64,000 nucleotides of DNA from a virus. The notes beneath the pieces were generated by a model, which worked only from the letters and a program-made list of their open reading frames with translations, did not search any database and had not been told where the DNA came from. The stretch spans positions 1-64,000 of the IMG/VR virus record IMGVR_UViG_3300043434_000700; one strand, given 5' to 3'. The position numbers were made by a program, and so were the translations under genes. Of this stretch, positions 1-64,000 are shown piece after piece; the stretch's first letter is position 1; every line of letters starts with the position of its first letter.

Positions 1-518
1 ATGTATTGCGGTGTTTCGTAGATGTGTCCATTGCTACGATCTTGTACAAGATACTTGTCTACTACTTGACGCATGCCTGCGTATGTAAAGTCCAAGTCAC
101 GTTGGTGGTTGATATAAACATCAAGTTGGCGCCATTCTGCTTCAGTGTATTGCTCAAGCAATTCGGCATCGTACACACCTGCGGCTACGTTTTTCTTTAC
201 TAGGTCATACAATGGAATGTAATCAAATTGCCCGAATACGATTTTACGAAGACCGTATAGCAATAAACGTGCGGCTGCAAATTGATAGTTTGGCTTTTCT
301 AAACTAACTAAGTCACTTGCACTACGTACAAGAATCTCCTGGATGTCGCCAGTAGTGATGCCATCGTTGAACTGCAAGTCTGCGTTCATTTCGATTTGGC
401 TTACACTAACTCCGGCAAGACCTTCACATGCTTCTTCTACCATCAAGTGGATTTTGTTAATGTCCAACGGCTCTTTGCGCCCGTCTCTTTTAATTACGTT
501 AATTGTTGATTTGCTCAT
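1..518 (-). CDS. nrdA: Ribonucleoside-diphosphate reductase alpha subunit, N-terminal part (runs off the window)
   Basis: Reading leftward from an ATG at 518, 172 codons stay open to the window edge. The product begins with an ATP-cone segment (VIKRDGRKEPLDINKIHLM) and continues through NYQFAAARLLLYGLRK, FTYAGMRQVVDKYLVQD and GHIYETPQ, all characteristic of class I NrdA. The enzyme makes deoxyribonucleotides for phage DNA synthesis and works with an NrdB subunit not in this window. A Shine-Dalgarno AGGAA lies about 6 nt before the ATG. The C-terminal catalytic part is beyond base 1, so completeness cannot be judged. Confidence 0.88.
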   Translation of the reverse strand, partial: MSKSTINVIKRDGRKEPLDINKIHLMVEEACEGLAGVSVSQIEMNADLQFNDGITTGDIQEILVRSASDLVSLEKPNYQFAAARLLLYGLRKIVFGQFDYIPLYDLVKKNVAAGVYDAELLEQYTEAEWRQLDVYINHQRDLDFTYAGMRQVVDKYLVQDRSNGHIYETPQY

Positions 519-599
519 ATTTTCCTTTAATCCAATTTTTGTGTGCGCTGTCTTGGTGCAGTAAGTTCATACTTAACCAGGAACCATGGCGCAATATCT

Positions 600-1046
600 T
601 TATACTTTAACTAGGTTAGCGAGGTCGCTAGGGCCCCATGTTTGTAGAATTTGCATTTTTGCTTCGTCGATGTCGAGTACTTCACCGTCATAATAATTTA
701 ACAGTTTTTTGTTAGGAAGTATTACCAACAAGCGGGGTGTTTCGTCGATTATGGCTAACATAAGCTCACAATCAATTTTGGCTAGCACCATGCTGTAAAA
801 CATACCAAGTCCTTGTGCGCTGGGACAGAATGAACCCGACCCAATTAATGCCCATGGGTCTGGCCAAGTTTCTTGTCTCCAGGGATCGAATGTTTTAGTA
901 ACCATTGGGACAAATTTCCACCAGGTTGCTACTTCTTGATATGCAGAGTTAGTATCAAGATTTGAAAGACTTAGTCTCCAGTCTCTCCATGCTGCCAGTC
1001 TACCTTGTTTGTCAGTAAACCAATGTTCTAAGTTTCTATGTTCCAC
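600..1046 (-). CDS. Hypothetical protein, 148 aa, GTG start
   Basis: I do not recognise this protein. It is rich in tryptophan and aromatic residues (WRDWRLSLSN, WWKFVPMV, DPWALIGSGSFC) with a mixed alpha/beta look and no signal peptide. The start is GTG. Only four bases separate it from an ATAAGTA late-promoter-like box at 1051-1057, so the message may begin at or next to the GTG. No Shine-Dalgarno is visible. It sits between the RecB-like nuclease and nrdA on the same strand, which hints at DNA or nucleotide metabolism only by position. Confidence 0.7.
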   Translation of the reverse strand: MEHRNLEHWFTDKQGRLAAWRDWRLSLSNLDTNSAYQEVATWWKFVPMVTKTFDPWRQETWPDPWALIGSGSFCPSAQGLGMFYSMVLAKIDCELMLAIIDETPRLLVILPNKKLLNYYDGEVLDIDEAKMQILQTWGPSDLANLVKV

Positions 1047-1050
1047 GCGA

Positions 1051-1057
1051 TACTTAT
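1051..1057 (-). promoter_or_regulatory. Late promoter-like box ATAAGTA
   Basis: ATAAGTA on the minus strand, four bases before the GTG of the 148 aa gene. It overlaps the stop codon of the upstream gene. The same box with the same 4-nt spacing occurs before the gene starting at 54142. Confidence 0.5.
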
Positions 1058-1743
1058 GCTAGTTTATAGTACTGTTCTACTCGACGAAGCCATAGATCTG
1101 TATAGCGATCAAAGTCTGCACCTTCTACGATAAATTCCTGATAGATGTTGTCTGCCGAGCACATAAAGATTACACCTTTGCGAATCCGAGTGCCCCATAC
1201 TTCGTTGTGTGCTAGTGCGTATGCCGTGGTTTGAATAAAGTAATCGTCAATCCATTCACGCTTCTTGGGCTTGTTGGTTTGCTTATGGTCCATGATGGCA
1301 TCTTCGCCACTGTGGACTCCAACCAAGTCAGTTGTACCTGCATACAAGCCCGGGCAGTACAGTTGGACTTCGGTGCCCCATACTTCGTTGCAATTCACTA
1401 GGCCTTCGCTAATAATGGTCTGTGCCATTTTGTGACTTTGGATGGAGTATGGATTTGTGCCAGGTGTGCCAGCATCTCCAGTTAGCACATAGTTCTCAAG
1501 CCACTTGTGCATACGAGTGCCACGGCTAGCGGCTTCGGTTGTAATCTCTCGGGCTTTTTGTTCCCCGACGCTCTTACGCCAATTTGCAAGAGCTTGTTTA
1601 GATTCTTCGGATTTAGTTTTGTCTAGAATTGTAGTAACGCTAGGTACTCGTGATCCATCTGGAGTTTCGTATAGACGACTTGCGCCGTCTATTCGATTTA
1701 ATGGTTGGTAGTTGTATTTGGGGTTAAAATTTATCATTGTCAT
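1054..1743 (-). CDS. PD-(D/E)XK nuclease, RecB/Cas4-like
   Basis: The 229 aa protein has the motif order of RecB-family PD-(D/E)XK nucleases: RGTRMHKWLE (H79, E83), E125, TTDLVG (D139), MDHK (D152-x-K154) and QTTAY (Q171, Y175). These would bind metal and cut DNA. The N-terminal VPSVTTIL block is also typical of phage members. It may act as a recombination exonuclease or in host DNA breakdown. A sigma-70 promoter ends two bases before the annotated ATG. A second ATG at 1737 falls almost exactly at the expected transcript start and may be the true, leaderless start. No Shine-Dalgarno is seen. Confidence 0.82.
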   Translation of the reverse strand: MTMINFNPKYNYQPLNRIDGASRLYETPDGSRVPSVTTILDKTKSEESKQALANWRKSVGEQKAREITTEAASRGTRMHKWLENYVLTGDAGTPGTNPYSIQSHKMAQTIISEGLVNCNEVWGTEVQLYCPGLYAGTTDLVGVHSGEDAIMDHKQTNKPKKREWIDDYFIQTTAYALAHNEVWGTRIRKGVIFMCSADNIYQEFIVEGADFDRYTDLWLRRVEQYYKLA

Positions 1744-1745
1744 TT

Positions 1746-1774
1746 ATTATACACAAGCGTATATAATAAGTCAA
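1746..1774 (-). promoter_or_regulatory. Sigma-70 promoter for the RecB-like nuclease
   Basis: TTGACT (1769-1774), 17 bp, TATAAT (1746-1751) on the minus strand. The predicted transcript start lies around 1737-1740, inside the first codons of the nuclease gene, so the mRNA should be leaderless. Confidence 0.75.
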
Positions 1775-1777
1775 TGA

Positions 1778-2125
1778 TTACCAGGCGATTACCCACTGGA
1801 AAGTGGTTTGGCTAGTTGGGTTAATTTGGCGTTCGATTGTGTATCCAAGATCTGTAAAATACTGGATCACTTTAGCCATTTGAAGTCTTAATTGGCGGCT
1901 ATCATTGACACCGGTCCAAGTATTGTAGTACTCGGTTGCTAATGCATAACCAGTGTCAGTTGGATTCTTTGCCATTGTGCTTGTAGTTGATACTGTTACT
2001 TCAACTGCGCCATCTGCCGCCGCCAAAATAACTTCTTCTTCTAAGTCACGGATTTCTCTTAAAACAAAAATATCTTGTAGTGATTTTAAACGTGCTTCTG
2101 ATGCAGTTAACATTACGCGGCTCAT
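1778..2125 (-). CDS. Hypothetical protein, 115 aa
   Basis: Not recognised. The N-terminal half is helical (LTASEARLKSLQDIFVLREIRDLEEEV) and the C-terminus is beta/aromatic (YNTWTGVND...TFQWVIAW). Its ATG overlaps the stop of the preceding gene (ATGA), so it is translationally coupled in the operon starting near 3079. Late expression is implied by the promoter at 3097-3103, which suggests a structural or assembly role. Confidence 0.7.
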   Translation of the reverse strand: MSRVMLTASEARLKSLQDIFVLREIRDLEEEVILAAADGAVEVTVSTTSTMAKNPTDTGYALATEYYNTWTGVNDSRQLRLQMAKVIQYFTDLGYTIERQINPTSQTTFQWVIAW

Positions 2126-2463
2126 AGTCCTAAATCCTTTTTAGCTTGTGCAATTGCATCCTTGCCTACAATTTCTTTGTTCTGTTCTGCTTGATCAACT
2201 GTGTCTGCATTAGGAACTGTGGTCATCATAATTTTATCATTGCTAACATCGGCGACCAAGTCGTTGTTTTTTGCTTTGAATGTTGCGATTAGACCACGGA
2301 TAGCATCAATTTGATTTGATGCGCTAAATCCCATCTTATTAAGACGTTGTACTAACTCTTGCATAGGCAAGGTTGCTACGCCATCGTTTTGACTCTTAAT
2401 TAAGAGCATCTTGACAGCGTTGGCAAAACTTTGATCTACACTAGATAGTTCAAGCAATATCAC
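2122..2463 (-). CDS. Hypothetical protein, 113 aa, GTG start
   Basis: Not recognised. The GTG start lies within the 3-prime end of the upstream gene (14 bp overlap), with GGGAG about 8 nt before it. The protein is mostly helical. Residues about 35-65 (MQELVQRLNKMGFSAS...IDAIRGLIATF) look like a small helix-turn-helix-like bundle, but no assignment is made. It is coupled to genes on both sides. Confidence 0.7.
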   Translation of the reverse strand: MILLELSSVDQSFANAVKMLLIKSQNDGVATLPMQELVQRLNKMGFSASNQIDAIRGLIATFKAKNNDLVADVSNDKIMMTTVPNADTVDQAEQNKEIVGKDAIAQAKKDLGL

Positions 2464-3079
2464 TCTTCATCTCCCTGCCAGTTGGTTCTTCTTCTGGGCC
2501 TGCACTACTTGGGAAAATTGGAGCTTCGCCGCCAGCTTCTTCACCTGGCAAAGAGGCTGGTAAAGCATCGCCTGGGCTTGTTAAGCTAGTGATAGCTGAA
2601 TCAAGCGTGTCTTTAGTTTGCATTAACATGTTAATGGCTTCTTCTAATGCGCCCTTAACTGTTTGTACGTATTGCTCGCCTGTTGCATCGCCGAAACGAG
2701 CTTTGATTTGATCAACCAATGTGATCATGTCTTTACCTAGCATGTCTGCTACGTCTTCGATCATACCTTGGAAGTCTTTGTTCATTGAACGTGCGGCAAT
2801 AATAACTTCTGCTTGATCTAAATCAGCATCGTCTAATTCGCCTTCAAATAAAACTGGATCTACGTTGGCCATTTCTTCGTATACTTCACGTTGCAAAATT
2901 GCACGAGTATACTCTGCACCACCACGGCTTGCTAAAGTATCGATTTCTGATTGAACACGCTCTAGTTGTTCACGTAACATGCGTCCGCCTAGTGGCTTAA
3001 CGTCAATGCTTTCCTTACGCAACGCACGACGAGCTGCCTGTGCTGGCGTAGTTGTTGTTGTAATATCATTAAATTTCAT
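2450..3079 (-). CDS. Hypothetical late protein, 209 aa, helical
   Basis: Not recognised. It starts MKFNDITTTTTP, is predominantly helical with an acidic middle (LFEGELDDADLDQAEVI), and ends in a low-complexity Pro/Glu/Ala tail. A late promoter CTAAATA (3097-3103) and a GGAG Shine-Dalgarno precede the ATG. It is the first gene of a three-gene coupled unit (209, 113, 115 aa), probably a virion component or assembly factor. Confidence 0.72.
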   Translation of the reverse strand: MKFNDITTTTTPAQAARRALRKESIDVKPLGGRMLREQLERVQSEIDTLASRGGAEYTRAILQREVYEEMANVDPVLFEGELDDADLDQAEVIIAARSMNKDFQGMIEDVADMLGKDMITLVDQIKARFGDATGEQYVQTVKGALEEAINMLMQTKDTLDSAITSLTSPGDALPASLPGEEAGGEAPIFPSSAGPEEEPTGREMKSDIA

Positions 3080-3096
3080 AATGGTCTCCGATACTT

Positions 3097-3103
3097 TATT
3101 TAG
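3097..3103 (-). promoter_or_regulatory. Late promoter CTAAATA
   Basis: CTAAATA on the minus strand followed by a leader with GGAG before the ATG at 3079. It overlaps the stop codon of the 91 aa gene. Confidence 0.6.
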
Positions 3104-3375
3104 TGTTTTGGCTTGCTCATTTTGTTCATTCTAGCCACACGTCTGCTGACTTGATTGAACTTTTTAGTTCTGCGGCTTCGCATTTTGAATCTGGTTTTGA
3201 ATTTAGCTTTTAAGCGTTTAAATCTGATACGCTTTTTGATGTCAATACGTTTGCTACATGTACTTGCCGCGCTAACGACTCGCCCTTTTTTAACTCCGGT
3301 TGTGCAACGAACTTTACGTTTAATTCGTTTACCAGAACGGGCCCATACTATTTTAGCTTCGACAACGATTTGCAT
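3100..3375 (-). CDS. Small very basic protein, 91 aa
   Basis: About one third of residues are Lys or Arg (GKRIKRKVRCTTGVKKGRVV, KKRIRFKRLKAKFKTRFKMR). The pattern K-x-VWAR-x-GK near the N-terminus, followed by repeated basic blocks, resembles a small conserved protein of T4-like phages whose function I do not know. The charge suggests binding to DNA or to the acidic prohead core. Its ATG lies one base after the stop of the 98 aa gene. Confidence 0.72.
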   Translation of the reverse strand: MQIVVEAKIVWARSGKRIKRKVRCTTGVKKGRVVSAASTCSKRIDIKKRIRFKRLKAKFKTRFKMRSRRTKKFNQVSRRVARMNKMSKPKH

Positions 3376-3376
3376 G

Positions 3377-3673
3377 TTATTTTGGAAGGTGTGTAATCAC
3401 ATACCCTAGCATTGCCAACAGGCCCACAACAACTGTTGCAGTAGATGTGACCATAATTTTAAACTTTTCATCTTTAGCGTTACTTAATAAAGTCTTAATT
3501 TCGCTAAGATTTTTTTGATTATCCGTCTTAAATGACGCAAAATCTGTATGGATCTGATCTAATCGATCTTCAACGAATCCAATCTTTTCTTCTAAACGCT
3601 TATAACGCTCAGCACACAATTCTACGTGTAGCTCTAAGCTAGTCTGCTCTGTAATCGGTCTATCGGCTGCCAT
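3377..3673 (-). CDS. Small membrane protein with coiled coil, 98 aa (XhlA-like topology)
   Basis: Residues about 12-60 form a charged coiled coil (YKRLEEKIGFVEDRLDQI...NLSEIKTLLS). A single transmembrane helix follows near the C-terminus (about 73-95, IMVTSTATVVVGLLAMLGYVI). This topology matches haemolysin XhlA-type phage membrane proteins that assist lysis, but the match is by architecture only. It lies just downstream of a terminator and upstream of the basic 91 aa gene. Confidence 0.72.
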   Translation of the reverse strand: MAADRPITEQTSLELHVELCAERYKRLEEKIGFVEDRLDQIHTDFASFKTDNQKNLSEIKTLLSNAKDEKFKIMVTSTATVVVGLLAMLGYVITHLPK

Positions 3674-3683
3674 TTTAGCTATC

Positions 3684-3733
3684 CCGTAAAAAAACTACTC
3701 ACATGACTCGAGTCTGTAAGTAAAGTTGTGAGT
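3684..3733 (-). terminator. Rho-independent terminator
   Basis: On the minus strand ACTCACA (3727-3733) pairs with TGTGAGT (3697-3703), followed by AG and a run of seven T. The loop holds the 10-bp palindrome GACTCGAGTC (3705-3714), which may form a second hairpin. It closes the operon of 7638-3792. Confidence 0.65.
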
Positions 3734-3791
3734 AAAAATGAGCCTAGGTGAGTGATTACAACGATTGTTTATATAGTTATATTTAGCACGA

Positions 3792-4220
3792 TTAGAAAGA
3801 ATCGTGTCGGATGTAAAACGTATTTTTGTCGGGACCAGATGTAATGAGCTTGCCATCTAATGCGGCTGTTTCAGTTAGGCCTGTAATTGCGGTATTACCA
3901 ACTGAATCAGCTGTTAATGTTTCTTCTGTCATTTGGCCAACACGTTCAGCGATCCACTTTAGGCACCATACGCGATGTATGCCTTTGATGTTTTCTCCAA
4001 ATAAGCTATCGCTAACGTCCTGTTGATCGATACACTCAACTCCAGCAAGCAATGGCTGGCCACGACTTGCAATAATATTCATCAATGTAGCCAAATTGCT
4101 ACGACTGCTGTTGCTACTTGGCCCAATGTCATACAGTGTCCAGGCTGTAAAGAACTCTGGATCAGCACCCATGTGCGCACCGGGAATCATCCAGGATTTC
4201 TTATCTTCTCTTTTTTGCAT
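3792..4220 (-). CDS. Hypothetical late protein, 142 aa
   Basis: Not recognised. It contains SWMIPGAHMGADPEFFTAW, a serine-rich stretch and HRVWCLKWIAERVGQM. Its ATG overlaps the stop of the 258 aa gene (TAATG), so it is coupled and is the last gene of the operon that begins at 7638. A terminator follows. Confidence 0.68.
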   Translation of the reverse strand: MQKREDKKSWMIPGAHMGADPEFFTAWTLYDIGPSSNSSRSNLATLMNIIASRGQPLLAGVECIDQQDVSDSLFGENIKGIHRVWCLKWIAERVGQMTEETLTADSVGNTAITGLTETAALDGKLITSGPDKNTFYIRHDSF

Positions 4221-4996
4221 TATTTTATTGTAGCAATGGCCCGACCAATTGCGTATCCTGTCAATCCGGCAGCACCTACTTTGGCTACGCTCTTTAAAAA
4301 GCCGTCGCCTGAACGAGAACCAGCAATAGCTCCAGCGCCTAGCGCCGCAAGCTCTGCGTTACCTGCGTCTGTAATTTCGTAACCTTTGTTTCTTGACAAC
4401 ACATCTAATACTGGTAATAGCTCACTGCGTTTACCTCTTATGCGATAGTATTGTAATAATCTTGTCACGCATAGTTCTCGCTGATGAGTTGTAAGGTTTT
4501 CCCAGTCTGTGATTAATCTACGCAAACTTTTGTAATTGCTTACATCAATACCCATTTGGCCTTCCAATCTATACATTAGTCGTACTGCTGTAATTCGATC
4601 TAATGTGCCATTGGCGATTCCATGTAGGAACTGCTTTACTAATTTAGTGTTGGCACGAAGCTGTTTGGCTAGTACTAAGTTCTGATCATGTGCTTTTAGC
4701 TGTTGGGCAGTGCCACCTGTTGGGTTAAACAAGATGTGCAAGCCTTGGTATAAGTCTGTGCCGCTGATTCTTGGTGCAGTGAAGTTGCCAAATGCCAAAG
4801 TACGTTGTGCATAGTCTTTGGCAAAAGGTGCTGTTTCAAACTCCTTGCTTAACATGTAAAGAGTTAGCATGTTTAGAAACACGCTGTCTACTGTGTCACG
4901 CAATGTTAGCTGGCCAAGGTGCGTATTACGAAACATCTTGCTTTCGTTACAGTTTTCAAGAATAAAACTAAAACTGTTGTCTTGATTGTCTTCCAT
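4220..4996 (-). CDS. Hypothetical late protein, 258 aa, possible capsid-internal protein
   Basis: Not recognised. The N-terminus has FILE-N (residues 11-15), which fits the (L/I)-x-E cleavage rule of the gp21-type prohead protease. The middle is helical. The C-terminus (about 215-258, AELAALGAGAIAG...KVGAAGLTGYAIGRAI) is glycine/alanine-rich and could insert into membranes. It belongs to a late operon with two other proteins carrying similar putative processing sites. A role as an ejected internal protein is inference. Confidence 0.7.
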   Translation of the reverse strand: MEDNQDNSFSFILENCNESKMFRNTHLGQLTLRDTVDSVFLNMLTLYMLSKEFETAPFAKDYAQRTLAFGNFTAPRISGTDLYQGLHILFNPTGGTAQQLKAHDQNLVLAKQLRANTKLVKQFLHGIANGTLDRITAVRLMYRLEGQMGIDVSNYKSLRRLITDWENLTTHQRELCVTRLLQYYRIRGKRSELLPVLDVLSRNKGYEITDAGNAELAALGAGAIAGSRSGDGFLKSVAKVGAAGLTGYAIGRAIATIK

Positions 4997-4997
4997 A

Positions 4998-6188
4998 TTA
5001 CTTGTCCTTGTCTTTCATGAACACAGGGCGGTTGACTAATTTAATCTTGCCGTGTGGCGTAGCTGAAACAAAGCCTTCGTGCCCTGCGCCTGTTTGTACA
5101 CTGCTAGTATCAGCACCAACGTGCTTGTCTAGTTGATCTTTAATTTTGTGCTTGATAACTGTAATGCCAGCAACGATATCCCACGCTGTCTGGAATGGAG
5201 CCTTAAATTGGTTGATGTGTGCTTCGACGTTGGCTTGCTTGTTAGCCGACAAGCCGCTTGGACCTTTTAGCCAAGCCATAAACTCGTTTGCAACTGCTTT
5301 ACCGTTTGTGATTTCCTGACCGCTTCGTGCTTTAAAGTTAACAAAGCTCTTGAAGATGTCTGGTAAGTTAGAAATCTTTAATGCACCAATGGCAAACGGA
5401 TCTAACATGTCGTCAATCTTAGCGGCTGCTGGACTGTTAATAAGTGCTTGCACTTTCTTAATGTCTGCGGCAGGTAATTTAACAGTGTGTTCTTGCGTTA
5501 AGTTAGTTGATGGGCCAAATACTACTAGGCCAGGAACAGATTTAATACCAACTGCATCTGGAGATGTTGGCGTTGGTTCGGCTGTAGCAGAAGCGGCTTC
5601 ATCAGCAGAGTCGTACATACCATGTACTGCAATGCCAGCACGGCTACGAACAATCTTCTTACCAACTTCACTGGTCTTGTCAATGTGATATTCAACCTTG
5701 TTTGGTTTAAAATTTACTCGCGCATCGTCAATAGTTAAGTCTTGTGCTTTCATCCAAAGCATATCACCTTGGAACATCTTGCCTGCTGTCTTAACAGGAG
5801 TAGCACGTTTTAACAAGTCATACATACCACCAAAGTGTGCGGCATATTCTGCACGACCCGGGCTGTCTGGCTTACGATTATAAATCATTGCAGACACTTC
5901 TTCTGCGCTTGTTGGGCGACCATCATACTTCTTGGCACCAATGCCTGCTTTGTCTGTTACGATGAATGTGTTCTTATCTAGCCAGCCAAAGATAACTGCC
6001 GGGCTACCGTCCCACTTGATCGTTGTTGTGTCATGATGTGACTGAGCCGCATGTGTTAGTGCAGTTAGCGCACGTTGAGCACCTTCAATACCGTTTTCAT
6101 CAAACATGATATCTTCTGGGTGATCGATTCGAGCTTTTGCTTCGGTGAGCTTACGCTTATGATTTTGTGTTACTTCGAATATTTTCAT
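4998..6188 (-). CDS. Nucleotidyltransferase/ligase-like protein, putative capsid cargo, 396 aa
   Basis: The sequence holds, in order, the motifs of covalent nucleotidyltransferases (DNA/RNA ligases): motif I TIKWDGSPA with K58, D60 and G61; a motif III-like FQGDM at 139-143; motif IV GHEGFV with E371; and motif V KIK at 381-383. About 220 residues separate motifs III and IV, more than in simple ligases. The N-terminus MKIFEVTQNHKRKLTE-A resembles a T4 capsid-targeting peptide with an LTE cleavage site. Its ATG overlaps the upstream stop (ATGA), and expression is late through the operon promoter at 7647. It may be an AMP-transferring enzyme packaged in the head. The substrate is unknown. Confidence 0.75.
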   Translation of the reverse strand: MKIFEVTQNHKRKLTEAKARIDHPEDIMFDENGIEGAQRALTALTHAAQSHHDTTTIKWDGSPAVIFGWLDKNTFIVTDKAGIGAKKYDGRPTSAEEVSAMIYNRKPDSPGRAEYAAHFGGMYDLLKRATPVKTAGKMFQGDMLWMKAQDLTIDDARVNFKPNKVEYHIDKTSEVGKKIVRSRAGIAVHGMYDSADEAASATAEPTPTSPDAVGIKSVPGLVVFGPSTNLTQEHTVKLPAADIKKVQALINSPAAAKIDDMLDPFAIGALKISNLPDIFKSFVNFKARSGQEITNGKAVANEFMAWLKGPSGLSANKQANVEAHINQFKAPFQTAWDIVAGITVIKHKIKDQLDKHVGADTSSVQTGAGHEGFVSATPHGKIKLVNRPVFMKDKDK

Positions 6189-7390
6189 GGTAATGGATTC
6201 GCTCTCAAATACTCGTCATGAGCCTTTGTATATTCTGCGTTTTGTCTTGCAACAAATGCGGCATCACTTTCTGCTGGCGTCTTTGTAACTGCTCGTCTTG
6301 CTCTCTCGCCTTCATCGTGTGCCTTGTCAAATAACTCGTCTGTGTTTACAGTTGTACCTGGAGTTGTAGGGGCCGTTGCTTGCTGTTCAAAATTCATACT
6401 TTTAATTTTGGCATGTACAGCTCGTGCCCACTCTTTGTAAATCTCAAATGCTTTTGCTCTTGGCGGCTGTTCTGCTACCGCAATCTGCAACCACGCTTTA
6501 AATTGTTCTTCAATTAGCTCCTCGGCTTTATTAACTACTGAATTAACTGCCGCAGGGTCAACATCAGAACTATGTCCAGATAGCAATCTTGTTAGTGTTT
6601 GATTGCTTACCAACAACGGTGGGCTTGCTAGCATCGCTTGCATTTGTTCTGTAGACAAATTCAAATACTTTTTCTGAATACCAGTTTGTCCTGTAATCAT
6701 GCTAATCAACACAAGTTCTTCTAAGTTGTCTCTTAGATCAACGTTTGGATTCAATGATCTTAAATCAGGACTTTGTTGTGAGAATAAAACTTTGTCAAGT
6801 TGTGCGCTTGCAGTCTTAAAATTTTCTAATGCGTCTGGATCAACTTCTGCTGTTTCAGCGTCCTCTTGTTGGGTTTGGATAAAAATAACTGTAGCGGCTA
6901 CAATCATTGATATAGCATTTAGTGCAGGCTCAACTTCCATGCCAATAGAAGCACTACCAGTACCACCAAGAATAGCATCAAACAATAATTTAATTTCGTT
7001 GTTAGCACCAACATTACTTGACAATACTAAGCGTTCAATGTCAGCACGATTGGATTTAATAGTAGGGCCAACTTGTGCAATATCAACTTGAAGTTGATCA
7101 GTAGCCGCAACTTTATCAGCTGCCGCCAGTGTCTGCTGATACATCATTTTTACTGGTAGAGGTACAGAACCAGAATCGATTTGGGCTAGCTGATTACCTA
7201 AACGTTGCATAACACGCGGTCTTGTGGTATTTGTAATAGCATCTGCAAACTTACGCAAAGCCGCATTGCTACCACGCAAGGCACGAATGATACCAGTTGG
7301 GCCATCGCCGCCGGCCATACTAGTTACTTTAGAAACTAAATTATCTAAGAACCCTTCATCTAATTGACGCTGTAGGTCATTAACTTTCAT
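6185..7390 (-). CDS. Hypothetical late protein, 401 aa, putative capsid-internal protein
   Basis: No known enzyme motif was found. The N-terminus MKVNDLQRQLDE-G carries an (L/I)-x-E site (LDE, residues 10-12) expected for gp21-like cleavage. The body is helical, with an Ala-rich hydrophobic stretch (about 160-173, NAISMIVAATVIFI) that may be membrane-interacting. It is coupled on both sides (ATGA overlaps) to the 83 aa and ligase-like genes. Confidence 0.72.
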   Translation of the reverse strand: MKVNDLQRQLDEGFLDNLVSKVTSMAGGDGPTGIIRALRGSNAALRKFADAITNTTRPRVMQRLGNQLAQIDSGSVPLPVKMMYQQTLAAADKVAATDQLQVDIAQVGPTIKSNRADIERLVLSSNVGANNEIKLLFDAILGGTGSASIGMEVEPALNAISMIVAATVIFIQTQQEDAETAEVDPDALENFKTASAQLDKVLFSQQSPDLRSLNPNVDLRDNLEELVLISMITGQTGIQKKYLNLSTEQMQAMLASPPLLVSNQTLTRLLSGHSSDVDPAAVNSVVNKAEELIEEQFKAWLQIAVAEQPPRAKAFEIYKEWARAVHAKIKSMNFEQQATAPTTPGTTVNTDELFDKAHDEGERARRAVTKTPAESDAAFVARQNAEYTKAHDEYLRANPLP

Positions 7391-7638
7391 TGCTCGTTTT
7401 CCTTAATTGCTCTTACACCTCGAGCAAACTTAGCAGGGTCGCCATTTTTAATGGCTAGTTGCAATCTTCGTACTAGCTCTTCGGCCTGGTGCGGTGGATA
7501 GTTAGTTTGTATAATTTCGACTAGATTGATAACACGGGCAATGGCCTGCGTTGCTAGTCCCTCAACAAGCAAATGCTTGTCTTGCTGTGGTACTAGACCT
7601 GTTATTTCTTCTAGGATGCTACGAGTTTGTTTACGCAT
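7387..7638 (-). CDS. Hypothetical late protein, 83 aa
   Basis: Not recognised; helical and basic. The N-terminus MRKQTRSILEE contains ILE and LEE, possible prohead-protease sites. First gene of the late operon 7638-3792, downstream of a bidirectional late promoter at 7647-7660. Its stop overlaps the next start (ATGA). Confidence 0.68.
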   Translation of the reverse strand: MRKQTRSILEEITGLVPQQDKHLLVEGLATQAIARVINLVEIIQTNYPPHQAEELVRRLQLAIKNGDPAKFARGVRAIKENEQ

Positions 7639-7646
7639 GATTAATA

Positions 7647-7660
7647 TATTTAGCTAAATA
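7647..7660. promoter_or_regulatory. Bidirectional late promoter, perfect 14-bp palindrome TATTTAGCTAAATA
   Basis: CTAAATA on the minus strand (7647-7653) abuts CTAAATA on the plus strand (7654-7660). One copy serves the leftward operon (ATG at 7638), the other the rightward gene at 7683, which has an AGGAG Shine-Dalgarno. Confidence 0.65.
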
Positions 7661-7682
7661 AAGTTAATAGGAGACCCTGAAA

Positions 7683-8129
7683 ATGCAACTTTCACCAAGC
7701 GCACAGGATTTGAGAGATTTGGCTAATAAGCTACAAAGGCTCAGCGAATACGATACAAGTGCCGATACGCACGAACCAAACCATGAAATTACTGACAGCG
7801 AATTAAGCCGCTTAAAAATTGCACTACGCCCATTGGTTAGTAGCGACATGCAAAGCCGTTTTATGCAAGTTTTAAACAAAATGGTTAGCGGACAGCCTGT
7901 AACCTTTGCAGAATCAAAACTTATTACGGCTGCTTTCATTAGCATGGCAGACATTGTTGCAAGCGATAGTTCATTGATTTCTCGTTTACGTGCTGACATT
8001 AAAGATTACAATGCGGCTGCTGGTGGTGATAATACCGAAGGCGACGAATACAGTCCAAAATTGAGTACTAGTGATTTTGAAGAACCGGAAGCAGAAGAGC
8101 TTCCAGTTAACAATCGCGATTTGAAATAA
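7683..8129 (+). CDS. Hypothetical late protein, 148 aa
   Basis: Not recognised. It is helical and acidic, ending in an unstructured Glu/Asp/Asn tail. AGGAG precedes the ATG, and a CTAAATA late promoter lies at 7654-7660. It is an isolated rightward gene, ending one base before the convergent stop of gp41. Confidence 0.72.
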   Translation: MQLSPSAQDLRDLANKLQRLSEYDTSADTHEPNHEITDSELSRLKIALRPLVSSDMQSRFMQVLNKMVSGQPVTFAESKLITAAFISMADIVASDSSLISRLRADIKDYNAAAGGDNTEGDEYSPKLSTSDFEEPEAEELPVNNRDLK

Positions 8130-9656
8130 TTAAATTTCACGACTCACAATAGCCCTTAGTGCATCCCTGTTAGAGTTACTAGCAACTGGTGCAGTTAAGG
8201 GCTTTTTTGCGACTGCGACACTGTTGTCTCCTTGGTCAGCCCAAGGTGCAGACAGCACATCCAATGGTCCAGCGGGCTTTCCTAATTCAAATCCTTCCCT
8301 AGCCTGCGGCTTTTCCCATTTAGTAGATGTAGGAGCACTTGTGTTAATTGGTGTTCCCATTGTGTTGCGCTTGAGCTTGTCATACACATCACCTGGCTTA
8401 GTAGTACCACTGCCTTGATCGCCATCCATGTCACTAATACGCAACGTATCGGGATTGAAACTTAGATCAATCTTTTGTCCAACTGCACCAGAACTACGTG
8501 TCTTCATAAACTGCAACTGTACCATACAACGTTCACGCATTGTAGGAGTAGAGAAGATACCAAATACGTTATCAGCAGTTTGAATCTTAGACAAACCACC
8601 AGCAATCATTGAGTGGTCAAACTCAACGCTTTCAACAGCACTACGGTTCAACTGACTAGCTGTTGCTAATAGCAACTGTTCAGACACAACCAAGTTACGC
8701 AATTCTTCTGCTACCAACTTGTCCTTAACGAACATGTCGCTAACGCTAATCTTTTGACTTGCTGGCATCATCAAGTCTAAGTAGTCAACTAAGATAGCAT
8801 CTACTTTGATCTTACGTTGTGTTTGGAATTCACGCACCCAAGATAAAATGTCGTTTGCAGTAATGCCGTTTGTTAGCTGTACAATTTGCAGTACGCCGGC
8901 TTTCTTGCCATTCATACGAACTTTAAGATCAACATCCTCAAGTCGCTTAAACACTTCTCGAGTAGGTGTATCTGTTAGCATAGCATCCATACGCATAGCA
9001 CACAAGCCCTCACTTAGTTCAAGAGAGAAGTAAACGGTATTCAATCCTGCCATTGACCAGTTTAGTGCTAAGTTTTGCAAGAACAAACTCTTACCTGCAC
9101 CTGATGCTCCAGCAAAGATGTTTAGTTCTCCGCGGTTAAAGCCGCCATACAACTTATCGTCAAGTGCCTTCCAACCTGTTGTCAACTGTCCGTTATTATT
9201 CTTTAATGCGTTTAGTCGAGCAGATGGATCAGCAAAGTAGTCTGTACCAAATGTCTTTGGCAAGCCAACCTGCACTGCATCCTTGATTAGCTTTTCAACT
9301 GCGCCATACTGACTCTTATCCAACATATCAGCACTTTGAAGGATAGCCTTCTCTAATGCTTTATGTCTTGCAAAGCCTTCAAACTCTGCCAAGAACCAAG
9401 AGCTGTGTTCAACTGCTTGTGTTTCTAAATGAGAAAGTTCAGTGTTGGTTGTTGCCTTGACTTGTGTAACGTCTGGAATGTTTCCGTGTTCATTTACATA
9501 AGTCTTGATAAATTCTGCCGCACTTCGCAGTCTGCGGTCAAAGTGATCGGGATCTAACACGTTTTGGCAACGTGCTGCCAGATCCCTGTTACTGACCAAG
9601 AAGTCCAAAAATAGTTTTTGTAACTCATAGCCGTATTCTTTTACATCATCTGCCAT
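8130..9656 (-). CDS. 41: Replicative DNA helicase, gp41/DnaB-like
   Basis: The 508 aa protein has a DnaB-type RecA core with Walker A GASGAGKS (183-190), Walker B-type AILVDYLDLM, LLATASQLNRSA (motif H3-like) and a C-terminal Q/M-K-x-R region (QLQFMKTRSSG). The N-terminal 150 residues are the helical hexamerisation and primase-interaction part. It unwinds DNA 5-prime to 3-prime ahead of the phage polymerase. It is immediately downstream of the primase gene (15 bp gap), as expected for the gp41-gp61 primosome. The last 80 residues are Pro/Ser/Thr-rich, and longer than I would expect. Confidence 0.93.
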   Translation of the reverse strand: MADDVKEYGYELQKLFLDFLVSNRDLAARCQNVLDPDHFDRRLRSAAEFIKTYVNEHGNIPDVTQVKATTNTELSHLETQAVEHSSWFLAEFEGFARHKALEKAILQSADMLDKSQYGAVEKLIKDAVQVGLPKTFGTDYFADPSARLNALKNNNGQLTTGWKALDDKLYGGFNRGELNIFAGASGAGKSLFLQNLALNWSMAGLNTVYFSLELSEGLCAMRMDAMLTDTPTREVFKRLEDVDLKVRMNGKKAGVLQIVQLTNGITANDILSWVREFQTQRKIKVDAILVDYLDLMMPASQKISVSDMFVKDKLVAEELRNLVVSEQLLLATASQLNRSAVESVEFDHSMIAGGLSKIQTADNVFGIFSTPTMRERCMVQLQFMKTRSSGAVGQKIDLSFNPDTLRISDMDGDQGSGTTKPGDVYDKLKRNTMGTPINTSAPTSTKWEKPQAREGFELGKPAGPLDVLSAPWADQGDNSVAVAKKPLTAPVASNSNRDALRAIVSREI

Positions 9657-9671
9657 TATTATCGTTTTCCT

Positions 9672-10640
9672 TTATGCACACCAGCGGCGTGCTATTAATT
9701 TAATCTTCAAGGGGCTGGTCTCAATCGCCGATATCACACTTTGTAGCGTAGCGACTCGCCCAAAGTGTTGTACTGCTTCATTGGCATCCTTGATACCGTC
9801 TGGCCAGTCTGGGAACGATACACTCCAACCTAGCTCGGCCGCTTGCATTGCCAACTGTAAGCCAGCCCGATCTCTATCTGGTAACACAACTGGCTCGTTA
9901 TCAATGTCTTCAATGATCTTTGCTTGTTCAGGACTAATACTGTTAGTCATAATAGCAACACCATCTAAACTTAGCGCATCGTATTCGCCTTCGACTACTA
10001 GCGTATATTTTCTTGCTTGGCTTTGCTTGTCTAGGTTAAACACAAAGCTAGCTGGGCGGCTTGCAATAATCTTTGCAGTGCCTTTGGGTACTTCGCCAAT
10101 CCAACGTGCATTGTAGCCTACTAACTTACCTTCATCAAAGAAAGGTAGGATGGCACGATTGTTCATGCCTTGTATGCTACTGGGACTAGACAACCAATCA
10201 GTTAGTTCAAGTACTTTTCTACTGTCTAAGTACTCGGCTGCTTCCAATGTTATGTCTTGTATTTCCCACGGGAATTCAATCTCGGGCCAGTCTGGCTTTT
10301 TAAAAGGTTCGTGTACTGTGTTCTCATCGTCGTCGACTACTTGATCCCACAGCTGGATCTTAAGGCGTTGGATTTCACCTTCGTCAATGCCAATGGCCCG
10401 CATAAACTTAATCAGCTTAATGCCGAGCCGTTGGCCAGGTCTCCAACCTGTAGTGTAGCCGCAGTTAAAGCAATGGTAGCCCACACGGTCTTCTTCAAAC
10501 TTAATGCCACCACGATGTTTGGTGTCTGGTCGTGCCTGTCCATTTTGGACACACACTGGGCAGTTCATAGTTAACCAGCCGTTGGTGTTGCGCTTTAACG
10601 CAGGTAGGTGGGCTTGTAATGTAGATTCAACTATGCTCAT
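9672..10640 (-). CDS. 61: DNA primase, gp61/DnaG-like
   Basis: The N-terminal zinc ribbon has C27-x2-C30 and C57-x2-C60 (CPVC, CFNC). The TOPRIM domain has VVEGEYDALS (catalytic Glu), LPDRDRAG (Asp-x-Asp) and KDANEAV. It synthesises RNA primers for lagging-strand synthesis with gp41. At 322 aa it is close to the length of T4 gp61. It starts 11 bp after the stop of the 265 aa gene. Confidence 0.93.
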   Translation of the reverse strand: MSIVESTLQAHLPALKRNTNGWLTMNCPVCVQNGQARPDTKHRGGIKFEEDRVGYHCFNCGYTTGWRPGQRLGIKLIKFMRAIGIDEGEIQRLKIQLWDQVVDDDENTVHEPFKKPDWPEIEFPWEIQDITLEAAEYLDSRKVLELTDWLSSPSSIQGMNNRAILPFFDEGKLVGYNARWIGEVPKGTAKIIASRPASFVFNLDKQSQARKYTLVVEGEYDALSLDGVAIMTNSISPEQAKIIEDIDNEPVVLPDRDRAGLQLAMQAAELGWSVSFPDWPDGIKDANEAVQHFGRVATLQSVISAIETSPLKIKLIARRWCA

Positions 10641-10651
10641 ATAGAGCTAGT

Positions 10652-11449
10652 TTACACTCTTACCAGAACTTTGTCAAGGGTGCCTGCGTTCGAAAGACTA
10701 TCTTGCTTTACAATACGCAACCAACGAACACCAGCGTAGAAGTTGTAAGGATCGATGCCGGTGTAACCATTTAAGTCTAAATTATGAGTTTCATAGTCTT
10801 GTGGCTTTAGGTTGCCCCATAGTGTAGATCCAGTGACTGCTTCGTCTAGTGTGCCTTGAACGACAACGCGGCCTGTCCAGTTGCTGCCGTACAATGCCAC
10901 TGTGAAAAGACTGGTATCTTTTCTGTAGAACTGTGGGCCGTTAAACGCACTAGATACTATCAATCCACCAACGTCTGTCCAAGTTGTAACTTCTTGGGTA
11001 ACACGGCTTGTTGGTACAACTGCATCCTTAACTTCAACATCAAACGCACCTTGTTGGGCACGATTCCAAGTTAGGGCGGTTTCTAAGCCATTGGCATCAA
11101 CAAAGGTAGCACCCAAAGAATAAATGCCAACCGGTAGTGTCATTAGGTCACGTGCGAAAACGGTCAAACGAGCTTGCCCATTTTCTTCTACTGTTGCCAT
11201 AGCACGGCGACGGAAAATAGTAGTGCCAGTGGTTCTGTCCCACATTGTAACAGTAAGCTCGCGGCGTAGTAAACTAACAGGGCGACGATCTGTACCTGTA
11301 ATTGTAAGATCTAAGATGTTATCAACACCTTTAAACCATACAATACGTTGGTCGGTATAGCTTGGTGCGTGACGAGTAGCACTTGGGCCAGTGCCGGCGC
11401 CAGAGTAGTTTAATGATGCTGTTGGAATACTTGAGTTTAATGTGGCCAT
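10652..11449 (-). CDS. Putative virion protein, 265 aa, beta-rich
   Basis: No family is recognised with certainty. The protein is beta-rich with features of structural or receptor-contact modules: an N-terminal Ser/Gly/Ala stretch, an Ig-like first half (IVWFKGVDNILDLTITGTD), and a second half (NWTGRVVVQGTLDEA, FYAGVRWLRIV) that looks like a discoidin or jelly-roll fold. A late promoter box lies 5 nt before the ATG, so it is expressed late although it sits upstream of the primase. There is no Shine-Dalgarno beyond AGAGC. Confidence 0.68.
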   Translation of the reverse strand: MATLNSSIPTASLNYSGAGTGPSATRHAPSYTDQRIVWFKGVDNILDLTITGTDRRPVSLLRRELTVTMWDRTTGTTIFRRRAMATVEENGQARLTVFARDLMTLPVGIYSLGATFVDANGLETALTWNRAQQGAFDVEVKDAVVPTSRVTQEVTTWTDVGGLIVSSAFNGPQFYRKDTSLFTVALYGSNWTGRVVVQGTLDEAVTGSTLWGNLKPQDYETHNLDLNGYTGIDPYNFYAGVRWLRIVKQDSLSNAGTLDKVLVRV

Positions 11450-11454
11450 GCTCT

Positions 11455-11461
11455 TATTTAG
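11455..11461 (-). promoter_or_regulatory. Late promoter CTAAATA, 5 nt from ATG
   Basis: CTAAATA then AGAGC then ATG (11449) on the minus strand. With T4-type spacing the transcript would start at the A of ATG. Confidence 0.55.
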
Positions 11462-11487
11462 CGATTAGACTACCAATTTCTAAAATG

Positions 11488-11494
11488 CTAAGTA
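11488..11494 (+). promoter_or_regulatory. Late promoter-like CTAAGTA, 6 nt from ATG
   Basis: CTAAGTA then AAGCTG then ATG (11501). No Shine-Dalgarno is present. Confidence 0.45.
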
Positions 11495-11500
11495 AAGCTG

Positions 11501-11875
11501 ATGGACAACAAAGTTAAAGAATTTCTAGAGCGTTTCCCGTTTATGAGCTTGGTTCGTTACGGTGAAAACGAGTTAGTTGGTATTATACAAAACAGTGACA
11601 ACGTGGTTGTTACAATGTACGTCTACAACCTACTAAAAGATGATGCTGATAAAGTTGCTTTCATCGAACAAGGGGAAGAATGGTGGTGGGGTTCTAACCG
11701 CTTGATCCCTATTAACATTGTTCTCAAAGAACAAATGCGCCAATTTACATACGCCCTAAAAACTTATAGCACAAAGGATTTTGAAGTGCTATATGGCCAC
11801 CAAACCAGTCTTGCTAACGTGATAACAAAACGCACCAAACGACGTCAAATCAGTTTGGTGCGTAAAATGCGTTAA
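11501..11875 (+). CDS. Conserved T4-like phage protein of unknown function, 124 aa
   Basis: The pattern MDxKxxEFLxRFPFMS-VRYG, VGIIQN, EEWWWGSNRLIPINI resembles a small protein that I associate with many T4-like phages; no function is known to me. It has alternating beta strands followed by a basic C-terminus (TKRTKRRQISLVRKMR). It is a rightward singleton whose stop overlaps the stop of the convergent leftward oxygenase-like gene. Confidence 0.78.
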   Translation: MDNKVKEFLERFPFMSLVRYGENELVGIIQNSDNVVVTMYVYNLLKDDADKVAFIEQGEEWWWGSNRLIPINIVLKEQMRQFTYALKTYSTKDFEVLYGHQTSLANVITKRTKRRQISLVRKMR

Positions 11876-12729
11876 TCTAGATTAATGTAATCTGTAGCTA
11901 GATTACTATCAATCCAAAGTTTATCTGTGCCTTGATATTTTGCAATACTTCTATCAAGCAAGTCAACGTATTGATTCACTTGTTGCGCTGTTGTGAGTTT
12001 ATCTCGCCATATAAACAAAATTTTTCTAGCTGTTGGTCTCCAAGTACTTGCATGTTTTGTTCTTAGATTGTTCCATGCATAGGAATTTGTGTCCTCTAAT
12101 TTTGGTAACGGCACATATCCATTGCTGTGTTGTTTAATAGGATCAGTAAGTAGACTTAGCGTTTCTGATATATTAGAGTCAAACAATTTTATACGCATTG
12201 CCAATGGCATATCTATCATGCTTGTATGATCCCTATGTGCTGGGACTCTATTTGCGCTCGACCACATGTTCCATCGAAAATTTTTTTGCCCAACCCAAGG
12301 CATCAGGTCGTGTATTTGCTCAAAAATTTCAGGAAACTCTGTATAGATAGATTCTACAATGTTTCGTGTCCAAACCGGTGACCACGAATTTACATTGCTG
12401 TCAATTGACAAGTAAGTAGATTTTGTTGCATTAAATGTACCCGAACTCAAATCTTCAACTTGCTTACCAGCATGCTTTCCATTCTGGAAAAAGAAAACAA
12501 CAAACTTTTGCAAATCGTGTATCTGTATCTTTGGGATATCGTATGGTACGAACAGATATTTGCCGTATGTTTTTTCGAGCTCAGTATAAAGAGTTTTAAC
12601 TTCAGGAAGTTTACTTAACTCGTGATTTCGTAGTTCAGTTAAATTTTCTTTGGTTTCAACAATGACGCCACCTTCTTTGCGCTCGACATTTTGTGCAGTG
12701 TATGTTGCTTGATTAATTTCAGTGCTCAT
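11872..12729 (-). CDS. 2OG-Fe(II) oxygenase-like protein, 285 aa
   Basis: A likely iron triad is visible: H165 and D167 in VPAHRDHTSM and distal H226 in WNNLRTKHAS, followed about nine residues later by R235, a candidate 2-oxoglutarate anchor. The spacing and the double-stranded-helix-like strands between them fit the Fe(II)/2OG dioxygenase superfamily (aspartyl/prolyl hydroxylase type). The target is unknown. A late promoter box lies 5 nt before the ATG. The N-terminal 60 residues are charged and helical. Confidence 0.62.
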   Translation of the reverse strand: MSTEINQATYTAQNVERKEGGVIVETKENLTELRNHELSKLPEVKTLYTELEKTYGKYLFVPYDIPKIQIHDLQKFVVFFFQNGKHAGKQVEDLSSGTFNATKSTYLSIDSNVNSWSPVWTRNIVESIYTEFPEIFEQIHDLMPWVGQKNFRWNMWSSANRVPAHRDHTSMIDMPLAMRIKLFDSNISETLSLLTDPIKQHSNGYVPLPKLEDTNSYAWNNLRTKHASTWRPTARKILFIWRDKLTTAQQVNQYVDLLDRSIAKYQGTDKLWIDSNLATDYINLD

Positions 12730-12734
12730 GCAAA

Positions 12735-12741
12735 TATTTAT
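12735..12741 (-). promoter_or_regulatory. Late promoter ATAAATA, 5 nt from ATG
   Basis: CATAAATA then TTTGC then ATG (12729) on the minus strand; predicted start of transcription at the ATG. Confidence 0.55.
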
Positions 12742-12747
12742 GAGCAG

Positions 12748-13326
12748 TTATGACCCAAGTTGCTCGCAAATTAAATTCATTTGAGCAACAATGGCAACTG
12801 CATAAGCAATTGCATGTGCCTTCTTAAAGTAGTACTCACCGTTCTCGGGCTTGGTCCAAACTTCCTTCAGAATCATATTCCATGATTTCCCAATCAGATA
12901 ACGTTTGGCCGGGCGTATCATGGCAAGGACGGCAGCTAATTGTTCCACGGAAGTAGGGCAAGTCTTCTTCAGAACATCCCCATGCCCGTTCAAATGAAAT
13001 AACAGATTTACAAAGTCTTCTTGCTGTAGTAGATCCCATAATGGCTCCTGGTTGGCTAGTTGATCTAAATGCTCTTTGCTTTTAACGCCTTGGTACAAAC
13101 TTACATTCAGTAAGTCTACTTTAAAAAATCCCAGTTCTTCTGCTTGTTGATAATCAAGGTCGCACCATCCTGTAAAAGGATTTGTAGGTACAGGGTGAAA
13201 ATACACACCAGTTTTGTGCTTTTGTCTATTGCCGTTTGGCAACCGAATCATTGCCGGAACGTGGTCTAGTAGTTTTAGTACTTGTTCTCGATCTGCAAAG
13301 TCAATGTCTACGTCAGGTAAGTTCAT
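12748..13326 (-). CDS. Mini DNA polymerase III alpha (family C)-like protein, 192 aa
   Basis: The start LPDVDIDFADRE matches the PDxDxDF catalytic motif of bacterial DnaE (D7, D9), and GFFKVDLLNVS (D71) matches its third catalytic aspartate block (KFDFLGL). Later blocks also follow DnaE order: SVEQLAAVLAMIRPAKRY (compare FEDLIALNALYRPGP) and EYYFKKAHAIAYAVAIV (compare FNKSHAAAYALVSY). DnaE is about 1,000 residues or more. This protein has only the palm core plus short linkers and lacks PHP, fingers, beta-binding and OB parts. It is coupled to the upstream 68 aa gene (TAATG). Whether it polymerises, repairs or regulates is unknown. Confidence 0.78.
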   Translation of the reverse strand: MNLPDVDIDFADREQVLKLLDHVPAMIRLPNGNRQKHKTGVYFHPVPTNPFTGWCDLDYQQAEELGFFKVDLLNVSLYQGVKSKEHLDQLANQEPLWDLLQQEDFVNLLFHLNGHGDVLKKTCPTSVEQLAAVLAMIRPAKRYLIGKSWNMILKEVWTKPENGEYYFKKAHAIAYAVAIVAQMNLICEQLGS

Positions 13327-13532
13327 TATTTCTTTTTAAGATTTGTTTTAACAATGTTTAGTAGATCTTCTTGCTGTTGTTTAATAGCAAGTACTTCGTG
13401 TGTCATTTCTTCTAGTCTAGACAATACAATTTCAAGTCGCGCTTCTAGCTTTGCGTAGCGAGCGCCTGCGTCATCAGCGTGTTGATCCACAATGCCTGAT
13501 TTTCGTTTTGTTTTATTTTGTTTATCCACCAT
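13326..13532 (-). CDS. Small coiled-coil protein, 68 aa
   Basis: A basic N-terminus is followed by a coiled coil (residues about 24-62, RYAKLEARLEIVLSRLEEM). It overlaps the upstream zinc-finger gene by 88 bp in another frame, which is unusual. However, its stop overlaps the start of the PolIII-like gene (TAATG), which argues that it is translated. No function is assigned. Confidence 0.55.
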   Translation of the reverse strand: MVDKQNKTKRKSGIVDQHADDAGARYAKLEARLEIVLSRLEEMTHEVLAIKQQQEDLLNIVKTNLKKK

Positions 13533-14137
13533 TTAGTATCCACATGCTTGGTAATTGTATCAATTTGTCCCGGTTCCATTTTATCCAACAACTGTTGTGC
13601 GGCTTCAGCTGAGTATATGATCCAAGGACTAATACGTCCCATTGTTATCATATTCATTGCTGTTGCTGGTGCAACTTTGTTAAAAAAATCTTGCCATCTA
13701 TTGTTTGTACGCTCTCCCCAGTCGACCATTGCTAGGATAGTGCGTTCTAATGCACGTTCTGAAGTTTCCTTCTTGGCAGCTTCTTGTACATATAGTTGGT
13801 AAGTTCCTGGCTTTGTCCAATCACTTAATCGAACGCTCATTTTAAAAAGCCAGTTTGTAAACTTTTCGCTTTCTAAAGGACGCAACTCAATCAAGTAGTT
13901 AGCAAATTTTACAAATCCAATATAGTCTGCGCTCCTTATGAAATCGTCAATTGTCTTTTCTTTCTTTGTATTGGGGCTTACATATTTCATAAAGTCCAAC
14001 CATACGCTAAAAGCAATACGACTTTCAGGTTCATCCTTGTTCATCCATCTGCGTTTGCGTTCACACATGTGGCTACTTAAGGTGCGCTCACGTGTAAATG
14101 CCTTTCCGCAGAAGCGACATTGGTAATCCTGTACCAT
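13445..14137 (-). CDS. C2H2/C2HC zinc-finger protein, 230 aa
   Basis: An N-terminal zinc finger CRFCGKAF...LSSHMC (C7, C10, H23, C25) precedes a helical domain rich in Trp. The finger suggests nucleic-acid binding. Proteins of this kind occur in T4-like phages without known function. It starts at the stop of the next upstream gene (14137), so the two are coupled. Confidence 0.75.
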   Translation of the reverse strand: MVQDYQCRFCGKAFTRERTLSSHMCERKRRWMNKDEPESRIAFSVWLDFMKYVSPNTKKEKTIDDFIRSADYIGFVKFANYLIELRPLESEKFTNWLFKMSVRLSDWTKPGTYQLYVQEAAKKETSERALERTILAMVDWGERTNNRWQDFFNKVAPATAMNMITMGRISPWIIYSAEAAQQLLDKMEPGQIDTITKHVDTKWWINKIKQNENQALWINTLMTQALATQS

Positions 14138-14628
14138 TATTTAAACAAATCCTTAAGATCTTTATTACCCATGTTTTTGGCAACTGCTATATCCTCTAAC
14201 ACATCATTGCCGTTTAGAGTACGGAACAACTCAATCTCATCATCGTCCATTGAAGGGAACTGTTCGATCAACCAAGCTGTCAGCTTGTCCTTCTTGGCAC
14301 CTTTGGGTGGGATGAACTCGTGGCGCATCTTATGGCCAATGCCACATAGTGCAAGAGTACGCCAACGCATCTCATCGTGACTGCTGCCTACTGCAATGTA
14401 ATCTAGATTGCTTAGATCATTGACTGTTGTCAGGTAATACTCTTGCAAGTCCTGTGTGCCTTGAACTTGACTGCCCCAACGTTGTGCCATGTATGTACTA
14501 AGCGACTTCAACTCGTCTGGTTCCAGCTTGCTGTAATAGTCGCCGCGGCGCAGATCAACTGCTGCCATAACTTGGTCAATGGGCAGTTGATATTTTGCTG
14601 TTGCAGGAGCTTTCTTTTTAGTAGCCAT
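14137..14628 (-). CDS. Hypothetical protein, 163 aa (possible clamp-loader small subunit)
   Basis: A Lys/Ala-rich N-terminus is followed by a helical body (DYYSKLEPDELKSLSTYMAQRW, KKDKLTAWLIEQFPSMDDDEI) and a C-terminal LKDLFK. The pattern is faintly like the small clamp-loader subunit gp62 of T4-like phages, but the similarity is too weak to name it. It lies among replication and recombination genes next to UvsW. Confidence 0.6.
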   Translation of the reverse strand: MATKKKAPATAKYQLPIDQVMAAVDLRRGDYYSKLEPDELKSLSTYMAQRWGSQVQGTQDLQEYYLTTVNDLSNLDYIAVGSSHDEMRWRTLALCGIGHKMRHEFIPPKGAKKDKLTAWLIEQFPSMDDDEIELFRTLNGNDVLEDIAVAKNMGNKDLKDLFK

Positions 14629-14637
14629 GCTAGTATT

Positions 14638-15144
14638 TTAAAACCAAATTTTGTTTAAGTCAAGCACTTCTGGAATTTTGTTTGTTTCTTTGACAAAGAA
14701 CGCACACATGGGTTCGTTGCCTTTTTCAAGTGGCACTGCTAACAAGTGACCAAACTTTAACTTGGGCACATACCACTTTACTTCTTGGTAAATGTTAACT
14801 ACTTCAACTCGTTGCCATTCTGGTTTGTATCCATTGATAGGATTAAACACAAACGTAGAGAAGCCACGATCGTTAATACTCATTACATTAACAACTTCTG
14901 GCTCGCCATGATCTGGTTCGCCAATAACCAATGACCAATCCAATGGTACTTTTACTTCTGTCTTACCAATACGTAGTACTGCGGCTGGGCAAGAGAAACT
15001 TTCTAAGAATACCAATGGTACAAAAATATAATCTACTTCGTTTGGATTTGAATAATCCAATACTCCATAACGCAAGTCTTCATCAATCTCTTCGGGTAGA
15101 CGATCTAAGTCGTATGACCGATTGTCGACTGTTAAAATGTTCAT
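14638..15144 (-). CDS. Hypothetical protein, 168 aa, coupled to UvsW
   Basis: The start chosen is MNILTVDNRSYDLDRLPEEI at 15144, whose ATG overlaps the UvsW stop (ATGA). A longer in-frame extension upstream would run inside uvsW and is rejected. The product is beta-rich (VLRIGKTEVKVPLDWSLVIG, GHLLAVPLEKG) and acidic. No function is recognised. Coupling suggests co-expression with UvsW. Confidence 0.7.
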   Translation of the reverse strand: MNILTVDNRSYDLDRLPEEIDEDLRYGVLDYSNPNEVDYIFVPLVFLESFSCPAAVLRIGKTEVKVPLDWSLVIGEPDHGEPEVVNVMSINDRGFSTFVFNPINGYKPEWQRVEVVNIYQEVKWYVPKLKFGHLLAVPLEKGNEPMCAFFVKETNKIPEVLDLNKIWF

Positions 15145-16598
15145 TTGTAAGTAACCTTTTCTGTTTGGTATGGATAATTTGCTTCGGTGTAAAATTTCTT
15201 CCTCGTAGTGAGGTGACGCTTGGCAAACTTGGCTGTGGATGTTATGTCCCAAATTTGCACAAAGTCTTTGTCTTGTGCTTTTCTTATACCCCGGCCAATG
15301 CTCTGGATAACTCTAACAAACGACTTGCCAGGTTCCACGAGAACCAAGTTAAAGATCCTAGGAATATTAATACCAACAGCCGCGACACCATATGTCGCAA
15401 CGATAATTTTGTTATCGCTTGTAGTGATTTCGTCATACTCATCTTTCCTGTCTTTTGATTTCATTGCACCCGATACAAATACACTGTCGGGTAATCTTTC
15501 TACCAGCATCTTGCCAGTAGCAATACGATCAACAAGAATAAGCGTGTTGCCGGCTAAACTGATCGTTTCAAGTGTTTTGGCCAGGTGATCTAATCGCTTT
15601 TCATTTGACGTTAGGTACGTCAATTCTTCTTGGTATGTTTTGTACTCTACCTTGTCATCAAACTGTAGTACCTTAACGTGGCAGTTAGATAACACACCCA
15701 TATCTTGCAGTTCGCTTGCAGGTAGTCTGTGCAGTACTTCGCCCAATGATGCAATAAGGCTAACATACTCATGTTCTTCTTTGGGAACAGTTCCTGTCAA
15801 TCCCCAACGAATTGGTATGTGTGCAAATGTGCTTGTTAGCAAGGTACGCAACACATCTGCTTTTGCCATGTGAACTTCGTCGACAATGACTGCAATCAAG
15901 TCGTCAGTGACAGCTTCAACTCCAATGGCACTTGTGCCTTCTTTGTTCTTTTTAATAAGACTGTTGATACTTTGCCATGTTGCAATGGTATGTGTGTGTC
16001 CAAGGTCTTTCTCATCACCAAAGTACACACCAACATCTAATCCCATGTTAACATAGTCAGCATGTGTTTGACGTACCAGGTCCTTGTTGGGTACAATAAC
16101 AAGTGTTCGACCAAACGGCTCGCATGTTAAACTCAGTGCCGCTGTCATTAGTGTCTTACCTGCACCTGTGGCAATCTCTTGTACGCCTTGCGGGTTGGCA
16201 AGATAACGATTGATACACGCTACTTGATAGTCACGAATCTTGATAGGCTGACCTTCTGCTGGGTGTCCTTTGGGCCAACAGATATGACTAAACGTATCTT
16301 CGGTAACTTCAGCAAACTTGATGTTCCAGTTGGGCCGTTTGTCATCGATCTCAATTTGCCAACCTTCCTCATCAAGGATAGGTAGTACTCTATCTAGCAA
16401 GTTTAGATAAGTGGCACCTGCTGTTGTAAAGAAACCAATCTTGCCATCCCACCTACCTAAGCGGAAAGCTGGTACGTGATATGCATGCGGTAGCATGTAT
16501 TTTAATTTGGTTTCGCATTTGCGACGAGTGCTTGGATCAAGATCATGGAACTTGATATTGACTTCGTCTTTAATTTCTAATCTGGTTATTCCGGGCAT
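15141..16598 (-). CDS. uvsW: Recombination helicase UvsW, superfamily 2
   Basis: The 485 aa protein has an N-terminal UvsW-type domain (about 1-115), then SF2 motifs: DYQVACI (Q/Ia region), Walker A ATGAGKT, Walker B VDEVH, motif III GLTGT, and motif VI QSIGRGIRK. UvsW drives branch migration, fork regression and R-loop removal. It is headed by a sigma-70 promoter only 5 nt from the ATG and is preceded by a UUCG terminator that ends the RNA ligase transcript. Confidence 0.93.
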   Translation of the reverse strand: MPGITRLEIKDEVNIKFHDLDPSTRRKCETKLKYMLPHAYHVPAFRLGRWDGKIGFFTTAGATYLNLLDRVLPILDEEGWQIEIDDKRPNWNIKFAEVTEDTFSHICWPKGHPAEGQPIKIRDYQVACINRYLANPQGVQEIATGAGKTLMTAALSLTCEPFGRTLVIVPNKDLVRQTHADYVNMGLDVGVYFGDEKDLGHTHTIATWQSINSLIKKNKEGTSAIGVEAVTDDLIAVIVDEVHMAKADVLRTLLTSTFAHIPIRWGLTGTVPKEEHEYVSLIASLGEVLHRLPASELQDMGVLSNCHVKVLQFDDKVEYKTYQEELTYLTSNEKRLDHLAKTLETISLAGNTLILVDRIATGKMLVERLPDSVFVSGAMKSKDRKDEYDEITTSDNKIIVATYGVAAVGINIPRIFNLVLVEPGKSFVRVIQSIGRGIRKAQDKDFVQIWDITSTAKFAKRHLTTRKKFYTEANYPYQTEKVTYK

Positions 16599-16603
16599 TT
16601 ATT

Positions 16604-16632
16604 ATTATAGCACTTTAGTAGGTTTATGTCTA
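16604..16632 (-). promoter_or_regulatory. Sigma-70 promoter for uvsW, AUG near +1
   Basis: TAGACA (16627-16632), 17 bp, TATAAT (16604-16609), then AATAA and the ATG at 16598, all on the minus strand. The transcript is expected to be leaderless or nearly so. Confidence 0.7.
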
Positions 16633-16696
16633 TTCATTAGCAAGATACTTATAGTAAAAACCATGATTTTAGAAAGGCAATTTTGCCATAATGCAG

Positions 16697-16726
16697 AAAA
16701 AAGAACAGACTCCGAAGAGTCTGTTC
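16697..16726 (-). terminator. Strong rho-independent terminator with UUCG loop
   Basis: On the minus strand GAACAGACTC-TTCG-GAGTCTGTTC (16726-16703) is a perfect 10-bp stem followed by six T. It ends transcription after the RNA ligase gene. Confidence 0.88.
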
Positions 16727-16769
16727 CATCGACATCCATCCACGCAAATAGTCAGCTGTCGATAAACTA

Positions 16770-17837
16770 TTAACCTCCGTGTTTCAGGAGATATCGGTTA
16801 GAGATGGCCTTAAACGAAACAGGCCGTTCATGACACTTAAACACCACGCCTTCGCGTTCGCAACCAATCATGCCCATTACACTCTTGCCTTCGGCAAACT
16901 TTAACACTTGATCCATGTTAGTGAGGCCAAGTGTATCAGTTAGGTTGGCAGAGTATGCAAGTACTGGACAGTGATTCAGGCCATGTTCTGCAACAAATGC
17001 CTTACGTTCAGCTGGAGTGAAGTAACAGCCTGCATCAATGTCGTAAATGTCGTACACAAGGAAATCTTGATCACGCATTTGGTAAATGTTGCCTTGAATG
17101 CCGTTGCCTACAATTTCACCTTGGATAGCAATGTTACGACCGATGCCAATCAACTTAGCAGGCAGGTTGTACTTGTTTGCGGCACGCCATAGTGAGTTAT
17201 CTGCGTTAGGCTTGAGGTCAAGGTTACGCGAACACACACCTACTTCACCATCACGCATGTACACTGTCATTGACGAGCCTTCTAGCTTTTCGGTAACTTC
17301 CCAATGTGAGCCATCGACCAGCCATTCTGCAAGTTCGACCTTTAAGTTTTGAACACGTTCTTGATCAGTCTTGGGAATAACTGATGGGAACATACCCTTA
17401 ACTTCACCAGCCAACTCTGCAGGCACAGGTGCTTCGTACTTGACAATACCAAGCAGGTCAGACACATCATTACCTGGGAAGAAGAATTCACCCAATTCCT
17501 GCCCTTCATCAAACTTGCTATCTTCAAATTTCTCTAAGGCCACAGATATTGGAATTAACAGGCCTTGGCTCAATTGACCACGCAACTTCATAGTTCGCAA
17601 ACGTTCGCCTTCAACACCTTCAAAAGTCTTTGCATAGTGGCCGGGCTTGGTCAAGAACGGAGCAACGGCTGTGGGAATGAAGCTATCAATTTCGCAATAC
17701 ACTGCAAGATCACCTGCTGAGTATTCGCCCTTCTTGACTACCACTGTCCATCCACCTACAATGGCGCACTCAATTGCATCTGCACCTTCAATGGGTCGCA
17801 GTGCATCAATCTTTCTAATGGTTGCCATCTTTCTCAT
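16770..17837 (-). CDS. RNA ligase, Rnl5/DRB0094-like
   Basis: The start at 17837 (MRKMATIRKIDALRPIEGAD) has GGAA upstream. A longer upstream extension would overlap the HNH gene. An N-terminal OB-like domain (about 1-125) precedes the nucleotidyltransferase domain: motif I EKLEGS with K184, motif III QGEIVG, motif IV EREGVVFK and motif V FKAIS. This layout with an N-terminal OB domain matches the Deinococcus-type RNA ligase family. It may repair nicked RNA or tRNA during infection. A terminator follows. Confidence 0.87.
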   Translation of the reverse strand: MRKMATIRKIDALRPIEGADAIECAIVGGWTVVVKKGEYSAGDLAVYCEIDSFIPTAVAPFLTKPGHYAKTFEGVEGERLRTMKLRGQLSQGLLIPISVALEKFEDSKFDEGQELGEFFFPGNDVSDLLGIVKYEAPVPAELAGEVKGMFPSVIPKTDQERVQNLKVELAEWLVDGSHWEVTEKLEGSSMTVYMRDGEVGVCSRNLDLKPNADNSLWRAANKYNLPAKLIGIGRNIAIQGEIVGNGIQGNIYQMRDQDFLVYDIYDIDAGCYFTPAERKAFVAEHGLNHCPVLAYSANLTDTLGLTNMDQVLKFAEGKSVMGMIGCEREGVVFKCHERPVSFKAISNRYLLKHGG

Positions 17838-17847
17838 AATATATTCC

Positions 17848-18183
17848 TTAAGCAAAAAGTTGTTGTGGTACAGAGCCAAACAACGAATACAGTGTTCTAC
17901 TCGGAGTAGAAGCAACTGCCAGTTTCATATTCTTCTTGGCCGCTTGCTTTTTATAATAGTCACGTGCAATCCTATTACGAACTGCACCGCGACTGTTGTT
18001 GCAAGCAAAGCATGCCGCTACTAAGTTTGAAGCCGCCTCAATCTTTTTATTACGGGGGCTTGCCCACTTGTCAAGCAGATGTTCTAGTGTTGCATGTTGC
18101 GGTGACTTTCTATCTTGATTCATTTCACAACTGCAATAATAACACCTGTTACCTTGCTTTTGAACTAATGCTAAAAGAGTCAT
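17848..18183 (-). CDS. HNH endonuclease-like protein, 111 aa
   Basis: From the ATG at 18183 (AAGGAA Shine-Dalgarno) the protein has C14-x2-C17 (CYYC), ATLEHLLDKW with H35, NLVAACFACNNSRG with C58-x2-C61 and N62. This is the zinc-bound HNH/beta-beta-alpha-metal layout. It could be a free-standing homing-type nuclease between RNA ligase and the AAA+ gene, or a domesticated phage nuclease. Confidence 0.8.
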   Translation of the reverse strand: MTLLALVQKQGNRCYYCSCEMNQDRKSPQHATLEHLLDKWASPRNKKIEAASNLVAACFACNNSRGAVRNRIARDYYKKQAAKKNMKLAVASTPSRTLYSLFGSVPQQLFA

Positions 18184-18232
18184 AACGGTTCCTTGACAAG
18201 CAGGACTTATTGACATTGCCTGTTTTGGTAAC

Positions 18233-19285
18233 TTACTCGCCGCGCTTCATTACGGTAGTTTCTGCCAGGCGCTTCCACTTGTCATTGCCTGCACCGCACA
18301 TCTTCTTCAAGTCTGCAATCTTAATAACAGTACGCAGGCTCAGTTCACGCAAACGGTCCTTGTTAGCATCCACGTACTCGTACAGTTCTTGCTTGGCGCC
18401 TTCTTCGAACTCGTAGTGGTCCAGCATACCGTCCATCATAATTTGCTTGATACGCAACATCTTGTCACGAGTAGTGTCCAGTGTCAAGTCCAGGTAGTGA
18501 CAACGGCTTTCCAATGCACCCAAGTGATCCTTGAGCTTTGCAGAACGCACGTTCTCAAACTTGATGTTGGTGATAAAGATTGCACTGCCTTTAAACTCAA
18601 AGCGATCCGGCACACCTTCTTGACGCAACATACGGCTATCTGTGTTCCAGCAAATTGTACGCTTCTTAGAACTGTCCAATGCGGCTTTCAGAATGTTTAG
18701 CGACAGTTCGTCAAGCAACACACTGTCACAGTCGTCAAACACCAGCACGTTACCTGCATCGCTATAATTGTAGAGCTTGCAGTACAGTCCAATGGCGCTC
18801 ATTGCACCTTTAACAATCTCGTAACGAATACGAGTGCCACCAATTTTGTCAAACATGGCGCTCTTGTCAAGCACCTTCTCAACACCAAAGCTCTTACCCA
18901 CGCCAGGAGGGCCAACAACAATCATAGCACGAACTGAGCCATCTACTGCGCCTTCTGTCATTTCTTCCAAAATGTCAAAACGCTCACGGATGCGTTCAAT
19001 TGCTTGCTCGTCTGTTTCTTGCACTTTGGGTTCCTTGCGTTTGGGAGTATCAAAGTTACCTTCAACACTGGTTGCACAATCTGCGGCAGTAGCAGGAATA
19101 ACATCTTGCATAGATGCTACTTTAATACGGACTTCATCAGGCATGTTGGGGAACTCGCCGTTATTTTTAACGGTCACGTATCCGCCTTTGGTGCCTTCTT
19201 TGAAGTCTGCTACGAGTTGGAAAGTACGGCCTGTAACGTCAAAGTTACGATAAGAGCCTTTTGCGATAGTAATGTATGCTGACAT
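18233..19285 (-). CDS. AAA+ ATPase, 350 aa
   Basis: An N-terminal domain of about 100 residues precedes a AAA+ core with Walker A GPPGVGKS (125-132), Walker B LVFDDCD (181-187), a sensor-1-like IFITNIKF and a putative arginine finger region (LESRCHYLD). It is not the gp44 clamp loader by sequence. Its early expression from a sigma-70 promoter suggests remodelling of a host or phage protein. Shine-Dalgarno AAGGAA precedes the ATG. Confidence 0.82.
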   Translation of the reverse strand: MSAYITIAKGSYRNFDVTGRTFQLVADFKEGTKGGYVTVKNNGEFPNMPDEVRIKVASMQDVIPATAADCATSVEGNFDTPKRKEPKVQETDEQAIERIRERFDILEEMTEGAVDGSVRAMIVVGPPGVGKSFGVEKVLDKSAMFDKIGGTRIRYEIVKGAMSAIGLYCKLYNYSDAGNVLVFDDCDSVLLDELSLNILKAALDSSKKRTICWNTDSRMLRQEGVPDRFEFKGSAIFITNIKFENVRSAKLKDHLGALESRCHYLDLTLDTTRDKMLRIKQIMMDGMLDHYEFEEGAKQELYEYVDANKDRLRELSLRTVIKIADLKKMCGAGNDKWKRLAETTVMKRGE

Positions 19286-19326
19286 TTGGGTTCCTTTGCG
19301 TGGATGTTTAACTTACTACAATATCT

Positions 19327-19355
19327 ATTATACTGTCAGTTGGCTCAAAGAGCAA
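19327..19355 (-). promoter_or_regulatory. Sigma-70 promoter for the AAA+ gene
   Basis: TTGCTC (19350-19355), 17 bp, TATAAT (19327-19332). It overlaps the end of the 56 aa gene and leaves a leader of about 35 nt. Confidence 0.55.
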
Positions 19356-19498
19356 CCGTTTTTTGCACTTTTTTCTTGGGTTTCCAGCACTTGTTGCGTA
19401 AAAACAACACCGCCCAAGCCCAGTTGGTACGTTTCTGCGACAGCTTTGATGTAAAATTGCATGATTTTACCAGTTTTTGTAATCAATGTGTACTGCAT
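19328..19498 (-). CDS. Small early protein, 56 aa
   Basis: The start MQYTLITKTGKIMQFYIKAV at 19498 is chosen because AAGGA lies 7 nt upstream and a consensus promoter starts just before it. An extension further upstream would cross the promoter. The peptide is beta-like at its N-terminus (TGKIMQFYIKAVAETYQLGL) with no recognised family. As a small protein behind a very strong sigma-70 promoter it could target a host function. Confidence 0.62.
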   Translation of the reverse strand: MQYTLITKTGKIMQFYIKAVAETYQLGLGGVVFTQQVLETQEKSAKNGCSLSQLTV

Positions 19499-19525
19499 GA
19501 TGTCCTTTTTGCTGTCTATGCATGT

Positions 19526-19554
19526 ATTATACAACGATCTGGACCAGACGTCAA
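19526..19554 (-). promoter_or_regulatory. Near-perfect sigma-70 promoter
   Basis: TTGACG (19549-19554), 17 bp, TATAAT (19526-19531), minus strand. It drives the 56 aa gene with a leader of about 20 nt. Confidence 0.85.
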
Positions 19555-19563
19555 CCACTTTTT

Positions 19564-19607
19564 GGGAATACCAAAGTAAATTTTAGGGGAATACCAAAGT
19601 AAATTTT
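19564..19607. repeat. Two 21-bp direct repeats, period 23 bp
   Basis: GGGAATACCAAAGTAAAT plus TTT occurs at 19564-19584 and 19587-19607. A diverged copy (GGTAATACGAAAGTACTA) forms part of the terminator at about 19632. The repeats lie just upstream of the -35 box of the promoter at 19526-19554, where an activator or repressor could bind. Confidence 0.75.
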
Positions 19608-19625
19608 TGTTGTTTTTAAGCCACA

Positions 19626-19654
19626 AAAAAAGGTAATACGAAAGTACTACCTTT
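19626..19654 (-). terminator. Rho-independent terminator
   Basis: On the minus strand AAAGGTAGTAC, loop TTTC, GTATTACCTTT, then a T run. One G-U pair is in the stem. It ends the transcript of the 153 aa gene. Confidence 0.8.
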
Positions 19655-19676
19655 GATTGCTTATTTTTTAAGCAGA

Positions 19677-20138
19677 TTAGCGAAGTTCTGCGTCTTCCAT
19701 GCCAGCTACCCGCAATTTTACGACATTAGAAAGTTGCCATTGCTTGATGTCAAGTGCTTTAGTAAGACCTAAAAACTTATTACGAACAAGTGCAAACTCA
19801 TTCACGATAGCATCCATGTCACATACTTCTGGTTCACCGTCTACATATTTTTCTGCGTCGCGACTTGTTAAGGCACGATTGTAATGTTCTGTAAATTGAC
19901 GGAACTTGGCACTGCGAATCTTGCGAAGTTGGATATTAAGTTGTTCCAGTATAGCTTCAATTTCTTGTAGCTGATTGAATCTGTATTCTACAATGCCTGG
20001 CATTTCGCGGCTGGCTTTTTCTAAACTACCAACTAGCTTTAATTCCATGCGGCCTTGAACGAGTTCGTTTTCAAACCACTCAATGCAATCAGGAAGGCAA
20101 CTGAGGTCTGCAACAACCTTCCTATACCAAGTACTCAT
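19677..20138 (-). CDS. Hypothetical protein, 153 aa, possible recombination-associated protein
   Basis: Helical throughout (LQEIEAILEQLNIQLRKIRSAKF) with a C-terminal block ALDIKQWQLSNVVKLRVAGMEDAEL. Size, helical character and position downstream of UvsX and gp32 would suit a UvsY-type mediator, but no motif proves it. It is coupled to the upstream acidic gene (TAATG) and followed by a terminator. Confidence 0.68.
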   Translation of the reverse strand: MSTWYRKVVADLSCLPDCIEWFENELVQGRMELKLVGSLEKASREMPGIVEYRFNQLQEIEAILEQLNIQLRKIRSAKFRQFTEHYNRALTSRDAEKYVDGEPEVCDMDAIVNEFALVRNKFLGLTKALDIKQWQLSNVVKLRVAGMEDAELR

Positions 20139-20377
20139 TAATAGTCCTCGTCTTCGTTTTCTAGTTCTTCTTCTTCAATGTCACCAAGGATTTCTGCAAA
20201 CGCACCGTCAAGTGCAGAGTCAGATCCTTTAGCATCTTCTTGTGCTTGTTCTAAGTTGACAAAGTCTTCTGATGCTCGCAAATATGCCAGTGCGGCATCT
20301 GGGCGTTCTTTCTTGTCAATGTATGGTTTAACTGCTAACCACATCTCGACTAGCATTTCTCCCGATGTATCACTCAT
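20138..20377 (-). CDS. Small acidic protein, 79 aa
   Basis: The ATG at 20377 (MSDTSGEMLVEMWLAVKPYI) is preferred over one 15 nt upstream because GGAG lies 9 nt before it. The protein has a helical N-terminus (VEMWLAVKPYIDKKERPDAAL) and a very acidic C-terminus (EEEELENEDEDY). It may be a conserved companion of recombination genes in T4-like phages. Function unknown. Confidence 0.72.
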   Translation of the reverse strand: MSDTSGEMLVEMWLAVKPYIDKKERPDAALAYLRASEDFVNLEQAQEDAKGSDSALDGAFAEILGDIEEEELENEDEDY

Positions 20378-20419
20378 TGTATTTTTCTCCATATATCCAC
20401 CTTAGGTGGTCAGCGATAC

Positions 20420-20887
20420 TTAGCTGACTTTTGTTTGTTGTGTTGCCATTTTAGACAAATACTCTTCGCTTTCAATCCACTTGTTGTTGACAAGGAATCC
20501 CCACTTGCGTATTTGTTTGCCTGGCATGAATAATGTCCAAGGCGTTACGCCAGGAGCAAGCTCAATACGATGATAGCTGTTAGCGCCACATATACGAAAA
20601 TGGCCGGGTCCTCTCCATTTACGTACTTCACACGATTTACTACCATCTGCGTTAAATTGTGGAATCCATTCATAGTAGCCGCCTTTAAGGATTAAAGTAG
20701 CGTAAGGCCATGGATGATCATGCACGTCATCGGGATCTGATTTAAGGAACTTGTGTAAAAACACATTAAATGGAAACCTTGTTCTGTCTTTAAGGAAAAC
20801 ATAATATCTTTCTAGTAGTGGTTCATCTGCACGACGATCCATGATCACACGGTGTCGTCCTAATCGTTGCATAAGTTTTTTAATCAT
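20420..20887 (-). CDS. Cupin-fold protein, 155 aa
   Basis: The ATG at 20887 overlaps the stop of the SGNH gene (TAATG); an in-frame start 12 nt earlier is possible. A cupin metal-site pattern is visible: VHDHPWPYATLILKGGYYEW (His-x-His and later Gly/Glu) and YHRIEL. The family binds metal and small molecules. Substrate unknown. It lies in an operon with an SGNH hydrolase-like gene, which could point to modification of surface sugars or small metabolites. Confidence 0.72.
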   Translation of the reverse strand: MIKKLMQRLGRHRVIMDRRADEPLLERYYVFLKDRTRFPFNVFLHKFLKSDPDDVHDHPWPYATLILKGGYYEWIPQFNADGSKSCEVRKWRGPGHFRICGANSYHRIELAPGVTPWTLFMPGKQIRKWGFLVNNKWIESEEYLSKMATQQTKVS

Positions 20888-21714
20888 TAAAATCCCCATT
20901 GTTGACTCTTGGCCATAGTCAAAGGAAATTCTGTGTACCTTAATGGTTGCGGAGCTGTTTTAATTTTATGATCCCATGCCAACGTCCATTCTTCAACTTC
21001 TGGTCTAACAGTTGTTAGCCACGGGATACCAAGTTTGCATATTTCTTGCTTTACATAACGTAACATACAAACCGGGTGATGATGAGTATCAGTATATACT
21101 TCTTTTGGGTTGGAAGCAGACCAAGCCACTTGCAAAGTAACCGGAGGCGGATAACCTAATACCTCTAAGATTGGCTTACAGTCAAATCTTGGATTAAATG
21201 TATCAATTGCTTTATTGACTCTATCTCTTACATTGCTCAGTAGAGGATCATCTTTTGTATCACCGGCAAATGGGTCGTTGCCAGAATAATATGGCTCTAT
21301 CCAATGCATGTTGAAATTTGTTTGCGTGATACCTAAGTTTTTAAGTGCCAATTGTGTTGCATTGATTAATGCACAGTCTCTGAGAGTATAAAACTCAACG
21401 TCTGCATATTTTTCAACCCAATCTTGCGAATATGATTGTTGATTAAAAATATTACCCGGGAGTATCCAACGGCCATCAACTAATCTATCCTCTCTTGCAA
21501 ACGTAGACCAGGAGATGAATGCATGGTCTCCTGTTTTTAGTAAGCCACTGGCTATTGCATGCTGTATCTGGATTGCAATAAACAAATTGCCCGAACCCGG
21601 CATACCCCAATTGTCAGTTTCAAATCCTTCTAGCTCGGCCTGTTCAAGTACAATGTCTGCCCAAGTAGGCCAATGATACTTGGTAAAGCTACAGCCAAAT
21701 GTCATTATTTTCAT
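20887..21714 (-). CDS. SGNH/GDSL hydrolase-like protein, 275 aa
   Basis: From the ATG at 21714 the protein begins MKIMTFGCSFTKY, with the block I nucleophile S9, then block II NWGMPGSGN and a C-terminal DTHHHP resembling the D-x-x-H catalytic block V. These mark SGNH-type esterases. It might deacetylate or de-esterify a cell-surface or nucleotide-linked compound. The start lies right after the stop of the 71 aa gene. Confidence 0.72.
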   Translation of the reverse strand: MKIMTFGCSFTKYHWPTWADIVLEQAELEGFETDNWGMPGSGNLFIAIQIQHAIASGLLKTGDHAFISWSTFAREDRLVDGRWILPGNIFNQQSYSQDWVEKYADVEFYTLRDCALINATQLALKNLGITQTNFNMHWIEPYYSGNDPFAGDTKDDPLLSNVRDRVNKAIDTFNPRFDCKPILEVLGYPPPVTLQVAWSASNPKEVYTDTHHHPVCMLRYVKQEICKLGIPWLTTVRPEVEEWTLAWDHKIKTAPQPLRYTEFPLTMAKSQQWGF

Positions 21715-21715
21715 A

Positions 21716-21931
21716 TTATTTTTCTTCAGCAAATGCGTTTAGGATGAGGTATACGCCATCATTACTTCGTTGTATGCTAACGTCTTTGCTAAAGCCAGCG
21801 TAGTGGAATACGCCTTGTTCAACTTTACGAAAGCAGTCGATCATGATTTCTGGATCACCCATGACATCAGCATGGATCATTTCCGCTTCATACAACACTT
21901 GCAGTTGTTCGATTAGATCTTTAATAAGCAT
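21716..21931 (-). CDS. Hypothetical protein, 71 aa
   Basis: Not recognised. Helical N-terminus (MLIKDLIEQLQVLYEAEM) and beta C-terminus (DGVYLILNAF). A sigma-70 promoter has its -10 box 5 nt before the ATG, so the mRNA should start at or beside the AUG. No Shine-Dalgarno. First gene of the run SGNH, cupin, acidic, 153 aa. Confidence 0.68.
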   Translation of the reverse strand: MLIKDLIEQLQVLYEAEMIHADVMGDPEIMIDCFRKVEQGVFHYAGFSKDVSIQRSNDGVYLILNAFAEEK

Positions 21932-21936
21932 AACAC

Positions 21937-21965
21937 ATTATAGCAGGATTTACTGTCAAGGCCAA
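21937..21965 (-). promoter_or_regulatory. Sigma-70 promoter, AUG near +1
   Basis: TTGGCC (21960-21965), 17 bp, TATAAT (21937-21942), then GTGTT and ATG (21931). A TTGACA at 21954-21959 is too close to the -10 box (11 bp) to serve as its -35. Confidence 0.6.
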
Positions 21966-22387
21966 TGGGGAGTTTCGCCAAGTAAGACTCGAATGGATTG
22001 AAACTCTTTCCACGCATCTCGATACATTGGGTTTTCGTGTAGCAATTCTAGATGACGTTCTTTGTTGTCAATAAAGAATTGTGTTACATCGCTTGGGCCG
22101 CCTGTGTATCCGCTTGAGGTTCGAGCTGTATATTTGCGATTGGCAAAATCTATTGCATGGTGTATGTCAGCTTCCATACGTTCCAATCTTTCAATTGTAC
22201 GCTCGTCAAGCTCAACCTGATAAACTTGCTCTTCTCTTGCAACATAACGTTCAGACCAGTCGATCCGGCCGTCTTCTCGATCGCTGGACCAATTCATATA
22301 ACCAGGATCTTCCCAACGGCGCAAGGTGTGCCGACCTGTGATCTTTACACCTTGCCGTCTCAACCATTTTTCATGGTCAAGTGCCAT
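21956..22387 (-). CDS. Hypothetical protein, 143 aa
   Basis: Not recognised. Charged, Arg/Glu/Trp-rich (KWLRRQGVKITGRHTLRRWED) with a helical middle (LDERTIERLERMEADIHHAID). It begins at the base adjacent to the UvsX stop and is probably co-transcribed with gp32 and UvsX. Confidence 0.7.
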   Translation of the reverse strand: MALDHEKWLRRQGVKITGRHTLRRWEDPGYMNWSSDREDGRIDWSERYVAREEQVYQVELDERTIERLERMEADIHHAIDFANRKYTARTSSGYTGGPSDVTQFFIDNKERHLELLHENPMYRDAWKEFQSIRVLLGETPHWP

Positions 22388-23461
22388 TTATTCCTCGACT
22401 ACTTCAGGAGCTTCTGCAGGAACACTCTTGTCAAAGATGTGTGGGTTAGCAGTAATGTCAGCCATTACACGATCCAAACATCCATCATCGTTGCGTTCCC
22501 AACCTTTGCGGAACTTCTTGATAATCTCACCATCAGCTGTTGTGTAAAGCAAGCTATTGCCTTCCTTCTTCAACATACCTTTGCCTTCGATCAAGTCAGT
22601 CAAACCGCTGTATGGGTTCATACCTGTTTCATAAGGAATCTTAACTTGCACACTTTCAAAAGGTTTGGCATAACGTGTTTTCATGATTTTACATGCGGCA
22701 CGAATACCTTTAACTTCTGAAACTTTGTTACCGTCTTCGTCTTCCTTCAACTTCAACTTACGCATAGCAACTACAATAGAAGATGCATAGATAAAGCCTT
22801 GACCACCGGAGATCTTGTCATCTGGATCAAACATGTCCTGGCTTGCGTATGTGTGGTTAGTTGCCACTAGACCCAAGTTCAAGTCACCAAACATGTTTAC
22901 ACAGTTACGAACAAGTGCTGTTAGTGCCTTAGGCTTACGACCCATGTCACCTTTCATGTCACCTGCGTTAAACTGGTTAACGTCTGTTGGAGTCAACAGC
23001 ATACCTAAAGAGTCAAGTACAAACAAGACCTTTGGACGGCTGTCTTCTGGCATGGCTTTGTATTGTGTAACGAATTCGCTAATCATCTTGGCAACGTCGT
23101 CAATCATGGCCATGTTGAGTTTTAGCAACTTGTCTTCGGCGGTATCAACGCCTAAGGCGTGCAACCACTTTTCATCCAATGCGTTTTCTGTGTCGATTAG
23201 AATTGGAAAGATGCCTTGCTTTTGTGCATTAGCAACCAAGTTGCCAGAACAAATAAAGGACTTACCAGCACCAGATTCGCCAGCGAACACAGTAACCTTG
23301 CCCATTGGAATACCACGAGTAAAGTCGCCACTGATCAAATAGTTTAGTGCATAGTTGTTAGTAGAGACCCAATCAGTTGGGTCGTTAAAGCCTACAGATA
23401 GGCCTTCAATTGATTTCGTAATACTTTTACGAAACTTTGATACGTCAAATGCTTTTGCCAT
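22388..23461 (-). CDS. uvsX: RecA-like recombinase UvsX
   Basis: The 357 aa protein has Walker A GESGAGKS (61-68), Walker B-type VLFVLDSLGML, L1/L2-like loops (GDMKGDMGRKPKALT) and the NHTYASQDMF segment typical of UvsX. It forms filaments on ssDNA and drives strand invasion for recombination-dependent replication. It is downstream of gp32 with a hairpin between them. Shine-Dalgarno AAGGA. Confidence 0.95.
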   Translation of the reverse strand: MAKAFDVSKFRKSITKSIEGLSVGFNDPTDWVSTNNYALNYLISGDFTRGIPMGKVTVFAGESGAGKSFICSGNLVANAQKQGIFPILIDTENALDEKWLHALGVDTAEDKLLKLNMAMIDDVAKMISEFVTQYKAMPEDSRPKVLFVLDSLGMLLTPTDVNQFNAGDMKGDMGRKPKALTALVRNCVNMFGDLNLGLVATNHTYASQDMFDPDDKISGGQGFIYASSIVVAMRKLKLKEDEDGNKVSEVKGIRAACKIMKTRYAKPFESVQVKIPYETGMNPYSGLTDLIEGKGMLKKEGNSLLYTTADGEIIKKFRKGWERNDDGCLDRVMADITANPHIFDKSVPAEAPEVVEE

Positions 23462-23482
23462 TATATTCCTTGTAGATGAAGT

Positions 23483-23503
23483 GGGAGAGCATCATGCTCT
23501 CCC
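23483..23503 (-). other. RNA hairpin between gp32 and uvsX
   Basis: GGGAGAGCA-TGA-TGCTCTCCC, a perfect 9-bp stem on the minus strand with no T run. It may stabilise or be a processing site of the gp32-uvsX message rather than a terminator. Confidence 0.65.
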
Positions 23504-23512
23504 GTGTGTCAA

Positions 23513-24541
23513 TTAGGCTTGACGGCTACGAATCATCTTAAGGATGTCGTCAACACTTGGCTTTGCGCCAGCTTCGGCTGCTGGTGCTGCCGCTTGTGCA
23601 ACTGGTGCTGGTGCTGCCGCTTGTGCAACTGGTGCAACTGGTGCTGGTGCTGCCGCTTGTGCAACTGGTGCAACTGGTGCCGGACGAGCCGCAGGAGCTG
23701 CCTTAGGTGCTGGAGTATCCTCATCTGCCTCACCAGCTGGTGCGTTGGCAATCTGCACGCCACTTGGACGATAGAACTTGCCCCACTGCTCTGGGTCGTA
23801 CAACTTGCCTTCAACTGACGCTTCGAACATTTCAAAGATTGCTCTTTGTTCGTCGATGCCGGGACGCTTTGGCATAAAGTCGTTCAAGTTGAACAAGCCG
23901 TGTGTAGCAATTGCTTGCAGTTCTTCTTCGTTCAAGCCACGCTCTTTACGAGCCCAACCAGAAGTAGAGTAGTCAGCATAACCACCTTTTTGTGTCTTGT
24001 TAAGACGGAAGTCTGTACCTGCTTGGTAGTCAGTTGGAATATTTTCCATGTCTGGATCCATCAACGCTTGCTTGATAAGCGTAAAGATTTGTGGACTGAT
24101 CACAAAGCGACGGATTGGATTTTCTGGAACGCTGTCTTCTTCCATTGGGCTGTTTACAACAAAGCCTTGGAAAACGTAAGAACGCTTCTTCCAGTATGTG
24201 CGGCCAAGTGCTTCCATGTTAGGATCTTTGAACCATGGGCGGATAGTAGCATGTACTGGACATGTTTCGCCCCACATTTCAACGCAAGGTACTTGTACAA
24301 ATACTTTTTTGTTTTCGTCTTGACCAGCGACACCAGCGAATGGGATCTTGATCATCTGACGTTCACGCCAAAAGAATGTGTTTGTTTCGTCTGCGTCTGG
24401 GAGGAATCGAAGTGAGGCCGAAGTGCCTTCGGGGATGTTCCAGTGTGCGTAAATGGAATTGTCTCCACCACCTTGTTTAGTACCACTAGATTTTTGTGCT
24501 TGCTCTGCTAGTCGAGCGCGGATTTCTGCTAATGTTGCCAT
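23513..24541 (-). CDS. 32: Single-stranded DNA-binding protein gp32
   Basis: A T4 gp32-type core is visible: zinc-site region (VEMWGETCPVHATIRPWF), YWKKRSYVFQGFVV, and the basic N-terminal B-domain (MATLAEIRARLAEQAQKSSG). It coats ssDNA and organises replication and recombination proteins. The C-terminal 75 residues are unlike the acidic tail of T4 gp32: they are Ala/Pro/Val repeats (APAPVAPVAQAA) ending KPSVDDILKMIRSRQA. Shine-Dalgarno AAAGG. Confidence 0.9.
   Translation of the reverse strand: MATLAEIRARLAEQAQKSSGTKQGGGDNSIYAHWNIPEGTSASLRFLPDADETNTFFWRERQMIKIPFAGVAGQDENKKVFVQVPCVEMWGETCPVHATIRPWFKDPNMEALGRTYWKKRSYVFQGFVVNSPMEEDSVPENPIRRFVISPQIFTLIKQALMDPDMENIPTDYQAGTDFRLNKTQKGGYADYSTSGWARKERGLNEEELQAIATHGLFNLNDFMPKRPGIDEQRAIFEMFEASVEGKLYDPEQWGKFYRPSGVQIANAPAGEADEDTPAPKAAPAARPAPVAPVAQAAAPAPVAPVAQAAAPAPVAQAAAPAAEAGAKPSVDDILKMIRSRQA
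23566..23692 (-). repeat. Short tandem repeat coding for the Ala/Pro linker of gp32
   Basis: About four repeats of GCAACTGGTGCTGGTGCTGC (plus strand), coding PVAQAAAPA units near the C-terminus. Length change by slippage is likely. Confidence 0.75.
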
Positions 24542-24596
24542 AATGTTTTACCTTTAATGAGTTAAGTTTGAGTGTTAAGCCCTATAGCGGACTAAA

Positions 24597-24701
24597 ACAA
24601 CACATGCGTTTTCTTTGTGCATGTGTTGTAGTATACTTATGATCTAGAATTAAAGCAAGAGGCTTTTTCGCCTTATTTCGGACAAATTAGCCGAAAAGGC
24701 G
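24597..24701 (-). terminator. Hairpin pair after the 288 aa gene
   Basis: Two stems on the minus strand: an imperfect one at 24669-24701 that covers the stop codon, and an 11-bp one (ACAACACATGC with its complement, 24597-24629) followed by TTTT. The second is a plausible terminator upstream of gp32. The 145-base gap has no other gene. Confidence 0.5.
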
Positions 24702-25553
24702 ATTTAAGGAAGATTCAAGGTCGGCAACTGCTTCAGACACCATATCATTAGGTTGTAGTGGTGCTGAACCTGGCTCGTTGGCTGGTAGTTGGTATTCGGT
24801 AATGCCACTTAGGTCGCCTGTACGTGCGGCACGTTCCATCATGCGCTTCAACATGATCACTTCGCTTTTGCCACGGCTGCGAATGTTGTTTACTTGATCT
24901 GTTTCTTCTAGACGCTTGCTCCAGCGTAGTAGTTCCATAATGTCCTTACGACGACGAGAGATTTCAACAATCTTAGTGCCAAGTTCGTCCCAAGGTTTGC
25001 CGCCAGACTCAACGTGTAAAGCCATAACACGAGCACCTAACAAGTGGTTGTATGGGAAACGGAAACGCTCGCCATCTTTTTCCACAAATAGAGCTTGAAT
25101 GTTTCGGCTACGTGCGCCTGGCTTTTCCTCAGTTACTGACTTGGTGTGAGCCAAACGAATCTGTGTGCTACCTAATGGATGGTAGCTGATCTTTAAACTG
25201 TTACGACCTTCTGTAACTGTTTCTGTGCGGTGAGCCATTTTCTTTGGTTCAATGTCGCCTTCGTAACTACGGATAGTTGTGCCGTACAAGTAACGTCTGG
25301 CAACTGCTTGGATGCGCGGTTTGAATTCAGTTTTGAACCACTCTACGTCAGTGGTACTTGGATCATACCATACTTCAACGTCAGTGTTGTCGTAGTTGAC
25401 CATAACCATAATGTTTTGGTCTGGCACATATTGATAAACTGCTTGCTCTTGGTCAAGAGTGCCTTTACCATCTGTATCTTTAAATGTAGAATTGTGGCTT
25501 ACCCCTGCTACTGTAGCGGCTAGTTCTTTGGTTAGTTGTTCTCTTGTAGGCAT
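24687..25553 (-). CDS. Conserved T4-like phage protein, 288 aa, late
   Basis: Not functionally assigned. The layout resembles a protein common in T4-like phages: a beta N-terminus, then WFKTEFKPRIQAVARRYLYGTTIRSY, SYHPLGSTQIRLAHTKSV, GARSRNIQALFVEKDGERFRFPYNHLLGARVM and a helical C-terminus. It lies directly downstream of the large terminase. A late promoter sits 5 nt before the ATG. Confidence 0.78.
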   Translation of the reverse strand: MPTREQLTKELAATVAGVSHNSTFKDTDGKGTLDQEQAVYQYVPDQNIMVMVNYDNTDVEVWYDPSTTDVEWFKTEFKPRIQAVARRYLYGTTIRSYEGDIEPKKMAHRTETVTEGRNSLKISYHPLGSTQIRLAHTKSVTEEKPGARSRNIQALFVEKDGERFRFPYNHLLGARVMALHVESGGKPWDELGTKIVEISRRRKDIMELLRWSKRLEETDQVNNIRSRGKSEVIMLKRMMERAARTGDLSGITEYQLPANEPGSAPLQPNDMVSEAVADLESSLNRLFG

Positions 25554-25558
25554 AGTCT

Positions 25559-25565
25559 TATTTAG
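25559..25565 (-). promoter_or_regulatory. Late promoter CTAAATA, 5 nt from ATG
   Basis: CTAAATA then AGACT then ATG (25553), starting immediately after the terminase stop codon. Confidence 0.6.
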
Positions 25566-27116
25566 TTATAGGAAGCCAATTGGCATTGGTCTTAATACTT
25601 CATCTGTACCTGCATTTACAAGCCTGTCATACGTGCCAGTATCCCAGGTCATAACAACTTCTGTCATACGTAGCACTAAAATAGTTGCCATAACTAGGTC
25701 GTCTGTTTCGCCTTCTTTGGCTGCAAAACTTGCACCACGGGCAATAAAGTTCTTTAGCTCACGTAGCAAGTTATGACTGTAAATTGTCATCTTGTCGCTT
25801 TCGACATAGTTCTTTAAACGCATGCAAGCTGTAATTTTAGTCTTGTGTGTAGTGTTAAAGCCTCTGCGTCCGCGACTTTGGCCGGCACGACGAATTTCCT
25901 GTACAAATGTACCCGGGATGTGTTCTTCCCCAAATTCTCGAATACTAATTAAGGCTGCTTCGCCAATGGTGTTGTTTTCAACTGACCAGTATAGTTCCAC
26001 GTTGCCTTTGGTCTCATCTTGCATCCACTTTAGAATAGAAACAAGTGTGCGAAGCTGTCCTTGGATATCAGTTTTGTTATGTTGCCATTCGGCTACTTGT
26101 TCTAGCTCCGGTAGCTTAAACACTTGAATAGCCGCAGGGTCTCCGCCTGTGCCTAAACTTGGATCCCATCCAATAACGTATGCGCTTTGCTGTTGTGGAT
26201 ACTTGTAAATACGGACTTGGCCCATTTTGCCATTTGGATCTTTGCTTTCCATTGTAATCAACTTCATCGAGTTGACTAGCGTTTCGTCAGCAATAACGAA
26301 TTCACATTCGTGTTCGCGTAGGAATCGTTCTTCGCCGATCTTTACACGTTCTGTTGCGGCCCATGCTTCATCACGATCTGGGTGGGCGCTCCAGATAAAC
26401 TTAATACTTGCGAAACCGTTGCGGCCTAGCTTTTGCGGATTACCATACTCATCAATGTTCTTGGTAGCATCTTTCCAAATACGAGCAAACTGGTCATCGT
26501 CTTGGTTAGGCGTAGAAGTGATAATACACTTACCACCAGTTGACAATGTAGGAGAGATAGAAGTCCAGAACTCGCTAGCAATACGCGGCTTGACGAATGC
26601 AAACTCGTCACAATAAATTAGGGACAATGACATACCACGAGCAGTTGTTTCTGTTGTGGTAGTTGAGATAATACGGCTACCGTTGTCAAAGTCAATGCTA
26701 CCTTTGTTATAACTTGTAGCGCCAGCTTTTAAAAATTCAGGAAGTGTTTCGTATGTGTAACGAACACGTTGCATAATTTCTTGTGCGCCAGCAAACTTGT
26801 GTGCGGCAATAAGAATAGTTTGATCTGCCATGAACATAGCACGCCATACCAAGTATGCGGCTGCACATGCAGTCTTGCCCATTTGACGACCCAGCATGTT
26901 AATACTATAGCGATTCTCATGGTAACACATAATGAGTTCGCGCTGATAATCAAACAGTTTAAATTTTACTTTACCTTTAGTAGGGTGCTGTACCCAACAA
27001 TAGTTGTCAATGAAGTATACTGGATCAGTAGCACAGATGGCAAGTTCACGGACATGTTCGTCCGTGAACTTCTCTACTTTGAAAGGTGTCTTTACAAAAG
27101 TATTTTCGGTTGGCAC
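25566..27116 (-). CDS. 17: Terminase large subunit gp17
   Basis: The 516 aa protein has an ATPase domain with Walker A LGRQMGKT (75-82), Walker B LIYCDEF, and a C-terminal RNase H-fold nuclease beginning GWDPSLGTGGD. It packages DNA into proheads and cuts concatemers. GTG start with a perfect AGGAGG 5 nt upstream. It is downstream of gp16 and two small virion-type genes and lacks the N-terminal extension of T4 gp17 (610 aa). Confidence 0.95.
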   Translation of the reverse strand: MPTENTFVKTPFKVEKFTDEHVRELAICATDPVYFIDNYCWVQHPTKGKVKFKLFDYQRELIMCYHENRYSINMLGRQMGKTACAAAYLVWRAMFMADQTILIAAHKFAGAQEIMQRVRYTYETLPEFLKAGATSYNKGSIDFDNGSRIISTTTTETTARGMSLSLIYCDEFAFVKPRIASEFWTSISPTLSTGGKCIITSTPNQDDDQFARIWKDATKNIDEYGNPQKLGRNGFASIKFIWSAHPDRDEAWAATERVKIGEERFLREHECEFVIADETLVNSMKLITMESKDPNGKMGQVRIYKYPQQQSAYVIGWDPSLGTGGDPAAIQVFKLPELEQVAEWQHNKTDIQGQLRTLVSILKWMQDETKGNVELYWSVENNTIGEAALISIREFGEEHIPGTFVQEIRRAGQSRGRRGFNTTHKTKITACMRLKNYVESDKMTIYSHNLLRELKNFIARGASFAAKEGETDDLVMATILVLRMTEVVMTWDTGTYDRLVNAGTDEVLRPMPIGFL

Positions 27117-27129
27117 AAGGGCCTCCTAA

Positions 27130-28287
27130 TTACTTCTTGCGGCTGATAGACTCAGCAACAAACTTTCGGTATTCACCCATTGCGTCTTGGAATTTCTGCT
27201 CTACAGTAGATTCTTCTAGACCCATTGGATTTTCACCTTGGTTGTTAGCACGGTTTGCACCGTATGCTTTATTACCTGCACCGTCACCTTTACCGCTTGG
27301 TAAAGAATCAAACTCAGTTGGCTCGTTCATTGAAGTGCCTTCTGGGCTGTTCATTAGTTTGCTTTCAGCAAAACCAGATAGCTTCATAATGCGACCTAGT
27401 TCGTCTGTGTATGCTTCACCTTCGTATACGCCTTGGCCAAATACAGAGTTAGTTGCAGGAGCTTCTTCCTTAACTTCTTTGTCTTTGTCTGCCCAGTCTG
27501 GTACACCGTCACCATCAGCATCTGGCTTCTTGTTGTCGTCTTTGTCGTCAGCTTTATCTTCGGCTGTCTTGTCACCGTTCTTCTTAGCAATCATTTTTGC
27601 AAATGCGGCTTTTTGTGCGGCGCTTTGTGCTTCGTTAGTTACACCAGCTAATTGAAGAATACGTGCTGTTTCTTCGTCTAGTTCTTCTGACTCGCCAACT
27701 TCTTTCTTAGCGGCTTCGTCGTCGGCCTTTTTACGAGCTTCTTCTTCGGCATCAGTTTCTGTACCGCCATATACACCAGAACCTGCTTGGTGTGTTAAGC
27801 CAGTTGCAGTTTGCGTTACTTTACCACCTTTAGAAGTGTATGACGTATCGCCTACTGCTTCTTCAACATCGTCTTCCTCTTCAGATTCTTCCTCTTCAGA
27901 TTCGCCGCCTTGTTCTGCTTCGTGATCAGCCATGTCATGGTCGCCATCGCCATCAACATCGCCTGGTACATCGTCTGCTGCCACTGTAGGTTCTGCACCA
28001 ACATACATAACTGCTGGCTCTTCAGCACCTGGCATTTCGCCTGGCATCTCAGCAGGCCCGTCGGCCGCAACGCCACCAACTTGAATACCTGCTAGTTTTA
28101 AGATGTTTGCAATTTCATCGGCGCTGTCTGTTGTAACGCTAATGTTCTTACCCGGCATGTTAATGGTAACAGTCATTGGGCCTTCGCCTTCAGGAGTCTG
28201 ACCAGTTACACCAGCCATATCATCCCAGCATTCACCAATGCCTTCTTTGGCAATACGGATGCTTTCATTTACTTGTTTCTTAGTCAT
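27130..28287 (-). CDS. Acidic late protein with three copies of a short helical motif, 385 aa
   Basis: Not recognised. Very acidic and largely unstructured (SEEEESEEEDDVEEA), with a thrombospondin-3-like calcium loop DADGDGVPDWADKD (about 256-269). A motif of the form DE-x-x-x-I-(L/M)-x-L-(A/S)-G occurs at about 57-68, 204-217 and 295-306. A close relative ends the gp22 scaffold (IQQLRKLAGIKI). It may be a head-associated or scaffold-like protein. It is coupled with the upstream gene. Confidence 0.72.
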   Translation of the reverse strand: MTKKQVNESIRIAKEGIGECWDDMAGVTGQTPEGEGPMTVTINMPGKNISVTTDSADEIANILKLAGIQVGGVAADGPAEMPGEMPGAEEPAVMYVGAEPTVAADDVPGDVDGDGDHDMADHEAEQGGESEEEESEEEDDVEEAVGDTSYTSKGGKVTQTATGLTHQAGSGVYGGTETDAEEEARKKADDEAAKKEVGESEELDEETARILQLAGVTNEAQSAAQKAAFAKMIAKKNGDKTAEDKADDKDDNKKPDADGDGVPDWADKDKEVKEEAPATNSVFGQGVYEGEAYTDELGRIMKLSGFAESKLMNSPEGTSMNEPTEFDSLPSGKGDGAGNKAYGANRANNQGENPMGLEESTVEQKFQDAMGEYRKFVAESISRKK

Positions 28288-28892
28288 TATTTTTCTCCCT
28301 TGCCTGGAACAGCAATGTTATTTTGTTTTGTACCGATTGGGCTAGTCTTGCCATCGGCTGGGCCTTCATAGTCAGGTCCCGATGTGATTTTACCAACGTT
28401 TTGTGTAATGTTAGCTTTGCGCTCTTTACCGGCTTTGTCAGCGGCGGCCAATGTATCTTGATTGTACTTGTCGCCAACTGTGTCAGCGCAAGTACTACCA
28501 GCTTCAGAGTCATTACCAATCAGTGGCTTGTATTCACCTTCTGGTTTTTCTTCTTCAATTTGCTGTTCAATTGGTTCGTTACGACCAAATACTTTAAGTA
28601 CTCCGTCTGCAATGTACATTAGACTTTTTAGCTCGCCTTCCAAAACTGGAGGGCTAACTGGTAAGCGTGTTACTACATCAACAATAACAATTTCGTGACC
28701 ACCAAGTTGTGGAAAGTCCATTGGCACTGCTTGCAACATTAGCTTTTCTGGGCGGCCAACTTCTAGTGCATCATACTTTTTCATATGGCGCTCTAGAGAC
28801 TCAAGTTGGCGATCTGACGGCTGAAAAGCCATCTTAACACGGTAGCGGTGTTCGCGCTGTAACTGATTAATATACTCTAATAGTGTGGGCAT
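28287..28892 (-). CDS. Conserved head-module protein, 201 aa
   Basis: The N-terminal 110 residues form an alpha/beta domain (LLEYINQLQREHRYRVKMAF, QLESLERHMKKYDALEV, GHEIVIVDVVTRLPVSP) that resembles a protein of unknown function in T4-like phages. The C-terminal half is unstructured. It lies between gp16 and the terminase operon. Late promoter at 28914 and GAGAGG before the ATG. Confidence 0.75.
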   Translation of the reverse strand: MPTLLEYINQLQREHRYRVKMAFQPSDRQLESLERHMKKYDALEVGRPEKLMLQAVPMDFPQLGGHEIVIVDVVTRLPVSPPVLEGELKSLMYIADGVLKVFGRNEPIEQQIEEEKPEGEYKPLIGNDSEAGSTCADTVGDKYNQDTLAAADKAGKERKANITQNVGKITSGPDYEGPADGKTSPIGTKQNNIAVPGKGEK

Positions 28893-28912
28893 AATTAAAT
28901 CCTCTCATAAGA

Positions 28913-29419
28913 CTATTTATTATGACCAACGCTCTTTAGGATTGCTTGCACGATATCATTGCGATTTCCCATCAATCCGCCTTCTGTTGCGTCTAATACG
29001 TTACTAGAATCCGAGTTCTTTTCCTCTCGATCCATACGTGCTTTACGCAACTGCAATTCAACCATTTTTAGCTTTTTATCTATTTTGGCTGTTTTTGCAT
29101 CCACTGCTGTTTTCAACAGTTGGGCGGCAACTTCAAAGATTTTGCCTGCATTTCTATCATCTACGTTAAATCCCAAATCCATCAAACGCTCGCTTTGTTC
29201 TTGCGCGGTGTTTGCTAACTTGTCTAGTTCACGCTCTGCTGTTGCCATGTCTGTTACAGTAGGCAATGCAATATCAACACGGTTTGCCATGTCAATAGTA
29301 GCGGTAGCTACATCAAGCTGTTGCTGAATTTCTTCAGAAACTTCTGGTTGTGTGTGGTCTGAAGCAGTTGCTTCCTCAATAGGTGGGAAACCAAATACTT
29401 CTTCTAATTTCTTAGTCAT
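28913..29419 (-). CDS. 16: Terminase small subunit gp16
   Basis: 168 aa, close to the 164 aa of T4 gp16, and mostly helical with the central coiled-coil helices expected (ERELDKLANTAQEQSERLMD, KIFEVAAQLLKTAVDAK). It recognises DNA and regulates gp17. Position two genes upstream of the large subunit supports the call. A late promoter of the ATAAGTA type lies 5 nt before the ATG. Confidence 0.78.
   Translation of the reverse strand: MTKKLEEVFGFPPIEEATASDHTQPEVSEEIQQQLDVATATIDMANRVDIALPTVTDMATAERELDKLANTAQEQSERLMDLGFNVDDRNAGKIFEVAAQLLKTAVDAKTAKIDKKLKMVELQLRKARMDREEKNSDSSNVLDATEGGLMGNRNDIVQAILKSVGHNK
28914..28920 (-). promoter_or_regulatory. Late promoter ATAAATA
   Basis: ATAAATA followed by a leader of about 20 nt with GAGAGG before the ATG at 28892. 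It overlaps the gp16 stop region. Confidence 0.55.
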
Positions 29420-29424
29420 GCACT

Positions 29425-29431
29425 TACTTAT
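29425..29431 (-). promoter_or_regulatory. Late promoter-like ATAAGTA, 5 nt from ATG
   Basis: CATAAGTA then AGTGC then ATG (29419), overlapping the end of the gp4 gene region. Confidence 0.5.
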
Positions 29432-29434
29432 GAC

Positions 29435-29884
29435 TTACTTGCGGCGTTTGCGTGTTGGATTAGCGTTATTGTAGATGTCTTCTTCCGTTAGGATACGGAA
29501 TGTTGCGCCCATGCGCTTGCACCAGATTTGTGCGGCTTGCCACTTGCACATATTAAGTGCTACAGCCATCTTTTCTTGCTGGCTACGAGCCAGTTCCATG
29601 ACTGCTTGTGCTTTGGGTTTGATTTCAATGAGTTCAGCACGGTTAACTCCATTGACTTGGTACGTTACCAAAAAGTCTGGAACGTAATAGGTGTCTTTGC
29701 CTGTAAAGGGGTTTTTGTAAGGTATACGAACGCATTCGCTTGCCCAGCTTACTACACTAGGGTGGTTGTCACAGAAACGCATAAACGTTAATTCCCAACC
29801 ACTGCGATACTTGGGAGTACCTTTGCCTACGTACTTCTCAGGATTCAATATAGTGTAAAATCCCTGTGAATAGTTGTTAGCCAT
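29435..29884 (-). CDS. 4: Head completion protein gp4 (TnsA-like nuclease fold)
   Basis: 149 aa, matching T4 gp4 in length. The core carries the PD-(D/E)XK pattern RSGWELTFMRFCD, YYVPDFLVTY and LIEIKPK, with the candidate metal ligands Glu, Asp and Glu-x-Lys. T4 gp4 is needed to complete DNA-filled heads before tail attachment. Arg/Lys-rich tail (PTRKRRK). Confidence 0.85.
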   Translation of the reverse strand: MANNYSQGFYTILNPEKYVGKGTPKYRSGWELTFMRFCDNHPSVVSWASECVRIPYKNPFTGKDTYYVPDFLVTYQVNGVNRAELIEIKPKAQAVMELARSQQEKMAVALNMCKWQAAQIWCKRMGATFRILTEEDIYNNANPTRKRRK

Positions 29885-30171
29885 TATAGTTCACGATTTG
29901 CTATTGGAGAAACTGCTACTGCTGTTTTCTTAGTATAACGAATTGTATCAGGTAAGGTAGTGTTAATGTGATCAAGCACAGATTGGTCTACATCTAATGT
30001 TCCCTTGCTTACTGCACGTTCGATAAGAGCTTTAAAATTTAGTCCTAGGTCAATGCTTGCTTTCCACAAGGCCATTACAATTTGTTCTGCAGGGGAACGA
30101 CCAAGTCCTAAACTTAGTACCTGTTGTACCGCACGATCAAAATCAACTTGAGGTATTACTTTGTATGCCAT
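29884..30171 (-). CDS. Hypothetical late protein, 95 aa
   Basis: Not recognised. Helical (VDFDRAVQQVLSLGLGRSPAEQIV, FKALIERAVSKGTLDVDQSVL). It lies between the second tube-like gene and gp4, and its stop overlaps the gp4 start. Probably part of tail or head completion. Confidence 0.72.
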   Translation of the reverse strand: MAYKVIPQVDFDRAVQQVLSLGLGRSPAEQIVMALWKASIDLGLNFKALIERAVSKGTLDVDQSVLDHINTTLPDTIRYTKKTAVAVSPIANREL

Positions 30172-30173
30172 GA

Positions 30174-31631
30174 TTAATAGTCCGTTGGTTTGTTAGTTTT
30201 CTTAACGTACTGCTGTTCTTTGTTAGCTTGAGCACTTGTAGTTGATGGATTATTATTAACACTTTGTGGTACATATCTATCGGTCATTGATCCGTCTGCG
30301 TTACGAGTGCGTACTTGAGAACTATATCTTGGCGCTGATCGCAATGCATCTGCTTCTGCCATTTTTCTAGACGTCTCTTGCGATTGCAAACTGTTTGTTC
30401 GTGGAGGGTATTTTTCCAATCCGGCCAAGTACGCTTTCTTATATTCGGGATTCATTCCACGATCGTCTTGAACATACGCAGATTCCTTCTTAACAAATTC
30501 TTGGTTGGCAGCACTCAATGGTTTTCTACTTTGCACTGAGTCGGGTGTTTTAGGAACCGAGTCTTGTGTCTTATTGACTACTGCTGGGGTTGTTGCACCA
30601 GTGCTAGGACTTACTGTACCTGCACGGGCCAGGCGTGCAGTTTCTGCGTCAGATTGGTTATTAGCTACTAGGGCTCGCTCTCGCTTTAGTGTTTCAATGT
30701 ATCGTGCGTTTGGTGGTAATGTAGGATCGCTACCTCTGCTGAATCTAGCAATTTCTTTATCGTATTCAGCAGTTGATACATATCGTGTTTTCTCAGCCGC
30801 GGGAAATGCTGTAGTGCTTGCAGGCGCAGTTTGTGTTTTATTTCTATGTCTTGCTGATTGCTTTGTCAAGTTTGGATTACCCCAAGCCGCGCCAAGCGGG
30901 CCGTTATCTTCTCCCCCGGCTTGTCTCCATTTACTTGGTCCTGTTTCAACATTAGCGTCAGCTTTGGGCGGCTTTGTAATTGGGACCGACACAACAGACG
31001 GTTTTGATGGTGGCTTAGGCAATGCTTTAATACCTGCACCTTTGTCACCTTTTCGTGGTCCCTTAAATTCAAGGCCTTTAACCCCGTCTATGTTTAAATC
31101 TTCGTAACGAAGTGTGATTGTCCAAACAACTGGATCGCTTGTCGAGTAATCTAATGTGTCGTGTTGAGCATCAACAATGAATGCATTAAGCAATGTATAG
31201 ACTTTATCGTCTCCTTCGCCACTTAAATTTTTCATTGTAATTTTTACTGTCAATGGTAATATACCATTCTTCTTAGTAACGTCTGGTGAATCAAATTGCC
31301 CTTTAACAAACTCCCAAATCAAACTTTCAGCAACATCATTGGTTTGATCATAAAACGTCATAGTAATAGGTTCATAGTTCATTTTAGTCTGGACTATGGT
31401 CTTATGATTGTAAACGTTTACTACTTGTGTTTCAACTGAGAAGCGTGGAAGCTCACAAGTCTTTGCAACAAGTGGGCCAGTAGACTGTAGGCCTTTTGCT
31501 TCGCCGCCTTCGCCCAGTGACAATTCAACTTCCCAAGCAAATTTTAAGTATGGGAATCCGTCACCCAGCGGGCCAGAATTGACCTGCTTGTCGTTAAGTA
31601 AAAGTTTTGTTGCTAAATTTGTAAACGCCAT
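30174..31631 (-). CDS. Second tail tube-like protein (gp48/gp54-type tube initiator candidate), 485 aa
   Basis: The start is set at the ATG 31631 (MAFTNLATKLLL). A GTG at 31715 would add 28 basic residues through a hairpin and is less likely. Residues about 20-200 repeat the gp19 tube fold pattern (VVNVYNHKTIVQTKMNYEPI, DYSTSDPVVWTITLRYEDL). The rest is disordered, Pro/Ser/Thr/Lys-rich. T4 has tube-like gp48 and gp54 that cap the baseplate and start the tube, and this could play that role. The AAGGAG at 31672-31677 is 40 nt from the ATG with a hairpin between. Confidence 0.72.
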   Translation of the reverse strand: MAFTNLATKLLLNDKQVNSGPLGDGFPYLKFAWEVELSLGEGGEAKGLQSTGPLVAKTCELPRFSVETQVVNVYNHKTIVQTKMNYEPITMTFYDQTNDVAESLIWEFVKGQFDSPDVTKKNGILPLTVKITMKNLSGEGDDKVYTLLNAFIVDAQHDTLDYSTSDPVVWTITLRYEDLNIDGVKGLEFKGPRKGDKGAGIKALPKPPSKPSVVSVPITKPPKADANVETGPSKWRQAGGEDNGPLGAAWGNPNLTKQSARHRNKTQTAPASTTAFPAAEKTRYVSTAEYDKEIARFSRGSDPTLPPNARYIETLKRERALVANNQSDAETARLARAGTVSPSTGATTPAVVNKTQDSVPKTPDSVQSRKPLSAANQEFVKKESAYVQDDRGMNPEYKKAYLAGLEKYPPRTNSLQSQETSRKMAEADALRSAPRYSSQVRTRNADGSMTDRYVPQSVNNNPSTTSAQANKEQQYVKKTNKPTDY

Positions 31632-31643
31632 TGTATTCAATGG

Positions 31644-31667
31644 AAAAGGGTTATTTCTAACCCTTTT
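31644..31667 (-). other. Hairpin between a distant Shine-Dalgarno and the ATG at 31631
   Basis: AAAAGGGTTA-GAAA-TAACCCTTTT on the minus strand, 10-bp stem with a GAAA loop. It may act as a weak terminator after gp19, or bring AAGGAG (31672-31677) nearer to the ATG, as in split initiation sites known in T4. Confidence 0.55.
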
Positions 31668-31734
31668 CTTTCTCCTTAGTAAGGGCAAGCATTTCTGCTT
31701 ACACTTACTTATCACTTATAGTTAAAGCGGACTA

Positions 31735-32355
31735 TTACTCCGGTGACTCACCAGCCGAGCTTGAATCGAGACCGTTATCGCCTAAACCGCCTTCTAGGGC
31801 ATCAGTACCACCAATATTGTGGTTAGCGTTATCGTACTTGATTGTAATAGAGATTTGTAGCGGATCGCTTGTTGCATAGTTGTTCTCACCGTAGTTTACG
31901 TTAGAGATATAGCAACCAGCCAACTGCCATGCATCTAAAACTTCGCCTGGTTGACCACCATCTAAGTTTTCAATAGCCATACCAAACTTGTAGCCGCCGC
32001 CTGCGCGAACGCTGGCTTGGTTAGCATGGTCAACTTGCTTTTGCATTTGTGATGCAATAGCTCGTGCTACATTGCCTGTAACGTCATCACGTACTGTTAG
32101 TGTGATATCGTCCCAGTTGTGTTTGCCTGCTAACTTAATACGTGAATTGTAAACATCTACAACTACGTCATCGTGTGTTAGGCTTGGACGACTTACACTT
32201 ACAACTTGACTTGTTAGCTCTAAGTTTTGCAAAGGGTCGCTGTCTGAGCCAAATCCGTTTAATCTAACGCGGAAGCGATATGATAGCTTAGGTTGTACTA
32301 GAACCGCGCCTTCATTGCCTCCTGGTACGTTAAATTTGTCTAATTGAACTGCCAT
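31735..32355 (-). CDS. 19: Tail tube protein gp19
   Basis: 206 aa; T4 gp19 is 163 aa. Begins MAVQLDKFNVPGGNEGAVLVQPKLSYRFRV-like, with VVVDVYNSRIKLAGKHNWDDITLTVRDD and YATSDPLQISITIKYDNAN, the classical tube fold. It polymerises into the inner tail tube. Late promoter CTAAATA at 32378 with AGGAGA before the ATG, immediately downstream of gp18. Confidence 0.92.
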   Translation of the reverse strand: MAVQLDKFNVPGGNEGAVLVQPKLSYRFRVRLNGFGSDSDPLQNLELTSQVVSVSRPSLTHDDVVVDVYNSRIKLAGKHNWDDITLTVRDDVTGNVARAIASQMQKQVDHANQASVRAGGGYKFGMAIENLDGGQPGEVLDAWQLAGCYISNVNYGENNYATSDPLQISITIKYDNANHNIGGTDALEGGLGDNGLDSSSAGESPE

Positions 32356-32377
32356 TTTATGTGTCTCCTGTTAGTGT

Positions 32378-32384
32378 TATTTAG
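32378..32384 (-). promoter_or_regulatory. Late promoter CTAAATA for gp19
   Basis: The box embeds the gp18 stop codon. About 20 nt of leader with AGGAGA follow. Confidence 0.6.
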
Positions 32385-34774
32385 CGTGTACCATTGGCAA
32401 TCGCGCCAGTGTTTACAACACGAACTGGAATATAGATAAACTCAGCTGCCTTAACTGGCTCAATTGCCACGTCAATGTACAACTCGTTTCTATCAATTCG
32501 AGCAGGAGTGTTGTTTGTATCATCACAAACTACTAAGAAGTCGTATACCGCACGTTTAGAGTACATGTCGGCTAAGAATGCGTTAAACACACTCAAAATA
32601 CGATTACGTGTACGCTGGTCGTTTGGTTCAAAGATGAACGGACGAGCAATAACTTCAAAACGTTCACGCAAGTAAGCCAACAAGCGACCTACGTTTACGC
32701 GGTCAAGTGCAGAGTTGCTTGGATACAATGTCTTTTGACCCCAGATATATAAACCTTGGCCTGGGAAGTTAACCAATGGGTTAACATTCTTTTCGTACAA
32801 TGCATCACGTGAACCTTGATTCAACGCAACTGGAACGAATTCGTTTTCTGCATTAACTGTACCTAAGTTACTGATACCACTTAGAGCACCGCGGACTAAA
32901 CCAGCTGGAGCAAACCATGGATAAGCAATTTGGTCGTTATAAGCAATGCCACGTAGAACTGAGTGACTTGCTGGAACTGCAACATCGTTACCGTCTAAGT
33001 CTGTCGATAAACCACTTGGGTAGTAAATAGCGGCACTGCCCGAACGTGTTACTAGGCCATCTGCACCGTTAGTGCCGGCGTTAGTACCTAAAGACCAGTT
33101 AACAACATCAGTAATCTTGTTGCTTAACTTTAACGGAGTGTCAGCAATAACGAACGCTGTTTCTTTACGATCTAAGTTCAATGTAACCATTTCGTCGATA
33201 CATTCAACATAACCTGGAGTAGCAATAATGTTGAACACTAGTGTTTCTGCACGTAGTTCATCACTGCTTGTTAGTGCGGCTTGTAAACGCTTTACAACAA
33301 CACGGCGTTGTGCTTTGTCGAACATGTATGGGGAACCTGCTTTAGGACCGCTATCAACGTTACCAGATTCCGACTGCCAGAATCCTTCTGTTGCATTCCA
33401 TGCTTTTACGTTACCAGAGCTTACTGCGCTGTTCCATAACAACATACCTTCTGGATAGTAAGCTGGGTTAGGAGCTTGGTCATCCATTGGGTTAGCGCCA
33501 TTGGCAACACCGCTTGTGTCACCTGCTTCAGCTGTTAAGTCTGCAAACAATACACCATCTTGTGTTGTTTGGTCTGCATTGTCCTTAGCAACCCATTCGC
33601 TACCGTTCCATACTTTCAAGAATGGATAGTTAGCCATGTCATTAGTATCAACCCATACGTCACCAAAACTTGGGTTAGTAGGTGCAATGGTGTTTACATC
33701 AATTTGAGAAGCTGCCTTCCAAATTGGTGTATCATCAACTGTTGTCTTAACATAAACGTCAACCATTGTGCCTGCGTCATACCATAACTTACCGTCTGGT
33801 AATGCGCCTGTTGGGGCTGTATCAGATGCACTTACTGCTGGAGTTGCCCAAGCAGAGCCGTTATAACGTTTGATTTCAAATTTAGCTTCGTTCGTAGTTG
33901 CAAATTGGAGATAAATGCTGTTTGTTACTAACTTTGTACCAAATTCTGTTGTAGCTGTAGCGTTATCAACATAACCAACCAATTGGTCAACATTGCCAGC
34001 GCCAATTGTTTGTGCTGTCCAGCTTTCAGTAGAAGCATTGTACTTTTTAACTTTTAAAGACAAGCCAGAATTTGGACTTGTTGTCTTAAACCATACTGCG
34101 CCAACTGTTGGAGTTGGGACTTGGTAGTGTGGTCCAACTGTTACTGTTGTGCTTAGGTTGCCAGAAGTAACTGCGGCCCATACTGCGCCACCTTCTACGC
34201 CTTCTACTTTTTTGTAGAAAGTTTTTACTGCACTTGTTGCATCTAATGCATAGTCGCCTAAGGCTCCTTCGCCGGCGCCTGGAACGCCGTCAGATACTAA
34301 CACTGACTTAGCTACCCATGCAGAGCCGTTACCTTCAAACAAGCCCCATGTGCTTGCACTTGTATCTAACCAGTATTGGCCGTTTGTTGCTGGGCCAGTT
34401 GGAGCTTCTGCTTGTGGCTCTAATTCTTCCATGTTGAGGTCAGCACGTACTAGAACAGCACGGTTAGCAATACCTAGGTAGTAATAAGCGGCAAGCAAGC
34501 CGTATTCGTTTAATTCGTGACCATGTACAGGTGTACCGTCAACGATAGTGAACTTTGGTTCACCGTATAATTGTACCAACTCTCGTTGGCTTGTAACAAT
34601 AAGTGGTTTCTTAGCGAAAGGTGCAGTAGTGTATTGTGCAACTGAACCATCTGGTGATGTTTTATTAGAACGTGTTGCTAAGACAATAACTGGAACTGTA
34701 CCAGTGCCTGCAGATGCGTATGCGCTTTCGTCAATAATTGAAACGCTTACGCCTGGGGAACTTAATTGAGCCAT
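32381..34774 (-). CDS. 18: Tail sheath protein gp18
   Basis: 797 aa, longer than T4 gp18 (659). N-terminus MAQLSSPGVSVSIIDES and C-terminus (GQGLYIWGQKTLYPSNSALDRVNVGRLL, FEPNDQRTRNRILSVFNAFL, EPVKAAEFIYIPV) are diagnostic of contractile sheaths. The middle (about 130-430) holds repeated beta modules of the form GxxWxDTSxxxxxLxxWNGSxW, typical of phage surface domains, which would decorate the sheath exterior. Two late promoters and a GGAG precede it. Confidence 0.93.
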   Translation of the reverse strand: MAQLSSPGVSVSIIDESAYASAGTGTVPVIVLATRSNKTSPDGSVAQYTTAPFAKKPLIVTSQRELVQLYGEPKFTIVDGTPVHGHELNEYGLLAAYYYLGIANRAVLVRADLNMEELEPQAEAPTGPATNGQYWLDTSASTWGLFEGNGSAWVAKSVLVSDGVPGAGEGALGDYALDATSAVKTFYKKVEGVEGGAVWAAVTSGNLSTTVTVGPHYQVPTPTVGAVWFKTTSPNSGLSLKVKKYNASTESWTAQTIGAGNVDQLVGYVDNATATTEFGTKLVTNSIYLQFATTNEAKFEIKRYNGSAWATPAVSASDTAPTGALPDGKLWYDAGTMVDVYVKTTVDDTPIWKAASQIDVNTIAPTNPSFGDVWVDTNDMANYPFLKVWNGSEWVAKDNADQTTQDGVLFADLTAEAGDTSGVANGANPMDDQAPNPAYYPEGMLLWNSAVSSGNVKAWNATEGFWQSESGNVDSGPKAGSPYMFDKAQRRVVVKRLQAALTSSDELRAETLVFNIIATPGYVECIDEMVTLNLDRKETAFVIADTPLKLSNKITDVVNWSLGTNAGTNGADGLVTRSGSAAIYYPSGLSTDLDGNDVAVPASHSVLRGIAYNDQIAYPWFAPAGLVRGALSGISNLGTVNAENEFVPVALNQGSRDALYEKNVNPLVNFPGQGLYIWGQKTLYPSNSALDRVNVGRLLAYLRERFEVIARPFIFEPNDQRTRNRILSVFNAFLADMYSKRAVYDFLVVCDDTNNTPARIDRNELYIDVAIEPVKAAEFIYIPVRVVNTGAIANGTR

Positions 34775-34817
34775 TTGTGTATCTCCGTAATCTAAGGGAT
34801 CATACCCTTTACGAAGA

Positions 34818-34853
34818 TATTTAGCGCAAAGTGCTAAATTTGGCCCTATTTAC
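34818..34853 (-). promoter_or_regulatory. Two tandem late promoter boxes before gp18
   Basis: GTAAATA at 34847-34853 and CTAAATA at 34818-34824 on the minus strand. The second box is part of an inverted repeat TTTAGC...GCTAAA. Two boxes fit the high demand for sheath protein. Confidence 0.55.
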
Positions 34854-34874
34854 CGGAAAATGCTATTTTACAAT

Positions 34875-35498
34875 TTACTGGACAATCGTTGCTATACGTT
34901 TGTATAGATCATCAACAGTGCCATTGTTATCTAGTATATAGTCAAAATTGGTTCCAACCCATGCTGTTTCGCTGGCATGAATCTTTTCATTGGCTAGCCA
35001 ATTTGCCGCTGACTCTACACCTTTGTTTGCTTGTACTGCAATGTCAACCCAATGTGGCTGAATTCCGCGTTCGACACATACAACAATACCGCCTGCATTT
35101 TTGATTGCTTTAATTTCATTAGGGAAACGGCAGTCACTGATAACAATACTGTCTTTGCTATTACGCAACCGTGCTTCTAAGGAAGCAATCCAAATGTCAT
35201 CGTGGAAGCTACGACGACAAACTTCTGTGCCCCAAAGCTGTAGCACCAGACGTGGAGTAAGCTCGGGCATTTTTAAACGCTCTGCCCACCATGGATCAAC
35301 TTGTTCACGCCATTCGCGGGCTTGTTTTGTACGCCCTTCAAGCAATTCTCGGTCCCAGCCAAATACGGCTGCAACTGCATCTTTGAGGGTAGCGGCAAAT
35401 GAGTCTCGTCGAAACTCATGGAACTTAACCAGGTAATCTGCGGCGGTGTCCTTGCCGCTGCCGATGAGTCCGCAGATTCCAATAATTTGTTTATTCAT
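34875..35498 (-). CDS. 1: Deoxynucleoside monophosphate kinase gp1
   Basis: 207 aa with a P-loop ICGLIGSGKD (residues about 7-16), WGTEVCRRSFHDDIWI and DSIVISDCRFPNEI, all typical of the T4 gp1-type dNMP kinase. It phosphorylates dNMPs for DNA synthesis. It is embedded among structural genes, downstream of the amidase-like gene. Confidence 0.9.
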   Translation of the reverse strand: MNKQIIGICGLIGSGKDTAADYLVKFHEFRRDSFAATLKDAVAAVFGWDRELLEGRTKQAREWREQVDPWWAERLKMPELTPRLVLQLWGTEVCRRSFHDDIWIASLEARLRNSKDSIVISDCRFPNEIKAIKNAGGIVVCVERGIQPHWVDIAVQANKGVESAANWLANEKIHASETAWVGTNFDYILDNNGTVDDLYKRIATIVQ

Positions 35499-35537
35499 GT
35501 GTTATACTAACATAACTGCACGACAAAATCAACAGTT

Positions 35538-36164
35538 TTACTTTTCGTATTTTACCATAAAGTCAGAACAGGTTCTAAACATTTGTGGAACTAGGTTTTT
35601 CTCTTTATCAATTAGTCTATGCAGGTCTGCAAATTCCTCTGCATAGTTTACTGCTCGTAATGCGTTTAGCACCAATTCAACACAACTGACATGAGTGTCA
35701 TCAGACAGATCAAACAAGTCATCGTAAGGCTTGCCCTGTTGCTTTAACAAGGCATCAATGATCTTGGTCCATTCTGCGTTGTCAATGTTGTTTGGTGTCA
35801 GCAAGCATACAGTGTCGCACTCAAACACTTGATCAAAAGTGGAATAATGTACGCCTACACCTGTTGCTTCAACAAACTTAAAGCTGGCAGTGTCTGTAGG
35901 ATCAGTAATGTTGTCGCAGTTCATTAGTGCATGGCTGTAGTTAGCCCATACTCCTGTTTTAACCCATGACAAGAATGAAACTACAATGCTACTTAGATGA
36001 TGCTTGTCTCCGGTTAGAATAATATAATAACCGCTAGCCAACAAGCGGGCAAGCTCATCTCGATCAGTTACCGTAATATATGTTTTCTTGCTCCAGGAGA
36101 TTTTTCCCGGAAGCATTGCAATCCAATGATATATTTTATAAAGTAGTGTAGAATATTTTGACAT
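35538..36164 (-). CDS. Permuted papain-fold (YiiX/NlpC-P60-like) amidase, 208 aa
   Basis: Residues suggest a permuted NlpC/P60 enzyme: H78 in NYSHALMNC, E99 in FVEATGVGVHYS and nucleophile C161 in HVSCVELVLNAL. The N-terminus has a hydrophobic/basic helix (LLYKIYHWIAMLP) that could be a signal anchor. Such proteins cut peptide or acyl bonds in murein or lipids. It might be the lysis enzyme or a tail-associated one. The start overlaps the gp13 stop. Confidence 0.72.
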   Translation of the reverse strand: MSKYSTLLYKIYHWIAMLPGKISWSKKTYITVTDRDELARLLASGYYIILTGDKHHLSSIVVSFLSWVKTGVWANYSHALMNCDNITDPTDTASFKFVEATGVGVHYSTFDQVFECDTVCLLTPNNIDNAEWTKIIDALLKQQGKPYDDLFDLSDDTHVSCVELVLNALRAVNYAEEFADLHRLIDKEKNLVPQMFRTCSDFMVKYEK

Positions 36165-36913
36165 TATCCAAAAATAAACCCTAGTGGAGTACCACCGTCA
36201 GCAAATGTTTTTAAGTCGTCATCTAACTTTTCAAGTTCGGCTTGTGCCTGTGAAATTAAGTCGTTACCGTTTAATGTAACACCACCCTGCGGGCCAGCTA
36301 GCTGTGCAAATTTAGAACGTGCTTGACCAAGCATCATCTTTGCTTGTGCTGTTGCATAATCTCTAATCCAAGGACCCGAACTAGTGTCGGCTAACAATGC
36401 TTCATCTGGACGATAGTTATAAGTGTGTAGCAATACTGATTCTTCACCTTTGATGTTGCGGTGTAGATTAATTTGCTTACTTGTTTGGCTCCATGTAAAT
36501 GTAACATTGGCACCAAACATACGTCCCAATAACTCGCGCTGTCCCATGTACAATTCAAACGATAGTAGTCCTTGACCACGTGCGGCATTAAGCATATACA
36601 TGTTTAAGTACGCGGCTTCAAATGGTTCAAACGTTGTACTTGTTGTACCTACTCCACCTGCGCTTGCACGGTAAACAACCTTAACGTCAATGACTTCATC
36701 TGGGAGAGTGTATGAGCTATTGCCTTCTGTTAAGTTTAGTAGCATGAAGCTTTCTTCTACTGCTCTACTTGAACGTTGGCGATATTTGCCAACGGCTTTA
36801 TCAATAGCTAGGTCGTAGTGTTCTTTGTCTAATTCGACATCTACTAAGCCGCCGCCAAGCATTAGCTCAATGTTTTTTGCGGCTTTAGCACGTTGTGTTG
36901 TGTTGTTTTGCAT
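36164..36913 (-). CDS. 13: Neck protein gp13
   Basis: 249 aa; T4 gp13 is 309. The pattern LMLGGGLVDVELDKEHYDLAIDKAVGKYRQRSSRAVEESF, YRASAGG and LLHTYNYRPDEALL...WIRDYATAQAKMMLGQAR is typical of T4-like gp13, which joins head and tail with gp14. Late promoter GTAAATA and GGAG before the ATG. Confidence 0.87.
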   Translation of the reverse strand: MQNNTTQRAKAAKNIELMLGGGLVDVELDKEHYDLAIDKAVGKYRQRSSRAVEESFMLLNLTEGNSSYTLPDEVIDVKVVYRASAGGVGTTSTTFEPFEAAYLNMYMLNAARGQGLLSFELYMGQRELLGRMFGANVTFTWSQTSKQINLHRNIKGEESVLLHTYNYRPDEALLADTSSGPWIRDYATAQAKMMLGQARSKFAQLAGPQGGVTLNGNDLISQAQAELEKLDDDLKTFADGGTPLGFIFG

Positions 36914-36929
36914 GTGCAGTCTCCAGTAT

Positions 36930-36936
36930 TATTTAC
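36930..36936 (-). promoter_or_regulatory. Late promoter GTAAATA for gp13
   Basis: GTAAATA then ATACT then GGAGACTGCAC and ATG; leader about 11 nt. Confidence 0.6.
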
Positions 36937-36957
36937 CGAAGACTGCACTGCTAGTCC

Positions 36958-38169
36958 TTACTTGATTGCGCGAAGCAGGATTGTTTCTGGACTAATTCGT
37001 CCTTTTAGCTTGGTCTCAACACTTTTAATAGTATCCATAAACTTACGAAGCCCGGGCTTACCTTGCGTTTTAAACTCAGCTAGCTTTTCTGCAGGCTTGC
37101 GTAGTGTCTTGCAGGTACTCTTAAGTTCGTCAAAACCAACAATAGCAGAACCTTTAACACCAAGTGTGCTAATAGCCATATCCCCGTGTGTAGATACTAC
37201 GAAGCGGCCCAACTTGCGTGTCTTAGTATTGTAAGTCCACAGCTCGCTCATGCCCAAAATCTCAGTTGGGTTAATACTCTTAAGTCCAAGTTCAGCAAAC
37301 TCCTTAAGATACTTGAGACTTTTAACTTGACGCTCAGGGGGGACTGGCTTGCGCTTGGGTTTGGCACGAGTAGCAATCTTGCTTGTCTTATATGCCATAG
37401 CATCGTTAATAATGCTTTCATACATTTTAATGTATGCCTTAACTTCACGCTTGCCTAGATGCTTGTATGCTTCCATCAACTGACCATCTTTGCCTTCAAG
37501 CAATTCATTCATTTCGTTGATGCGTGGTTGAATTAGATCCACAATCTTTGACGAGTATTGTACTGCAATATTTGCCACTGACAGCAAGTGGAATACCTTA
37601 GGGTCCTTGCCATCTGTAATAAAGTCGTCAATTGCTCCTTCGATATCACCCATTGTTTCGCTAAACTTTTCGGCCAGACGATCTTGGATAGTTTCTTTCT
37701 TTACAACAGGAACATCTTTTTCTGCTTCAACTTCGTCAGCATCATCTTTGCCTGCTTTTACAGACTTTTCAATTTCAGCTTTTAACCAAGCGGCAGTATC
37801 TCGTCCTTGATTAAATCCAGGGTGTACTGCGGGCATGCCTCGTACCAAGCATGCGGCAACACCGCAAAGTGTAGAAGAAACACGAGTGTCTTTTAGTTTA
37901 CGGAATTCTGCGATAGCATCTTTCTTATACCCTGCAGATTCCATCCACTCTGCTACTTTTGGACGCAACTCTTTGGTGCTACTTTCCAGTCGGTAGTACT
38001 CCATAGCACGACGGAAGTGTCGTGTAAATTGCTCGCCATCGAACTCTACGGCACCTTCCCAACTTGGGCTAAAGTCCTTAACTCCGCGGCCGCGTTGGGC
38101 ATTTACTTGTTTAGCAGTGACCCGTGTTTTCTTGACAGGTGCCGCTTTTTTCTTGGTTGCAGTAGCCAT
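36958..38169 (-). CDS. Early protein of unknown function, 403 aa
   Basis: Basic N-terminus (MATATKKKAAPVKKTRVTAKQ) and basic C-terminal part, with a helical middle (ETIQDRLAEKFSETMGDIEGAI). No motif recognised. It is a single early gene inside the late neck region, expressed from a perfect consensus sigma-70 promoter. The charge suggests nucleic-acid or RNA polymerase interaction, but this is inference. Confidence 0.75.
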   Translation of the reverse strand: MATATKKKAAPVKKTRVTAKQVNAQRGRGVKDFSPSWEGAVEFDGEQFTRHFRRAMEYYRLESSTKELRPKVAEWMESAGYKKDAIAEFRKLKDTRVSSTLCGVAACLVRGMPAVHPGFNQGRDTAAWLKAEIEKSVKAGKDDADEVEAEKDVPVVKKETIQDRLAEKFSETMGDIEGAIDDFITDGKDPKVFHLLSVANIAVQYSSKIVDLIQPRINEMNELLEGKDGQLMEAYKHLGKREVKAYIKMYESIINDAMAYKTSKIATRAKPKRKPVPPERQVKSLKYLKEFAELGLKSINPTEILGMSELWTYNTKTRKLGRFVVSTHGDMAISTLGVKGSAIVGFDELKSTCKTLRKPAEKLAEFKTQGKPGLRKFMDTIKSVETKLKGRISPETILLRAIK

Positions 38170-38200
38170 TTCTTACTCCGTTTAGTGTCGCAATGATGTT

Positions 38201-38229
38201 ATTATAACTTATCAGTGAACTCCTGTCAA
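38201..38229 (-). promoter_or_regulatory. Perfect consensus sigma-70 promoter
   Basis: TTGACA (38224-38229), 17 bp, TATAAT (38201-38206) on the minus strand, with a leader of about 25 nt to the 403 aa gene. Confidence 0.92.
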
Positions 38230-38232
38230 CCG

Positions 38233-38239
38233 GTAAATA
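38233..38239 (+). promoter_or_regulatory. Late promoter GTAAATA for gp14-gp15
   Basis: GTAAATA on the plus strand starts 4 bp beyond the -35 box of the divergent early promoter, so early and late transcription are separated within 40 bp. Confidence 0.6.
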
Positions 38240-38279
38240 ACACTAAGAAACAGGTCCTTTTTGGTCCTGCAGGGAAAAC

Positions 38280-39371
38280 ATGCCTAAATTATCACTTTGG
38301 AAAAACGCTAAAACGCAAGATTACCACTATCAGGACCGCTTGATCCGCGAAGCTGTGGGTGCAGGCGGCACCTCTATACTGATCCACAAATATCTTGGAC
38401 CAGCGGCTGTTGAAGATGGTTCTGATCCTGCCAAGCCAAACTTGGCTGAAAAGGGTGAGATCAACGAAATGGATATCCAGGACATTTTGTTCATGGAAAA
38501 CCGCGATCGTGTGTACGATACAACTGTTTATGAACTTCGTGGAACTTATAATGTAAGCGATCAAGACTTTGATTTGAGTCAGTTTGGTTTATTCTTAAAT
38601 GCCGACACCTTGTTTATCACCTTCCACACCAACGAAATGGTAGAACGATTGGGCCGCAAACTAATGGCCGGCGATGTGCTTGAATTGCCTCACTTGAATG
38701 ACGACTTGTTGTTAGATGCCAACGCAAAAAGCATTAACAAATTTTATGCTGTTCAGGATGCCGCACGTTCAGCAGAAGGTTTTGGTCCAACCTGGTGGCC
38801 ACACTTGTGGCGTATCAAAGCCGCACCTATTAACGATGCACAAGAGTATCGTAGCTTGCTGGGCGATCCTGAAGATGAAGATAGTTTGAAAAATGCGTTG
38901 AGTACGTACAACAAAGAAATTGCAATTTCAAATGCCATTGTTGCGTCTGCTGAAGTTATTACACCAGCCGCTGGTTATAAGAATACAGAGTTTACTGAAT
39001 CAACTTATGCTCCAGTTATCAATGGATTTGACGGATCTGGCGAGTCGAGCCTAGCTGTTAACTCTTCCGAAAACGTAGCAGTTGGCGGTGATACTACCCA
39101 CATCAATTCTGGATTGTCATTCCCTATTGATCCGTCACAAGGTGATTTGTTTGTTAGAAATGATTTCCAACCACAACGACTATTTGTGTATCGTGGCAAC
39201 AAGTGGCATAGACTTGCCGACAACTCAGCTTCAACTGGTTGGGCAACATCTGCAACTAATGCAGGACCGTTTATCAATAATTCAGCAACTACAACAAATA
39301 ACGCTGGTGAAACTATTCCACAACGTCAAGCACTAAGTGGTGTATTTGTTAAACCTAAGGCAGACAATTAA
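38280..39371 (+). CDS. 14: Neck protein gp14
   Basis: 363 aa; T4 gp14 is 256. The layout follows gp14: helical N-terminus, then FMENRDRVYDTTVYEL, LSQFGLFLNADTLFITFHTN and GDVLELPHL, similar to the T4 order (FGxxVQDEVTLxI...GDLIYxP). The C-terminal 120 residues are an extension containing a phage surface-type beta module (FQPQRLFVYRGNKWHRL). It couples to gp15 by a 1-base overlap. Confidence 0.8.
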   Translation: MPKLSLWKNAKTQDYHYQDRLIREAVGAGGTSILIHKYLGPAAVEDGSDPAKPNLAEKGEINEMDIQDILFMENRDRVYDTTVYELRGTYNVSDQDFDLSQFGLFLNADTLFITFHTNEMVERLGRKLMAGDVLELPHLNDDLLLDANAKSINKFYAVQDAARSAEGFGPTWWPHLWRIKAAPINDAQEYRSLLGDPEDEDSLKNALSTYNKEIAISNAIVASAEVITPAAGYKNTEFTESTYAPVINGFDGSGESSLAVNSSENVAVGGDTTHINSGLSFPIDPSQGDLFVRNDFQPQRLFVYRGNKWHRLADNSASTGWATSATNAGPFINNSATTTNNAGETIPQRQALSGVFVKPKADN

Positions 39372-40726
39372 TGGCACAACAATATTTTTATGACCACCAA
39401 ATAAGACGTTGGTTACTACAATTCATGAGACTGTTCGGAGGCTTTAGTGTAAAGATGGGCAAGGATGCGACTGGTGCAGATAACTATCATCAAGTGCCTG
39501 TGCGCTATGGCGATACAACTCGTATGAGCCAACACATACTTCGCTCTAACAGTGAAAACACTATTCTAAGTGTTCCTGCTATTAGCTGTTACATCGCCGA
39601 GCTTGTTCCAAATGCTGAACGCCGTATGACTCCTTCGTTTGAAGATAGCGTACAAATTTACGAAAAGAAATATGATCCAGTAGGACAAACATTTGAAGAT
39701 GCTGTCGCTGAAACTTACACATTAGAGCGTCACGCACCTATCCCGTTTGACTTGACAATCAACGTTGATGTGTGGACTAGTAATACAGAACAAAAGCTAC
39801 AACTACTTGAACAGATTCTATTATTGTTTAACCCAAGTGTAAACTTACAAAGCAGTCAAAACCCATACGACTGGACAAGTTTAGCAGTAGTTGAACTAAT
39901 TAACGTTACATGGACTGCACGTAGTATTCCACAGGGCACTGATGATATCATTGATGTTGCAAGTTTAATCTTCTCGTTGCCTATCTTCTTGACACCACCT
40001 GCTAAAGTTAAGCGTCAGGTCCTTATCCACAGTATCTTAAACAATATCACTGGTGACTATCAGTTTATTGACGACATTACAATTGGTCTTAATAACAAGC
40101 CTATTTCATCGCGACAGTGGATTACATTCAAGGATAGACACATCCGTGTTACTAACGATTCAATACAATTGCTGACTAATAGAAACACTACAACTGACAC
40201 AGAAAATGTTGTACCAGCAACACTACGCTGGAACGAACACTTTCAAAACTATGGTGGGTTTAAAAATGGTATCACTGAAATTAGATTAAAACTTGGAAGT
40301 GCAATAGACCCGCACGAAGTAATTTTAAGAATCACTGAGAATACCGAAAACGAAAACTTATTGTTCTATACGGTGGATACTTCGACACTTCCTAACGATA
40401 CTATCTCTATGATCAATGGTGTAGTGGATCCAACACGAAGTGCTCCAGGTAATGGCAACATTCCGCCTGTGCAAGCTGGCCAGCGTTACTTACTAACTGA
40501 ATCTGTTCCGCAAACAGGATTATGGGGTACAGTGATTGCAGATGCCAATGACATTATCGAATACAACGGAAGCAACTGGATTGTTAGCTTTGATGCAAGT
40601 GCAGTCAATGCACCTGCTTATACTACCAACGCAAACACCATGGTCAAGTTGTACTACACTGGCACTGAATGGGTAGTAGCTATTGAGGGAATATTCGAAC
40701 AAGGCTACTGGCGCATTGTCAACTAA
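39371..40726 (+). CDS. 15: Tail sheath stabiliser/completion protein gp15
   Basis: 451 aa. Residues 1-230 match T4 gp15 (272 aa): YFYDHQIRRWLLQFMRLFGGF, VPVRYGDTTR, ILRSNSENTILSVPAISCYI, QLLEQILLLFNPSVN. It ends the tail tube and sheath at the head side. The C-terminal 200 residues are an addition with phage adhesin-like repeats (GQRYLLTESVPQTG...YTGTEWVVAI), perhaps a decoration. Its TAA stop lies in the next late promoter box. Confidence 0.83.
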   Translation: MAQQYFYDHQIRRWLLQFMRLFGGFSVKMGKDATGADNYHQVPVRYGDTTRMSQHILRSNSENTILSVPAISCYIAELVPNAERRMTPSFEDSVQIYEKKYDPVGQTFEDAVAETYTLERHAPIPFDLTINVDVWTSNTEQKLQLLEQILLLFNPSVNLQSSQNPYDWTSLAVVELINVTWTARSIPQGTDDIIDVASLIFSLPIFLTPPAKVKRQVLIHSILNNITGDYQFIDDITIGLNNKPISSRQWITFKDRHIRVTNDSIQLLTNRNTTTDTENVVPATLRWNEHFQNYGGFKNGITEIRLKLGSAIDPHEVILRITENTENENLLFYTVDTSTLPNDTISMINGVVDPTRSAPGNGNIPPVQAGQRYLLTESVPQTGLWGTVIADANDIIEYNGSNWIVSFDASAVNAPAYTTNANTMVKLYYTGTEWVVAIEGIFEQGYWRIVN

Positions 40727-40729
40727 ATA
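40723..40729 (+). promoter_or_regulatory. Late promoter CTAAATA, 5 nt from ATG
   Basis: CTAAATA (containing the gp15 stop) then TTTTT then ATG at 40735. Confidence 0.55.
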
Positions 40730-40734
40730 TTTTT

Positions 40735-41166
40735 ATGAGAGCTGTTGGCGCATTAATCGTTAGTAAGAAAACAGGGAGAGCTATGATGCAACTTCGTAGC
40801 CCTTCTGAAACGCATAGCATGTGCTGGGGCTTATGGGGTGGCAAGTTAGATGGCAATGAAGGCGACCTCGAAGGACTAAAGCGAGAGTTGTGTGAGGAGC
40901 TTGGTTATCCAGGCGTTCCAAATACTATTGCAATGAGTCACGTGTATACTTTTACAACTCGAGACAAACGCTTTCGCCATGTTAGCTATTTGATATTGTG
41001 CGAAGAAGAATTCGTCCCTACAGTAGACGAAGAAAGTGCTGGCTACTGTTGGGTTAACTTGTGGGAATGGCCGCAACCGCTACATCGTAATACTGCAAAA
41101 ATGTTTAACAGTAGGGGCTTTCGAGAAGCATTAGAAGGTTTATTGGATGGCGTTAAGAGTAATTAA
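40735..41166 (+). CDS. Nudix hydrolase
   Basis: 143 aa with a complete Nudix box: G36-x5-E42-x7-R50-E51-L-x-E54-E55-x-G57 (GKLDGNEGDLEGLKRELCEELG). It would hydrolyse nucleoside diphosphate-linked substrates. Possible T4 NudE-like role, but the substrate cannot be told. The late promoter box is 5 nt before the ATG and no Shine-Dalgarno is evident. Confidence 0.88.
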   Translation: MRAVGALIVSKKTGRAMMQLRSPSETHSMCWGLWGGKLDGNEGDLEGLKRELCEELGYPGVPNTIAMSHVYTFTTRDKRFRHVSYLILCEEEFVPTVDEESAGYCWVNLWEWPQPLHRNTAKMFNSRGFREALEGLLDGVKSN

Positions 41167-41578
41167 AAATACTTTGCGCCAGCCAGAAATATATACAGGG
41201 CCGCATCGACAAATTGATGTAGAGCAATGTTGGCAAAGTCACTTAAACAATCCGCTGTTAAATAAGCTATATAAAGATTCTGTATGTTACACAGAACGTT
41301 GGTACTTAGAAACTCGTCGACTTATAAACGAAGAACTATGGTATCATCCGTTATTGACTAGCTTATTGTTAGACGAAAAACTAAAACTTGATTTGATAAA
41401 AAGTACTATCGTTGATGCTGTTAACATGCGAAGTATCTTAAACGATCAACGTTATCCAGAGTTTCAGTTGTCAGCTGGTGTTAACTTAAAAAAGCTCACT
41501 CGCTGGTGTGCATTTTTTGTTAGCTTGCCCGATTCACATGAAACTCTTGTTGCCCTAAATGGCCAATCTCCCGACTAA
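41147..41578 (+). CDS. Hypothetical protein, 143 aa
   Basis: Not recognised. Helical with Trp/Tyr (CWQSHLNNPLLNKLYKDS, ERWYLETRRLINEELWYHPL). It overlaps the Nudix gene by 20 bp and the convergent glycosyltransferase-like gene by 59 bp. Confidence 0.65.
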   Translation: MALRVIKNTLRQPEIYTGPHRQIDVEQCWQSHLNNPLLNKLYKDSVCYTERWYLETRRLINEELWYHPLLTSLLLDEKLKLDLIKSTIVDAVNMRSILNDQRYPEFQLSAGVNLKKLTRWCAFFVSLPDSHETLVALNGQSPD

Positions 41579-42176
41579 GATCCAAGTCACACCAAATCTT
41601 GATTTCATTGTGATCAAGTAAATCACAAAATCCCATATCTTCACCATGCCATGTTGAACTTGGTGCATGCCACTTTAGCGGAAAGTGCGGGCTTGGCATT
41701 TCATCTGCAATAGATGCTCGCATTAACAAGCAACCAAATCCAGTGTAACGTACTTGAGTCAACCCGTGTCCTGTAGTGTCAACTGGCTCTACTGGTTCTA
41801 TAGAATGAAATGCAGTTGGATGGAAAGGCGGTACACGTTTTGAATATGTTGCACATACCACTTTCTTTTTGTGCTCTAATAGTCTAACAATGACATCTTC
41901 AGGGAATGTCATGTCGCTGTCAAGCCACATGACGTGTTCTGCATTGTATTTGTCAACTGCAAGATTAAGCAACACTTGTCGTTGGTTGCTTAGTACTGTG
42001 CCAGCATCCATTTCAAGTATTACAGGAATACCTTGTTGTTCTGTGTATTTGATAGCTTGAACCAAACAGTAGGTAAACTTTGCATGTACCATTCCGTTAG
42101 TGGGAACACAGACCACAACCTGCTCACTTAGAACAGGTTGATGGTCAAACACACTACGAGCCGACTTGCCGAACAT
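41520..42176 (-). CDS. Glycosyltransferase-like protein, GT-A fold, 218 aa
   Basis: GT-A features are visible: N-terminal VVVCVPTNGMVHAKF, then HVMWLDSDMTFP with D86-x-D88 (metal/nucleotide-sugar), and a C-terminal acceptor region with GEDMGFCDLL. It likely transfers a sugar, for example to a fibre protein, DNA or host glycan. It sits next to the fibre cluster. Start overlaps the stop of the 169 aa gene. Confidence 0.75.
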   Translation of the reverse strand: MFGKSARSVFDHQPVLSEQVVVCVPTNGMVHAKFTYCLVQAIKYTEQQGIPVILEMDAGTVLSNQRQVLLNLAVDKYNAEHVMWLDSDMTFPEDVIVRLLEHKKKVVCATYSKRVPPFHPTAFHSIEPVEPVDTTGHGLTQVRYTGFGCLLMRASIADEMPSPHFPLKWHAPSSTWHGEDMGFCDLLDHNEIKIWCDLDLSREIGHLGQQEFHVNRAS

Positions 42177-42685
42177 TACTCTTCAGAATCGTCAACGTTG
42201 GCCAAATTGGCTTTGCGTTCTGCTAGTCGTGTTGTCTTGTTAATAACGTTCAAGAAGGTTTGGCAACGGCTAATAGTTTGCTCATACAACTCTGCTGGCA
42301 ACTTTAACATTTGCGCCATATTTTCAGTTGTAACATTCTGGGTCAATGCTTCGACTGCGGCTTTGCGTGCAAGCTCTTCGACCCAGAATTGTGGTTCTGC
42401 TTCTTCAACTGCTGTAGCAATGTCTGTACCAATTTCAGCTTGTAATTCTGCAATGCGTCCGTTGATAATGTTCATCTCATTGAGAATAATTTGTTTTTGC
42501 CAATCGGTTGTTGCTTTTTCTAATTCGCTGTTTAAGAATTCCATCTCTTGGCAAAGAGAAACTAACAAGCGCGGTCCGCTTGCTACGCTATATACAAAAT
42601 TTTCTCTTTCAAAATTTGTACGGAATGGGACTTGTTTTAATACTGCTCGTGTATTGTTTAGGATTTCGTTTTGAGTTAGTGGCAT
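42176..42685 (-). CDS. Hypothetical protein, 169 aa, helical
   Basis: Not recognised. Coiled-coil prone (EMEFLNSELEKATTDWQKQIILNEM; NVTTENMAQMLKLPAELYEQTI) and acidic C-terminus. AAGGAG before the ATG. It is coupled to the glycosyltransferase-like gene (shared base at 42176) and may be a fibre or chaperone factor. Confidence 0.68.
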   Translation of the reverse strand: MPLTQNEILNNTRAVLKQVPFRTNFERENFVYSVASGPRLLVSLCQEMEFLNSELEKATTDWQKQIILNEMNIINGRIAELQAEIGTDIATAVEEAEPQFWVEELARKAAVEALTQNVTTENMAQMLKLPAELYEQTISRCQTFLNVINKTTRLAERKANLANVDDSEE

Positions 42686-42741
42686 GAAAGCTCCTTCTAT
42701 GTTCTACTATGTATCATTTTAATTTTAGAAATTTTAGCCAA

Positions 42742-42769
42742 AAAGAAAGGGTGTTGCCACCCTTTCTTT
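42742..42769 (-). terminator. Rho-independent terminator with GCAA loop
   Basis: On the minus strand AAAGAAAGGGTG-GCAA-CACCCTTTCTTT, a 12-bp stem, then TT. It closes the fibre gene cluster. Confidence 0.8.
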
Positions 42770-42782
42770 ACGCATAACACTA

Positions 42783-42965
42783 TTAGATGTTATATGGTGT
42801 TGTACGGCCACCAAAGCGACTACTTAAACTAACAGAGCCAGAACCGATACCTAAGTATCCGCCTAACGTACCACGTAGCGATACGTTAGAACCTGTTGTG
42901 TTAGAGTAACCTCGTTTGACGTTACCAAACGTAATTGCTGATCCAGTTGCTGGAAGAATTGCCAT
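42783..42965 (-). CDS. Small Gly/Ser-rich virion-type protein, 60 aa
   Basis: MAILPATGSAITFGNVKRGY...GTLGGYLGIGSGSVSLSSRFGG. This short pattern (SxISFxDVxxEL-type with Ser/Gly loops) resembles small phage structural proteins near tail fibres. GAGGAGG Shine-Dalgarno. A terminator follows, so it is the last gene of the fibre run. Confidence 0.7.
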   Translation of the reverse strand: MAILPATGSAITFGNVKRGYSNTTGSNVSLRGTLGGYLGIGSGSVSLSSRFGGRTTPYNI

Positions 42966-42991
42966 TTTATTTGCCTCCTCTAGTCAATGGA

Positions 42992-44635
42992 TTAGTGTAA
43001 AGTCTTCTTTACAAGCGCCTGTAGTTCCTCGATTTGTGCTTGTTGTTCTTTAACAGCGTTAACTAGAACAGAAACAACTTTGTCATAACGAATAGTCTTG
43101 TAACCTGCAATAGCAGATTGTGTAACCAATTCTGGTAGTACTGCTTCAACTTCGTCAGCCATTAGACCAATTTGATCCATGTGCTTTGGAAGACCTAAAG
43201 ACTCGGCTAATTCGCTAGAGTCGTATGTGTAACCGTTGATTGCCATAACTTTGTTTAAAGCGCCGTCGATCTTAGATACGTTTGTTTTCAAGCGTGAGTC
43301 AGAGTAGTAAGCTGTAATTTCACCAGTTGCTGTGATAGAACCTTGAACTGCGATTGAACCAGTAAATGTACCACCGCCAAATGGGTTGCCAGAAGGACCT
43401 GTTGGACCAGTGGCGCCTGTTGGACCTGTTGGACCAGCAACGCCTTGTGGGCCTTGAGCACCTGTAGGACCTGTAGGACCTGTTGGACCTGTTGGACCAG
43501 CTACCGTAGAAGCCGCACCTGTTGGACCTGTAGGACCTGTTGGGCCTGTTGCACCTTGTGGACCTGTTGGACCTGTTGGGCCAGCAACACCAACACTCCA
43601 TGTGCCGTCACCGCGCCAGAATGTACTTGCGCTTGCGTTTGTACCACTGTTTAACTTGCTTACTGGTAGGTTACCAGCAATACCACTGTGGGTCAAGCCA
43701 CTAATAGCACTTGACAATTCTGTGTCAGTTGCCATTGCATCTTGAATTTCTTTCAATGTGTCAAAGGCTGCACCAGCACCGTTTGTAACTGCGGCAATAG
43801 CGGCTGCTTGAGCGGCATTAGCCTTAGAAGTTGCATCAGTTGCGGCTGCGGCAATAGCGGCTGCTTGAGCGGCATTGGCCTTAGAGCTTGCATCAGTTGC
43901 GGCGGCTGTGATAGCGGCTGATTGAGCGGCATTTGCTTTAGTTGTTGCATCAGTTGCGGCTGCGGCAATTGCTTCAGACTTAGCTGTTGCGGCTTTAGTT
44001 GTTGCATCAGTTGCGGCTGCGGCAATTGCTTCAGACTTAGCTGTAGCAATAGCTGTAGTACGAGCAGTAGCTTCTGCGGCAACTTTTGTAGTTGCATCAG
44101 TTGCGGCGGCTGTTTGAGCATTGTTAGCTTTTGTAGTTGCATCAGTTGCGGCTGCGCTGATAGCTTGGCTCTTTGCTGTAGCAATAGCTGTATCACGAGC
44201 AGTAGCTTCAGTTGCTACAGTAGTATCAACATAACCTTTTGTACTTGCATCGCCAGAAGCAGATGGTGTACCTAAACCTGTAATCTTGTTGCTGTTCATT
44301 GCAACGGCTGCACGGACGTCAATTGCGGCGTCAAAGCGTGTTGCGGCTTTGAAACGAGCTGGATCAGAGAAAATACCGTCGAAGTTGTCATCTTCTGCGT
44401 CAGATGCGCTACCGTCAGTTGTTAATGCTTTGTTAGCAAGAATAGAAACGTTACGCTCTAAGTCAGAAATACGACGAAGACTTGATTTGCTACCAGAGAA
44501 AACGATATCGTTGTCGCCGACTGTTGTTGCTTCTACTAGAGCACCAGACTTATCGTACTTGTACTCTTTTGATTTGTCCAATGATACTTCAGCTGTAGTA
44601 CCACTGTTCTTTAATTTACGTTTATTATCAGACAT
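42992..44635 (-). CDS. Tail fibre with collagen-like and endosialidase-chaperone domains, 547 aa
   Basis: Residues about 135-300 carry repeats of [16 protein letters not shown]-type. About 355-425 are Gly-Pro-Thr repeats ([10 protein letters not shown]) forming a collagen-like triple helix. The C-terminal 110 residues are an intramolecular chaperone of endosialidase (peptidase S74-like): [20 protein letters not shown]...[17 protein letters not shown], which helps trimerise and then is often cleaved off. It likely contacts a cell-surface receptor. AAGGAG before the ATG. Confidence 0.87.
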
Positions 44636-44707
44636 TTTATCTCCTTTGAGTTTACTGGCACGGAGGACAAACTAGTGTTTTCCCAAGTGCGTTGTTGCCA
44701 ACGTACA

Positions 44708-44731
44708 GGCAGGGGATGTCAAACCCCTGCC
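44708..44731 (-). other. Hairpin after the 639 aa fibre gene
   Basis: GGCAGGGG...CCCCTGCC, 8-bp stem with 8-nt loop and no T run. May be a weak terminator or a stability element. Confidence 0.45.
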
Positions 44732-44745
44732 GTTAGCCAGTTAAA

Positions 44746-46665
44746 TTATGCGAACTTTAAACCAGTTACTTCAATTTCGTCATCTGTAGATAACACACCA
44801 GCAACAACTGTCACTGTAGAACCGCTTACGCTAAATTCTGTTGGGCGTAACAATGTACGGTTTACATAAACATTGTAGTGTTTAGCAGTAGCTAAATCAG
44901 CAAATGTAAACGCAACTGTACCTGTTGCATTAGTTGTGGCTTGTGCAGAAGTTACAGATTGGAAAGCACTGTGGAAGTTTGTTAAACCGCTGCCAACACG
45001 AGTTGCTACGCGAGCATCTGTGTAGTATAGGTTTGTAGAACCTTCTGTGATTTCGTCTGTATTATCTTTGCCGGCAACTGCGGCTGCAATGGCTGCGGCA
45101 CGAGCAGTAGCTTCGGCAGCAACTTTAGCTGTTGCATCGGCTGCGGCTGTAGCTTCGGCAGCTACTTGAGCGGCGTTGGCTTTTGTAGTTGCATCAGTTG
45201 CGGCTGCGGCAATAGCGGCTGCTTGAGCGGCATTTGCTTTAGTTGTTGCATCAGATGCGGCTGTAGCAATAGCGGCTGTTACAGATGTAGCTGTGGCTGC
45301 ACCAGAAATGTCAGCAACACCTAAAGTGATAGAACCACCTAAGGCTGCAACTGCACCGTTAACAGTAATGCTGTTGTTTGTCAATGAGCTATTAGGGATA
45401 GAACCTAAGCTGATTAGACCACTTGCGCTGTTGTAGCTTACACCACTTGAGCTGTTTGAGCTTAATGCGGCACGAGCACGAGTGTTTGAGAAGTACAAGT
45501 TTGCTGTACCTTCAGACAATGTATCTGTGCTTGTTGCAATTTGTGTGTAAACAGAACCGTCGTTAGTGAATGTCCACTTTTGTAAACCTTCGTTCCAACG
45601 CAATTGCACGTTTGCTTCGTCACCGCGTTCAACTTCGATACCAGCGTTTTGTGTTGGTGTACCAGTTGCATCACTGTTCAATGTAACAATGTTGTCAGCC
45701 AAGCTGATTGTGTTAGAGTTAACACTTGTTGTTGTACCTTGAACTGTCATGTTACCAGCGATAACTACGCCAGTTGCTGTAACTGTCAATGCTGTAGAAC
45801 CGTCAACTGTAACTGTTACTGTACCAGTGCCGTTGTCAACAACTGCAATGTTTGAGTTACCACTGCTAATAGTGCTTGTGCTGATAGCAGAAATGCTTGA
45901 ATCAACATAGCTCTTTGTTGCCGCGTCAGAACCGGCTGTAGGAATACCTAAACCAATTACCTTGTTGCCGTTTAATTCAACGTCATCACCGAATTGAACT
46001 TTGATACCGTCGCTAGAAGTGATACGCTTGCCGGCTGCAATTTGCATTGTACCGTCAATATTAACACCTGTTGTGCTTGAACCAAATTGTAACAAACCTG
46101 TACCAGTTGTAGTGATACGCATGTTCTGATCTAAGTCAGCTGTGAATGTCATTGTACCGCTAGTTTCTGTTAAAACTTGCTTACCGTTAACATACAAAGA
46201 ACCTGGACCAACGAACATGTGACGGAAAGGATTCTCTGCCGAACCTAAGTCATATGTGTTTGCCAAACTTGGGATGATGTGACGTACTGTCAAGTCACCT
46301 GTTAATGTAGCACCTGCGAAGCTTGGTGTACCTGTTGTTGACAAGTTTTGAGTTGTGCTAATAACACCTGTACCGCTGTTATAGCTGATGCCTGTACCTG
46401 CGCTTAATGCGCTACGAGCACGGGCTGTTGTGAAATATTGATTAGAACTTTCTGCAACGTCTGATGTTGATAATACAACATCACCTGTTTGTGTGTTTAC
46501 GCTTGTAACACCACCGATTTCAACAACTGCCGGTACGCCGTTGTCTTTCTTGATAAAGATTTTACCATCATGTGTGTTGATAGCTAATTCGCCTAGAGCT
46601 AGCTGGGCTGTCGTTGGAACTTTGCCCGCAGTAGAACTACGCTTTAAAATGATTTGATTGGCCAT
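44746..46665 (-). CDS. Tail fibre/adhesin, 639 aa
   Basis: The N-terminus IILKRSSTAGKVPTTAQLALGELAINTHDGKIFIK is a common virion-anchoring module. The middle contains YFTTARARSALSAGTGISYN repeats, and the C-terminal half has [14 protein letters not shown]-type repeats also found in the neighbouring fibre. The last 50 residues (NVYVNRTLLRPTEFSVSG...DEIEVTGLKF) are a small beta module. It probably forms part of a long or short tail fibre. Confidence 0.85.
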   Translation of the reverse strand: MANQIILKRSSTAGKVPTTAQLALGELAINTHDGKIFIKKDNGVPAVVEIGGVTSVNTQTGDVVLSTSDVAESSNQYFTTARARSALSAGTGISYNSGTGVISTTQNLSTTGTPSFAGATLTGDLTVRHIIPSLANTYDLGSAENPFRHMFVGPGSLYVNGKQVLTETSGTMTFTADLDQNMRITTTGTGLLQFGSSTTGVNIDGTMQIAAGKRITSSDGIKVQFGDDVELNGNKVIGLGIPTAGSDAATKSYVDSSISAISTSTISSGNSNIAVVDNGTGTVTVTVDGSTALTVTATGVVIAGNMTVQGTTTSVNSNTISLADNIVTLNSDATGTPTQNAGIEVERGDEANVQLRWNEGLQKWTFTNDGSVYTQIATSTDTLSEGTANLYFSNTRARAALSSNSSSGVSYNSASGLISLGSIPNSSLTNNSITVNGAVAALGGSITLGVADISGAATATSVTAAIATAASDATTKANAAQAAAIAAAATDATTKANAAQVAAEATAAADATAKVAAEATARAAAIAAAVAGKDNTDEITEGSTNLYYTDARVATRVGSGLTNFHSAFQSVTSAQATTNATGTVAFTFADLATAKHYNVYVNRTLLRPTEFSVSGSTVTVVAGVLSTDDEIEVTGLKFA

Positions 46666-46762
46666 TTTGAGTATATACTCCCTATTGGATGTTTAGCAGG
46701 GTGATCGGATCCTGCCTTCCAGAAGTATTTAGCTTATTCGTCTAGTACTGAATGTATATGCT

Positions 46763-47263
46763 TTAAAATTCGCCGCCATCTAAATCAATGTTTACGGCTG
46801 TTATAGATGTGATTTGCCCAGATTCATCTAGTGTGATCACGTTGGTTTTGGCTGCAGAACCATGTGTGCCCGAATGATCAAAGTTTCCGATGCGGTTTTC
46901 TCGATAGAATGTTAGTCCGGTTGTACCTAATGTAATCACACCCGGTGTTGTTAGTGTCCAAAATGTCTGGGCATGATCGGTACCTTCTTCAACGTACACT
47001 CTCATACCACCCGAAACTTCGTATAAGGAGTCAGCGTCTGGTGCCCTGGTTAGTTTACCTGTAACCGAATTCCAAATGTATATGCCATTCTGAGTAGAAT
47101 TGGTTTGGCCAGCTAATAGCACACGGTCGCGGTGGACTAATGTAATATTATCGATTACCCAGATACTTCCTAGCAATGGAACGTGAGTCCGTGCAACTAC
47201 CCTGACACTGTCCTTACTGTCTGACGCATGACTTACGAATTCTTTTCCGCGAAAAATTGGCAT
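46763..47263 (-). CDS. Small tail fibre/adhesin module, 166 aa
   Basis: The pattern VRVVARTHVPL...GDRVLLAGQTNSTQNGIYIW...WTLTTPGVITLGTTGLTFYR is a widespread phage tail module. The C-terminal 30 residues end in the trimeric fibre-type ITLDESGQITSITAVNIDLDGG. It could be a fibre tip or a connector. Confidence 0.8.
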   Translation of the reverse strand: MPIFRGKEFVSHASDSKDSVRVVARTHVPLLGSIWVIDNITLVHRDRVLLAGQTNSTQNGIYIWNSVTGKLTRAPDADSLYEVSGGMRVYVEEGTDHAQTFWTLTTPGVITLGTTGLTFYRENRIGNFDHSGTHGSAAKTNVITLDESGQITSITAVNIDLDGGEF

Positions 47264-47305
47264 TTTGAACCTGATTCAACACAAATAACTGTGTTTTGTA
47301 TAGGT

Positions 47306-47312
47306 TATTTAT
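47306..47312 (-). promoter_or_regulatory. Late promoter ATAAATA before the 166 aa module
   Basis: GCATAAATAA on the minus strand followed by a leader of about 40 nt that contains a small hairpin and CAGG. Confidence 0.5.
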
Positions 47313-47327
47313 GCTTGCGGCTAAATG

Positions 47328-47353
47328 GAAAGGGTGCATTTCTGCACCCTTTC
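47328..47353 (-). terminator. Hairpin after the 1571 aa fibre gene
   Basis: GAAAGGGTGCA-GAAA-TGCACCCTTTC on the minus strand, 11-bp stem with GAAA loop, then CCATTT. A short T run makes it a moderate terminator. Confidence 0.6.
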
Positions 47354-47381
47354 TCTTACTTTACCTTAAATTACTTTAAGA

Positions 47382-50300
47382 TTAGTATGTACCACCATCG
47401 ATATCACTGTTCTGGTTCAAGATACCACCAGCAGTCAATGTAACTGTTGGAGTTAAACGAACCATAATGAAGTCGTTAGCTTCCGGAGCAGTATCAAACA
47501 CGATACTTGTTACACCGTCGACTGTGTCTAATGTGTAAGAGTATGTTGGGGCTTGTACCAAACCGTTAATAAACACTTGTGTGTTTTGGATAGAACTAAT
47601 TTCAGCTTCGGTACTGAAACTTACTGTTGTACCGTCACCTGTGTAGTTCTTTGTTACTACTGTTGTTGTAACGTTCTGTGGAACAAACTTCTGTAGAGTA
47701 GAACTCCAAACTAGTGTGTAACCATCAGACATTGCGGCAGAGTCAACGTCTGCAAGATCAAATACGCTTGCGTTAGCAATACGTGCATCAACCTTAGTTG
47801 CTGTGTAGTACTCGTTTACTGAACCTTCAGCAATTGCATCTGTTGTCGGAGTAACAAATGTAAACACACCGGTACCAGCGTTGTAGCTTAAGATATCAAT
47901 GTTGTCGCTTGCTAACGATACTGCACCACGTGCTTGAGCATTAGTGAAGTACTTGTTGGTTGCAGTAGAATCAGAAATATTGTCAGTTGTTAAAGTAACA
48001 ACGCCATCTAAGCCGTTAACACTTTGAACAGCAGCCAATGTGCTGATAACACCAGTTGAACTGTTGTACTGGATGTTTGCACCACCACTGATAGAAGCCT
48101 TAGCACGGCCTTCAGTGAAGAACAAGTTGATAGCACCGCTTAGTTCAGCAATGTTATCTGTGTTCAAGTTGTCGATACGACCACCTAATGCAACTTCGGC
48201 GGCAGTAGCACGAGTTACTTCAGTGTCAACGTTGGCTTGAACAGCAATGTCACCTGCAACACGAGCGGCTGCTTCGATAACGTCAGCGGCAGCATTAGCT
48301 TCTTCGGCGGCAGTTGCACGAGCTGTTTCTGCGGCAATAGCGGCAGCGTTGGCAGCATCGCCAGCGGCACGTGTTGTTGCTTCGGCAGTTACGCTGGCAG
48401 CAATAACGCCTTCGGCGGCAGTTGCGCGAGCAACTTCAGCAGTTACGCTAGCAGTGATTGTTGTATCAGCAGATTCGCGAGCACTAATTTCATTGCTGAT
48501 ATTAGTTGCATTTGCGGCCTCGGCAGCAGTAGCACGAGCAACTTCAGCGGCTAACGCTGTTGCGGCTGCATTATCGGCAGCTAGACGTGTAGCGGCTTCG
48601 TTAGCCAATGCAGTTGCACTTGCACTTGCCAAGTCGCTAATAGCTTGAGTCAAGCTAGAGTCAGCGGCATTGTAAGCATCAATGATTTCTGTTAAAGAGT
48701 CCAAAGCGGCTGGATCAATGTTGCTTAGAACATTGTCAATGCGTGTGTTTAATGCTGTATCAGCAGATTCACGAGCACTTGTTTCTGCACTTAAGGCAGC
48801 AATACGTGCTGTTTCTTCAGCAATGATAGCGGCAGCGTTTGCTTGCTCGGCAGCAGTAGCGCGAGTTACTTCGGCGGCCAATGCAGTTGCGGCAGCAACG
48901 TCGGCGGCAGAGCGTGTAGCGGCTTCAGCAGTAATAGCGGCAGCATTTGCTGTTTCGGCAGCAGTAGCGCGAGTTACTTCGGCAGCTAAGTCAGCTGTCA
49001 ATGTAGCTTCGGCAGCAGTAGCACGAGTTACTTCAGCTGTAATAGCTGTAGCGTTTGCTGTTTCGGCAGCAGTAGCACGAGTTACTTCAGCAGCCAAGTC
49101 AGCTGTCAATGTAGCTTCTGCGGCGCGAGCTGTTGTAGCTTCAGCTGTGATAGCTGTGGCGTTGGCAGAGTCACCAGCAATACGTGCTGTTTCTTCGGCA
49201 GTAATAGCGGCGTCTAAGGCAGCTTCGGCAGCAGTAGCACGAGTTACTTCGGCAGTAATAGCATTTGCATTTGTTGCATCACCAGCAATACGTGCTGTTT
49301 CTTCAGCATCAATATTTGCTTGCAATGTAGCTTCTGCGGCAGTGTGGTGTGCATGCTCTTCAGCAATGTCAGCAGCCAATGCGGCTTCGGCAGCAGTTGC
49401 ACGAGTTACTTCGGCAGTAATGTCAGCATCTAAGGCAGCTTCGGCAGCAGTAGCACGAGTTACTTCGGCAGCTAAGTTAGCGGCAGCAGTATTTGCCAAT
49501 GTAGTAATAGCACCATTGATGTCGTTGTCAGCACCTTGGAATGCGGCAACAATTTCTGTCAAGCTATCTAATGCGGCTGCATCAGTGTTGCTTAAAATGT
49601 CATCAATACGAGCGTTTATTAAAACGTCGGCAGCAATATAAGCATCAGCGTTAGCATCAATGTTTGCTTGCAATACAGCTTCGGCAGCTTCGGCACGAGC
49701 AACTTCGGCAGCTAAGTCGTTTGTCAATGTTGTGTCAGCGGCAGCACGGGCTACAGCTTCAGCACCAACGGCAGCGGTACGAGCACTTGCTTCGGCAGCA
49801 TCGCCTGCAATGCGGTCAGCAATTTCGGCAGCAATGGCAGTTGCGTTTGTTGTTTCAGCCGCAGTAGCACGAGCTGTTTCAGCAGTGATAGCAGTTGCGT
49901 TTGCTGTTTCGGCAGCAGTTGCACGAACAACTTCAGCGGCCAAGTCAGCAGTTAATACGCTTTCGGCAGCCGTAGCACGAGTTACTTCGTTAGAAATAGC
50001 AGTTGCATTTGCTTGTTCAGCGGCAGTTGCGCGAGCAACTTCGTTGGATACAGAAGTTGTTAATACAGCTTCAGCGGCAATTGCGCGAGTTTCTTCAGCA
50101 GAGATAGCGGCAGCATTAGCGATATCACCGGCTTCGCGTAAACCGGCTTCAGTTGTTACGCTGGCGGCAATAACGCCGTCGGCTGCAATACGTGCTGTTT
50201 CTTCGGCAGCAATATCAGTAGCCAATACACCTTCGGCAGCAGTAGCACGAGTTACTTCTGCAGATACGGCTGTTGTTAATGTAGCTTCTGCGGCAGTTGC

Positions 50301-52097
50301 ACGAGTGGCTTCAGCTGTAATAGCGGCTGCATTTGTTGCGTCACCGGCAATACGTGCAGATTCTTCAGTTGCAACGGCTGTTGCAAATGCATCGTCGGCA
50401 GCTTCGCGAGCGGCTGTTTCGGCAGCAAGTGCGGCTGCGGCAGTACTTGCTAAATTGTTGATGGCAGTTTGTAAATTGCTGTCGGCAGCATCGTAAGCGG
50501 CAATGATTTCTGTTAAGGAATCAAGTGCGGCTGGATCAATGTTGCTTAATACGTTGTCGATACGAATACCTAATGCAACGTCACCTGCAATACGTGCTGT
50601 TTCTTCAGCAGTAACGGCTGCGGCGCGAGCGGCTTCTTCGGCAGCAATAGCGGCTGTCAATGTAGCTTCTGCGGCGCGAGCTGTTGAAGCTTCGGCTGCT
50701 AAGTCAGCTGTCAATGTAGCTTCTGCGGCACGAGCTGTTGTAGCTTCAGCTGTAATAGCGGCTGCATTTGTTGCATCACCGGCTGTACGAGCTGTTGTTT
50801 CGGCAGCAATAGCATTTGCATTTACAGTATCACCAGCAATACGTGCTGTTGTTTCGGCGGACAAGTCAGCGGCAATCGCAGATTCGGCAGCTTCAGCACG
50901 AGCAACTTCGGCAGCTAAATCGGTTGTCAATACGCCTTCTGCGGCTGTTGCACGAGTTACTTCAGCAGCCAAGTCAGCAGTCAATACGCCTTCGGCAGCA
51001 GTTGCACGAGTTACTTCAGCGGCTAAGTTAGTTGTTAAAGTAGATTCGGCAGCAGTAGCACGAACAACTTCGGCGGCCAAGTCGGCAGTCAATACGCCTT
51101 CGGCAGCAGTGGCACGAGTGGCTTCAGCTGTAATAGCTGTAGTCAATACAGTTTCAGCATTACCTGCACGAATTACTTCTGCATCAACTGCGGCTTGAAC
51201 GGCAGCAACTGCGGCAGCGTTGGCAGTAACAGCACGACCAGCTGTGAAGTATAGGTTTTCACCTTCGGCAATGTGAGATGTTGTTAGAACAACTACACCA
51301 GTTTGACCGTTAACGCTTTCAACTGCGGCAACAGAACTGATAATACCAGTTGCTGAATCGTAGCTGATGTTGTTACCACCGCTAATAGCGGCACGGGCAC
51401 GACTTGTTAAAAAGTACTGGTTAGTGCTACCTTCGACAATCTTATCAGTTGTTGGAGTAACAAATGTAAACTCACCAGTTTGTGTACCATAGCTTAAAAT
51501 TTGGTTGTCATCGCTGTTTAAACTGATGGCAGCACGAGCTAAAGCATCTGTAAAGTACTTGTTTGTTTGACCTTCTAAGATACCATCACTTGTTGGGTGG
51601 TTGTATGTGAATTGACCGTTTAAGTAGCTTAATACTGTGGTATTGTTGCTTGACAAACCGATATCGCGCCATACGTTTGCAGTATGGTAATATTCATTTA
51701 ACGAACCTTCTGGTACATCATCAGTGCTTGAAATTGTAATAGCGTTGATTTCTTGATCAACGTATTGCTTTGTTGCGGCGTGTAAGTTGCTTGATGGATC
51801 AGCAGACAATGTCAAGAAACCTGTCATTGTATCGCCGTCTTTGGCAACTTTACCTGCTAGTGCAGTTGTTAGTGTGGCAGCAAAGTTGGCATCATCGCCA
51901 ATGGCTGCTGACAACTCAGCCAACGTATCTAATACGGCTGGTGCAGAGTTGATTAAGTCGCTAACTGCTGAGCTTACGAAGCCAGTAGACGCGATTTGTG
52001 TTGTTGCAGTACCTTTGGCGGCTGTAACCGCTGTAGGTGTACCACGAAGATCAACCGAGTTAATAATCGAACTCGATCTTGCTTTGATAATAGGCAT
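47382..52097 (-). CDS. Long tail fibre with about 1,000 residues of coiled 15-residue repeats, 1571 aa
   Basis: The N-terminus (MPIIKARSSSIINSVDLRG...DTMTGFLTLSADP...ATKQYVDQEI) is a typical phage fibre head. About 310-1370 is a repetitive stretch of AEVTRATAAE-x-x-LTADL units, predicted as a long trimeric coiled coil. It is interrupted three times by a 40-residue RIDNVLSNIDPAALDSLTEII block. The C-terminus (GDGTTVSFSTEAEISSIQNTQ...VFINGLVQAPTYSY) is a beta module shared with the next gene. It probably is the distal long tail fibre subunit. Confidence 0.88.
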   Translation of the reverse strand: MPIIKARSSSIINSVDLRGTPTAVTAAKGTATTQIASTGFVSSAVSDLINSAPAVLDTLAELSAAIGDDANFAATLTTALAGKVAKDGDTMTGFLTLSADPSSNLHAATKQYVDQEINAITISSTDDVPEGSLNEYYHTANVWRDIGLSSNNTTVLSYLNGQFTYNHPTSDGILEGQTNKYFTDALARAAISLNSDDNQILSYGTQTGEFTFVTPTTDKIVEGSTNQYFLTSRARAAISGGNNISYDSATGIISSVAAVESVNGQTGVVVLTTSHIAEGENLYFTAGRAVTANAAAVAAVQAAVDAEVIRAGNAETVLTTAITAEATRATAAEGVLTADLAAEVVRATAAESTLTTNLAAEVTRATAAEGVLTADLAAEVTRATAAEGVLTTDLAAEVARAEAAESAIAADLSAETTARIAGDTVNANAIAAETTARTAGDATNAAAITAEATTARAAEATLTADLAAEASTARAAEATLTAAIAAEEAARAAAVTAEETARIAGDVALGIRIDNVLSNIDPAALDSLTEIIAAYDAADSNLQTAINNLASTAAAALAAETAAREAADDAFATAVATEESARIAGDATNAAAITAEATRATAAEATLTTAVSAEVTRATAAEGVLATDIAAEETARIAADGVIAASVTTEAGLREAGDIANAAAISAEETRAIAAEAVLTTSVSNEVARATAAEQANATAISNEVTRATAAESVLTADLAAEVVRATAAETANATAITAETARATAAETTNATAIAAEIADRIAGDAAEASARTAAVGAEAVARAAADTTLTNDLAAEVARAEAAEAVLQANIDANADAYIAADVLINARIDDILSNTDAAALDSLTEIVAAFQGADNDINGAITTLANTAAANLAAEVTRATAAEAALDADITAEVTRATAAEAALAADIAEEHAHHTAAEATLQANIDAEETARIAGDATNANAITAEVTRATAAEAALDAAITAEETARIAGDSANATAITAEATTARAAEATLTADLAAEVTRATAAETANATAITAEVTRATAAEATLTADLAAEVTRATAAETANAAAITAEAATRSAADVAAATALAAEVTRATAAEQANAAAIIAEETARIAALSAETSARESADTALNTRIDNVLSNIDPAALDSLTEIIDAYNAADSSLTQAISDLASASATALANEAATRLAADNAAATALAAEVARATAAEAANATNISNEISARESADTTITASVTAEVARATAAEGVIAASVTAEATTRAAGDAANAAAIAAETARATAAEEANAAADVIEAAARVAGDIAVQANVDTEVTRATAAEVALGGRIDNLNTDNIAELSGAINLFFTEGRAKASISGGANIQYNSSTGVISTLAAVQSVNGLDGVVTLTTDNISDSTATNKYFTNAQARGAVSLASDNIDILSYNAGTGVFTFVTPTTDAIAEGSVNEYYTATKVDARIANASVFDLADVDSAAMSDGYTLVWSSTLQKFVPQNVTTTVVTKNYTGDGTTVSFSTEAEISSIQNTQVFINGLVQAPTYSYTLDTVDGVTSIVFDTAPEANDFIMVRLTPTVTLTAGGILNQNSDIDGGTY
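48200..51200 (-). repeat. Degenerate 45-bp tandem repeats within the fibre gene
   Basis: Repeated GCAGTAGCACGAGTTACTTC-like units (plus strand), coding the 15-residue repeat. The DSLTEI block recurs at about 48675-48735, 49545-49620, 50494-50560 and again at 53105-53160 in the neighbouring gene. Copy number is likely to vary by recombination. Confidence 0.85.
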
Positions 52098-52183
52098 TTA
52101 TTTTTCCTCAATGAAAACTTCTAGTGAAGTTTTTGTTTGTTGACTTTTTAAGTATGGTGTCAAACCAACGTGAGAAGATGATT

Positions 52184-53416
52184 TTAAATTACTAGCAACC
52201 AGTAGTTTTTCGTTATGTCAACGCTACCGTTACCAGCTGTTACTTTGATTTCATATCGACTAGGGCTACTGTTTTGAGGAGCAGTTCCTACGATATTATT
52301 TCCGCTTACTGTTAACCAGCTAATTGCAGACTCACCTGCATTTGCAGGTTGAATTGTTATACTTGTAGCGTTATTTACACCTAAAGTAAAATTTATGGTG
52401 TCTCCACCAGAAAAACTTCCAATATATGAATTGGAATTGGTCCAATAAGGCTTAGACTGGCCGAAGTTGATTAAGTTTGTAAAGACAAACTCGTTACCAC
52501 TAGTATCTACCAGTGTTAGGTCTTGCGGATACGACCACAATGGTCCTACCACGCGAGCCGTTTCTATCATCAATTGCATTGTGTTTGCAGTTGGATAGTC
52601 GATTCTTGTTATTGCTTGGCCACCAACACGAGCACCTGTACCAAATGTGATATCAGTAGCTTCAATTGTAATTGTAGTGTAATGAGCAATGCTACTGTAA
52701 CTTACTGCCGTTATTGTTGGACGAGGACGATCGTTTGTTACAGTGCTTCTTAAAATTCTTACTTCGATTAAGTCACCAGATTCTGGAACTTCATCAAATG
52801 CCAATGTATCACCATTGATAACTGTATAGCTATAGTTTGGTTGTTGAACAATACCGTTAATTGATACAACCAAGTTAGCTGGGTTTGCTACACTCTCTAA
52901 CAATGTAAATGTTGAAGTAGCACCGTCGCCAAAATAGTTTTTTGTTACTAGGCTAAGCTGGTGAGTTTTATTTTTAAACTGACCAGATACTACATCAAAT
53001 GATAGAACTTGTCCCGCTGTAGGTGAGCTGATTGTTGTATCTGTTAGACTGTCTAAAGATAGATTACCGATTATGTCAGCAAAATTTGCATTAGCATTTT
53101 GTTGATTTAGTACAATCTCTGTTAGAGAATCAATTGCGGCTGGATCAACGTTGCTTTTGATGTAATCAATTTGTTGTTGCAAGTCTTGGTCTTGTGCATC
53201 AACATAACTTAATGCTGCCAACGTTTCCCAATCGTTACCAGAATAGTATTCGGGCTTGTCAGATGTTTGGTCAAAGCGTACATGACCAGCCAGTGGTGAA
53301 ACTGGACGGTCAGTGTCTTCGCCTGCTGGCAATGCCAATGCACCAGTGGCATCAATGGTCAGCACATTAGATGCTGGCTTAATTGATTCGTTTGTGTGAT
53401 TGGTCTTAATTGCCAT
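52184..53416 (-). CDS. Tail fibre/connector protein, 410 aa
   Basis: N-terminus with YVDAQDQDLQQQIDYIKSNVDPAAIDSLTEIV, an echo of the repeat block of the 1571 aa fibre. The middle has GDGATSTFTLLESVANPANLVVSINGIVQ, the same beta module as that fibre. The C-terminus is Ig-like (TITAVSYSSIAHYTTITIEATDI). It may join fibre segments or lie at the base of the fibre. Confidence 0.82.
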   Translation of the reverse strand: MAIKTNHTNESIKPASNVLTIDATGALALPAGEDTDRPVSPLAGHVRFDQTSDKPEYYSGNDWETLAALSYVDAQDQDLQQQIDYIKSNVDPAAIDSLTEIVLNQQNANANFADIIGNLSLDSLTDTTISSPTAGQVLSFDVVSGQFKNKTHQLSLVTKNYFGDGATSTFTLLESVANPANLVVSINGIVQQPNYSYTVINGDTLAFDEVPESGDLIEVRILRSTVTNDRPRPTITAVSYSSIAHYTTITIEATDITFGTGARVGGQAITRIDYPTANTMQLMIETARVVGPLWSYPQDLTLVDTSGNEFVFTNLINFGQSKPYWTNSNSYIGSFSGGDTINFTLGVNNATSITIQPANAGESAISWLTVSGNNIVGTAPQNSSPSRYEIKVTAGNGSVDITKNYWLLVI

Positions 53417-53421
53417 TTAGA

Positions 53422-53874
53422 TTACGCCTTGCTTTCGATCTTTTCTTTTGTGCGGCCATATGCGGCAACGCCTAGAACAGCACCCATTGCAACGTGGTAC
53501 AAACCTGCACCTTGCAATGTCAATGGTTGCCATTGTAATTCTACTCGACCGTTGTTGCCTAGTGCTTGTACTACACTCCACAGGATAGGGGCAATAACAA
53601 AGTCGAACATACACGTTACCATATAAGTCCAGCCCATCATTGGGCGCCACTTTTTGTTTACCCAGTCAGTGTTGGTATTTTCAATTGAGCTTTCTGCTCC
53701 TCCAGCAGTAGTTACAGCGGCTGCATCAGCTGTGGCTTTTACGCTGGCTGCATAGTCAACCGAAGTTGTGTTTGCAAAGCCACCGTTTTGAATTTTGTTG
53801 TTGATGTTTACTTGAGCGCCACTTGTAAGTGGTGTAAATGCATCGGAATCATCGTAGTCGTCTAGTTTTGGCAT
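53422..53874 (-). CDS. Holin, GTA-holin-like with membrane segments, 150 aa
   Basis: The last 75 residues contain two or three hydrophobic segments (WRPMMGWTYMVTCMFDFVIAPILWSVV and LYHVAMGAVLGVAAYG) with a charged tail (RTKEKIESKA), as in three-transmembrane gene-transfer-agent-type holins. The N-terminal half is disordered. Position just before gp23 and far from any lysozyme is atypical. Late promoter at 53898 with AGGAGA. Confidence 0.72.
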   Translation of the reverse strand: MPKLDDYDDSDAFTPLTSGAQVNINNKIQNGGFANTTSVDYAASVKATADAAAVTTAGGAESSIENTNTDWVNKKWRPMMGWTYMVTCMFDFVIAPILWSVVQALGNNGRVELQWQPLTLQGAGLYHVAMGAVLGVAAYGRTKEKIESKA

Positions 53875-53897
53875 AGTTATTATGTCTCCTAATGTAT

Positions 53898-53904
53898 TAT
53901 TTAC
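53898..53904 (-). promoter_or_regulatory. Late promoter GTAAATA
   Basis: GTAAATA then ATACA and a leader with AGGAGA to the ATG at 53874. Confidence 0.6.
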
Positions 53905-53911
53905 CTTAGGA

Positions 53912-54142
53912 TCACTTTTTTGGCTGTAAGAACTCTTGAACCTTGGTTGCTACAGCAGACATGAAATCTGTGCCTGGTGCGGCTTTACCCCATTTGCCAG
54001 CTGGACATTCCTCTGCGGCTATTGTTACTTTTAAATTTACCAAACATCCGCACATTGAACATTGTTTAGTTGAGCGCCTATAGAACTCACACTTTTGGCA
54101 ATGGCCAGCACGTTCAAGTCTTACTTCTATATTTGTAAACAT
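53912..54142 (-). CDS. Small Cys-rich zinc-binding protein, 76 aa
   Basis: CQKCEFYRRSTKQCSMCGC and a later CPAGKWGK form a compact zinc site common in phage proteins of unknown function. A late-promoter-like ATAAGTA lies 4 nt before the ATG. Confidence 0.75.
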   Translation of the reverse strand: MFTNIEVRLERAGHCQKCEFYRRSTKQCSMCGCLVNLKVTIAAEECPAGKWGKAAPGTDFMSAVATKVQEFLQPKK

Positions 54143-54146
54143 ACGC

Positions 54147-54153
54147 TACTTAT
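54147..54153 (-). promoter_or_regulatory. Late promoter-like ATAAGTA, 4 nt from ATG
   Basis: GCATAAGTA then GCGT then ATG (54142), just downstream of the gp23 terminator. Confidence 0.5.
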
Positions 54154-54160
54154 GCCGTAG

Positions 54161-54184
54161 AAAAGGGCTCCGAAGAGCCCTTTT
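54161..54184 (-). terminator. Terminator after gp23 with UUCG loop
   Basis: AAAAGGGCTC-TTCG-GAGCCCTTTT on the minus strand, a compact strong stem. It is symmetric and could work on both strands. Confidence 0.85.
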
Positions 54185-54208
54185 ATTGTTTCTACTAACC
54201 GTTTAAGA

Positions 54209-55405
54209 TTAGATGAAGCTTAGGTTGTCGCTAGCGATAGCGATTGTGTTAACGTAGTCGGCAGCGTTACCTAAAGAAGATGCGCTGTTTGACAACTCAA
54301 CATAACCATAACGTGTCATGAAAGACACTGTTGGTTCGAATGTTGCTGGATCTAGAACAACACCAGAGCTCATCAATGGAATGTATGGGCAATAGAATGC
54401 TGGAGCGTCCATTTCGTTAGCGCCTTTGTAACCGATAAGGATCGGAGCATCGTCGCCAGCGTAGTGGTTAACATATACGCGAACAGAGCTGTTCAATGTA
54501 CCAACGAACTTAGTGTTTGTTGGAGCTTCGAATGTACCTTCTGTTGTACGAGCAAATGCGCTTGTAGTAGCAGATTGTAAGATTGTCAATGCTGTTGGAG
54601 AAACTACGATGTAGTTACCAGCACCACGACGTGTACGGCTAGCGATGTCGTTAGCGGCACGGTTTACCAATACTGCTAAGGCAGCGTGTTGGTCACCAAC
54701 GAAGTTGGCTTGACCGCTAACAGCGGCTTGGTCGTATGTACCATAAGCAGTACCGGCCAAGTTGATCAACGAACCGATAACTTCTTGGTCAATTTCAGCT
54801 GTGATTTCTTGTGCCAATGCAGCCATGATTTCCGCTTCAACGTCAACACCGTGGATGGCTTGTGCGTCTTGAGCGGCTTCAAATGTCCAACGAGCAGACA
54901 ACTTACGGCTCTTAGCTTCAACAGTCTCTTTCAAGATCTGGATGTTCATCTTCTTGCCGCCTTGACCTTCTAGGCTAGCAGTAGAAGCACCTTTACCACC
55001 AGCACCAGAGTACTGAGTAGCAATGCTGAATGGGCTTAGAGCTTCATCACCAGCAGTTACGGCTTTACCGATGTTACCAGACGCGTTGTCGGCAGCGTCA
55101 GCGCCTTCGGCGTAACGTACACGCAATGTGTGGATCTGGCTAACTGGACCTTGCATTGGCTGAACACCAACTAATTCGTTAGCGATAGTTGTTGGCATAA
55201 CGCGACGAATAACAGGTAAAATAACCTTGTTTAAAACTGCAATGTTACCAGAAGCTGTGCCGCCAGCTGTTGCTGTTTCTGTCAAATACTTCTTTGTATT
55301 TTCCAAGCAGACTTCCATTGTAGTCTTGCGTTGACCTTGTAGGCCTTCTGTTAAGGCTTGCTTAGTAGCAGACCAGTTTTTGCTTTCAAATAGAGCTTGT
55401 GACAT
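54209..55405 (-). CDS. 23: Major capsid protein gp23
   Basis: 398 aa versus 521 in T4 gp23, so the T4 insertion domain is probably absent. HK97-type signatures include VLNKVILPVIRRVMPTTIANELVGVQPMQGP, SRKLSARWTFEAAQDAQAIHG, RTRRGAGNYIVVSPTALTIL and FYCPYIPLM. The N-terminus contains LTE at 18-20 and 41-43, candidate gp21 cleavage sites. A terminator follows. Confidence 0.94.
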   Translation of the reverse strand: MSQALFESKNWSATKQALTEGLQGQRKTTMEVCLENTKKYLTETATAGGTASGNIAVLNKVILPVIRRVMPTTIANELVGVQPMQGPVSQIHTLRVRYAEGADAADNASGNIGKAVTAGDEALSPFSIATQYSGAGGKGASTASLEGQGGKKMNIQILKETVEAKSRKLSARWTFEAAQDAQAIHGVDVEAEIMAALAQEITAEIDQEVIGSLINLAGTAYGTYDQAAVSGQANFVGDQHAALAVLVNRAANDIASRTRRGAGNYIVVSPTALTILQSATTSAFARTTEGTFEAPTNTKFVGTLNSSVRVYVNHYAGDDAPILIGYKGANEMDAPAFYCPYIPLMSSGVVLDPATFEPTVSFMTRYGYVELSNSASSLGNAADYVNTIAIASDNLSFI

Positions 55406-55419
55406 ATAATGTCTCCTAA

Positions 55420-56532
55420 TTAAATCTTAATACCAGCGAGTTTACGAAGTTGTTGAATTGTTTCATCAGCTTCGGCTGGGGCGGCTTCGACAACTTGTGC
55501 TGTCTTATCGCCTGTAACCACAGTCTTCTGTGATTGCTGTCCTTCAACAAGTTGTTTCTTCTCACGACGAACTTCCTCGTTTAAAACAGATGGCAGGTAC
55601 TTCTGGAATTGGTCTTTTAGTTTAGCAGTATCTGTGCTTTCTAGTAACTCTTCCATGATTGCTCGTTTGTCTTTCGACAATGGTGAGCATAGGTCCTGCA
55701 TGACGCGAACTCGCTGTGCTTGATCTTCCGCAATGCGCTGACGACGAAGCGACTCGCTAATTTGTTGTTCTTTTTGTGTTAGTGTTGATTGAGCTTCTGA
55801 TAGTTGTGTGTTCATATCTGCTAGCTTACGATTCAATTCGCTAACGGCTGTACCGTCTGCAAACTTACTTGCCATAAACTCCGCGGCGAAGGCTTCCATA
55901 ATCTTACGACCAAAGTTATTTTCTTTGGCTGTACGGATGTCTTCTTTTAATTGTGTTACTTCTTTCTTGAAAGATTCAGCAACCATTGTATTGATTTTCT
56001 CGCTTGCTTTCTTAATGAAATTAGAACGAGCTTCTGCAATAGCTTTACGACCTTCTGCAACTAACTTAACGCGAGCGTCAACTAGTTGTTTGTGATCTTC
56101 GTGCAATTCGCTTAGTTCAGAAGTTAGTTTACGTAAAGCAAACTCTTCTAATTGACCAACTGCATCTTTTTGTGATTGGCGGTCAGACTTTAGTTCTGCT
56201 ACTTCTTTTGCCAATGTTTCCATTACAAATTTCTGTAGTAACTGTGCATCTTCGCTGATCTTGGCAGCATACTTTACACGTTGAGCAACTGCTTCTTCAC
56301 GTAAAGTTTTTAAATCGGCAGCACCTGCAGAGATAGTATCTTGCATTAGCTTGTCCATTGCTTCAATTAGCTGGCTTTTATCGTGTTCATAACGACCAGC
56401 AAATTCTTCGCGTAACTCAGCTGTAACTGATTCACGGCTTTCGGATAAGTGTTTTTCCCAAGCGGCGTTGATGTTCTCACGCACCTCTTCGGATAAAACT
56501 ACTGAACCTAACATTTCTGTAAATTGTGTCAT
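55420..56532 (-). CDS. 22: Prohead scaffold protein gp22
   Basis: 370 aa, heavily coiled coil and charged (EKHLSESRESVTAELREEFAG; LADMNTQLSEAQSTLTQKEQQI), consistent with T4 gp22 (269 aa), which fills the prohead core and is degraded. C-terminus TIQQLRKLAGIKI matches the motif repeated in the acidic protein at 27130-28287. LSE near residue 14 is a possible processing site. Confidence 0.85.
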   Translation of the reverse strand: MTQFTEMLGSVVLSEEVRENINAAWEKHLSESRESVTAELREEFAGRYEHDKSQLIEAMDKLMQDTISAGAADLKTLREEAVAQRVKYAAKISEDAQLLQKFVMETLAKEVAELKSDRQSQKDAVGQLEEFALRKLTSELSELHEDHKQLVDARVKLVAEGRKAIAEARSNFIKKASEKINTMVAESFKKEVTQLKEDIRTAKENNFGRKIMEAFAAEFMASKFADGTAVSELNRKLADMNTQLSEAQSTLTQKEQQISESLRRQRIAEDQAQRVRVMQDLCSPLSKDKRAIMEELLESTDTAKLKDQFQKYLPSVLNEEVRREKKQLVEGQQSQKTVVTGDKTAQVVEAAPAEADETIQQLRKLAGIKI

Positions 56533-56547
56533 GTTTTTTCCTCAGAC

Positions 56548-57177
56548 TTATTTCAGATTCTGAATGAATCTACGCACTTCGTTTTCTAAGTGCTTTTGTG
56601 CGGACCTATCGTAGGTCGCCGCGTAGGCCACGTCCATCAGAGCGGCACGTCTACGACTGCCCATTACTCGTTCATAAATTGCTGTTGGATAAGCATCAGG
56701 TGCGCTGGGTTGAGCAACAACGTCAACTGTAACGATTTCAAAGTCAGAAACTTTGCCGCTTTCAGTTACATTGCCGGATCCACGGCTACTAACGCCTAGC
56801 TTAACACCACTTTCAAGCAATGTCTTAATAATGTTACCCATAGGTGTTGGGATTAGCTTTAATTTGCCAAAACCGTTTTCGCCTTCCATCCACATGTCAG
56901 TAATCATATGACTTACGCGGTCAATGTTTACTTGTAAATCATCTGGGTGGTCTGCTTCACCTAATACAGAATAACCTTGTTCTAGTCGAGACTTAATGCT
57001 CTCTACTGCACGGCTAATTTCATTAATAGGGTAAACACGACCGTTATGGTTTTGTTTAGCACCTTGAATAAAAATACCCTTCATGTAGAGATCTTTACCG
57101 CCACTGGCTGACTCTTTTGATTCAATAACCAAATTGGCTTGATCAAATGTTAAGTGTTCACGTAGTGGCTGGTTCAT
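56548..57177 (-). CDS. 21: Prohead protease gp21
   Basis: 209 aa; T4 gp21 is 212. The serine protease core shows H77 in GEADHPDDLQ and a GVSSRG motif with S130/S131. It matures capsid and core proteins by cutting after (L/I)-x-E. It is between the core gene and gp22. Confidence 0.93.
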   Translation of the reverse strand: MNQPLREHLTFDQANLVIESKESASGGKDLYMKGIFIQGAKQNHNGRVYPINEISRAVESIKSRLEQGYSVLGEADHPDDLQVNIDRVSHMITDMWMEGENGFGKLKLIPTPMGNIIKTLLESGVKLGVSSRGSGNVTESGKVSDFEIVTVDVVAQPSAPDAYPTAIYERVMGSRRRAALMDVAYAATYDRSAQKHLENEVRRFIQNLK

Positions 57178-57182
57178 GATGA

Positions 57183-57896
57183 TTAGGCCTTAGTTGAAAC
57201 TTTGCTGAGGGCTGGCTTAGTTGTACCACCCATGTCTTGTGCTTTTGGAGCGGCTGCTGGTGTTGTACCGCTTGGAGTACCACTTGCATTGCTTGCACCA
57301 ATTTTAACTGCTGGACGAGCACCCATTGGGTTCTTGCCTGCAACTGGGCTATGTTTCTGATCAGCTTTGTCGCTGTTGTCTGGCTTAGCAACGGCTGTTA
57401 ATTCTGCTGATTCTTCAATGCTTTCTGGCATTTCTTCTTCAGCTTCTACGTCGCCCATTTCTTCTTCTGCGCCCATTTCATCACCGGCACCAGAAACCAT
57501 TTCTTCAAATTCTGCTTTTAATTTTGCTAATGCAGACTCAACGTCCATCATAGCATCTGCAACATCACCAGCGTCAGCATCAACTGCTTCTGCACCAGCT
57601 TCATCGCCTATGCCCATTTCGGCACCTAGGTCGTCTGTTGCGGCTTCTTCATCGCCTGCGCCCATTTCTGGAGCAAGTTCGTCGTCGCCTTCTTCTGTCA
57701 AATCGGCTTCAACTTCGTCAATTGAACCGCTTAAATCTGTTGTGTCTTCGTCTTCGAAGGCAATGTCATCAGCCATAATGTCTTCATAGACTTTACGACC
57801 AATACCTACATAGTAGTCATGTAACAATGCGCTAGCTTGATCTTCTTCTTTGTTAAGAAGGTGAGCTAATGCCTGTTCTAAGATTGATTTACTCAT
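57183..57896 (-). CDS. Acidic prohead core protein (gp68-like), 237 aa
   Basis: Extremely acidic (DIAFEDEDTTDLSGSIDEVE, MGAEEEMGDVEAEEEMPE) with a disordered Ser/Lys/Pro tail. The N-terminus MSKSILEQALAHLL contains ILE, a possible prohead-protease site. Synteny between gp20 and gp21 fits a T4 gp67/gp68 core protein, though sequence identity cannot be claimed. Shine-Dalgarno AAGGAG. The 146-base gap upstream holds no gene that I can support. Confidence 0.7.
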   Translation of the reverse strand: MSKSILEQALAHLLNKEEDQASALLHDYYVGIGRKVYEDIMADDIAFEDEDTTDLSGSIDEVEADLTEEGDDELAPEMGAGDEEAATDDLGAEMGIGDEAGAEAVDADAGDVADAMMDVESALAKLKAEFEEMVSGAGDEMGAEEEMGDVEAEEEMPESIEESAELTAVAKPDNSDKADQKHSPVAGKNPMGARPAVKIGASNASGTPSGTTPAAAPKAQDMGGTTKPALSKVSTKA

Positions 57897-58042
57897 TTAT
57901 TTCTCCTTGCGCTAAGGGGAAGGCATATTATTTGAATATACCGTACCAATAACTACTTACTAATGACGCAAAGGATTATGGCGGAAATGGCGGAAAAACT
58001 GTCTGTTTTTACGCAATAAGTGTCAAAAAATATAATTTAGTG

Positions 58043-58249
58043 TTAGACTGGTGCTGGTCTAGCGTACATTTTTTTGACTAGGTCTAGTCGTTGAGCTTCT
58101 TCGTATTTTCGTAGATCACGTAGCTTTCTCAAGCGATTTACGTGCTCAAGCGTTAAACGCTTGCGGCGCATATCACCATAAAAGGCCACGTCCGGATCGA
58201 CTTCTGATTCGATCTCATCTTCGATTTCTAATAGGTCGTTAAATCTCAT
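58043..58249 (-). CDS. Small basic protein between portal and core genes, 68 aa
   Basis: The ATG at 58249 is taken as start; a longer frame would overlap the portal gene. MRFNDLLEIEDEIESEV followed by a basic helix (RRKRLTLEHVNRLRKLRDLRKYEEAQ). It occupies the position of T4 gene 67. A late-promoter-like CTAAGTA lies 5 nt before the ATG. Confidence 0.68.
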   Translation of the reverse strand: MRFNDLLEIEDEIESEVDPDVAFYGDMRRKRLTLEHVNRLRKLRDLRKYEEAQRLDLVKKMYARPAPV

Positions 58250-58254
58250 ACTCT

Positions 58255-58261
58255 TACTTAG
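58255..58261 (-). promoter_or_regulatory. Late promoter-like CTAAGTA, 5 nt from ATG
   Basis: CTAAGTA then AGAGT then ATG (58249), between the portal stop and the small gene. Confidence 0.45.
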
Positions 58262-58274
58262 TAAAAAGTGAAAT

Positions 58275-59963
58275 TTACGCGGCCGGTGGCGTTGGTGGTG
58301 GTACAACGCCTTCGGCTCCGCCTTCTGCACCTGGCTCAGCAGTTCCGCCACCCTCAGCTTCAAGATCTTCCATACCCATGCCAAGATCTAAATCAGCTTC
58401 GCCGGGACCTTTAAGTCCAGTTGCACCAAAGCCAGCGCCTTCGTCGCCACTTGAAGCCATAGCGTCTTGGCCTTCATTTTCTTCAGTCCACATACGTTCG
58501 TTTTCCAAGATTTCATCTTCTGTCAAGCCTAAGAATTTCTTCAACTTGAATCTATGGCTTAGATAAGGAATCTCAGAAAGCTGTGTAAACACTGCTGAAC
58601 GTGCATTGTTAACTTCAATTTCACGATAGTCAGAGAAGTTTTGTGGCTCTAAGAAGTCGATGTCGAACTCCGAGCTGTCAATGTTAATACCACGTTGCTT
58701 CATAAAGACTTTAAACTCTTTATCTAGCATAGGAGCAATTAAACCTTGTAGTCTGCGGCAGTAACGATTGAAACGGAACTCTTGAATCAGTGCTGTGCCC
58801 ATACGTCCGTCGTTGAAAACAGCCGCGCTGTCATCGGGACCAGTTGGCAAATAGCTACTTGGAATACGTAAGCCACGAAGCATTTTGTTTGTAAAATACT
58901 TCAAGTCATCAATTTCACCTAAACCAGTACCGCCAGGTAGTGTTTCAACTTTACTGCCACGACCGTCGGCTGTTTGAGCAAAGAAGAAGTCTTCCATGAT
59001 ACTCAATGGATTGTAGCTTGCATCAACTGCATTTGAGCCACCTGCACGAGTTGGAATACGGCGCTGGTGAATTTCGTTTTTAACACGCTCAACGAATGCC
59101 ATTGCTTGGTGAGCTGGCAAGTTACCCGTGTCAATGTAAAATACACGGCGTTCTGGCGCACGTTGTACACGATAGATAATAACAGCATCTTCAAGCATTT
59201 CTTTTTGTTTGTATACTTTAAATACGCTATCAAGAATACTTGGGCCAAATGGCCAGCTTGCATCTAAACCTTCGTTTAGACTAATGTGAATAATGTCGTT
59301 GGCATCAATGGCGACTTCGCCGCCTTGTTGGCCAGGCTTGGCATAGTTACTTGATTGAGAAACAGGGCCGGCTGCATTTGTTACTGCGGCACCTGGTAAT
59401 GTTTGTACGTTGTCAATTGGCTGTGTTGCAATTTTAGCAGCCATGTTAGGATGCACGTTGGCAATAACGTATTGCTCAACTGCACGACCTTCTGCTTCGT
59501 TAATAACTGCACGTTTAACATCGACTGGGTTTACCCAGTATAGTTCAAATGTTTCTGGATCACGCAAGAAAAAGTGATCGCCATACTTGATTGCACTACG
59601 GAACATGCGGAATACACGTTGATCCATTTTGTTAATAGCGCACCATTTTTTAAGTGCTTCATTAACAACTTTGCTTTCGCTTTCAGTTGGATCTTCTTTC
59701 CACATAATGCGGAATGGTAAGTTTGAGTCTGCATCAGCTTGTGTGCAAAACTCAGCAATTGTATCTAATGCGGCGTTTACTTCGCTGTCGATATCCATTT
59801 GATCGTACTGAACATAACGGTCTGTACGGTTTGGTTGGCCAGTATATACTTCTTGTAACCAAGATGCAAACTTAGCAGACGTAGCTGATGCTCCGCCTCG
59901 TTGGCCAGCAGAAGTCTTTTCAGCTTCTGCGTCCCAAATTTTAAAATGTTTTCTCCAGCTCAT
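58275..59963 (-). CDS. 20: Portal protein gp20
   Basis: 562 aa, close to T4 gp20 (524). The conserved core is present: YDQMDIDSEVNAALDTIAEFCTQ, VIIYRVQRAPERRVFYIDTGNLP, DYREIEVNNARSAVFTQLSE. The C-terminal 75 residues are Gly/Glu/Pro-rich. It forms the dodecameric portal for DNA entry. First gene of the head module. Confidence 0.94.
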   Translation of the reverse strand: MSWRKHFKIWDAEAEKTSAGQRGGASATSAKFASWLQEVYTGQPNRTDRYVQYDQMDIDSEVNAALDTIAEFCTQADADSNLPFRIMWKEDPTESESKVVNEALKKWCAINKMDQRVFRMFRSAIKYGDHFFLRDPETFELYWVNPVDVKRAVINEAEGRAVEQYVIANVHPNMAAKIATQPIDNVQTLPGAAVTNAAGPVSQSSNYAKPGQQGGEVAIDANDIIHISLNEGLDASWPFGPSILDSVFKVYKQKEMLEDAVIIYRVQRAPERRVFYIDTGNLPAHQAMAFVERVKNEIHQRRIPTRAGGSNAVDASYNPLSIMEDFFFAQTADGRGSKVETLPGGTGLGEIDDLKYFTNKMLRGLRIPSSYLPTGPDDSAAVFNDGRMGTALIQEFRFNRYCRRLQGLIAPMLDKEFKVFMKQRGINIDSSEFDIDFLEPQNFSDYREIEVNNARSAVFTQLSEIPYLSHRFKLKKFLGLTEDEILENERMWTEENEGQDAMASSGDEGAGFGATGLKGPGEADLDLGMGMEDLEAEGGGTAEPGAEGGAEGVVPPPTPPAA

Positions 59964-59986
59964 AGTTTATTACTTATCGTATGTTA

Positions 59987-62929
59987 TTAAGACAATCTAA
60001 CCGGACTTTCATATCCGTTTTTTCGTGTATTGCCTCGAATTGCTTGTAAATCGTTTTCAATGTTAGACAGATATGACATCAACTGTCCGATTACTTCTGG
60101 TGTTATTGCGGCGTTGCCAGATAACACATTTGACAATGCATTACCTTGTTGTGGTGCGCCAGCAATGCCATCCGTTGATATTTGTGGGATAGACAATCCG
60201 TCTAAACTTGGCATGTCAATGTTGCTTATTTCAACTAACGCATTTTTAAAATTGTCTAATGCATCAAGGTCTAATGATTTTAAGTTCTCATTGATCAATC
60301 CAATACTTGATCCAAACTTAAACATGCCTTCGCCAATCATGCTGATCTTATCAGCAACTGGTACCAACTCTAAAATACGTTCCATTGGGCTTTTTGCGCC
60401 AAATAGACTCATTAATCCAGTTACTAAACTGGTTGCTGTTGCCGCTACCATACCAGCCGCAAAAACAACTGCACCAGCGCCAACTGCCGCAAGGCCTGCA
60501 CCTACTGCAATTAAGTTTACACCATCAATTTTACCAACTTTTTCTATTGCATTAGCAAACACATCTGCGGCTTGGGCAGCAACCCAAGCACCTGCACCAA
60601 ACACACCAAGTGCTAGACCTAATGCGCCGATTGCTAATGAACCGGCTGCAATGACCGGTAAGAAGGCTCCCATTACTCCAGCGGCTACTGCAAATACACC
60701 TAGTGCAACTGCTCCTTTGGCAATGCCTTCCCAATTTAAATCGTTGAATGTTTGGAAGCCTTTACCTGCTACCCACATAGCGGCCCCAAGTGCGGCAATT
60801 CCTAATGCTCCTTTTAATATACTAGAAGTCATATTACCAATCATTTGTGCCGACACTGCCAGTGCGCCTAGCGCGAGACCACCTTTAACTAAACTATCCC
60901 AGTTAACTTCATTAAATGTTTTGAATCCTACAGCCGAAACTAATACAGCGGCACCTAAAATTGCAATGGCAGCGGCACCTTTAACAATACCTGTTGTTGC
61001 TTCTCCGACTAGTCTAGCCATACCAATTAGGCCGCCAAGTGCAATAGTGCCTTTTGCTAAACTGTCCCACTTGACTTCATTGAATGTTTTTAATCCCACG
61101 GCAGTTAATGCCAATGCACTGCCTAGTAATGCAAGAGTAGCGGCACCTTTGACAGTTTTGCTTTCGCCCAACTTTCCTAACATATCGCCAAAGCCTTCCA
61201 TACCCTTGCCTGCGGCTCCGCTTAACTTGTCCATGATTCCACTGCCTGCGCCACCTGCTGAGGCAGTTGGGCCATTTTTCCAACCTGCAAATGATCCTGG
61301 TGCCGGTCCGGCAGTACCCATCTTCTTGCCAAACATGCCACCAAACATGTCGCCTAACTTACTACCTAAGCCGCCTTTAAATAACCCACCCCCTGCGCCA
61401 AATAATGCAATTGCACCTAAACTAGTTGCCAATGTTGCAATAGTAGCTGTGATACCTAATAACACATTTCGCAAACTTTCAATGGCTGCTTGCAAGCTAT
61501 TCATAGCCATTATATTTTTTGCTTCAGATGTCAAGGGTTCTGCTTTTCCAGCGTCTTTGTCACCTGTTTTTATTTTAGTAGCTGTATCAAGTAATTTTGC
61601 AAGAGGTCCAGCAAGATCAGCATTATTAACTGCTAATCTATTGCCTTCCATGCCCAATGCTTCCATAGCAGGCAACAATGCTTTTATATTTTTATTAAAC
61701 GCATCGGTATCATTGCCACCATTGGTCCCACGTATTGCCTGTTCAAGAAGTTCTAGCGCTCTAAATTGTGATTGATTTCCGCCAGCTTCTGCCAATGCGC
61801 CCCTTGCCGCGCCAGCATCGCCTTCGGAAAGAGCTTTGGCAATTCTAGCACCTAAATCAGCATCAGAAGTGACACCAAATGCTTCCACTGCCGGAGCTAT
61901 TTTTACGGCTCCAGTATTACCCGTGGCAGCACTAAATCTACCTGCGGTAGTTTCTCTAAACTTCTGCATCGCGGCTTGAAGTTCTCTTGTACTAGTACCA
62001 AATGTGTTGCTTAATTTGCGAGTACTAATTACCGTGTCTTCCATTTGCTTGGCAAATCTTTGCTGTGCATCTTGTGCGTCTTTGGCTCCGTAAGCCGCAT
62101 CTCGGGCAATTGCCCCCATGAGTTTCGCACGTTCTTCCTCTGACATGCCCATTGCCGCGGCTGCGTTGGCAGCACGGTCAACGCTTTTGACTAGATCTTT
62201 GCCCAATGCATTACGCATGGTAGAGTTTAGATAGGAACTACCATACTTTAGACCACGGCTTAAATTGCTCAGGTTCTCTGCGGCTTCTTGACTATTAGCG
62301 CCAAATGCTCTAAATCCGCCTTGGCTTTCTTCAATTACTTTAATGAAGGCAGCGCCTAGGCCACTCATCAGTTTCATCTGCGTAATTGAACCAACACTAA
62401 ACTTGCTTAGATCAGCAAATGCTCCCATGTCAGCGGCGTTCTTTGCAAATTCTTGAAGCTGACCAATTGCGAAACCAGCCCCCCAGGCCATGCCTCCGAC
62501 AATTTTACCAAAAGTAGATCCTGTACCTAGTAAGCTACCACTGAAACTTCTAAGCATGGTAGTCATATTTGCATCGGCACTAATCATTGATGCGCCTAAA
62601 TCCTTAAACGCATCAGTTGTTTGTTCTTGTATACGTTTGGCTTTTAGTTGCTCTTTGGTTAAATCTTGTTGGGCATCAACTGCTTTTTCAGACGCTTTGA
62701 TTTCTTCTTCTGTTTGCTTGTTTAGGGCCTGAATTGTCTTGGTTGCTTTTTTTATTTCTTCGCGATTGGCTTTTTCAGTTGCATCAGCGGCTTTGGCACG
62801 TGGCACTGGACCATTTTTTGGAGTACCAGACGATGACGTTTGGTTACTGCCACGGCCAACAGAACTTGACACGCTGTCTAGCTTGTCTGTTAATCTGTTT
62901 ATTGCCTTTATGAGTTCTTTATCATCCAT
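59987..62929 (-). CDS. Tail tape measure protein (gp29 counterpart), 980 aa
   Basis: A charged coiled-coil N-terminus (about 1-110) is followed by a long, alanine-rich, hydrophobic body. Residues about 560-790 hold at least three repeats of roughly 60 residues with KTFNEVKWDSLAKG (also KTFNEVNWDSLVKG, QTFNDLNWEGIAKG) and membrane-like helices. This is the usual layout of tape measure proteins that set tail length and enter the host membrane. T4 gp29 is 590 aa. It is divergent from the gp26-like gene. Confidence 0.8.
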   Translation of the reverse strand: MDDKELIKAINRLTDKLDSVSSSVGRGSNQTSSSGTPKNGPVPRAKAADATEKANREEIKKATKTIQALNKQTEEEIKASEKAVDAQQDLTKEQLKAKRIQEQTTDAFKDLGASMISADANMTTMLRSFSGSLLGTGSTFGKIVGGMAWGAGFAIGQLQEFAKNAADMGAFADLSKFSVGSITQMKLMSGLGAAFIKVIEESQGGFRAFGANSQEAAENLSNLSRGLKYGSSYLNSTMRNALGKDLVKSVDRAANAAAAMGMSEEERAKLMGAIARDAAYGAKDAQDAQQRFAKQMEDTVISTRKLSNTFGTSTRELQAAMQKFRETTAGRFSAATGNTGAVKIAPAVEAFGVTSDADLGARIAKALSEGDAGAARGALAEAGGNQSQFRALELLEQAIRGTNGGNDTDAFNKNIKALLPAMEALGMEGNRLAVNNADLAGPLAKLLDTATKIKTGDKDAGKAEPLTSEAKNIMAMNSLQAAIESLRNVLLGITATIATLATSLGAIALFGAGGGLFKGGLGSKLGDMFGGMFGKKMGTAGPAPGSFAGWKNGPTASAGGAGSGIMDKLSGAAGKGMEGFGDMLGKLGESKTVKGAATLALLGSALALTAVGLKTFNEVKWDSLAKGTIALGGLIGMARLVGEATTGIVKGAAAIAILGAAVLVSAVGFKTFNEVNWDSLVKGGLALGALAVSAQMIGNMTSSILKGALGIAALGAAMWVAGKGFQTFNDLNWEGIAKGAVALGVFAVAAGVMGAFLPVIAAGSLAIGALGLALGVFGAGAWVAAQAADVFANAIEKVGKIDGVNLIAVGAGLAAVGAGAVVFAAGMVAATATSLVTGLMSLFGAKSPMERILELVPVADKISMIGEGMFKFGSSIGLINENLKSLDLDALDNFKNALVEISNIDMPSLDGLSIPQISTDGIAGAPQQGNALSNVLSGNAAITPEVIGQLMSYLSNIENDLQAIRGNTRKNGYESPVRLS

Positions 62930-62965
62930 TTGGAAAATTTGGTCCTTTAACCGTTAAAACTGTAC

Positions 62966-63006
62966 ATAAATACATTTATGATATAGGTTCTATTACACCT
63001 ATTTAC
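62966..63006. promoter_or_regulatory. Divergent late promoter region between tape measure and gp26
   Basis: Plus-strand ATAAATA at 62966-62972 (towards gp26), and minus-strand ATAAATG (62973-62979) and GTAAATA (63000-63006) (towards the tape measure). The first two form a palindrome CATAAATACATTTATG. Confidence 0.5.
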
Positions 63007-63023
63007 CGTTAAGGATTAACTAC

Positions 63024-63917
63024 ATGGATAACTCAAACCCACTAAAACAGCCAATTAAGCAGCCTGTTGCCAACCCATTGGCACAATACTATCGTAAGCC
63101 TGGCACTTATATTGAACTACCAAGTGGTGGACGTTTTTATAACACAACACCAAAGCTAAGTGACACTGGCGAATTGGCTGTATACCCAATGACTGCCAAA
63201 GATGAACTTGCGCTAAAGAATCCAGACGCGTTGTTAAACGGCGAAGCACTAAAACAAGTTATTGCTTCAGTATGCCCTGACATTGCCAATGTATCAGAAA
63301 TTCCAGCGCCTGATATTGATGCTATCTTAGTTGCCATGCGTATGACCAGCTATGGCGATGATATGGAGCTTGACGTAACCCATGGTTGTGAAGAAAGCGG
63401 TGGCAAGTCACAAAGAGTTACAGTTGGATTAGGCAGTGTGTTATCAACATCACGTGCTATTCCTGAAACATTAGGTACAGTAACATTAGCAAATGGCGTA
63501 GTTGTACAGCTAAAGCCATATACATTAGAAGCACAAAGTCGCTTACTTCGTGTGCAATTTAACACAATGCGCCAGTTACAAGGTGCAGAAGCCAACGAAA
63601 ACTCTACCATTGAACAAAAAGCAGATATTGCCAATCGCGGGTATGATCAGTTGGTTGCACTAAGTCAAGATATCCTTGCCGCTAGTATCACAGTTGTTCG
63701 ATTACCAGACGGTGTTGAAGTAACAAATTTCAATCACATTTACGAATGGGTTAAGAACTTAGATCGTGCAAGTAACGAACGTCTTGACGAGGAAATTAAA
63801 GCATTTGGCAAGTATGGTATCACTCGCACATTAGAAGTAACTTGCGATCATTGCAAAAACAAATTTACTACTGATATGCTATTTGATCCCACAAGTTTTT
63901 TCAGCGTCGGCTCTTGA
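63024..63917 (+). CDS. 26: Baseplate hub protein gp26-like; candidate tail assembly chaperone
   Basis: 297 aa. The N-terminal pattern YIELPSGGRFYNTTPKLSDTGELAVYPMTAKDELALKNPDALLNGEAL fits the T4 baseplate hub gp26 family. The C-terminus has a zinc-type CDHCKNKF. The final codons AGT TTT TTC followed by a hairpin form a candidate -1 frameshift site, which would extend it into the next frame. AAGGA before the ATG. Confidence 0.8.
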   Translation: MDNSNPLKQPIKQPVANPLAQYYRKPGTYIELPSGGRFYNTTPKLSDTGELAVYPMTAKDELALKNPDALLNGEALKQVIASVCPDIANVSEIPAPDIDAILVAMRMTSYGDDMELDVTHGCEESGGKSQRVTVGLGSVLSTSRAIPETLGTVTLANGVVVQLKPYTLEAQSRLLRVQFNTMRQLQGAEANENSTIEQKADIANRGYDQLVALSQDILAASITVVRLPDGVEVTNFNHIYEWVKNLDRASNERLDEEIKAFGKYGITRTLEVTCDHCKNKFTTDMLFDPTSFFSVGS

Positions 63918-63982
63918 GTCTAGGACTTGATCGAAACAAAATTAGACGTTTCATCGAAGGCATTGAAAACGAGTCAAGAGCC
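63896..63982 (+). promoter_or_regulatory. Programmed -1 frameshift signal: slippery heptamer plus hairpin
   Basis: T TTT TTC (63896-63902) is in the gp26 frame. Six bases later GGCTCTTGAGTC (63909-63920) can pair with GAGTCAAGAGCC (63971-63982) in 11 of 12 positions, nine of them consecutive. The loop is 50 nt. The gp26 stop TGA at 63915-63917 lies within the stem. Confidence 0.72.
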
Positions 63983-64000
63983 GTAATCAAAGAAGTATCT
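63902..64000 (+). CDS. gp51-like reading frame, partial (-1 frame product or separate gene)
   Basis: The -1 frame is open from the slippery site to the window edge: QRRLLSLGLDRNKIRRFIEG and on to SRAVIKEVS. Its only independent start candidate is TTG at 63914 without a Shine-Dalgarno. In T4, gene 51 directly follows gene 26, so this is probably gp51, made as a gp26-gp51 fusion. No sequence proof of gp51 identity is possible from 33 codons. Confidence 0.6.

Follow-up and report, generated by a model that had tools for sequence, protein, structure and literature searches.

A conserved poly-T heptamer and a covarying stem support a programmed -1 frameshift in the gp26-like gene of a T4-related phage

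Frameshifting is reportedly conserved in several groups of T4-like phages, as the abstract of the 2022 study by Vladimirov and colleagues is said to state. The tail-assembly chaperone (TAC) genes of these phages were identified by Vladimirov, Gautam and Davidson (Virology 2022), according to the portions of PMC10885494 and PMC12846349 that cite that work, and one such portion of PMC12846349 refers, on the same authority, to known poly-T frameshift signals in the TAC-N genes of T4-like phages. It has also been noted that the gp51 of cyanophages has only about 20% of the length of other gp51 proteins and resembles their C-terminal region (Sullivan et al. 2010, PMC3037559). Here we analyse a locus at the end of a 64,000-nt stretch of viral DNA (the window), which comprises positions 1-64000 of a 67,641-nt record; the remaining 3.6 kb was added to follow the -1 frame. 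A sequence-only reading of the window had proposed a frameshift between gp26 and gp51 and knew of no described case in T4-like phages; as far as the two citing papers relate, one was published in 2022. A poly-T -1 frameshift in T4-like TAC genes is, then, already in print, and this locus is a clear new example and no discovery. Since the general idea is published, the value of the present work lies in strong confirmation and in a map of the groups that use the frameshift.

The phage is T4-related, and its terminase shares 54% identity with the terminase of the jumbo phage PA5oct. The features of the locus are collected in the table below. The gp26-like protein matches PF12322 (T4_baseplate, E 1.1e-12) and PHROG 150 (baseplate hub, E 1.5e-19), and the divergent neighbour, which the earlier reading had taken for the tape measure gene, matches a tape measure family; its product is the expected client of the chaperones. 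Neither the predicted structure of the gp26-like protein (pLDDT 85) nor that of the extension (pLDDT 87.6, helical) has a match in the PDB, and no solved relative was found by profile search. In a viral library, the confident matches of the extension structure are uncharacterised phage proteins only. A Pfam search of the window's extension returned no family at E 1, and a PHROG search just a weak match (E 0.15).

Table. Features of the frameshift locus (window coordinates)
Feature	Position	Strand	Remark
gp26-like gene, 0 frame, 297 aa (putative TAC-N)	63024-63917	+	stop TGA 63915-63917
Slippery heptamer T_TTT_TTC	63896-63902	+	in frame, just 5' of the gp26-like stop
-1 frame, C-terminal extension (putative TAC-C, like the C part of T4 gp51)	63896-64000, on past the window	+	coding frame conserved in relatives
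5' stem arm CGGCTCTTGAGTC	63908-63920	+	core GGCTCTTG 63909-63916
3' stem arm GAGTCAAGAGCCG	63971-63983	+	core CAAGAGCC 63975-63982; compensatory changes at three pairs
Divergent tape measure gene	59987-62929	-	PHROG 4372 tail length tape measure protein, E 8.9e-9

Two further frames were remarked in this record. Past the window, at contig 64764-65189 (L002:2765-3190, minus strand), a 141-aa frame, VYLITNLTNNRKYVGKK, looks by eye like a GIY-YIG endonuclease, with the chaperone gene on one side of it and a gp46-like nuclease gene on the other. Within the window, a 1571-aa frame (47382-52097, minus strand) carries many AEVTRATAAE-like repeats and is, by eye, possibly a fibrous tail or whisker protein.

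The heptamer noted at the end of the gp26-like gene is indeed there, and the letters of the window read TTTTTTC in the 0 frame as T_TTT_TTC, a sequence of the X_XXY_YYZ form. It is the only one of this form in the last 15 codons of the long plus-strand open frames of the window, where two minus-strand counterparts at gene ends lead into -1 frames of just 4 and 6 codons. Runs of six T (T6) as such are not rare, 31 of them lying on the plus strand of the window, as might suit a T run that arose by chance where an AT-rich gene ends beside an unrelated open frame. To collect relatives, IMG/VR was searched with the window protein and the gp26 of RaK2, T4, S-CAM8 and Cygsa01, and isolated phages were added; the gp26 of RaK2 or of T4 used as single queries gave few relatives. 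TTTTTT plus one further base (Z) is present in 195 of the 203 gp26-like loci, Z being C in 178, T in 12, G in 3 and A in 2, and the tally takes in cyanophages, Stenotrophomonas phages DLP6 and Moby, Rhizobium phage RL38J1 and the Straboviridae phages Cronobacter S13 and Aeromonas AP1. When the gp26-like proteins were clustered at 70% identity into 51 clusters (leaving out L204, a partial match), T6 was present in 46, that is, in 46/46 outside the T4 and Ackermannviridae-like groups. T6 is missing from five clusters, namely the T4 group (TTCTTTG) and four of Ackermannviridae-like, Vibrio or Pseudomonas phages (N_NTT_TTC).

The surroundings of the run change while the run itself does not. The codon 5' of T6 is AGT, TCT, ACT, GAT, CAT, CGT, TAT, GCT or AAT, encoding eight amino acids with T as third base every time, and variation of Z turns the second phenylalanine of the 0 frame into leucine in a few lineages that nevertheless keep T6. 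From the codon use of the same genes, T6 is expected, given two phenylalanines, at a rate of about 0.21 per lineage. It was seen in 46/46 clusters, for which no joint probability is given because the lineages are not fully independent; the figure is still far from about 21%. On these counts, the heptamer is conserved in relatives beyond the protein constraint, with a signal far beyond chance. A chance T run would have to survive in 46 of 46 divergent clusters while neighbouring codons change, and is further contradicted by the compensated stem and the -1 coding constraint described below; it was rejected on cluster conservation together with stem covariation, and we regard it as vanishingly improbable.

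In Kevin, Cygsa01, Vibrio D532 and CBA120 (L105, L106, L208, L209), N_NTT_TTC lies just before the gp26 stop in place of T6 and is followed by a -1 frame. The GGTTTTC of Kevin is the site of T7 gene 10.

Downstream of the heptamer, the earlier reading had counted a stem of 12 positions, 11 of them paired, starting 6 nt away, and the same count is obtained from that start. As delimited here, the stem spans 13 positions with one mismatch (12 paired) around a 50-nt loop, and its spacing of about 6 nt falls within the 5-9 nt expected of a stimulatory structure. RNAfold returns the same stem (MFE -25.5 kcal/mol, z -2.58), and when the -1 frame was shuffled 200 times with synonymous codons, no shuffle yielded one as good. 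Its eight-pair core, also predicted independently by RNAalifold, is found throughout the near clade with 98% of positions paired over 37 sequences; pairing drops to 29-62% when the partner is slid. Two-sided changes within the core convert C-G to U-A, U-A to C-G, and G-C to U-A or C-G, and doubly changed cells number 20 against a shuffled mean of 3.9 in the same 37 sequences. Longer stems, again with matched changes, are found in L069, L070, L071-L073, L078, Atu_ph07 and Phosso. Judged by these covariations, compensatory changes maintain the stem as far as the last two, which are jumbo phages. Moreover, among 44 distinct sequences synonymous variation is zero at the 5' arm codons CTC TTG; in the 3' arm, it is zero at codons 26 (S/A) and 28 (A) and low at codon 27 (R). 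Most neighbouring codons show values of about 0.3-0.75, and a few others, GAA at codon 23 for example, show no synonymous variation either.

The stem was not found as such in RaK2-like phages or in most marine cyanophages, and it is therefore a feature of one broad lineage. In a cyanophage-like group, L181 and L196 show a possible stem of their own (CCCTCTCTCAC/GTGGGAGAGGG and CCCTTTCCCA/TGGGAGAGGG, with a loop of 86-88 nt). A covarying stem with a loop as long as 42-58 nt may be undescribed. At somewhat less than even odds, we suggest that it represents an undescribed kind of stimulator for tail-chaperone frameshifts, namely a stem of about 8-15 positions, 3-6 nt after T6, closing a 42-58 nt loop inside the extension coding sequence, with arms that covary across a range reaching from freshwater phages to Atu_ph07 and Phosso, jumbo phages of rhizobia. 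In that case, T4-related lineages would have exchanged stems of this kind, different structures, N_NTT_TTC sites and a long form encoded separately for one another, and would have retained a two-form chaperone throughout.

The -1 frame, which the earlier reading had followed to the window edge, runs beyond it and, far from closing early, stops only at contig 64133-64135. Counted from FF, the extension amounts to 79 aa; together with the 291 residues that precede FF, the predicted fused product would have 370 aa. Among 59 close relatives, positions 1, 2 and 3 of the -1 codons take 29, 19 and 53% of the changes. This is the pattern of a protein under constraint, and by that mark the -1 frame is coding. 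The residues after the predicted slip, FF[RQYF]xRL in the -1 frame, are kept within the window's clade, and the 0 frame ends after the heptamer at a variable distance, from 0 to about 11 codons, among relatives. In many lineages a stop lies 0-3 codons 5' of the heptamer in the -1 frame, which consequently opens almost exactly at the heptamer. Only in L077, which keeps the heptamer, does a stop fall 13 codons into the -1 frame, and this may be a defective copy or an error. No annotated isolate record that was examined joins the two frames; in these records the extension is either missing or entered as a gene of its own, labelled hypothetical or hub assembly catalyst.

The extension might instead be translated by stop-start coupling, in which ribosomes that have terminated at the gp26 stop would restart at the overlapping TTG (63914-63916, TTGA) and produce a separate 73-aa protein with no frameshift. 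This TTG, the sole early start in the window's -1 frame, overlaps the stop in the close clade as well, and Cygsa01 and Vibrio D532 have, besides N_NTT_TTC, a TAATG overlap at the matching place at the end of gp26. The TTG is nonetheless accounted for by its location inside the conserved stem arm, and many other lineages have no early start, several of them (L070, L081, L084, L085 and L207) having no start codon in codons 2-29. Relatives share no conserved start codon for the -1 frame and rarely have a Shine-Dalgarno-like sequence, while neither the window nor its close clade has a start codon with a Shine-Dalgarno sequence nearby, in agreement with the earlier remark that the frame lacks a good start of its own. 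Coupling also leaves unexplained the invariant T6 and the conserved FF[RQ]xRL encoded in the -1 frame before the stop. Stop-start coupling was accordingly rejected as a general mechanism on the survey of start codons and Shine-Dalgarno sequences, and even for this locus we hold it to be very unlikely.

The relation of the frame to gp51 differs in part from what had been proposed. T4 gp51, of 249 aa, is the product of a separate gene divergent from gene 26, and consists of a gp26-like N part, which matches the gp26 family at 96.9% (E 1.6e-10), and a C part. Its C end matches the pooled -1 frames at 87.9% (E 3e-6) and the cyanophage -1 frames alone at 95.5%. PHROG 634, which bears the gp51 name 'baseplate hub assembly catalyst', matches 19 of 42 -1 frames (best 1.2e-31). 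The match of gp51 to the -1 frame of the window's clade alone is weak (4.5%), and that of the clade's extension to RaK2-like extensions is strong (99.3%); its correspondence with the gp51 C part is weak taken by itself and is drawn from position, the RaK2-like match and the pooled profile. The 'gp51 frame' would correspond to the C part only, and its identification with the whole of gp51 was dropped, gp51 having 249 aa with a gp26-like N part. On this homology, the long form would be made by slippage in most groups, and in T4 it comes from the separate gene for gp51. The frameshift would also explain the short cyanophage gp51 of Sullivan et al. (2010).

Taken together, we propose, with a probability of roughly 94%, that a programmed -1 frameshift in the gp26-like gene yields TAC-N (297 aa) and TAC-NC (370 aa) as a tail-assembly chaperone pair. 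The heptamer, the stem, the -1 coding constraint and the lack of a conserved start support this proposal at the sequence level; from there we infer slippage and its efficiency, and from family and position a chaperone function. Most ribosomes would terminate at TGA and release the short TAC-N, while a minority would pause at the stem, which begins some 6 nt 3' of T_TTT_TTC, shift back by one base and go on to produce TAC-NC. By analogy with lambda gpG/gpGT, both forms would coat the tape measure protein, the product of the divergent gene, and bring in tube subunits. With a real frameshift, the products might instead be structural parts of the hub, as suggested by the baseplate hub annotation of the family in Pfam and PHROG and by the genetic studies cited in PMC3004832 that place gp26 in the hub. 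The same source lists T4 gp26 and gp51 as hub assembly chaperones and reports gp51 as absent from the particle, and Vladimirov et al. are cited for TACs in T4-like phages where PMC10885494 and PMC12846349 refer to them. We consider the structural role improbable. The interpretation given in the earlier reading is supported, and each of the three contrary findings that it had named was looked for with a negative outcome.

The present reading corrects how a core tail gene is annotated across a large number of T4-related and jumbo phages, in which the extension has been overlooked or entered as a hypothetical protein of its own. It also points out which proteins of this lineage are likely to be the tape measure chaperones, and the covarying stem provides a defined, testable RNA element.

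Compared with known systems, the locus shares with T4 genes 26 and 51 the homology of the gp51 N part to the gp26 family and of its C part to the pooled -1 extensions. Unlike it, T4 lacks the heptamer (TTCTTTG), has gene 25 following gene 26, and makes the long form from a divergent gene of its own. The likeness to lambda gpG/gpGT (Xu et al. 2004) is drawn as an analogy: the lambda heptamer is GGGAAAG whereas here T6 is combined with a strong stem, and here the chaperone gene diverges from the tape measure gene. The TAC of phage Adele (Vandenendeviridae/Andersonviridae) likewise has a -1 shift near the end of TAC-N at a T-rich signal, GTTTTT (PMC12846349), but belongs to other phage families with another motif, and there the chaperone locus is followed downstream by the tape measure gene. 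With the system of Vladimirov et al. (2022), as it appears in the portions of the papers that cite it, the locus has in common a gp26-like TAC-N with a poly-T -1 frameshift signal.
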